The notes: generated by a model from the sequence alone, not told the origin. Positions 1-23,671 are shown, counted from the stretch's first letter. The stretch is 23,671 bases of DNA from a virus (IMGVR_UViG_3300032242_001526:1-23671); one strand, 5' to 3'. Numbers and translations: made by a program.

Positions 1-18
1 AATGAGAGTGAATTTCAT
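1..18 (-). CDS. 5' end of a gene running off the left edge
   Basis: Only the first six codons are inside the window, reading M-K-F-T-L-I. The start is supported by the strong promoter at 48-76 and by a purine-rich GGAAG four bases before the ATG in the leader. Product unknown. Confidence 0.5.
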
Positions 19-47
19 ACTTCCGATTCCTTATCTTCAATACATGT

Positions 48-76
48 AGTATATCACAGAATGGATTTATTGTCAA
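48..76 (-). promoter_or_regulatory. sigma70-type promoter P1
   Basis: On the minus strand: -35 TTGACA (71-76), 17-bp spacer starting ATAAAT, -10 TATACT (48-53). It drives the gene leaving the left edge. The transcript would begin near ACATGTATTGAA, a leader start shared with P3 and P7. Confidence 0.8.
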
Positions 77-228
77 ATTTCACTACGGTGTGGGTGTTTG
101 TCTTTGCGACGGTATTGTGTTTTGGATTGTACGACCTTAGGTTTGAACGGAGTGTCGTTTTGAAACAACACTCTGTGTACCCGGCGTTTGGGTTCTTTTA
201 CAGTGAAGGATAGTATTTCTCGTTTCAT
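73..228 (-). CDS. small basic phage protein, 51 aa
   Basis: Unknown function. The 51-residue product is very basic, with a C-terminal half rich in Lys, Arg and His (ending YRRKDKHPHRSEI) that resembles small basic proteins of T4-like phages. An upstream in-frame ATG exists, but the start at 226-228 is preferred because it lies seven bases after the -10 box of promoter P2, which predicts an mRNA with essentially no leader. There is no Shine-Dalgarno site. The gene ends just inside the -35 region of P1, so it is probably a single-gene transcript. Nucleic-acid binding is possible from the charge but is only a guess. Confidence 0.6.
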   Translation of the reverse strand: MKREILSFTVKEPKRRVHRVLFQNDTPFKPKVVQSKTQYRRKDKHPHRSEI

Positions 229-235
229 AACCCAT

Positions 236-264
236 ATTATAGCATGACTACTATTTATTGTCAA
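236..264 (-). promoter_or_regulatory. sigma70-type promoter P2
   Basis: Minus strand -35 TTGACA (259-264), spacer 17 bp starting ATAAAT, -10 TATAAT (236-241), a near-perfect consensus. The -35 lies in the last codons of the glycosyltransferase gene. The ATG of the 73-228 gene follows only seven bases after the -10. Confidence 0.82.
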
Positions 265-1579
265 GAGCTATTTTTATGGATTCTAGTACACTATCCCATT
301 TGCCATCACCGTTCTGTCGGAACAACTTCATACAGTTATAAAATGGACTGTCACTACGATTTAAGAACCAACGCCAATCACTACCATAGTCACTTAACAT
401 CACCCAAGTAGGTACACCAAGTGCTCCACTCAAATGAGGGATAACAGTGTCGATTGTAATGACCAAATCAAGTTGGCTAATCAATCCTGCTGTGTTATAA
501 AAGCCAGTTAGGTCATTGTGAAAGTCTCTGACGTTGTATTGCTTTAATAAAGATTTTGCTTCATCATCTACTTCGTATGACAAACTGATAAACTCATAGT
601 CATCAGTAACAATGGATAGCAATTTGTCAAGTTCAATTCGTCTAAACTTTGTAATGTATGCTACTTTGTTTGGACTCCATAACAAGCCAATACGCTTTTT
701 AGTTTTAATACCTAATTTTGTTTTCCATGATTGTTTCATTCCTTCATCTACATCTAAGTAGGGAGTAGGATATGGAATAGTGTCAATTGTTGTTTTGAAG
801 CATTTAGGTAAATCCATCAATGCTACATGAAAGTGATAACCCGGTAGTGTTGAATCACTATCAATTACTTCTACATCAGGGAAATTGTATTTGAACAACT
901 CATACGTAGGCTTTTTAGTTACAAGTAAAACATTTGCCCCTTGACCCTGTAACAGTTTAACATATCTAACAAACTGAATATTGTCACCAAATCCTTGTTC
1001 ATAGTAAACAAGAACACTTTTACCATTGATATCTTGTGAACCATCATACTCTGGCCCAGGAAGATTAGGCTTCATGTTAACATCACTTTGAAAATACCAA
1101 CGTGATTCGTATAAATCCCAACCGGTAAGTAAATCACCCTTCATCAAGTGACATACGCATTCGTTTAGTTCAAAGTTAGGATAATTGGGTTTAAGCTTAC
1201 GTGCAATTTGCATGAATGAAATTGCCAATTCAGGCTCTAAAAATTCACGCAATGTGTTTCCATAGTTGCTATATGCAGTTGGATGTTTAGGGTCAAGAGC
1301 AAATGTATGACTGAATGCTATCAATGCCTCACGATATCTACCTAAATTGCGTAATGCTGTGCCTCGACTTAGATGGCTTTCAACATAGTTATGTTGACAT
1401 GGTAATACAAATGCTTCCAGTGCTTGTTCATCTAATCCAAGCTGGCAATAGGTAACACCCAAGTTGTGCCATGCTACATAATTTTCTGGTTCTGTTTGAA
1501 GGAAGCGTTCATAGCAATTTCTTGCCCCTTCGTAATCTTTGCTCATGTAGCATTGATTACCTATCTCAAAATCGTTCAT
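251..1579 (-). CDS. TPR-glycosyltransferase fusion protein
   Basis: A 442-residue protein with two parts. Residues 1-135 form about three or four tetratricopeptide repeats (for example YVAWHNLGVTYCQLGL and SHLSRGTALRNLGRY). Residues 185-440 resemble a GT-B glycosyltransferase of the type often fused to TPRs: YEQGFGDN at 193-200 and, near residue 375, ITIDTVIPHLSGALGVPTW followed by DWRW, matching the nucleotide-sugar-binding C lobe. It probably transfers a sugar to a protein or surface glycan; donor and acceptor cannot be read. The start overlaps the upstream gene's stop as ATGA, so it is translationally coupled and the last gene of the 251-2817 run. Host-surface or virion glycosylation is an inference. 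Confidence 0.8.
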   Translation of the reverse strand: MNDFEIGNQCYMSKDYEGARNCYERFLQTEPENYVAWHNLGVTYCQLGLDEQALEAFVLPCQHNYVESHLSRGTALRNLGRYREALIAFSHTFALDPKHPTAYSNYGNTLREFLEPELAISFMQIARKLKPNYPNFELNECVCHLMKGDLLTGWDLYESRWYFQSDVNMKPNLPGPEYDGSQDINGKSVLVYYEQGFGDNIQFVRYVKLLQGQGANVLLVTKKPTYELFKYNFPDVEVIDSDSTLPGYHFHVALMDLPKCFKTTIDTIPYPTPYLDVDEGMKQSWKTKLGIKTKKRIGLLWSPNKVAYITKFRRIELDKLLSIVTDDYEFISLSYEVDDEAKSLLKQYNVRDFHNDLTGFYNTAGLISQLDLVITIDTVIPHLSGALGVPTWVMLSDYGSDWRWFLNRSDSPFYNCMKLFRQNGDGKWDSVLESIKIALDNK

Positions 1580-1890
1580 ATTAATGATAATTCAATACGC
1601 TTAATGTTTTTGATGGTGAATGATCGCCACTCTTGTTTCTCAACATCAAACACACGCAATGCCTTTGTGCTTGTTGTTTCTTTGCGAGGCTTTGCATCTT
1701 CTTTGATAACGACAGGAGGCAACTTGTTTGCTTCAAGTGTGCATTTCATAACACGCTCAGTGCCATCAACCTTAGTGAATGTGATTTTAGCTTCACTTAC
1801 TGACAATATATCCTTGAGCCATTTGTGAAGCATAGGCTCAACACGGTCATCAATTTCAATTAAGTTGTTGGGGTCTGCCCAATTAATCAT
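1576..1890 (-). CDS. SH3-barrel phage protein (DUF2693-like)
   Basis: 104 residues. The segments ITFTKVDGTERVMKCTL (about 36-52) and ALRVFDVEKQEWRSF (about 77-91) are the hallmark of a small phage family predicted to fold as an SH3-like beta barrel, which I associate with DUF2693. Function is unknown; some SH3-barrel phage proteins bind nucleic acid or modify host machinery. A TAGGAG Shine-Dalgarno site precedes the ATG, which overlaps the previous stop as ATGA; its own stop overlaps the glycosyltransferase start the same way. Family assignment is from memory of the motif. Confidence 0.75.
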   Translation of the reverse strand: MINWADPNNLIEIDDRVEPMLHKWLKDILSVSEAKITFTKVDGTERVMKCTLEANKLPPVVIKEDAKPRKETTSTKALRVFDVEKQEWRSFTIKNIKRIELSLI

Positions 1891-2210
1891 TTAGAAACTC
1901 CTAATACAGTTTTAGCACGAATTACAAGGTCTTCATCTGGGTCAGTAAAATCATAACCCTGTTCAATCAATCGTAGTGTATAATACTTGTTGAAGAACAA
2001 ACCAAACAACAATGCTGTAACTGTCCATAATGGCAATGTTACAAGATGAAAGATTAAACAAATCAGTGATGCTATCAGATCGCCTCGATATAGTGGTACT
2101 AACCATCCTAAATTAAAGATGCCTAGAAAAAAGTAACTGTAGCTGAAACCAATATATCCTGTCTTTTGGATACCGGTTCTACGGTGTGTCATTTGAATTT
2201 GTGTTGCCAT
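1887..2210 (-). CDS. small integral membrane protein, HrgC/DUF2628-like
   Basis: 107 residues with two hydrophobic helices (about 20-40 and 44-72) separated by the short polar turn LYRGDL, then a soluble tail containing NKYYTLRLIEQGY. The order of an aromatic helix, a P-L-Y-R-G-D turn, a second helix and an NK-Y-T-R-L-I-E-x-G-Y tail is what I know from HrgC-type and DUF2628-type membrane proteins found in phages and bacteria. Function unknown. It sits in a one-base-overlap operon between another membrane protein and the SH3-barrel gene. Confidence 0.65.
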   Translation of the reverse strand: MATQIQMTHRRTGIQKTGYIGFSYSYFFLGIFNLGWLVPLYRGDLIASLICLIFHLVTLPLWTVTALLFGLFFNKYYTLRLIEQGYDFTDPDEDLVIRAKTVLGVSK

Positions 2211-2500
2211 TATTGTATCATCATTCTAATTAAACCAATACTATCAATACTTACAAGTAGCATGTAGTTAGCCAACATGCCAAAACTTTTCCGAGTAAAA
2301 GCAGCCCAAGCATAGAGACCACAGCCGAAGATCCATATAGGATACATATATAGTAGGGGCGGGTTGGGGACTGTAAAAGCCATTGTGATTGAACACCCAA
2401 CTGAAATAGCCCATGCAAGCAACTCAACGCCAAAGCGAAAAGGATTAGTCCTGTAATCATCTTTGATCCATTTAAAAACACCGTATAAAATATCGTTCAT
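2210..2500 (-). CDS. small membrane protein, conserved phage type
   Basis: 96 residues with three probable transmembrane helices (about 22-43, 48-68 and 74-93). The segment NPFRFGVELLAWAISVGCS and the later KSFGMLANYMLL look like a conserved small membrane protein of T4-like aquatic phages; no function is known. Start and stop each overlap the neighbour by a single base (TAATG), indicating coupled translation. A second open frame in this interval (2251-2481) is a shadow. Confidence 0.65.
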   Translation of the reverse strand: MNDILYGVFKWIKDDYRTNPFRFGVELLAWAISVGCSITMAFTVPNPPLLYMYPIWIFGCGLYAWAAFTRKSFGMLANYMLLVSIDSIGLIRMMIQ

Positions 2501-2817
2501 TATTGACTACAAGTACGAGTCCGTGTTATAGTACCATCTGGATGCTGAGTTTCAGTCCAAGGAGTACAGTTTTGATTTTGTTGAACCACAACTGGTTGTT
2601 GCTGTACAACTACTGGAGGTTGTTCTACGATTACTGGTCTTGGGCGACTTAATTCATACCCAATCACACCACCAATTAATGCTGGTGCTACCCAACCGCC
2701 ACCGCCCCAACCACCGCCGCCATAGTATGGGCCACGATAGCCACCATGATAGAAGCCATGTGCTGATGCTGAACCAGCTAACAAAACTAATGACATTGCT
2801 AAAAGAACTTTTTTCAT
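2500..2817 (-). CDS. secreted Gly/Tyr- and Gln/Val-rich protein
   Basis: 105 residues. Residues 1-19 are a classical Sec signal peptide ending ASA, with predicted cleavage before HGFYHGG. A Gly/Tyr/Trp-rich stretch follows (about 20-45), then a short hydrophobic Gly segment, a Pro/Val/Gln repeat (VVVQQQPVVVQQ) and a C-terminal Cys-containing motif (CTPWTETQHPDGTITRTRTC) with two cysteines that may pair. Such proteins occur both in phages and as bacterial envelope proteins; the role here is unknown, probably periplasmic. A strong AAGGAGA site lies seven bases before the ATG. This is the first gene of the overlapping run down to 251. Confidence 0.75.
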   Translation of the reverse strand: MKKVLLAMSLVLLAGSASAHGFYHGGYRGPYYGGGGWGGGGWVAPALIGGVIGYELSRPRPVIVEQPPVVVQQQPVVVQQNQNCTPWTETQHPDGTITRTRTCSQ

Positions 2818-2850
2818 AACGATCTCCTTGTGTTACACTTATATAACGTG

Positions 2851-3375
2851 TCAGTCTATAGTTCCGTTGACACGATGACGGTCGATTACCTCTTGCAAAA
2901 TAATCTCTATCATATTATTTAGTGTTATATCACGCTTATGCGCTTCCATAGCCACCTGTAGCAACAGACTATCTTCTAAATCAATGAGCACTTGAATGCG
3001 TTCATCCCATTCTTCACCGTTGAACATGGCAGTTGCTTTCTCTAACCAGTCTTCTGCTACTTCTAAATCAACCCACTTAACATCATCCCAAGCTTGGTCG
3101 GGATCGACATTACGTTCTTTTGCTTCACTCAAGTAAGCATCTTTGTAGAATGGGTTTGTCCAACGATATGGGTTTGAGTCAGATGACCATGCATCACGTT
3201 TGATGGATGCGTCTGCTTGGTATATAGTTTGGTCGACTGTGCTATAAAGTACAGTCATGTGAGCAAAGTCACTTTCATAATCTAAGAACCGTGCATCAGG
3301 AAAACAATTCCATTGATGCTCTGCCCCACTGGTAATCTTATGATTGAACGCTTCGTTTATTTGACTTAGGTACAT
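2851..3375 (-). CDS. conserved phage protein, 174 aa, unknown function
   Basis: Soluble acidic protein, no membrane segment. The N-terminus MYLSQINEAFNHKITSGAEH and the phrase DARFLDYESDFAH match my recollection of a conserved T4-like phage protein with no assigned function. The C-terminal 40 residues form a long predicted helix (LLLQVAMEAHKRDITLNNMIEIILQEVI) reminiscent of ribbon-helix-helix or toxin-antitoxin style helices, but no clear domain is recognised. Its start overlaps the upstream gene by 38 bases, so translation is probably coupled. Confidence 0.65.
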   Translation of the reverse strand: MYLSQINEAFNHKITSGAEHQWNCFPDARFLDYESDFAHMTVLYSTVDQTIYQADASIKRDAWSSDSNPYRWTNPFYKDAYLSEAKERNVDPDQAWDDVKWVDLEVAEDWLEKATAMFNGEEWDERIQVLIDLEDSLLLQVAMEAHKRDITLNNMIEIILQEVIDRHRVNGTID

Positions 3376-3607
3376 TTTGTAATTCCTTTAATAGTTTATT
3401 ACATTCACTTACTACATGCTCTGGTACATCTTCTGTATCTGCTAAAACTTCCTTACAATGGTAAGTTATTGTCACAGAGAAAGGATCTACCTCTTCTTCA
3501 ATGTCATCTGGTGGTACACTCAACCACCACACTGCCACCACTATTGCTATAATAATAGCACAGGCTTTGAATAAAGTCAATAAGAATGATTCCCAAAATG
3601 TGTTCAT
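3338..3607 (-). CDS. single-pass membrane protein
   Basis: 89 residues. One hydrophobic helix at about 8-30 (FLLTLFKACAIIIAIVVAVWWL) is followed by an acidic linker and a soluble tail with two cysteines. No family recognised. The TATAAATA box at 3615-3622 lies seven bases before the ATG, so a transcript from it would be nearly leaderless; GGGTG in the gap is at best a weak ribosome site. The 3' end overlaps the 2851-3375 gene by 38 bases. Confidence 0.6.
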   Translation of the reverse strand: MNTFWESFLLTLFKACAIIIAIVVAVWWLSVPPDDIEEEVDPFSVTITYHCKEVLADTEDVPEHVVSECNKLLKELQNVPKSNKRSVQS

Positions 3608-3614
3608 ACACCCA

Positions 3615-3622
3615 TATTTATA
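3615..3622 (-). promoter_or_regulatory. late-type box TATAAATA
   Basis: Exact match to the T4 late promoter element TATAAATA on the minus strand, squeezed between the stop of the 3623-3784 gene and the ATG at 3607 (gap TGGGTGT). Confidence 0.65.
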
Positions 3623-3784
3623 CTACGGTGATGATTGTATAATTTTATCAATGAATAAAAACACATCTGCAATATTAAATGCAAAAATGAAACCATCAAT
3701 ATTTCTACTAAATGTACTAGAGTATTCTACATTGATTAAACGATAGCCACAAAATAGAGCCACAAATAAATTTAAATATATCAT
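3623..3784 (-). CDS. small hydrophobic protein, 53 aa
   Basis: Found by translating the gap. The product starts MIYLNLFVALFCGYRLIN and continues GFIFAFNIADVFLFI, two hydrophobic stretches typical of a small phage membrane protein. The ATG overlaps the TGA stop of the upstream gene as ATGA, the same coupling used elsewhere in this region, and the TAG stop abuts the next late promoter box. Function unknown. Confidence 0.7.
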   Translation of the reverse strand: MIYLNLFVALFCGYRLINVEYSSTFSRNIDGFIFAFNIADVFLFIDKIIQSSP

Positions 3785-4089
3785 GCTACTATCCAATTAT
3801 TATTTTCTTTATATTCGATGGATTCGGCACCATCATATTCATTTATTTTGAATTCTGTTCCTACTGGCATCCATTCTACTTCTAAATCTTTCATACCACC
3901 GGTGTAGATATCTGGATACTTTAATGTTACGTATGTTGCTAGTTCATTAAATTTTTTTTCTTCAACTAACTTTACAATTGCTGGGTCAAAAAGGATTTCA
4001 GGACATTCATAGTTCCATGAATACCAACCTGCACCAAAGCCTGGACTGTATAATACAGCCACATAGCCATCTTTAATTAATTTGTTCAT
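3781..4089 (-). CDS. conserved phage protein, 102 aa
   Basis: Soluble protein with the phrases VAVLYSPGFGAGWYSWN (about 10-26) and LKYPDIYTGGMKDLEVEW, which I recall from a conserved uncharacterised phage family; no enzymatic motif is evident. GGAGA lies before the ATG and the upstream gene stops one base away, so it is in the same operon as the zinc-ribbon-like gene. The stop overlaps the following small membrane gene as ATGA. Confidence 0.65.
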   Translation of the reverse strand: MNKLIKDGYVAVLYSPGFGAGWYSWNYECPEILFDPAIVKLVEEKKFNELATYVTLKYPDIYTGGMKDLEVEWMPVGTEFKINEYDGAESIEYKENNNWIVA

Positions 4090-4090
4090 T

Positions 4091-4384
4091 CTAATCTCCG
4101 GAATCTATTTGATAACGATCACCGCAATACTTGCACTTGTAACCTGTCAAACAACGACCATCATTGGTACTTGTATAATTGTGAGTGCAAGGTTCTCCGT
4201 CACTATTCAATCGTACTTCACCTTTTGCGGATCCATACATATATTGTCCGCCGCAGTTATGACAATGGTGATGTGTCTTACCCTTATTCCAAGAATAAGT
4301 TTTTTCATTTTCTGTCAATTCAACTTGACAGGTCCCATTACACACAGGACATACTCCATATCCATCTTTCATTTTAGAATCCAT
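4091..4384 (-). CDS. small zinc-binding protein
   Basis: 97 residues with three Cys/His clusters: CPVCNGTC (12-19, DnaJ-like CxxCxGxC), HHHCHNCGG (about 39-46) and a C-terminal CKYCG. These would coordinate one or two zinc ions. Similar small zinc-ribbon proteins are common in T4-like phages, with no assigned role. Two in-frame starts exist, at 4384 and at the fifth codon; the first overlaps the upstream 28-codon gene. Confidence 0.65.
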   Translation of the reverse strand: MDSKMKDGYGVCPVCNGTCQVELTENEKTYSWNKGKTHHHCHNCGGQYMYGSAKGEVRLNSDGEPCTHNYTSTNDGRCLTGYKCKYCGDRYQIDSGD

Positions 4385-4460
4385 CTTTCAAAATTATTGC
4401 CAAACCCATCACAATGACAGGCAACATTACAATAACCAAATTACTAATTGCTTGCATCAT
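4374..4460 (-). CDS. tiny membrane peptide, 28 aa
   Basis: Reads MMQAISNLVIVMLPVIVMGL then AIILKDGF, a single hydrophobic helix. It has a good AGGAGAA ribosome site inside the upstream gene, its start overlaps that gene's stop as ATGA, and its 3' end overlaps the next start, so it fits the operon exactly. Function unknown; the position of the start supports it more than its length does. Confidence 0.55.
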   Translation of the reverse strand: MMQAISNLVIVMLPVIVMGLAIILKDGF

Positions 4461-4675
4461 ATCAATTCTCCTGTTTCATCATTGACACAGCCTAGGTAGA
4501 CTGCTTGATAAATTTCTTCTGGGTTAAATCCCACACCATCTTGAGCATTGTGTCGGTTGATAAACATTTCCGCCTCCTCTTTGGTATTGAATTCAAATTC
4601 ACGCTTGACCTTGTGAGTTTGCAGAATACCGTGGTACACGGGGTGGACATAAACGATGTGTACAAATTGTGTCAT
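4457..4675 (-). CDS. small phage protein, 72 aa
   Basis: Soluble protein starting MTQFVHIVYVHPVYH, with FNTKEEAEMFINRHNAQ in the middle, typical of a small alpha/beta fold. The longer frame from 4774 is rejected because promoter P3 (4706-4734) lies inside it; the ATG at 4673-4675 follows a CGGAG ribosome site in an 18-nt leader repeat shared with the 4731-4964 gene. No function recognised. Confidence 0.65.
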   Translation of the reverse strand: MTQFVHIVYVHPVYHGILQTHKVKREFEFNTKEEAEMFINRHNAQDGVGFNPEEIYQAVYLGCVNDETGELI

Positions 4676-4681
4676 TACTTT

Positions 4682-4699
4682 ACTCCGAATGTGTTCAAT
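4682..4699 (-). repeat. 18-nt leader repeat, copy 1
   Basis: Minus-strand ATTGAACACATTCGGAGT, identical to 4968-4985. Both copies carry the CGGAG ribosome-binding site immediately before a start codon. This copy follows promoter P3. Confidence 0.85.
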
Positions 4700-4705
4700 A
4701 CATGT

Positions 4706-4734
4706 ATTATATGCCCAAAACGATTTATTGTCAA
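4706..4734 (-). promoter_or_regulatory. sigma70-type promoter P3
   Basis: Minus strand -35 TTGACA (4729-4734), 17-bp spacer starting ATAAAT, -10 TATAAT (4706-4711). The leader begins ACATGTATTGAA as in P1 and P7. It drives 4457-4675 and probably the following genes to 3338. Confidence 0.85.
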
Positions 4735-4964
4735 CTTCTGAGGTAGTCAAACAAGTGAACCTTATCGTAAGCATTTTTGACTACGGGAAGATTGTTGCGC
4801 CATAGTGCGAACTTTGTTACTACCTTTTCTGTGAAATTCATAGGTCGGGTAGTAATCGGTGATAGTAGCACGCAAAGTAATACTAAAAGTACTATAAATG
4901 GAATCACCGGGAGGGTGATAGCCCAAAAGACTACATCATATTGTAAGTTGGGATTGATTTTCAT
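4731..4964 (-). CDS. small membrane protein, 77 aa
   Basis: One long or two short hydrophobic helices (about 10-35, VVFWAITLPVIPFIVLLVLL), then a basic cytoplasmic tail. No family recognised. The CGGAG ribosome site in the 18-nt repeat precedes the ATG, and the start overlaps the end of the GIY-YIG gene as ATGA. Its stop lies within the -35 region of promoter P3. Confidence 0.6.
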   Translation of the reverse strand: MKINPNLQYDVVFWAITLPVIPFIVLLVLLCVLLSPITTRPMNFTEKVVTKFALWRNNLPVVKNAYDKVHLFDYLRS

Positions 4965-5299
4965 TTGACTCCGAATGTGTTCAATGCTGGTTGCAATGTA
5001 TTAATCAATTCAGTTTCACGGGCATGTGCAGGGCGCTTGCCACGCACAACTTCCAACTTACCGAATACAAAACGCTCGGCACCACGTTCACGCAATGCAC
5101 GGCTCAGACCCCAATCTTTGTTCTCAGTCAGTGCCCGTTGCATGTGCTTTTGCATACGACGGCGTAGTGTCTTAAAAACGTTACCATTGAATTCCATTGC
5201 AGTCAAACCAATGTAGTACTCAAGTGTTACTTTATCTTGGATGAAGTAAATCACTTGATTTCTATCAGTTCTACGCTTGCGGACGATTTTCGAGTTCAT
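4961..5299 (-). CDS. GIY-YIG nuclease-fold protein
   Basis: 112 residues, the size of a bare GIY-YIG domain. The first strand VIYFIQD (16-22) carries the degenerate GIY position, YYIGLT (28-33) is the YIG motif, Arg residues at 46-48 fit the catalytic arginine of the first helix, and RETELINTLQPALNT (94-108) provides the metal-binding glutamate and the usual L-N-P-x-L-N-like end. It could be a DNA nuclease or a homing enzyme. The start at 5297-5299 is chosen over 5314 because the -10 box of promoter P4 lies between; the mRNA would be leaderless. The last codons (ALNTFGVK) are encoded by the leader repeat of the next gene. Confidence 0.75.
   Translation of the reverse strand: MNSKIVRKRRTDRNQVIYFIQDKVTLEYYIGLTAMEFNGNVFKTLRRRMQKHMQRALTENKDWGLSRALRERGAERFVFGKLEVVRGKRPAHARETELINTLQPALNTFGVK
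4968..4985 (-). repeat. 18-nt leader repeat, copy 2
   Basis: Identical to 4682-4699. Here it serves both as ribosome site for the 4731-4964 gene and as the coding end of the GIY-YIG gene. No matching promoter precedes it. Confidence 0.85.
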
Positions 5300-5305
5300 A
5301 AGTGT

Positions 5306-5334
5306 ATTATACACTAAACGCCATTTATTGTCAA
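5306..5334 (-). promoter_or_regulatory. sigma70-type promoter P4
   Basis: Minus strand -35 TTGACA (5329-5334), spacer 17 bp starting ATAAAT, -10 TATAAT (5306-5311). The GIY-YIG ATG follows after only six bases (ACACTT), predicting a leaderless mRNA. Confidence 0.85.
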
Positions 5335-5382
5335 ATTTTGGGTATTTTCGCTAATTGTGAGTCAGAGTCAAGTCTTAGAAAA

Positions 5383-5395
5383 AGTATCGGTCCTA
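5383..5395 (-). repeat. 13-nt intergenic element, copy 1
   Basis: Minus-strand TAGGACCGATACT, one mismatch from the copy at 11201-11213. It lies in the untranslated stretch downstream of the 5443-5616 gene and its terminator. Meaning unknown. Confidence 0.5.
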
Positions 5396-5410
5396 GCGTC
5401 CCTGAGACAC

Positions 5411-5432
5411 AAAAATGAGTACTTTTGTACTC
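5411..5432 (-). terminator. intrinsic terminator
   Basis: GAGTAC-AAAA-GTACTC hairpin (5417-5432) followed on the minus strand by ATTTTTG. It lies 11 bases past the stop of the 5443-5616 gene. Confidence 0.7.
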
Positions 5433-5442
5433 AAAAAGTGTA

Positions 5443-5616
5443 CTACTTTTGTTTACTTTCGATGACTTCTAGGATCTTCTGTTCAAAGTGTTCAGAATAG
5501 TGTCTTTCATCCCTTGAGTTTTCGCTGTTGGGATATTGTAGACATTTGTTGAGTTTGTCAGCAAGTTCCAAAATTTCTTTGACTTTGGGGTTGACAATGA
5601 AGGTATATTTTGACAT
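5443..5616 (-). CDS. small charged phage protein, 57 aa
   Basis: Found by translating the gap. Starts MSKYTFIVNPKVKEILELAD, followed by a Lys/Glu-rich helical protein ending QKILEVIESKQK. AGGAAG sits before the ATG, promoter P5 lies 42 bases upstream, and an intrinsic terminator follows, so it forms a complete single-gene transcription unit. It may be a coiled-coil or DNA-mimic-like early protein, but no family is recognised. Confidence 0.72.
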   Translation of the reverse strand: MSKYTFIVNPKVKEILELADKLNKCLQYPNSENSRDERHYSEHFEQKILEVIESKQK

Positions 5617-5657
5617 ATTATCTTCCTTTCTCGGGGGTTGCTATCTACTGTAACTAC

Positions 5658-5686
5658 AGTTTAACATAGAATGGATTTATTGTCAA
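5658..5686 (-). promoter_or_regulatory. sigma70-type promoter P5
   Basis: Minus strand -35 TTGACA (5681-5686), 17-bp spacer starting ATAAATCCATTCT as in P1, -10 TAAACT (5658-5663). It drives the 57-aa gene at 5443-5616. Confidence 0.75.
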
Positions 5687-5700
5687 ATACATAATATGAT

Positions 5701-5708
5701 GATAAATA
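5701..5708 (+). promoter_or_regulatory. late-type box GATAAATA
   Basis: Plus-strand match to the T4-late-like box, giving a leader of about 40 nt before the lipoprotein ATG. The leader holds a small AGACC/GGTCT hairpin (about 5714-5729). Confidence 0.5.
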
Positions 5709-5752
5709 AGGCTGAGACCCTAGTGGTCTTAACAACACAAAGGGGATTTCTT

Positions 5753-6733
5753 ATGAAAAAAACGCTAATTGCCGCATTATGCGGAGTAGCTTTGTTATCT
5801 GGATGTGCGACTGGGGATGAGTATCGTCAGTATGCAGAGGCACAGAAGTCAGTAGCGAATGCTAGAGCAATGGCTGAGGCTGCACGTTATCAGGCCCTAG
5901 CTGAAATTGCTAAGTCTGGTGATACTGCTGCCAAAGTTGCCGCTGTGATGACATTACAAAACGGTGGTGGTGGTCAACCACAACAAAACCAACAAATTGG
6001 TATGCCAGAAAGCTGGAGCGACAAGGCTTTACGTTGGGCACAAGTAATTGTTCCAACTGCAACACAGACATTAACTGCTGTGTACACAGTTAAGAAACAA
6101 ACTGACTTGGCTGCTATACAAAGTAACAATCAGGCTGCTGTTGCAACCAGTACTAACAATACATTTGCTAGTATGAGTGGTAACATGGCAAAGTCTAACA
6201 CAGACATTGCTAACTCTGGATTTACTGCTGTAACTACTGTTGCTAATAACGGGTTAAGTGCTATGACAACTACAGCGGCTAACGGTATGACTGGTATTAC
6301 AAATACTGCTAATACTGGATTTACTGCTGTTACTGGTGTTGCTAATACTGGATTTACTGCTGTTACTGGTGTTGCTAATACTGGACTAACATCTGCTGTA
6401 GCAATGAATGCAAATTCTAATGCTGCTATTACTGCTGTTTCATCAGCGGCTAATGCTAGCATACAAGCTATTAGCAGTCAGTTGTCGAAAATACAACCAA
6501 ACATTACAACTACCACAACAACTACAAACAATAACACAACTCCACCTTGGTTCATTAATGGATCAGGTCAGTTGACAAACGGATCATCAACAAGTACATC
6601 AACTGGTACATCAACTGGTACATCAACTGGTACAACGACCGGTACAACAACCGGATCGCACACTGGTACAACATTAGGACCAACGTCAAGTTGTAGTACT
6701 ACTGGCTTTACAGTTGGTGGTTGCACTCCGTAA
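5753..6733 (+). CDS. repeat-rich lipoprotein
   Basis: 326 residues. Signal peptide MKKTLIAALCGVALLSGC with lipobox LLSGC (Cys18), so the mature protein is lipid-anchored. Residues 20-65 are Ala-rich and probably helical. About residues 150-255 are degenerate 11-residue repeats of the form GFTAVTGVANT, two copies identical at DNA level (6317-6382), and the tail has TSTG/TTTG repeats. AAAGGGGA precedes the ATG; the longer frame from 5696 is rejected because the signal peptide and ribosome site fix the start at 5753. It is flanked by a late box and a bidirectional terminator, so it is a single-gene late unit. It might be a spanin-like or superinfection-exclusion lipoprotein, but no family is recognised. 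Confidence 0.78.
   Translation: MKKTLIAALCGVALLSGCATGDEYRQYAEAQKSVANARAMAEAARYQALAEIAKSGDTAAKVAAVMTLQNGGGGQPQQNQQIGMPESWSDKALRWAQVIVPTATQTLTAVYTVKKQTDLAAIQSNNQAAVATSTNNTFASMSGNMAKSNTDIANSGFTAVTTVANNGLSAMTTTAANGMTGITNTANTGFTAVTGVANTGFTAVTGVANTGLTSAVAMNANSNAAITAVSSAANASIQAISSQLSKIQPNITTTTTTTNNNTTPPWFINGSGQLTNGSSTSTSTGTSTGTSTGTTTGTTTGSHTGTTLGPTSSCSTTGFTVGGCTP
6317..6382 (+). repeat. tandem 33-bp coding repeat
   Basis: Two identical 33-bp units (6317-6349, 6350-6382) encoding GFTAVTGVANT, within a longer degenerate 11-residue series. Recent slippage or selection for uniform sequence is likely. Confidence 0.9.
6599..6660 (+). repeat. 12-bp coding repeats (TSTG/TTTG)
   Basis: Tandem 12-bp units encoding Thr-Ser-Thr-Gly and Thr-Thr-Thr-Gly near the lipoprotein C-terminus; a likely flexible linker prone to copy-number change. 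Confidence 0.75.
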
Positions 6734-6741
6734 TTTGGATT

Positions 6742-6768
6742 AAAAAAGGAGCAATGCTCCTTTTTTTA
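6742..6768. terminator. bidirectional intrinsic terminator
   Basis: A-run, GGAGC-AAT-GCTCC hairpin (6748-6760), T-run of seven. It works on both strands and separates the convergent lipoprotein and the 6766-7056 gene, whose stop overlaps the T-run. Confidence 0.85.
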
Positions 6769-7056
6769 ATGTAGTGTTGCTCCCATTGCGGAGTTCATGT
6801 AGAGTTTGATTTCTTTACGCAGGTCCTTTTCAGTGTAACCTGCTTCTGCCATTCGTGCAATCATTTCAACAAACAACCCATGTATTGCCATTCCAGGCAC
6901 ATAGTCAGGGTCATCGTTTTCAAACTCAAACTTGTCTAGTTGGGGTAATAGTGTTTCTTCAAGGAAGTCACTAGCGAGAACTACACTGTCCTCAATTAGT
7001 TCTACTTCGTCTTTAGTTACTACCAGTTCTTTCATTGAGGATTTTGATATTGTCAT
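6766..7056 (-). CDS. small acidic phage protein, 96 aa
   Basis: Acidic helical protein; the C-terminal half (GMAIHGLFVEMIARMAEAGYTEKDLRKEI) matches my memory of a conserved uncharacterised protein of T4-like phages. No catalytic motif. The box GATAAATA (7062-7069) ends five bases before the ATG at 7054-7056 and there is no ribosome site, so a late transcript would be leaderless. An internal methionine at codon 8, preceded by TCCTCAATG, has no Shine-Dalgarno site either. Confidence 0.68.
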   Translation of the reverse strand: MTISKSSMKELVVTKDEVELIEDSVVLASDFLEETLLPQLDKFEFENDDPDYVPGMAIHGLFVEMIARMAEAGYTEKDLRKEIKLYMNSAMGATLH

Positions 7057-7060
7057 ACTT

Positions 7061-7504
7061 TTATTTATCAGTTGAATATTCGTAATTAACTGTTTCTATA
7101 TTTTCTCTAAAAACAATTGCTCCGTTCTTCATATGGAATCGTCTTGCTACTTCTGTCTTTGGGCTGAGAGTTACAAACCTAGTTACACTTGGGTATTGTT
7201 CTTGTATCCCTTTAACGGCTTGAATTAACAAGTCACGACCTTTACCTGCTTTATAACTCCAGATGGTATAGAATACTGCTGTAGTTGGTACTTGTGAGGT
7301 TTCTTTCAAATCATTAGTATCTGCAGGAACAAAATCATGAAAGCTAACGCATACCATTGCATCCGGATCATCTTGATTGCTAGCAAGCGCAGCAACCATT
7401 CTACCATCACTAACTCTAAAGTCAGTAGGTATTTCTGGACGAACAGGATCGTCTTTGATAAAATTTAATAATTGGTGTGTGATGTCTCTGATGAAGTGTA
7501 ACAT
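7061..7504 (-). CDS. GNAT-like acetyltransferase fold protein
   Basis: 147 residues. The pattern VFYTIWSYKAGKGRDLLIQAVKGIQ followed by RFVTLSPKTEVARRFHMKNGA resembles the central part of a GNAT N-acetyltransferase (a glycine-rich turn before helix 3, then a strand and the C-terminal motif) and a conserved phage protein I recall from cyanophage-like genomes. Substrate unknown. The start at 7502-7504 is used, since the longer frame to 7648 runs into a divergent gene; TATAAATA lies 16 bases upstream with a weak AGAG site between. The 3' end overlaps the promoter box of the next gene. Confidence 0.65.
   Translation of the reverse strand: MLHFIRDITHQLLNFIKDDPVRPEIPTDFRVSDGRMVAALASNQDDPDAMVCVSFHDFVPADTNDLKETSQVPTTAVFYTIWSYKAGKGRDLLIQAVKGIQEQYPSVTRFVTLSPKTEVARRFHMKNGAIVFRENIETVNYEYSTDK
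7062..7069 (-). promoter_or_regulatory. late-type box GATAAATA
   Basis: Minus-strand box with five bases (AAAGT) to the ATG at 7056; it overlaps the stop of the upstream 7061-7504 gene. Confidence 0.6.
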
Positions 7505-7520
7505 GGTGTTCTCTTTTTTG

Positions 7521-7528
7521 TATTTATA
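7521..7528 (-). promoter_or_regulatory. late-type box TATAAATA
   Basis: Exact T4-late-like box on the minus strand upstream of the 7061-7504 gene; 16 bases to the ATG, containing AGAG. Confidence 0.62.
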
Positions 7529-7573
7529 CAAGGACGCAAAATATGCTATTATTTTGTTGGTATTTGGAACACC

Positions 7574-7581
7574 GATAAATA
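7574..7581 (+). promoter_or_regulatory. late-type box GATAAATA
   Basis: Plus-strand box five bases (TCACT) before the ATG of the PP-loop gene at 7587. Confidence 0.6.
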
Positions 7582-7586
7582 TCACT

Positions 7587-8474
7587 ATGTCAGAAGTTAT
7601 ACAATGGTCCACTGGTCTAAATGGATACAAGAAACATATATTAGACAATAACGATTTTACTACAGAACTAACCGAATGTCAATTTGAAACGGGTAGAAGT
7701 GTGGATGACATGTTCTATGACCACGTAGTAGATCGTCCAAGTAGTCCAGTTGAATTACTGTACAGTGGTGGATTGGATAGTGAATTGGTTCTTATGTCAT
7801 TGTTGAGGTTGAAGATCCCAGTAGAAGCAATGACTATGGTCATCACTATCAAAGGTGCAATACTCAATGTTATAGACCTTTACTATTCTGAAAAGTTTTG
7901 CAGAGAAAACAACGTCAAACAAAATCTATTTTACTTTGATGCAATTGACTTCTATGAAGGCGAAAAGTATTTAGAGTATGCGCTACCATTAAAAATCACA
8001 GAACCGCATGTTCCTAGTCACATGTGGTTGATTGAGCAATGTCATAACTATCCAATTATTGGTGGCGATTGGCCCTGGCTACAAGCAGAAAAAAAAGTAT
8101 TGAGTCCATTCAAGTTGGCATTCAGTAGCTATGAACGATTTATGCAATCAAAGAACATACCGGGTATAGGCAACATGATAAGTCACAGCTTTGAATCTAG
8201 TTACCATTTTATTGAACAGCATATGAGAGAACATGAAAAGGGCAATGATAAATTTCATACAGTACCTTTCTTAAAGTACAAGATGTATGGTACGAAGGAA
8301 CCTAGAATAAAAAGTTATGGTTGGGAACAATGTCCTAGAGAACTTTTTACCATTACTAAATATCAAATTGAATTATTAAAACAAGTTGGAATACCCAAAT
8401 CTAACATAGTTTGGGGTGCTCAAATTTCTAATTTAATTGGTTCTACCAAAACATCTAACAACCTTTTTACATGA
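7587..8474 (+). CDS. PP-loop ATP-pyrophosphatase-like protein
   Basis: 295 residues. The PP-loop signature SGGLDS lies at 60-65 after the strand VELLY, which is the ATP alpha-phosphate-binding motif of N-type ATP pyrophosphatases (asparagine synthetase C-domain, QueC, ThiI, MnmA and relatives). There is no glutaminase domain, so it is not a full asparagine synthetase. The family adenylates a substrate carboxylate, thiol or base; the substrate here is unknown. The start at 7587 is chosen because the late box ends five bases upstream; the in-frame extension to 7377 crosses the divergent gene's promoter and start. The stop overlaps the next ATG as ATGA. It pairs in type, not in orientation, with the 9039-10229 protein. 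Confidence 0.75.
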   Translation: MSEVIQWSTGLNGYKKHILDNNDFTTELTECQFETGRSVDDMFYDHVVDRPSSPVELLYSGGLDSELVLMSLLRLKIPVEAMTMVITIKGAILNVIDLYYSEKFCRENNVKQNLFYFDAIDFYEGEKYLEYALPLKITEPHVPSHMWLIEQCHNYPIIGGDWPWLQAEKKVLSPFKLAFSSYERFMQSKNIPGIGNMISHSFESSYHFIEQHMREHEKGNDKFHTVPFLKYKMYGTKEPRIKSYGWEQCPRELFTITKYQIELLKQVGIPKSNIVWGAQISNLIGSTKTSNNLFT

Positions 8475-9046
8475 ACACGCATGAATCATTTTCTCATAGT
8501 CTAGTTGCTAGTAAATTGTGGCTGTGCGAAAGACTAGAACAGGCTCTTGATAATGAAAGTATCAGAAATCCTGCAGTTAACATATTAGCAAGTTGGGACA
8601 GTTTGTTAGCATTTATGATGCTGACAAGACGACCTAGATTCTATGGTGTTGTTAATTCGTATGACATTGATCCGGTATCAACTATCAACGCAAACAAATT
8701 GTGCGACCATTGGTTGTTTGAATATCCAAAAGTTTATAACCATACAAGAGACATAAACACCCTTGACTTTAATAACACCGGAAGTGAATCTATCTTCATC
8801 AATTGCAGTGTTGACCAATTAGATAACACAAGTTGGTATGATGTTATACCTGACAACAGATTGGTGTGTTTTCAATGCACAGACTTGCCAATTAATACTA
8901 ATGATTGGGATATAAAGCAAAGTTATGCTGACATGTCAATGTTTACCGAAACATATAAAGTTCGCAGATTGATTTACTGTGACTCAATCAACATCAACTA
9001 TGAGCATTTAAAATTCAAACGACACATGATGATTGGTATCAAGTAG
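8471..9046 (+). CDS. conserved phage protein, possible methyltransferase fold
   Basis: 191 residues. NPAVNILASWDSLLAFMML (33-51) followed by FYGVVNSYDIDP (57-68) looks like the first two strands of a class I SAM-methyltransferase fold with an acidic residue at the end of strand 2, and VCFQCTDLPINTNDW could be motif IV. The family is one I recall as a conserved unknown in T4-like phages. It is coupled by ATGA to the PP-loop gene and converges on the second PP-loop gene with an 8-base tail overlap. Methyltransferase activity is only an inference. Confidence 0.65.
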   Translation: MNTHESFSHSLVASKLWLCERLEQALDNESIRNPAVNILASWDSLLAFMMLTRRPRFYGVVNSYDIDPVSTINANKLCDHWLFEYPKVYNHTRDINTLDFNNTGSESIFINCSVDQLDNTSWYDVIPDNRLVCFQCTDLPINTNDWDIKQSYADMSMFTETYKVRRLIYCDSININYEHLKFKRHMMIGIK

Positions 9047-10229
9047 AATCTTTCATATAATATTTTTTAGCATATACCCCTAGTGTTCCCATGTACGGGT
9101 CACCTTGGTTGAATATGTTAGAAAAATCTTTTTTCAAGTAATTCATTGCATCAGAAAAGTTTAATGCGCTTTGCCATTTGGCACTTAATGCAGTTTCAAG
9201 TACACGTTGTAGTGCAGGTTCACGGCCGTTTAACTTGTGTTTACTCTTACCATTTTGAATAGATAACTCAACATTCCAAGCTTCACCTCGGCCAGATCCT
9301 ATACAAAAGTCATCATAGTATTCACTATGACTATTACCGCAATACTCTTTTAGAAACTCTTCGGTTATCGTATTAGTATTCTTAACATTATTAGATGTTT
9401 TAATAGCAAATGATGTTACCGGAGCTCCTAGTGTGCTATTAATCAACGGATCAAGCTGTTCAGGTGTGTAAATTAATTTACCGTAGTTTCGTTCAATATG
9501 ATTCAACAACATCCAAGACTGTTTAACATGCATTTTTGGCATGTCCGGAGCATAGTAAAAGTACTCAAGATTAGGAATATCACTAATGAATGTTTCCAGT
9601 GTCTTATCAATAATAGTCGAATAATACTTACCGTCTTCAATTAATAGTCTTGGTTTATCAACTCCCAATATTAAACCATGACTAGGTTCATCTGCATGTA
9701 GTATTTTCTTTACATAATATTTGAAGTCACTTGGTTGAAAGTAACCGTGTACCAATGCAGTTGATGTGTCTTCAAGCCAGTCATCCTTGTAATATTCATC
9801 AAATTTGTCAGGAGATACTCCTACTGTTTTAACTTGTGTGTTAGGATAAACACGAATAAAATTCATTACCTGAGGATAGATATAGTTAATTAATTGAAAC
9901 TGTCTTTCAGGATTAGTTGCATAGTCAACTAAAATGATTTCGTCAAGTGGAATTTTAAAGTGGTAAAAGCAACGTAGCACATGGTGACTATCACGACCAG
10001 CACTATAAAACAAACTAAGTTTCTTGTACCGCTGTCGCAACATCATGCATCGCTCATAACACATGCGATCCCATGACTCTATTGGTTCAGTAGTCCAATC
10101 CATCTTATCATATTCTTCTTCATAAAAATAGAAGTGTGGCTTTGTACCTATTTTTGCAGCGGCTCTCCAGGCATCAAATTGACTAGAAGTTCGTTGACCA
10201 TCAACTATCCAATGCGGTAAATAAGACAT
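9039..10229 (-). CDS. second PP-loop ATP-pyrophosphatase-like protein
   Basis: 396 residues. SAGRDS at 76-81 after the strand LSLFY is the PP-loop, and ILVDYATNPERQFQLINYI after it is the usual second strand and helix of this fold. The C-terminal half is unrecognised. It is not a close copy of the 7587-8474 protein. The start overlaps the stop of the Bug-type binding protein by one base (TAATG), so the two are made from one mRNA; this link between a periplasmic solute-binding protein and a cytoplasmic ATP-using enzyme is unusual. Substrate unknown; amide, thiol or nucleobase ligation are all possible for the fold. Confidence 0.75.
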   Translation of the reverse strand: MSYLPHWIVDGQRTSSQFDAWRAAAKIGTKPHFYFYEEEYDKMDWTTEPIESWDRMCYERCMMLRQRYKKLSLFYSAGRDSHHVLRCFYHFKIPLDEIILVDYATNPERQFQLINYIYPQVMNFIRVYPNTQVKTVGVSPDKFDEYYKDDWLEDTSTALVHGYFQPSDFKYYVKKILHADEPSHGLILGVDKPRLLIEDGKYYSTIIDKTLETFISDIPNLEYFYYAPDMPKMHVKQSWMLLNHIERNYGKLIYTPEQLDPLINSTLGAPVTSFAIKTSNNVKNTNTITEEFLKEYCGNSHSEYYDDFCIGSGRGEAWNVELSIQNGKSKHKLNGREPALQRVLETALSAKWQSALNFSDAMNYLKKDFSNIFNQGDPYMGTLGVYAKKYYMKDST

Positions 10230-11110
10230 TATTTTCCTGTAGTATTTTTTACAATTTGTCTAACTTCTTCAGTTGACAATGAGACCGGGTAAGAACCAAT
10301 CTTTTCCAATTTTTCAATGATTTCTTTATCTTTGTTGCAAGTATGAATAACGTTTACAATCATTTGTTCTTTGTCCTTTGGTGTAGTAGGCAATGTACTC
10401 AATACAATTCCTAATGGCATCTTTCCCAATTTAGGAGAATATTTTTCTATATTAGAATGATTATACTTGATAGCCGTGCTTTTATCTAATGTACTGGTAA
10501 AAATTTCTAACTTTTCTCCCTCAACCAAAGCTTTTGTACCCATAAATGTATCACTAGAAAAATCGATTGTGTCACCGATCACATCCGAAATTGCGCCTAC
10601 ATTATTTTTGTAGGGAATAATTTGATATGGAATCTTTAAATCAATAAACAACTGTTCAGCGATATATGTCCCCGACAAGAATGAAGATCCTATATTAATT
10701 GGTCTGATTTTACTTAATTCTCTGATATCATTAATGGATTTAAATTTACCTTTTTTTGCTACAATGGCAACAGGTCCTGCATTAGTATAAGTTAAGGGAT
10801 GTATGTCTTCAAGCAAATCGATTCCTGGAAATTTACTAAGCATGTTCAATCCGAAATTACCTGCAAGTACATGTGTTAATTGAGGGGTATCTACTGCCTG
10901 TTGAAATGCTTTGATTGCGACAAGACCGTCGGCCCCTGGTTTAAACTCTTTTAATACTAATAAGTTTTGAGTTTTAATGCAAGGTGCATATGTATCTAAT
11001 GCTGTATCTGTGCCAGAACCTGGGCCTGTAGACAGAATAAATTTCAAAGTGTGTTGTTGGGCATTAGCGATACCAAACGCTAAAAATAATAATGCTAATA
11101 GTTTTTTCAT
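10229..11110 (-). CDS. Bug/TctC-type periplasmic binding protein 1
   Basis: 293 residues with a Sec signal peptide (MKKLLALLFLAFGIANA, about 1-17). The mature part follows the Bug pattern: a GPGSGTDTAL phosphate-loop-like turn near the N-terminus, then a KEFKPGADGLVAIKAFQQA segment matching the GAxGxxAAxxxAxA element, and LPTTPKDK near the end. Bug proteins bind carboxylates (citrate, glutamate, nicotinate and others) in the periplasm, usually for tripartite tricarboxylate transporters; no transporter gene is present here. AATAAATA lies five bases before the ATG, predicting a leaderless mRNA. It is followed by the PP-loop gene in the same operon. Unusual cargo for a phage. Confidence 0.78.
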   Translation of the reverse strand: MKKLLALLFLAFGIANAQQHTLKFILSTGPGSGTDTALDTYAPCIKTQNLLVLKEFKPGADGLVAIKAFQQAVDTPQLTHVLAGNFGLNMLSKFPGIDLLEDIHPLTYTNAGPVAIVAKKGKFKSINDIRELSKIRPINIGSSFLSGTYIAEQLFIDLKIPYQIIPYKNNVGAISDVIGDTIDFSSDTFMGTKALVEGEKLEIFTSTLDKSTAIKYNHSNIEKYSPKLGKMPLGIVLSTLPTTPKDKEQMIVNVIHTCNKDKEIIEKLEKIGSYPVSLSTEEVRQIVKNTTGK

Positions 11111-11115
11111 TAAAC

Positions 11116-11123
11116 TATTTATT
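11116..11123 (-). promoter_or_regulatory. late-type box AATAAATA
   Basis: Minus-strand box, five bases (GTTTA) before the ATG of binding protein 1. Confidence 0.55.
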
Positions 11124-11171
11124 GAGAGATAAAGCTCACTTTAGATTTCCTAGTAGCGAATTAGTACGTCA

Positions 11172-11219
11172 AGCCAGCAGCCGGCTACACCGCGGTAACG
11201 AGTACCGGTCCTAAGGTGT
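11172..11219 (-). other. GC-rich structured intergenic RNA segment
   Basis: This starts directly after the stop of the 2OG oxygenase gene. It has ACACC/GGTGT (11187-11191 with 11215-11219) enclosing CGGTA/TACCG (11193-11197 with 11203-11207), then AGCC/GGCT (11172-11175 with 11183-11186). It may act as a 3' stabiliser or weak terminator; there is no long T-run. Short stretches look like universal rRNA sequence. Confidence 0.5.
11201..11213 (-). repeat. 13-nt intergenic element, copy 2
   Basis: Minus-strand TAGGACCGGTACT, one mismatch from 5383-5395. Both copies sit just downstream of minus-strand genes. Confidence 0.5.
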
Positions 11220-11223
11220 GTTT

Positions 11224-11913
11224 TTACCAGAATGAGGTATTCTCATTCAATTCATGTTTGTCAAATCTTGCTAATCTTTTTAGAAAGTCATTTGTCTTTT
11301 CAGTAATAACTCCTGTCAATTGAAATGTAACTCTTGGATTATGTCCTGCATTAGCGGTACAGTGAGGTATATTCTGCCAATCAAATGTTGTCACATCTCC
11401 GGCACGCCATTGTTGATGTTGGTAGTTTCCATAACTCCAAAAATGACCCTGTTCCCAATCATTTAATGCAATCATAACACGCATAACACGCCATGGCTCT
11501 TCGGGTGCCCATTTTTGTAATTTGTCAATGTGCATAGTCCATGCTTCGCCGGGCATCTGCACATGTATCCTTTCCATGCAGTCATCCAATGCAAACAACT
11601 CACTAATCTTTTTCAAGTTAGGAGTCAATTTCCAATTCATATGAGTGATAACTGATTTTGTATCTACGCCGGCACGTTGTAAATCATATTCTTCTGCTAA
11701 TAAATCTTCTCTAGGTGGTAACACACCTTCACCCTTGTAACCACGAGTTTCCCACGTTGCTGGTTTTGATGTTTCTACCGCATGTTTAACATCTTCGCTA
11801 TAGTCAGCAATTATTCTACCCAATCTTGTTACTTTGTCAACTTGCGGGTCGTTCTTAAAATTATCAAAGTGATAATTACTTTTTGCTTTTGTTGTGTCCC
11901 AACTACTAATCAT
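11224..11913 (-). CDS. 2OG-Fe(II) oxygenase, aspartyl/asparaginyl hydroxylase-like
   Basis: 229 residues. The iron triad is readable: H128 and D130 in MHID, and H184 in NIPHCTANAGH, with R194 in PRVTFQL as the 2-oxoglutarate-binding arginine. The spacing fits the cupin fold of the aspartyl beta-hydroxylase group, which hydroxylates protein or small-molecule substrates using O2 and 2-oxoglutarate. I recall near-identical proteins in T4-like cyanophages, next to the same two partners as here. The start overlaps the previous stop as ATGA; it is the last gene of the 11224-14137 operon. Substrate unknown. Confidence 0.82.
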   Translation of the reverse strand: MISSWDTTKAKSNYHFDNFKNDPQVDKVTRLGRIIADYSEDVKHAVETSKPATWETRGYKGEGVLPPREDLLAEEYDLQRAGVDTKSVITHMNWKLTPNLKKISELFALDDCMERIHVQMPGEAWTMHIDKLQKWAPEEPWRVMRVMIALNDWEQGHFWSYGNYQHQQWRAGDVTTFDWQNIPHCTANAGHNPRVTFQLTGVITEKTNDFLKRLARFDKHELNENTSFW

Positions 11914-12542
11914 AGTGTGTCCTTTATTCCACTTACTTTTCTTACAAGACTATCTAACTCTTGTCTTTCAATACTTTTAAAATATTTGCTATTTGCATCT
12001 TCTGCTAGTATATTATTTACTCTAGGATCGTCATATGCTATAGGAAAGTCTAACTGCTTAGATAATCTTTGTAAATATTTACCCTTATACAAATACAATA
12101 GTTCTTGGCTTATAAATACTGGATCCAATGTCATTAGATACTCAAGCGGTTCATCAAAGTCGGATAAACTAACTCTGTCTCTTACCCTACATTGTTGATG
12201 CTTTAAAATATTTTGATCTCTGCCAATGATTGCTATTTTGACTTTGATACCAAAGTTTTCTAGTGTCTCAACGAATTGTTTGTATTTAGGTATTGTAACA
12301 ACACCGTGATTTGCGTAGGGGCAACTGATGCTTGTTACATAGTTATCGCAGGTTGACCAATCAATACTATGAATAAGACTGGGTGTGTTCCAGCATTCAC
12401 TAAATGGTTCATGGTCATGAGCAATCCAATACTCATTAAGTAACTCTCTCCAGCCATACACTTGTTTATGTAATGCCATTACTTTACTGAACACGTGATT
12501 GCCTGACCCTTGCGGACCGGTGATAATCAACATTTGTTTCAT
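11910..12542 (-). CDS. P-loop / sulfotransferase-like protein
   Basis: 210 residues. The N-terminus MKQMLIITGPQGSGNHVFSK has a Walker A-like loop (GPQGSGNH, 9-16) in which the usual Lys is replaced by Asn-His, a pattern seen in PAPS-dependent sulfotransferase-like proteins of phages. VKIAIIGRDQNILKHQQCRV looks like the second nucleotide-binding strand. Conserved in T4-like phages as far as I recall. Role unknown; it may transfer sulfate or bind a nucleotide without transfer. It is coupled by ATGA at both ends to the sulfotransferase-like gene and the oxygenase. Confidence 0.7.
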   Translation of the reverse strand: MKQMLIITGPQGSGNHVFSKVMALHKQVYGWRELLNEYWIAHDHEPFSECWNTPSLIHSIDWSTCDNYVTSISCPYANHGVVTIPKYKQFVETLENFGIKVKIAIIGRDQNILKHQQCRVRDRVSLSDFDEPLEYLMTLDPVFISQELLYLYKGKYLQRLSKQLDFPIAYDDPRVNNILAEDANSKYFKSIERQELDSLVRKVSGIKDTL

Positions 12543-13159
12543 ATCACAGTCACTCTTACATCAGACACACCATAGTCTTGATAATAATTACTTGGTGGTA
12601 GTTCTATATTTAGCATCTTGCAAAGCATATGATTAGTTAATGGAACACCTCCAGGATACTTATAATTAGCTTTGACAATACCCTGATTCTGTTCTTTAAT
12701 CTTTTCAGCCATTACTTTCAAGTTCTGATAGTATATACTATAGTCAGGGTATGTAATGTCAAAGTGACCGCACTTGACCCACCACCCTAAACACGCATCA
12801 TCAGGACGATGCACTAACACGATAGGACAATCAGGCCATGTTTCTTTGATATAATCAATGTGATTACTAAACACGTGTGACTTGATGATTCTAACACCGT
12901 CACCGGTGAATGCTTCATCAAAGTCACGCTCTAATGTTTCTTTGTCATACATCGGTAAACGATGAAACAGTTTACCAAACTCCATACCAGGATCATAGTA
13001 TGCACCCAAATGCATTAAATCCAACTTACCACTTGCATCGTGATAATATGTTCTTGCATCACTATAGTCTGATTGGTCAACACTGGGACTATAATAAATG
13101 TTTTTAACTACACTGCTCCATTTACTGCCAGGAGCACCTGCAACGAATATATACTTCAT
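12539..13159 (-). CDS. sulfotransferase-like protein
   Basis: 206 residues. GAPGSKW at 8-14 is a 5'-phosphosulfate loop; RIIKSHVFSNH (about 93-103) and IVLVHRPDDACLGWW (about 114-128) correspond to the 3'-phosphate-binding region and the following strand of PAPS-dependent sulfotransferases. The Walker Lys is present here, unlike in the neighbour. It probably modifies a small molecule or surface glycan. The ATG begins three bases after the stop of binding protein 2 and its stop overlaps the next start, so it is the second gene of a four-gene operon. Confidence 0.75.
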   Translation of the reverse strand: MKYIFVAGAPGSKWSSVVKNIYYSPSVDQSDYSDARTYYHDASGKLDLMHLGAYYDPGMEFGKLFHRLPMYDKETLERDFDEAFTGDGVRIIKSHVFSNHIDYIKETWPDCPIVLVHRPDDACLGWWVKCGHFDITYPDYSIYYQNLKVMAEKIKEQNQGIVKANYKYPGGVPLTNHMLCKMLNIELPPSNYYQDYGVSDVRVTVI

Positions 13160-14137
13160 TTAATCTTTCGACAAGTCAATCTTACTTAGTACAGGCAAGA
13201 AGCTTGCTCTTAATTCATCCATATGCTTTTTCAACCCTGCAGGTGTAAGTTCATCTTCTGCATAGAAAATAACATTAGCATCAATGTATTCTTTGTATTC
13301 ACTGCTACGAACTGCCTTACTAAACTGTTGTTGATACCAAGCAACAATCTCTTTATCTGTTCCAGGTGGTAATTCAATACTCCATGCGGCATATACATTG
13401 ATACCCGGAGCAACAGTGTTTAGTAAAGGAACATCAGGGAACTGAGGCATCTTACGTGTGCCAGTGAATCCAATTGGTTTAACTTTACCACCTTCAATCA
13501 ATGGCTTAGCAACTGCGATAGGCATAATACCAAACTCAGTACCTGTCTTACCATCATACTGCGCTACACTAGTAACTGCTGGCAATGGACCGTTGAACTT
13601 GATACTTTTAACAGTGTCTTTGTTTCCATTACCCTTATCCAGTAGATACTCAAATGCTGTTCTATGTGCTCCACCGCCAATAGCAACGTTGATGTTTCTG
13701 CTTGATTGAATATATTTGATAAACTCTTGCGGTGTGTTAATTCCACTCTTTACACTAGCAACTAATACTAGAGGACTCTTTCCCATTGTCAATACGTCAA
13801 TGAAGCTGTCGTAGTTATACTTCTTAATATTCTTTTCCCAAATATCATTGGTTACATATGAACTCATATGACTTGGTAGATTGATAGTGTATCCGTCATT
13901 AGGAGCTTCTAAAAACTTGTTGTTGGCAATGACTGAATCAGCACCCGGAATATTTTGTACTACATAAACAAACTTTGGATTAGATTTTTGTACAATCTCT
14001 GCTAGTTTACGAAATGCCATTTCGTTACCAGCACCGGGTGTGTTACCAATATACACTTGCACTGGTTTGATTGGTTCCCATGCAAATGATAACACGGGTA
14101 ATACTGCTAGTGTGAGTGTTGCTAAAAGTTTTTTCAT
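13160..14137 (-). CDS. Bug/TctC-type periplasmic binding protein 2
   Basis: 325 residues. Signal peptide MKKLLATLTLAVLPVLSFA (1-19). The mature protein has VQVYIGNTPGAGNEMAFRKL, then QNIPGADSVIANNKF and APNDGYTINL, the strongest Bug-family signature in the window (typically N-x-x-GAxGxxAxxxxxxAxPDGYTL). A GTRKMPQFPDVPLL segment matches the GxxRxxxLPDVPT element. It should bind a carboxylate in the host periplasm. The start at 14137 is fixed by a GGAGGAAC ribosome site; the in-frame extension to 14356 runs over the promoter. It heads the operon with sulfotransferase-like, P-loop and oxygenase genes. No TctA/TctB membrane genes are present. Confidence 0.85.
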   Translation of the reverse strand: MKKLLATLTLAVLPVLSFAWEPIKPVQVYIGNTPGAGNEMAFRKLAEIVQKSNPKFVYVVQNIPGADSVIANNKFLEAPNDGYTINLPSHMSSYVTNDIWEKNIKKYNYDSFIDVLTMGKSPLVLVASVKSGINTPQEFIKYIQSSRNINVAIGGGAHRTAFEYLLDKGNGNKDTVKSIKFNGPLPAVTSVAQYDGKTGTEFGIMPIAVAKPLIEGGKVKPIGFTGTRKMPQFPDVPLLNTVAPGINVYAAWSIELPPGTDKEIVAWYQQQFSKAVRSSEYKEYIDANVIFYAEDELTPAGLKKHMDELRASFLPVLSKIDLSKD

Positions 14138-14168
14138 CGTTCCTCCTAATATAAATATGATGACAGAA

Positions 14169-14176
14169 TATTTATG
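14169..14176 (-). promoter_or_regulatory. late-type box CATAAATA
   Basis: Minus-strand box about 31 bases before the ATG of binding protein 2; the leader contains the GGAGG ribosome site. Confidence 0.5.
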
Positions 14177-14216
14177 CCATTTGCATAAAAATTTATAAAA
14201 TATAGAAAAATTCTCA

Positions 14217-14945
14217 ATGAACACTAAAATTTTTAAACTCTTACAAGAAAATTTACAGCTTGCGTTTAATTTACCCAAGTACTCTAAAATTTCTATAGAC
14301 GAACAAACTATCGTACAAGACCTACCTTGGACACCCGCACGATATCGTAAATTCAAAGATATAGTTGAAGCAGAATTAAGTCTACCATGCGACTATGTAG
14401 GTACACTTCGTTCTATTACTGACGATTTGTCAGAACGTTATATCCTACGATTCTTTGGAGAGATTTGGAAACCAAGAACAGGTGACTATGAACATACTGG
14501 TTGGGAACTTGCAGATGAGGTCAACAAACTAAATCCAGAAAAAGTATTGGATGTTGGTTGCGGTTATCACCCATTCAAAGGTCGCATTCAAAATTTGATT
14601 GGCATCGATCCATATAATAATCAGGCTGATTATGAAGTTGATATATTAGAGTATAAAGTTAAACCAGAATCACATGATGTTATCATGGCTCTTGGATCAA
14701 TTAATTTTAATTCACGTGATGAAATTGAAGCACGATTTGAACATTGTGTCAATCTATTAAAGAAAGGCGGGAAGTTTTATCTACGTGCTAATCCAGGTAT
14801 CCCGCACAAGACAGGACCCTATGTTGATATCTTCCCTTGGAGTTTTGAAGTTGTAAATGAGTTTGCTGAAAAATACAATCTTAACTTAGATACTTTTAAG
14901 AAAGACAACAACGATAGATTATATTTTGTGTACACAAAACTATAG
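14217..14945 (+). CDS. class I SAM-dependent methyltransferase
   Basis: 242 residues. Motif I is KVLDVGCGYHPFKG (109-122), IGIDPYNN (128-135) ends with the acidic residue that usually holds the SAM ribose, DVIMALGSINF (about 153-163) is motif IV, and LLKKGGKFYLRANPG is the usual motif-V/VI strand. The N-terminal 90 residues are specific and may recognise the substrate, which is unknown. No clear Shine-Dalgarno site precedes the ATG; an AT-rich TATAAAAT stretch is 14-23 bases upstream. It is a single plus-strand gene divergent from the Bug2 operon and ended by a strong bidirectional terminator. Confidence 0.8.
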   Translation: MNTKIFKLLQENLQLAFNLPKYSKISIDEQTIVQDLPWTPARYRKFKDIVEAELSLPCDYVGTLRSITDDLSERYILRFFGEIWKPRTGDYEHTGWELADEVNKLNPEKVLDVGCGYHPFKGRIQNLIGIDPYNNQADYEVDILEYKVKPESHDVIMALGSINFNSRDEIEARFEHCVNLLKKGGKFYLRANPGIPHKTGPYVDIFPWSFEVVNEFAEKYNLNLDTFKKDNNDRLYFVYTKL

Positions 14946-14948
14946 CCA

Positions 14949-14977
14949 AAAAAATAGACCCCGAAGGGTCTATTTTG
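14949..14977. terminator. bidirectional intrinsic terminator
   Basis: AATAGACCC-CGAA-GGGTCTATT hairpin (14953-14974) flanked by an A-run and a T-rich tail. It separates the convergent methyltransferase and the 14978-15133 gene. Confidence 0.88.
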
Positions 14978-15133
14978 TTATTGGACTACTGTCCATTTGT
15001 GTGTGAAAGGCTTGCCCTCTGCGCGGTGCTTGAAGATTTTCTGAATCTCTTTTATAAAAAGATTCTTTTGCTTTTCCACATCGTGAGTAAAACAAGCACG
15101 ATAAGTTTTTTTAATTAACTTTTTTTGTTTCAT
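14978..15133 (-). CDS. small basic phage protein, 51 aa
   Basis: Found by translating the gap. Starts MKQKKLIKKTYRACF and continues as a Lys-rich helical protein ending KPFTHKWTVVQ. It has a strong AAGGAGA ribosome site eight bases before the ATG, a CATAAATA late box upstream and a terminator directly after its stop, so it is a complete unit. A small highly basic protein like this may bind RNA or DNA; no family identified. Confidence 0.72.
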   Translation of the reverse strand: MKQKKLIKKTYRACFTHDVEKQKNLFIKEIQKIFKHRAEGKPFTHKWTVVQ

Positions 15134-15154
15134 GGCTTATTTCTCCTTGAATAA

Positions 15155-15162
15155 TATTTATG
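15155..15162 (-). promoter_or_regulatory. late-type box CATAAATA
   Basis: Minus-strand box 21 bases before the ATG of the 51-aa gene, with an AAGGAGA site in the leader. Confidence 0.55.
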
Positions 15163-15192
15163 CAAAAACAGTATAAACAATATATATAGTTT

Positions 15193-15795
15193 TTACATTG
15201 TAGGGCCATTGCCACTACGCATACCAACTGTGCCACCTTCTGCCTCAATACGCTTGATAACGTCTTCAAATAAGATAGGCGTAAAGTCAGTTTGTTCAAC
15301 ACATACGCAATGATAACGAACATCGTTTTCAGTACTGTATAATGTTGCTCCTGTCTTAGCATCAATACCTCTAGCCTTCTTCACTCTACCTGAATGTAAG
15401 TGACCATGAATGTTGACACCAAAACGACCTAAGCTAGCTTCATGTAATGGGATATGACTTAATATCATTCCGTTCATTACATGATACGCACGTAATTCAC
15501 GGAAGTATAATCTATACTCATCATCACGGAAGATATCATGGTTGCCACGAATTAACACCTTGTCACCGTTTAATCGAGACATTGTTGCTAATGACTTCTT
15601 GTTGATAACTACATCACCTAAGTGATATACTTTGTCATTAGGACGTACTCGGTCGTTCCAGCGACGGATCATTTCTTCATCCATCTCATCTGGATCAGTC
15701 CATGGTCGAATCTTTGTGACTCCATCGCTCTCTGTGAATTTACACACTCCAGCATGACCAAAGTGTGTATCACTTGTTAAAAACACTGCTGGCAT
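15193..15795 (-). CDS. calcineurin-like metallophosphoesterase
   Basis: 200 residues with the full motif set: D9 and H11 in SDTHFGH, GDVV at 60-63, GNHD at 84-87, H114 in SHIP and GHLH at 131-134. These bind two metal ions and hydrolyse phosphoesters. Substrate unknown; in T4-like phages similar proteins are conserved small phosphodiesterases. The start at 15793-15795 overlaps the stop of the upstream gene (TAATG) and has an AGAGAGGG ribosome site; the longer frame to 15867 is rejected. It is the last gene of the operon with the 71-aa protein and the phosphatase. Confidence 0.85.
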   Translation of the reverse strand: MPAVFLTSDTHFGHAGVCKFTESDGVTKIRPWTDPDEMDEEMIRRWNDRVRPNDKVYHLGDVVINKKSLATMSRLNGDKVLIRGNHDIFRDDEYRLYFRELRAYHVMNGMILSHIPLHEASLGRFGVNIHGHLHSGRVKKARGIDAKTGATLYSTENDVRYHCVCVEQTDFTPILFEDVIKRIEAEGGTVGMRSGNGPTM

Positions 15796-16010
15796 TATAC
15801 CCTCTCTTTCTTCACTCGCCCAATGCGTGACGCCTTGTTCCAATCGTATGCAACACCATCTGGGCACTTGCCGTCTTTTACGCTATCAACACCAAACATA
15901 CCACATACTTCAAAATTGTCTCCTACGATAGAAACAAATTCGTTTAATGACTTAGCATAATCCATTGCTGAATTCAAGTCTACGAATTCTAATTCTTTTA
16001 CTTTAAACAT
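15795..16010 (-). CDS. small conserved phage protein, 71 aa
   Basis: Short alpha/beta protein. The phrases AMDYAKSLNEFVSIVG and VCGMFGVDSVKDGKCPDGV match a conserved uncharacterised protein of T4-like phages as I recall it. Two cysteines (in VCGM and KCPD) could bind a metal, but this is a guess. The start overlaps the phosphatase stop by eight bases with TAGGA ahead of it; the stop overlaps the phosphoesterase start. Confidence 0.65.
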   Translation of the reverse strand: MFKVKELEFVDLNSAMDYAKSLNEFVSIVGDNFEVCGMFGVDSVKDGKCPDGVAYDWNKASRIGRVKKERV

Positions 16011-16470
16011 CTATATTCCTAAAAGTTCGCCAATCATCAATGTTTGGCTTTTCATTCTCATCATAAGTCCAACCCAATGCCTTCATCATACGATGCTTGA
16101 CTAACAAGTTAGGACTGCGAAATCGACCAACATCATCAAAGCCCATCATGACACCAACTTCACATACTGCACCGCTGCGACAGATACCAGCAAAGCAATG
16201 AACAACCACGTTCATCCTATTGTCTTTGGCATGTTGTAGTAGTCGAACCAATTCGTTTGCTTGTTCTTGACTGCACTTCATTTCCTCTTCCAACACTTCG
16301 TCTTTTTCTTCTACGTCCAAGAATTCAAAGTTATGGATCTCTTTGAACTTGTGAGCAGGAGTTGGTCTCCAGCTTGCGGGATCTGTAATGCTAATCAGCA
16401 TACTATTCTCACCGGCATCGTGATGAAACCTCTTTGGGATATCATCAGCCGCTACATTCTCTATCCACAT
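16003..16470 (-). CDS. PTP-type dual-specificity phosphatase
   Basis: 155 residues. The catalytic loop HCFAGICRSG (91-100) is a perfect C(X)5R protein-tyrosine-phosphatase signature with C92 as nucleophile and R98 as phosphate ligand. The general acid is probably an aspartate in the region 50-60. Such phosphatases remove phosphate from proteins or sugars; phage copies have no known target. AAGGAG lies seven bases before the ATG, under promoter P6. It heads a three-gene operon with the 71-aa protein and the metallophosphoesterase. Confidence 0.85.
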   Translation of the reverse strand: MWIENVAADDIPKRFHHDAGENSMLISITDPASWRPTPAHKFKEIHNFEFLDVEEKDEVLEEEMKCSQEQANELVRLLQHAKDNRMNVVVHCFAGICRSGAVCEVGVMMGFDDVGRFRSPNLLVKHRMMKALGWTYDENEKPNIDDWRTFRNIDV

Positions 16471-16490
16471 GTTTAACTCCTTAATAATGT

Positions 16491-16519
16491 ATTATACAAT
16501 ACTTTGGATTATTAGTCAA
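16491..16519 (-). promoter_or_regulatory. sigma70-type promoter P6
   Basis: Minus strand -35 TTGACT (16514-16519), 17-bp spacer, -10 TATAAT (16491-16496). The -35 overlaps the stop region of the 16512-17108 gene. It drives the phosphatase operon. Confidence 0.8.
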
Positions 16520-17108
16520 CCTTGGGCAAGGATGCTATAATTATGTTTAACCAGCGATTGTATATTTCTGTGTTCAACGGAGTATCAATCCATTGTTGTA
16601 GTTTTTCTATTAATTTACCTTCTAATATATCCTTTAAGGATATAACCTTACATTTGCCGTATTCTTTAGCTTGCTTAACTCGATTAATTCTACGTTGTAC
16701 TTCCATTTCATCAAACGGTGGATGAAATTTTGGTAATATTATATGGCATCTTTCCATACACCATTTAGCATACTTATATTCAGAATCATCAATTAAAATT
16801 GGATCTGTCATATGCTGTAATTCTATTGAAAAATCATGACTGAATGTTGCGGCAATATATTGTTTTTCTATTTCTCTCATATACTCAGTTTTATTAAAAT
16901 CATTATATAATATGGTAGCGCCTGGGTTTTGATATTGTCCTGTAGTTATGAAATGATTGTTTACATTTTGAATAAGCTTTAATTTTAATTCCAACCTTAG
17001 TGAATTTTTTATACTTATATCTATATTGGTAAATTTATAATCTTTTGAATCTATTACTGCGGCTACCATATCACCGCCTGCACCTGGATTATATATAATA
17101 TTATACAT
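16512..17108 (-). CDS. conserved phage protein with P-loop-like N-terminus
   Basis: 198 residues, no membrane segment. The N-terminus IIYNPGAGGDMVAAVID (about 4-20) resembles the nucleotide loop of the sulfotransferase-like proteins in this window but lacks the catalytic Lys. CHIILPKFHPPFDEME in the middle is also typical of that phage group. Probably a distant sulfotransferase or kinase-fold protein; function unknown. No ribosome site or late box is clear; TAATTTAA precedes the ATG. Its stop is overlapped by promoter P6. Confidence 0.6.
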   Translation of the reverse strand: MYNIIYNPGAGGDMVAAVIDSKDYKFTNIDISIKNSLRLELKLKLIQNVNNHFITTGQYQNPGATILYNDFNKTEYMREIEKQYIAATFSHDFSIELQHMTDPILIDDSEYKYAKWCMERCHIILPKFHPPFDEMEVQRRINRVKQAKEYGKCKVISLKDILEGKLIEKLQQWIDTPLNTEIYNRWLNIIIASLPKVD

Positions 17109-17126
17109 TTAAATTATCATTTTATG

Positions 17127-17158
17127 GGAAAAGGTGTTGTATTTCTACAACACCTTTA
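17127..17158 (-). terminator. hairpin terminator after the DUF2828 gene
   Basis: A 12-bp stem AAAGGTGTTGTA/TACAACACCTTT (17130-17141 with 17146-17157) with a four-base loop, followed on the minus strand by TTTTCCC. It lies 19 bases past the stop of the 17176-18591 gene. Confidence 0.75.
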
Positions 17159-17175
17159 GGGGTTACGTTAGCACT

Positions 17176-18591
17176 TTAACATGCATAACGATAGTTCATG
17201 ATGGTCTTCATCATGATACCTTCTGGGGTGAACTCAGAAGGATCTGCACCTAGCAAACTTGCCATGATGCTTGGGCTAAAGCCAGAGACTAAAGCGGCAC
17301 CACTCTTGTCTGCCTTGACAGGAGCGTTACCGCTACTGTTCAAGTTCCAGAACACTACGCTAGGCGCAGTGTAACCGGCTTGTGCATACTTGCGTTGGAT
17401 CATTTCCATTGCAGAATCATCATGTGTGACACATGAATTGAATTGCATGTCAGAAAGGATCAATAACATCTTAGGCATGTCACTTTCAGGAACGTTGTTC
17501 TTGATTGCAACACTTAGGATCTTGTCCATAGCCTTGTGCAAGTTTGTGTCCATTGCCCACTTAGATTGAACCATTTGGTTGATCTTTTCAACAATGTTAC
17601 CCTTTAGAGTAACCAATTCAGGAGTACCACTGAAAGTCAAGAATGTGTCCTTGAACGCACCCTTGTTCTTGTCAGCTAGGTACAAACCAAGTGACACACT
17701 AACGTCCAAACATGTTACACTACCAGTTCCACCTGCTGGGCAAGTCATAGAACCAGATACGTCTACCAATGGTAGAATGTTTGCATCGTTCATGTAGTTA
17801 GGCAATGCATCCCACTGTGCGGTCACATGATCTAATTCGGTCTTACCCAAAGTAGAACGACCATACGGAGAGATTAAACCCTTCAAGACTTCGTGAGGGA
17901 ACACTGCCGAAGCATTGACCTTCACAGTCTTGTCACCACTCACCAACTTAGCCACATATTCAGCGAATGTCACAGAATGACGGTTGAACGCCTTCTTGTA
18001 GATTCGTGATGCCTGTGAAGGCACATGTGAATAGTTGATGTTGTCCCAGTCGTTGGCACACATTTGTGTTTCAACAACCTTTGTAAGAGCCACAAGACTC
18101 TTACGGTATTGCTTAGGACTCATACCGAAGAATTCACGGATTTCACGTGCTACTTCGCCCTTACGAGGAGTCCACTTAGCTGCTAGTCCATTCTTTGCAC
18201 GAAGGTTGTCACCTAGCAAAGTATATGCCTTAGCCTTAAGATCCTTGTCCTTGAAGACAAATAAGTCATCGAAACGACCTACTTCAGGAATCTTAACTAG
18301 TAGTCGTGCTGCCGCTTCTGGGTCATGCTTTTCCAAGTATGACAATACATCACGGAACAGTTGACGTTCACCTGCACCACCACGTGCGTCACGTGCCCAC
18401 AAAGCCACACGCAGTGCGAGTTCCTTGTCTTGCACATAGGCAGCAGTAAATGCTGGGATGATGTTCTTACCACGGCTTGCGCCGATGTTGTAGAACAAAT
18501 CAACAACCGAGTTAGCAGTTGACTTACGAGCCTTCATACCGTTTGTGGTACGGGCTTCTTGATTTGCGATTGCGTTTACAAATGCGTTCAT
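17176..18591 (-). CDS. DUF2828-type TROVE/vWA protein (Ro60-like)
   Basis: 471 residues. The N-terminal 260 residues contain ALWARDARGGAGERQLFRDVLSYL and IPEVGRFDDLFVF, the helical-repeat signature of DUF2828 and similar to the TROVE module of Ro60/Rsr. The C-terminal part is a von Willebrand A domain with a MIDAS motif DVSGS (277-281), a further Thr in MDTNLHKAMD and an Asp in LLILSDMQF. Ro60-type proteins bind Y RNAs and misfolded RNA; whether this relative binds RNA is not shown. It has AAGGAAAAG before its ATG, a leader of about 265 nt and promoter P7. GC content is visibly higher than its neighbours', suggesting selection or separate origin. Confidence 0.8.
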   Translation of the reverse strand: MNAFVNAIANQEARTTNGMKARKSTANSVVDLFYNIGASRGKNIIPAFTAAYVQDKELALRVALWARDARGGAGERQLFRDVLSYLEKHDPEAAARLLVKIPEVGRFDDLFVFKDKDLKAKAYTLLGDNLRAKNGLAAKWTPRKGEVAREIREFFGMSPKQYRKSLVALTKVVETQMCANDWDNINYSHVPSQASRIYKKAFNRHSVTFAEYVAKLVSGDKTVKVNASAVFPHEVLKGLISPYGRSTLGKTELDHVTAQWDALPNYMNDANILPLVDVSGSMTCPAGGTGSVTCLDVSVSLGLYLADKNKGAFKDTFLTFSGTPELVTLKGNIVEKINQMVQSKWAMDTNLHKAMDKILSVAIKNNVPESDMPKMLLILSDMQFNSCVTHDDSAMEMIQRKYAQAGYTAPSVVFWNLNSSGNAPVKADKSGAALVSGFSPSIMASLLGADPSEFTPEGIMMKTIMNYRYAC

Positions 18592-18862
18592 TTTCTTTTC
18601 CTTTATCAGAATGTGTTTTATTTTCGATATGCTTGAAATTTAAAAGTTGCTGTTAACATTCTATGAATACAAACAGGTTAGTTGTTGACTGCTTTTATTT
18701 TACACAGGCCATCACTCTGTGCTTGTTAGTCCTGCTTCAATAGATACCTTCAACGCTAGATAGTTTTACCTATTTCGCTCCAGTAGTCTACCACGGTGTC
18801 TAACAGTTCATAGTATTATGAAGTTGCTGTACCTAACCTTTAATTAATCATTCAATACATGT
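18592..18862 (-). ncRNA. long structured 5' leader, candidate small RNA
   Basis: About 265 nt between P7 and the DUF2828 start, without a usable reading frame. On the minus strand AGGTTAG (18833-18839) can pair with CTAACCT (18675-18681) to close a domain of about 165 nt; inside are TTCATA/TATGAA (18807-18822), ATAG/CTAT near 18760 and CACAG/CTGTG (18703-18721). The 10-mer ACAGCAACTT occurs twice (18821-18830, 18644-18653). It could be a regulatory leader or a Y-RNA-like ligand of the downstream protein; no named family is recognised. Confidence 0.35.
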
Positions 18863-18891
18863 ATTGTATCACAGTATTGAATTATTGACAA
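18863..18891 (-). promoter_or_regulatory. sigma70-type promoter P7
   Basis: Minus strand -35 TTGTCA (18886-18891), 17-bp spacer ending TGTGA as in P1, -10 TACAAT (18863-18868), then ACATGTATTGAA shared with P1 and P3. It drives the structured leader and DUF2828 gene. Confidence 0.75.
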
Positions 18892-18911
18892 TTGCTTTTG
18901 GGCAATGTTCT

Positions 18912-18998
18912 TGGCGGAAACTGTGAGATTCGAACTCACGGACCTTTATGATCGGCAGTTTTCAAGACTGCTGGTTTAAACCACTCACCCAAGTTTCC
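18912..18998 (-). tRNA. tRNA-Ser(UGA)
   Basis: Acceptor GGAAACT/AGTTTCC, anticodon loop CTTGAAA, long variable arm as expected for Ser, T-arm GTGAG-TTCGAAT-CTCAC, discriminator G and encoded CCA. Confidence 0.93.
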
Positions 18999-19002
18999 AT
19001 TT

Positions 19003-19078
19003 TGGCATCCCGGGTAAGCCTCGAACTTACAACCCCTGGTTTTGGAGACCAGTGCTCTGCCAATTGAGCTACCGAGAT
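19003..19078 (-). tRNA. tRNA-Trp(CCA)
   Basis: Acceptor ATCTCGG/CCGGGAT with one wobble, anticodon loop CTCCAAA, discriminator G, encoded CCA. It starts four bases after the stop of the omega-subunit gene and is probably cut from the same transcript. Confidence 0.93.
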
Positions 19079-19082
19079 ATGT

Positions 19083-19304
19083 TTATGCGTTTTTTCTAAT
19101 ACGCTTGAGGTATTCTCTACCTACAAGACCTTTTTCAATTTCTTGAAGTGCAGTAACCGTTGGACCTGCTTTTGTTACAAGCTTAGGTTGATGTCCTCGC
19201 TTTAGTTCTCTTACACGCTGTGATGCAATGAGTACTAAATCAAATCGATTACCAACCATAAGTGCGGCTTCTTCACTTGTATACCTTGCTCTGCTTTCAG
19301 TCAT
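19083..19304 (-). CDS. rpoZ: RNA polymerase omega subunit homologue
   Basis: 73 residues. GNRFDLVLIASQRVRELKRG (18-37) is the defining omega/RPB6 core (E. coli RpoZ has GNRFDLVLVAARRARQM in the same place), and TVTALQEIEKGLVGREYL (49-66) matches the second conserved helix TVIALREIEEGL. Omega clamps the C-terminus of beta-prime and helps polymerase assembly. The protein is shorter than the bacterial one, ending right after the conserved helix. AAAGGA lies six bases before the ATG, which overlaps the upstream oxygenase stop as ATGA; tRNA-Trp follows four bases later. Omega genes are rare in tailed phages, so this may let the phage alter or stabilise host polymerase during its late programme. 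Confidence 0.85.
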   Translation of the reverse strand: MTESRARYTSEEAALMVGNRFDLVLIASQRVRELKRGHQPKLVTKAGPTVTALQEIEKGLVGREYLKRIRKNA

Positions 19305-19924
19305 ATTTTTCCTTTAAATAAAAGTTGCTTTGCGTCATTGAAATAAATGTTACCGGGTGTTGTTGACCTTAGTGTCAGTACAATTCTTTCGTTTGTTGAG
19401 GTTCTGTTATCCCAATCATGAAATATATCTGTATTAAACAGTATGCATTCATTTGGTTTTGCAATCATACTTTTTATGGGAGTATGATTTTCTTTTTTAA
19501 ATCCATCAAGTTCTCTTGAGAATTTTTCTAAATGTTTTATAGAAGGATAATCTTTTAAATCATCATCACTATACCAACTAGTAACACACTGGTCATCTAA
19601 AATTTTAATGGTATAGTTAATACTGAATCTATGATTAGGTCCATCTTTATGAGCAGGATAATATAATTCAGGATCAGATTTAAAAAAACTTACTCTATTG
19701 GGATTAAGAATTATGTCTTTAGACACATCTGCACGATTCAATATTGTTTGACCAAAAATAGAATTTAATTTACGATGTGTAAATTTAGCATATACTTTAT
19801 TTACATTATCTTCCCAATTATATTTGTCGTAGACATCCAATGCGTACAAATTAAATTCAGTTAATCCTTTGTAGGTAAATCTAATGTAATAAGGACTACA
19901 GTCTTCAATAATTTCGTATTTCAT
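19301..19924 (-). CDS. 2OG-Fe(II) oxygenase-like protein
   Basis: 207 residues. Probable iron triad H92 and D94 in AHKDGPNHRF and H169 in DIFHDWDN, with R180 in NERIVLTLRS as the 2-oxoglutarate ligand. ILFNTDIFHDWDNRTSTNERI is the typical final strand pair of phage 2OG oxygenases. Not obviously related in sequence to the 11224 protein. The start at 19922-19924 lies nine bases after the CCA end of tRNA-Gly(GCC) and has no ribosome site; the longer frame to 19978 would run through the tRNA. It is translated together with the omega subunit. Substrate unknown. Confidence 0.72.
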   Translation of the reverse strand: MKYEIIEDCSPYYIRFTYKGLTEFNLYALDVYDKYNWEDNVNKVYAKFTHRKLNSIFGQTILNRADVSKDIILNPNRVSFFKSDPELYYPAHKDGPNHRFSINYTIKILDDQCVTSWYSDDDLKDYPSIKHLEKFSRELDGFKKENHTPIKSMIAKPNECILFNTDIFHDWDNRTSTNERIVLTLRSTTPGNIYFNDAKQLLFKGKI

Positions 19925-19933
19925 GATGTTTAC

Positions 19934-20009
19934 TGGAGCGGGAAATCGGGTTCGAACCGACGACCTAGTGCTTGGCAAGCACTCGCTCTACCAACTGAGC
20001 TATTCCCGC
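19934..20009 (-). tRNA. tRNA-Gly(GCC)
   Basis: Acceptor GCGGGAA/TTCCCGC, anticodon loop TTGCCAA, discriminator T, encoded CCA. Directly upstream of the oxygenase-omega pair. Confidence 0.94.
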
Positions 20010-20016
20010 ATATTCT

Positions 20017-20091
20017 TGGTACATCGACACGGTTTCGAACCGCGGACCCTCTCCGTGTAAAGGAGACGCTCTACCCCTGAGCTATCGATGC
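20017..20091 (-). tRNA. tRNA-Val(UAC)
   Basis: Acceptor GCATCGA/TCGATGT, anticodon loop TTTACAC, T-arm CGCGG-TTCGAAA-CCGTG, discriminator A, encoded CCA. Confidence 0.94.
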
Positions 20092-20101
20092 GTATTTTTA
20101 T

Positions 20102-20281
20102 TTAGCCCCCTTGAGTGGAGTCTTTAATTTCTGTCTGACTAATAATATCATCAAACGCTTCATCTTCATTTTGTTGATCCTCAATTATTCTTGGATCAGG
20201 CTTACGAAAGATTCTATCGTAGTTGTTTGCGTATTCGTCTTGACTGACACTATATGGTCTTGGACTAGAACCTTTACTCAC
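20102..20281 (-). CDS. small acidic phage protein, 59 aa, GTG start
   Basis: Found by translation of the gap. Reads (M)SKGSSPRPYSVSQDEYANN, then YDRIFRKPDPRI and an acidic tail ending DSTQGG. The start SKGSSPRPYSVSQDEYANN matches a small conserved protein of T4-like aquatic phages as I recall. The GTG start overlaps the TGA stop of the upstream gene (GTGA), the coupling used throughout. Function unknown. Confidence 0.75.
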   Translation of the reverse strand: MSKGSSPRPYSVSQDEYANNYDRIFRKPDPRIIEDQQNEDEAFDDIISQTEIKDSTQGG

Positions 20282-20445
20282 TTCTTATCCCCTCTGCCTC
20301 CGGGTGTTCGTAGTCCTTCTTGTGCAACTTTAGCATAACTACGAATAAATGCTCCACGCTTATGTGGGTCAAGAATGGTAGCTGCCGAAATCTTTACTAG
20401 CTTACCGACTTTAACGGCTTTTGGATCATAACCTCTACATGTCAT
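20278..20445 (-). CDS. small basic phage protein, 55 aa
   Basis: Reads MTCRGYDPKAVKVGKLVKIS then AATILDPHKRGAFIRSYAKVAQEG and a Gly/Lys tail. The MTCRGYDPKAVK start and the KRGAFIRS motif are conserved in small proteins of T4-like phages as I recall, role unknown. The longer frame to 20523 is rejected since it crosses tRNA-Pro; AAGGAAG lies before the ATG at 20443-20445. It is coupled to the 20102-20281 gene. Confidence 0.72.
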   Translation of the reverse strand: MTCRGYDPKAVKVGKLVKISAATILDPHKRGAFIRSYAKVAQEGLRTPGGRGDKK

Positions 20446-20468
20446 ACTATCTTCCTTTGTTAAAAACT

Positions 20469-20545
20469 TGGTCGGAGTAGTAGGATTCGAACCTACGACC
20501 CCCTGCTCCCAAAGCAGGTGCACTACCAGGCTGTGCTACACTCCG
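20469..20545 (-). tRNA. tRNA-Pro(UGG)
   Basis: Acceptor CGGAGTG/TACTCCG, anticodon loop TTTGGGA, T-arm GTAGG-TTCGAAT-CCTAC, discriminator A, encoded CCA. Confidence 0.94.
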
Positions 20546-20548
20546 ATA

Positions 20549-20824
20549 TTAATCTATTCTTTCAATTCCTAATTTATACCATTGACTCAGTGAATTAGAA
20601 TCAGTCAAATCCTCTTTAATCCATTCTATAAATACATCATGGTTCTTGCAATATAATCCATAGTATGGAACATATCCAAAAGAATAACGACCTCTTCTTT
20701 GTCCTCTTTTCAATCCTATATCATTACAATTAATATGTTTGGGGTGCCTGCACATTGTGTTATAGAATGATTGCTCAACATCATTCAGTTTGTCTATCTC
20801 TTTGCGTAAACGCCACGTTTCCAT
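20549..20824 (-). CDS. small Cys/His-containing phage protein, 91 aa
   Basis: Soluble basic protein with MCRHPKHINCND (24-35) and YGLYCKNHDVFIEW (about 55-68): two Cys/His pairs that could make one zinc site. No family recognised. CGGAG lies eight bases before the ATG, between tRNA-Met and tRNA-Pro, so it is expressed from the tRNA transcript. Confidence 0.6.
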   Translation of the reverse strand: METWRLRKEIDKLNDVEQSFYNTMCRHPKHINCNDIGLKRGQRRGRYSFGYVPYYGLYCKNHDVFIEWIKEDLTDSNSLSQWYKLGIERID

Positions 20825-20842
20825 ATTAAACTCCGATTAAAC

Positions 20843-20917
20843 TGGATGCGGGTGACAGATTCGAACTGCCGATGCTCCTGGCTTATGAGACCGAAGTGGT
20901 GACCAACCCTACCCGCG
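20843..20917 (-). tRNA. tRNA-Met(CAU), initiator-like, aberrant
   Basis: Acceptor CGCGGGT/ACCCGCA has the unpaired C1-A72 characteristic of initiator tRNA. The anticodon loop is CTCATAA and CCA is encoded. The D-arm is about three bases short, the anticodon stem has a C-A mismatch or bulge, the variable loop is long and the discriminator is T. Confidence 0.7.
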
Positions 20918-20923
20918 TAATAT

Positions 20924-20997
20924 TGGTGGAGGATAACAGAATCGAACTGTTGCGAAAACCTTGCAAAGGTCCCAGGCTACCATTACATCAATCCCCC
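20924..20997 (-). tRNA. tRNA-Ala(UGC)
   Basis: Acceptor GGGGGAT/ATCCTCC with the G3-U70 wobble that identifies alanine, anticodon loop TTTGCAA, discriminator A, encoded CCA. The D-stem is weak. Confidence 0.82.
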
Positions 20998-21070
20998 ATA
21001 TAGAAACACACTTGATATAGTAGCAATGCTATCACGGATGAACCCGAGTTTAGTCAAATATGTTTTTATA

Positions 21071-21147
21071 TGGTGCCCAGGGCGAGACTCGAACTCGCAA
21101 AATTCGGCTTCTAAGACCGACACGTATACCAATTCCATCACCTGGGC
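21071..21147 (-). tRNA. tRNA-Leu(UAG), short variable loop
   Basis: Acceptor GCCCAGG/CCTGGGC, Leu-like D-arm TGATGGAATTGGTATACG, anticodon loop CTTAGAA, T-arm GCGAG-TTCGAGT-CTCGC, discriminator A, encoded CCA. The variable loop is only ATTTT, unlike normal class II leucine tRNAs. Confidence 0.85.
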
Positions 21148-21236
21148 GTTATAATATAACACACTACGAATCTCTTTCTAAGTTATGTGCCTAGCGAGTA
21201 TTCCAATTGTGTTCGTGTAATGTGTTATATTATAAC
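21148..21236. repeat. 16-bp inverted repeat around promoter P8
   Basis: GTTATAATATAACACA (21148-21163) and its exact reverse complement (21221-21236), with partly complementary flanks. One arm is the -10 region of P8, the other abuts the 5' end of tRNA-Leu(UAG). Confidence 0.9.
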
Positions 21237-21257
21237 AGATAATTATTTATCTGTCAA
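21229..21257 (-). promoter_or_regulatory. sigma70-type promoter P8
   Basis: Minus strand -35 TTGACA (21252-21257), 17-bp spacer, -10 TATAAT (21229-21234). It drives the tRNA-Leu(UAG) to tRNA-Ser(UGA) cluster. Confidence 0.82.
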
Positions 21258-21276
21258 ACTGTTTTGGGTAACTGTT

Positions 21277-21351
21277 TGGTGCTGATGGCGAGATTTGAAC
21301 TCACGACCTCTATCTTACCAAGATAGTACACTACCACTGTGTTACATCAGC
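21277..21351 (-). tRNA. tRNA-Thr(GGU)
   Basis: Acceptor GCTGATG/CATCAGC, anticodon loop TTGGTAA, T-arm GTGAG-TTCAAAT-CTCGC, discriminator A, encoded CCA. Confidence 0.93.
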
Positions 21352-21355
21352 AATT

Positions 21356-21429
21356 TGGAGCGGGGTAAGAGAATCGAACTCTCAGCATTAGCTTGGAAGG
21401 CTAAGGTATTACCACTATACGAACCCCGC
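21356..21429 (-). tRNA. tRNA-Gly(UCC)
   Basis: Acceptor GCGGGGT/ACCCCGC, anticodon loop CTTCCAA, discriminator T, encoded CCA. Its 5' end lies seven bases from a minus-strand CATAAATA box, so the primary transcript may have almost no 5' leader. Confidence 0.93.
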
Positions 21430-21444
21430 ATAAATATATTTATG
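21429..21444. promoter_or_regulatory. palindromic bidirectional late box
   Basis: CATAAATATATTTATG is a perfect 16-bp palindrome giving CATAAATA on both strands. To the right it stands five bases before the ATG of the 21442 gene, which is the palindrome's last codon; to the left it stands just before tRNA-Gly(UCC). Confidence 0.6.
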
Positions 21445-21969
21445 TTACACTATTTTTCTGTAAACTTAAATCTAAACCCTCTTCGTGAGGGCATAGACAT
21501 AAATTCATATGGAAATAACCGCCGCACTAATATTCCATTAAACGATATAAATGATGAATTAGTATCGTTCATACAAAAACTAAATTTAAAAATTGTAACA
21601 GCAGAAATATTCTACACAATACCATTTTCTACTACTGTAATACACGTAGATCGTTATGGCGGTGATTATACTAAACTGAATTACATATACGGTGGCAAAA
21701 ATAGTCTTATGAATTGGTATAAACAAAAACCAAACGTAGTAAAAGAAATTAATAAAAGCAAAGATTATATTGCATTTGTACCGGATGAAGTTGAGTTAAT
21801 TGACAAACAGTCATTACCATTCTCTAGCATCCTACAAGCCGGTGTACCTCACAATATAAATAATTTTAGTGAAAAGAGATATTGTCTTAGTTTAGTCATA
21901 AGTCGTATGGATAATTCTAGATTAACCATGAATGAATCTATTGAAATATTCCAACCATATCACATATAA
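21442..21969 (+). CDS. 2OG-Fe(II) oxygenase-like protein
   Basis: 175 residues. TTVIHVDRYGGDYTKLNYIYG (64-84) supplies H68 and D70, QAGVPHNINN (132-141) supplies H137, and SEKRYCLSLVI supplies R146, the complete iron and 2-oxoglutarate set in order. Short compared with classical dioxygenases, but the spacing is right. It shares only the fold with the two other oxygenases in this window. The ATG at 21442 follows the palindromic late box after five bases with no ribosome site; the frame back to 21295 runs through two tRNAs and is rejected. Substrate unknown. Confidence 0.7.
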   Translation: MLHYFSVNLNLNPLREGIDINSYGNNRRTNIPLNDINDELVSFIQKLNLKIVTAEIFYTIPFSTTVIHVDRYGGDYTKLNYIYGGKNSLMNWYKQKPNVVKEINKSKDYIAFVPDEVELIDKQSLPFSSILQAGVPHNINNFSEKRYCLSLVISRMDNSRLTMNESIEIFQPYHI

Positions 21970-21973
21970 ATTT

Positions 21974-22138
21974 ATGTATACCTATGATGCATTCACTAAG
22001 ACAGGTATACAAATCCATTTGTCAATGAGTACCGACAACACATGTTACATTTATGTCAATGATATTTATAACAATACATTGACCATGAAATTCTTTACTG
22101 ACATGGAGTCAGCAATAGAGTTTATTCACTCCTTTTAA
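21974..22138 (+). CDS. small phage protein, 54 aa
   Basis: Starts MYTYDAFTKTGIQIHLSMST and ends FFTDMESAIEFIHSF, a beta-rich domain with a helical end, much like the 4457-4675 protein (FNTKEEAEMFINRH) in its last helix. The start lies four bases past the stop of the oxygenase-like gene. TATAAATT overlaps the gap, but coupling to the upstream gene is more likely. Function unknown. Confidence 0.55.
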   Translation: MYTYDAFTKTGIQIHLSMSTDNTCYIYVNDIYNNTLTMKFFTDMESAIEFIHSF

Positions 22139-22140
22139 AT

Positions 22141-22218
22141 TGGAGCAACGGGTCAGATTTGAACTGACGGTTTTACGGATTTGCAATCCGTTGCATTGGG
22201 CCGCTCTGCCACCGTTGC
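22141..22218 (-). tRNA. tRNA-Cys(GCA)
   Basis: Acceptor GCAACGG/CCGTTGC, anticodon loop TTGCAAA on an ACGGA/TCCGT stem, T-arm GTCAG-TTCAAAT-CTGAC, discriminator T, encoded CCA. Divergent from the gene at 22232. Confidence 0.93.
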
Positions 22219-22219
22219 A

Positions 22220-22227
22220 TATAAATA
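22220..22227 (+). promoter_or_regulatory. late-type box TATAAATA
   Basis: Plus-strand exact T4-late-like box, four bases (CAGT) before the ATG at 22232. Confidence 0.62.
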
Positions 22228-22231
22228 CAGT

Positions 22232-22417
22232 ATGAATATCAAAGACTGTACCGATGCTGTTGAAAAAATATTGCGTCAACATGCACGTAACTACAAAGAT
22301 AGCCACGAACAAATGTTATATGAACGTGGATATCTTACTGGTCTTATCGCAAGACTAATGCTCACAGACCCTATACTACGTAGGGATCTTGAAGAATTAA
22401 TCAAGAATAAGAAGTGA
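22232..22417 (+). CDS. small helical phage protein, 61 aa
   Basis: Starts MNIKDCTDAVEKILRQHARN and continues YERGYLTGLIARLMLTDPILRRDLEELIKNKK. The YERGYLTGLIARLMLTDP motif is conserved in a small family of T4-like phages as I recall; role unknown. TATAAATA ends four bases before the ATG and there is no ribosome site, so the mRNA is probably leaderless. The upstream in-frame ATG at 22181 lies within tRNA-Cys and is rejected. Its stop is one base from tRNA-Ser(GCU) on the other strand. Confidence 0.68.
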   Translation: MNIKDCTDAVEKILRQHARNYKDSHEQMLYERGYLTGLIARLMLTDPILRRDLEELIKNKK

Positions 22418-22418
22418 T

Positions 22419-22510
22419 TGGTGGAGACGGTGAGATTCGAACTCACGGAGCCACTTGCGTGACTCGACAGGTTAGCAACCTGCTGCCTTCGGCCACTCGG
22501 CCACGTCTCC
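22419..22510 (-). tRNA. tRNA-Ser(GCU)
   Basis: Acceptor GGAGACG/CGTCTCC, anticodon loop TTGCTAA on GCAGG/CCTGT, long variable arm, T-arm GTGAG-TTCGAAT-CTCAC, discriminator A, encoded CCA. Its first 39 bases are also the 3' end of the 22472-22915 reading frame. Confidence 0.93.
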
Positions 22511-22915
22511 AAACTCGTCAAACAACTTTACCCTAGTCTTACCGTTGCTAGTGTTAAAAGTTGCTTTTCCTGGCCTCAGTCTGAAACTAAAACCATTTAA
22601 TTCAGAATTTATTTCACTCTTATGGACATAAACTACTTTGTCTACTTCAGGACAATACACTGCCCATCCGTCAATAACAGATAAGTCCATCGGAACCTTC
22701 TTGCTATTGACTACTGAATGAAATCCTACGTCAATTTTATCTCTGACTGTAGTTCTATATTTAATTTGAAGTTTTAATAACTGCGAATCTTTATTCATTA
22801 CAATCAAGTCTACTTTGCTATAATCATGGATAGGTGTAAAACACTCGTATCCTTTTTTAGTCAAATCTCTGATTACCTCAATGAGACCTACAGCACCTTT
22901 TTCATTTACATTCAT
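22472..22915 (-). CDS. PD-(D/E)XK endonuclease, intron-endonuclease type
   Basis: 147 residues. GAVGLIEVIRDLTKKGYECF (7-26) supplies the first glutamate helix, VDLIV (35-39) the catalytic Asp36 and LKLQIKYRT (47-55) the Q-x-K pair (Q50, K52). DGWAVYCPEVDKVVYV is the conserved strand after the core. This is the pattern of the group I intron-associated PD-(D/E)XK family that includes I-Ssp6803I. The last 13 codons and the TAA stop lie inside tRNA-Ser(GCU), so the C-terminus DVAEWPKAAGC is tRNA sequence. GGAG precedes the ATG and CATAAATA is further upstream. It is probably a free-standing homing endonuclease linked to the tRNA array; target unknown. Confidence 0.75.
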   Translation of the reverse strand: MNVNEKGAVGLIEVIRDLTKKGYECFTPIHDYSKVDLIVMNKDSQLLKLQIKYRTTVRDKIDVGFHSVVNSKKVPMDLSVIDGWAVYCPEVDKVVYVHKSEINSELNGFSFRLRPGKATFNTSNGKTRVKLFDEFGDVAEWPKAAGC

Positions 22916-22933
22916 ATTATTCTCCTATGAATG

Positions 22934-22941
22934 TATTTATG
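22934..22941 (-). promoter_or_regulatory. late-type box CATAAATA
   Basis: Minus-strand box 18 bases before the ATG of the endonuclease, with GGAG in the leader. Confidence 0.55.
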
Positions 22942-22974
22942 CTACAGTTGCATAAACTGCTGCTTATTAATACT

Positions 22975-23051
22975 TGGTGCCTCCACCTGGACTCGAACCA
23001 GGAACCAACGGATTATGAGTCCGCTGCGCTAACCAATTGCGCTATAGAGGC
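22975..23051 (-). tRNA. tRNA with CAU anticodon (elongator Met or Ile2)
   Basis: Acceptor GCCTCTA/TGGAGGC, anticodon loop CTCATAA on GCGGA/TCCGT, T-arm CCTGG-TTCGAGT-CCAGG, discriminator A, encoded CCA. The body resembles Ile2 (lysidine-modified CAU) at least as much as elongator Met, and the sequence alone does not decide. Confidence 0.88.
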
Positions 23052-23057
23052 TTTGTT

Positions 23058-23141
23058 TGGTGCGGGTGACTGGACTCGAACCAGCACGCCTTTCGGCGGG
23101 AGATTTTAAGTCTCCTGTGTATACCATTTCACCACACCCGC
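23058..23141 (-). tRNA. tRNA-Leu(UAA)
   Basis: Acceptor GCGGGTG/CACCCGC, Leu-like D-arm TGGTGAAATGGTATACAC, anticodon loop CTTAAAA, a normal long variable arm (CGCCGAAAGGCGT), encoded ACCA. Confidence 0.94.
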
Positions 23142-23159
23142 ATTTTATTGTATAACACT

Positions 23160-23188
23160 ATTATATATCACAATGTGTTTGTTGTCAA
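23160..23188 (-). promoter_or_regulatory. sigma70-type promoter P9
   Basis: Minus strand -35 TTGACA (23183-23188), 17-bp spacer, -10 TATAAT (23160-23165). It starts transcription about 12 bases before tRNA-Leu(UAA). Confidence 0.82.
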
Positions 23189-23303
23189 TGAATTTGTAAG
23201 TAGTATCACCATCGTTATTGACACCATTCACCCATTTATATAAAGCCGGCTGGGACTCGGTACGTTACTTGGGATACTAGTCCAGTATAGCCTCCAATTG
23301 GCC

Positions 23304-23380
23304 TGCGCACAGTGGGAATCGAACCCATTAACCTTCTACTATATCAGTCCTTCGAAGAAACCTTTATAGCGTGACATTCT
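23304..23380 (-). pseudogene. degenerate tRNA-like element (Arg UCG-like)
   Basis: On the minus strand there is a good T-arm ATGGG-TTCGATT-CCCAC (23312-23328) and an anticodon-like arm GGTTT-CTTCGAA-GGACT (23346-23362) reading UCG, but no 5' strand that pairs with the acceptor TGTGCGC, no clear D-arm and no CCA after the discriminator. A remnant or unusual tRNA; the 23189-23303 spacer next to it shows only an ATACT/AGTAT hairpin. Confidence 0.5.
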
Positions 23381-23401
23381 CTTGCTAACACTTACAAAAC
23401 T

Positions 23402-23480
23402 TGGCGCACCGCACGGGATTCGAACCCGTGATCTCCGCCGTGACAGGGCGGCGCCTTAGGCCAGACTGAGCTAGCGGTGC
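23402..23480 (-). tRNA. tRNA-Asp(GUC)
   Basis: Acceptor GCACCGC/GCGGTGC, anticodon loop CTGTCAC on CCGCC/GGCGG, T-arm CACGG-TTCGAAT-CCCGT, discriminator G, encoded CCA. Confidence 0.94.
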
Positions 23481-23492
23481 ATGAATTTGCGA

Positions 23493-23546
23493 TAGTTTCT
23501 ATACGTACCCATTGAAACTAACAAACATTGAGTGTATTGCTACACT
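23493..23546 (-). other. two hairpins in the tRNA spacer
   Basis: AGTGTA-GCAA-TACACT (minus strand, 23531-23546; GNRA-type loop) and TAGTTTC/GAAACTA (23493-23520) fill the gap between tRNA-Tyr and tRNA-Asp. Possible processing signals; nothing else is seen here. Confidence 0.5.
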
Positions 23547-23554
23547 GTTCGGCT

Positions 23555-23641
23555 TGGTGGAGACGACTGGAGTCGAACCAGTAGTGCCTTTCGGGCGGCG
23601 GATTTACAGTCCACTGGGGTTACCAATTTTCCTACATCTCC
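23555..23641 (-). tRNA. tRNA-Tyr(GUA)
   Basis: Acceptor GGAGATG/CGTCTCC with one wobble, anticodon loop CTGTAAA, long variable arm (CGCCCGAAAGGCACT), T-arm ACTGG-TTCGACT-CCAGT, encoded ACCA. Confidence 0.93.
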
Positions 23642-23647
23642 AAATTG

Positions 23648-23671
23648 TGGTACTCGGTAGGGGAATCGAAC
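23648..23671 (-). tRNA. partial tRNA (3' end only)
   Basis: T-loop GTTCGATT, half T-stem CCCCT, acceptor 3' strand ACCGAGT, discriminator A and CCA; the rest, including the anticodon, lies beyond the right edge. Identity cannot be read. Confidence 0.85.

Follow-up and report, generated by a model that had tools for sequence, protein, structure and literature searches.

Phage-encoded TctC-family binding proteins beside PP-loop ligase-like and sulfotransferase-like genes: a possible two-compartment module for acid capture and activation

Introduction

The window, meaning the whole stretch of DNA analysed here, is a 23,671-base virus record from IMG/VR (IMGVR_UViG_3300032242_001526:1-23671) that encodes two exported solute-binding proteins (SBPs) of the TctC/Bug family, termed BugA and BugB. 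Known TctC proteins bind carboxylates (PMC5812351, PMC8556258), and orphan Bugs lacking an adjacent permease are common, some of them serving in signalling (PMC5812351). The main point, which the initial annotation missed, is the fixed partnership of these proteins with acid-activating or sulfotransferase-like enzymes.

Results

Phage origin and organization of the locus

Seventeen genes of the window recur, with their order kept, in a 524,565-base (525-kb) contig bearing a terminase gene. Terminase is also encoded in relatives of 345, 339, 352 and 149 kb, and seven more records holding the TctC/PP-loop pair contain a terminase match above cut-off. On the basis of the synteny with the 525-kb terminase-bearing contig, the window contig is phage, as initially annotated, and bacterial contamination as its source is ruled out by this synteny together with the terminase. 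The window further contains 16 tRNA genes, and a conserved, structured, non-coding element sits between the BugB run and BugA. The features discussed below are collected in Table 1.

Table 1. Features of the BugA and BugB region, with positions counted from the first base of the window.
Feature	Position	Strand	Basis or remark
PP-loop protein A (SGGLDS)	7494..8474	+	Weak match to PP-loop B profile
191-aa protein, 4-bp overlap with PP-loop A	8471..9046	+	No Pfam match
PP-loop protein B, 396 aa, BugA partner, 1-bp overlap (TAATG)	9039..10229	-	PP motif, fold
BugA, exported TctC/Bug-family SBP, 293 aa	10229..11110	-	Weak Pfam match, predicted fold, signal-peptide-like N-terminus MKKLLALLFLAFGIANAQ
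Conserved structured non-coding element	11134..11220	-	No Rfam match
2-oxoglutarate/Fe(II) oxygenase-like (2OG) protein, 229 aa	11224..11913	-	Motif only
P-loop protein 2 (GPQGSGNH), probably sulfotransferase-like (STase2)	11910..12542	-	Alignment, cassette position; no database match of its own
Sulfotransferase-like protein 1 (STase1), 206 aa	12539..13159	-	Sulfotransfer_3 in homologues; after BugB in relatives
BugB, exported TctC/Bug-family SBP, 325 aa, head of sulfotransferase-like cassette	13160..14137	-	Pfam TctC
Class-I methyltransferase-like protein	14217..14945	+	Methyltransf_25 sub-threshold, E 0.0015

BugA and BugB are divergent members of the TctC/Bug family

BugB, which starts with ATG behind an AGGAGGA site, matches Pfam TctC (PF03401) with an E-value of 1.1e-18 and 68 bits against a cut-off of 27. 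BugA by itself reaches 19 bits (E 8e-4), under the same curated cut-off, while its homologues in L002, L019 and L022 score 31-40 bits and lie above it. An AlphaFold model of BugA derived from 29 phage homologues (pLDDT 89) places all 11 solved TctC/Bug entries at the top of the structural ranking with Z scores of 23-29, the best match being 2dvz (Z 29.4, 2.5 A, 274 residues), and the next SBP class follows at Z 16.9. Given this clear drop to other SBPs, the predicted structure assigns BugA to the TctC/Bug family with a type-II SBP fold, so that the family assignment holds for both Bugs.

Both proteins begin with a signal-peptide-like segment of the form MKKLLA...A-x-A, and a simple home-made export-signal heuristic flags 83 of 92 phage Bugs, against 60 of 623 other ORFs and not one of the 84 PP-loop proteins that partner Bugs. 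These results bear out the initial description of two Bug/TctC proteins with signal peptides. The ligand-loop motif of TctC proteins, P-F-x-A-G-G-x-x-D (PMC8556258), is degenerate in both, reading TGPGSGTD in BugA and NTPGAGNE in BugB, and is more closely approached in other phage Bugs, for example as PVAPGGLVD; in phage Bugs the ligand site keeps its surrounding PG-x-G and PGA loop residues. The dN/dS ratios are 0.06 for BugA and 0.04-0.08 for BugB, both indicating strong purifying selection.

The two Bugs differ from each other, as had been noted at the outset, with about 17% identity and positions in separate clades of the tree. In this tree a single branch (94/79) splits 45 phage Bug clusters from 35 bacterial Bugs, a sample drawn mostly from two Burkholderiales plasmids, and long branches occur on the phage side. 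With such a sample, the tree tells only that a recent bacterial donor is not in evidence, and it gives no basis for naming a host. The nearest plasmid-borne bacterial relatives of BugB are about 25-30% identical and include, besides Comamonadaceae, also Rhizobium, Paracoccus and Ketogulonicigenium; an alignment scan with BugB of about 85,000 species genomes from bacteria and archaea recovers no homologue. Since the phage Bugs fall outside the bacterial sample, reading the host from Bug phylogeny was rejected, and the Burkholderiales-type host initially proposed is not sustained by relatives so distant and so mixed in genus.

BugA adjoins a PP-loop protein resembling asparagine synthetases

Each Bug heads its own gene run, in agreement with the first reading of the locus: one run consists of BugB, STase1, STase2 and the 2OG gene, the other of BugA and the PP-loop gene, and the spacing between neighbours in these runs is 0 to -4 bp. 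The partner of BugA, PP-loop protein B, carries the motif SAGRDS at residues 76-81, in which S76, G78 and D80 are invariant among 45 members, and its dN/dS of 0.03 again indicates strong purifying selection. Neither it nor its 44 homologues matches a Pfam family, and Asn_synthase (PF00733) specifically is found in none of the 45 at E 0.05. Structural comparison of its model places asparagine, beta-lactam and carbapenam synthetases in the top ranks, with Z scores of 8.0-10.2 over 230-284 residues, a middling and common range of values, and a Foldseek E-value of just 3e-3; the model has a pLDDT of 74 overall and a poorly predicted C-terminal third. Residues 1-5 onward align to AsnB from about residue 120-142, that is, from where the glutaminase domain ends, and by this alignment the N-terminal class-II glutaminase domain is absent. 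Because of the middling Z scores and the weak C-terminal third, the model points to a likeness to the synthetase domain of asparagine/beta-lactam synthetase rather than to membership in that family.

The best BFVD matches of PP-loop protein B are uncharacterised proteins from uncultured phages. No homologue is returned by a scan with one PP-loop relative of about 85,000 species genomes from bacteria and archaea, no match by a profile of eight PP-loop proteins against the PDB, and nothing by tblastn of one PP-loop protein against the phage collection; a 45-member profile against the PDB gives a lone DNA methyltransferase match, rejected as spurious. In L002, L019 and L022, both PP-loop protein A and the 191-aa protein that overlaps it show linkage to the BugA pair.

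The pairing recurs across distant phages

Other TctC genes in these phages adjoin a PP-loop B homologue of 23-28% identity. A search of IMG/VR with three partner PP-loop proteins yields 59 further loci. When the PP-loop proteins are clustered at 70% identity, 32 of 51 clusters have a same-strand TctC gene within 250 bp, a figure inflated by the use of already paired members as queries; clustering at 50% gives 23 of 39. PP-loop genes without a TctC neighbour also occur (L049, L050, L069, L075, L088, L091, L096 and L101). Twenty-nine distinct TctC/PP-loop pairs are separated by at most 12 bp, nine of them as 4-bp overlaps, and both gene orders are represented, with the PP-loop gene first in 16 pairs and the Bug gene first in 13. 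PP-loop identity among paired members falls as low as 17%. Moreover, the distances of one partner correlate with those of the other (Mantel r 0.54, p 0.0005, in a test that takes in close pairs; a weaker rank correlation of 0.23, p 0.004).

Since the PP-loop queries were already paired members, a survey of whole records was added. Among the records fetched through BugB, eight of nine non-BugB TctC genes abut a PP-loop gene and the ninth overlaps a gene for an AMP-binding ligase of the ANL class. A second set comprises seven TctC genes that lie outside the query loci and are not of the BugB type. A PP-loop gene is the direct neighbour of five of these, in one case divergently; of the remaining two, one overlaps a gene for a PaaK-like ANL ligase and the other lies beside neither kind of gene. 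The same set contains three BugB-type genes without a PP-loop or ANL neighbour, two of which carry the full BugB cassette.

BugB heads a sulfotransferase-like cassette

The BugB cassette is present in 17 relatives and in two more records. All relatives with readable flanks have a methyltransferase-like gene divergent from BugB and sulfotransferase-like and 2OG-oxygenase-like genes after it, apart from L007, which lacks the sulfotransferase-like gene, and L022, which lacks the 2OG-oxygenase-like gene. Specifically, 13 of 15 homologues of STase1 match Sulfotransfer_3 (best E 1.1e-6), and the window's own protein reaches just 0.017, under the cut-off. The putative oxygenase is assigned by motif only, since none of 14 members of its family matches a Pfam 2OG family; H128-x-D130, H184 and R194 are invariant in the 14 homologues. 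The methyltransferase-like gene is a conserved neighbour of BugB in relatives, and the idea of a promoter shared by the two was rejected, as the intergenic gap is not conserved.

In several relatives the gene after the cassette gives an APS_kinase match (E down to 1e-11), and its C-terminal part weakly resembles a cytidylyltransferase. This PAPS-synthetase-like gene is lacking in the window and is located between the oxygenase gene and BugA in the 525-kb relative; by its sequence match it would fit a supply of PAPS for sulfotransfer. BugB-type genes have no AMP-forming neighbour.

The phage records lack TctA and TctB

TctA is found in none of 40 phage records searched and TctB in none of 16, an absence that is not absolute, as records may be incomplete, but that agrees with the lack of a TctA/TctB transporter noted initially.

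Discussion

A tentative model of acid capture and activation

The simplest reading of an exported acid binder fixed to either of two unrelated classes of AMP-forming, carboxylate-activating enzymes is acid capture coupled to activation, and this reading, with BugB serving a second cassette, is the best explanation of the locus, though it is held at somewhat less than even confidence. In the host periplasm BugA would bind a small carboxylate, which an AMP-forming enzyme would activate in the cytoplasm, so that an amine or another acceptor could be joined to it. The activating enzyme would mostly be a stand-alone, asparagine-synthetase-like PP-loop ligase and sometimes an ANL ligase, and the occurrence of two unrelated AMP-forming classes in the same slot fits a shared logic of carboxylate activation. 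As the phages carry no TctA/TctB, import is assumed to proceed through the host's own TctAB or another permease. BugB may play the same role for the sulfotransferase-like, 2OG oxygenase-like and methyltransferase-like proteins, with PAPS possibly supplied in relatives. Extended to large tailed phages generally, a claim made slightly more hesitantly, the module would span two compartments, coupling a periplasmic TctC acid receptor to stand-alone PP-loop (or ANL) ligases and, during infection, harvesting a specific acid into a phage-specified amide or conjugate, presumably to the benefit of the phage.

That the Bugs alter host uptake or signalling, as first suggested, is plausible. In a rather unlikely alternative, the ligase product leaves the cell and the SBP acts as a periplasmic guard or sensor that recognises either this product or a metabolite of host defence, its role being self-protection, superinfection exclusion or signalling. 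The missing permease favours such a scheme, TctC proteins can function in signalling, as BctC does towards a sensor kinase in Bordetella (PMC5812351), and tailoring-type genes for tryptophan halogenase, P450, carbamoyltransferase, acyltransferase and PhyH lie near some pairs. However, the tailoring enzymes are not constant between loci, and neither an exporter nor a partner kinase is identified.

Slightly less probable still is the view that the SBPs simply raise organic-acid uptake by the host, much as cyanophage PstS would for phosphate, with the ligases as incidental passengers of an accessory-gene island. PstS is a precedent for a phage-borne SBP without a permease (PMC6359870), and both gene types do reside in variable regions, but it speaks against this view that the genes stay adjacent down to a PP-loop identity of 17%, whichever of the two comes first and with reading frames that mostly overlap, and that the slot is filled by AMP-forming enzymes of two different classes. 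It is improbable that the TctC fold has been reused in the periplasm without a small-molecule ligand, for receptor block, lysis or DNA entry: the strong divergence of phage Bugs from the bacterial sample and the sub-threshold Pfam score of BugA would suit such reuse, but the retained residues around the ligand site and the low dN/dS speak against it, and the enzyme partners would be left unexplained. Finally, although bacterial genomes are the typical home of TctC genes and the sole match in the phage collection, MT836965, was itself rejected as bacterial, with rnf-like and tctB/tctA-like genes beside its TctC gene, a mis-sorted bacterial fragment is scarcely credible in view of the synteny with terminase-bearing contigs of 148-525 kb and the lack of any homologue of BugB or of the PP-loop relative in about 85,000 species genomes from bacteria and archaea.

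If acid capture and activation is correct, phages go beyond a topping up of nutrient uptake and supply, for particular small acids, a receptor together with the enzyme that matches it, and such pairs have been re-paired repeatedly across very distant phages. The unnamed ligase family would then gain a handle for guessing function, the ligand of the SBP being a candidate substrate of its partner enzyme.

Comparison with known systems

No paper on a phage TctC or a TctC/ligase pair was found in the open-access literature searched, the nearest items being a tctA domain match in SUP05 virus contigs (PMC4164917) and reviews. Within that literature there appears to be no description of the ligase coupling, of its repeated occurrence or of the unnamed ligase family.

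PP-loop protein B shares the S-x-G-x-D-S motif with asparagine synthetase B and the beta-lactam and carbapenam synthetases (PF00733), to whose synthetase domain its model aligns, but differs from them in having no glutaminase domain, in the lack of a Pfam match among 45 members and in having an SBP as its partner. Arylmalonate decarboxylase neighbourhoods with an orphan TctC (Maimanakos et al., as cited in PMC5812351) likewise place TctC next to a carboxylate-acting enzyme, whereas those loci are bacterial rather than phage and involve another enzyme class. Cyanophage PstS and similar phage-borne binding proteins are likewise encoded without their permease and presumably use the host's; PstS, however, belongs to another SBP family and is not known to have an obligate enzyme partner. 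The SBP family itself is known: the TctC/Bug SBPs of the TTT family (PF03401), among them BugD, BugE, Bug27, TphC, AdpC and MatC, agree with the phage proteins in fold (Z up to 29), in their export signal, in the loops PG-x-G and PGA and in commonly being orphans, whereas the proteins described here are phage-encoded, lie on long branches outside the bacterial sample, have no TctA/TctB elsewhere in their records, and are tied to a ligase or to a sulfotransferase-like cassette.

A conserved element upstream of BugA

The non-coding element of about 87 nt that lies upstream of BugA is probably a new structured RNA. Its sequence is near-identical across phages whose BugA proteins share just 53-58% identity, and exact copies of its core occur in 17 IMG/VR stretches, in some of which (L149, L150 and L157) the core adjoins genes other than BugA. 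A 3-bp stem around a AUUCGCUAC-type loop shows full covariation, with 14 double changes and 42/42 cells paired. An Rfam search with the element returned no match.

Gene neighborhoods

Some phage Bug/PP-loop pairs are adjoined by natural-product-type enzymes, comprising tryptophan halogenase, cytochrome P450, acyltransferase, PhyH dioxygenase and carbamoyltransferase. DctP (TRAP-type) binding proteins that lack a signal peptide also recur near Bug/PP-loop pairs, which suggests that the same modules hold cytoplasmic binding proteins. The record MT836965.1 carries the GenBank title 'Bacteriophage sp.' and the source human faeces. Its TctC gene is adjoined by tctB/tctA-like genes, rnf-like genes are also present, and the record looks like plain bacterial DNA.

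In the window, a phage DUF2828/DUF7788 gene adjoins the 16-gene tRNA array. Within the array, ORFs 19301-19978 and 21295-21969 resemble 2OG-oxygenases or prolyl-hydroxylases by eye; a Pfam search with ORF 19301-19978 gave no match.

Unlike the window, from which an APS-kinase-like gene is absent, its relatives L159, L010 and L014 carry sulfotransferase-like genes followed by a gene for an APS-kinase-like protein, the C-terminal part of which bears a weak likeness to nucleotidyltransferase.

Coordinates of features in the window and in related loci (L-handles)
Feature	Locus	Position	Strand	Remark
Non-coding element	window	11134-11220	minus	
DUF2828/DUF7788 protein	window	17176-18591	minus	E 1e-25 and 5e-47
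DctP, no signal peptide	L084	2934-3878		
DctP, no signal peptide	L048	1359-2318		
DctP-type, no signal peptide	L087	5449-6441		assigned by sequence likeness only
DctP, no signal peptide	L143	12019-12534		
DctP, no signal peptide	L145	2564-3562		
Natural-product-type enzymes	L062	3796-5454		
Natural-product-type enzymes	L100	1476-2663, 6171-7097, 7094-7816		
Natural-product-type enzymes	L097	6079-7563		
APS-kinase-like protein	L159	5960-6763		
APS-kinase-like protein	L010	10853-11650		
APS-kinase-like protein	L014	10910-11755
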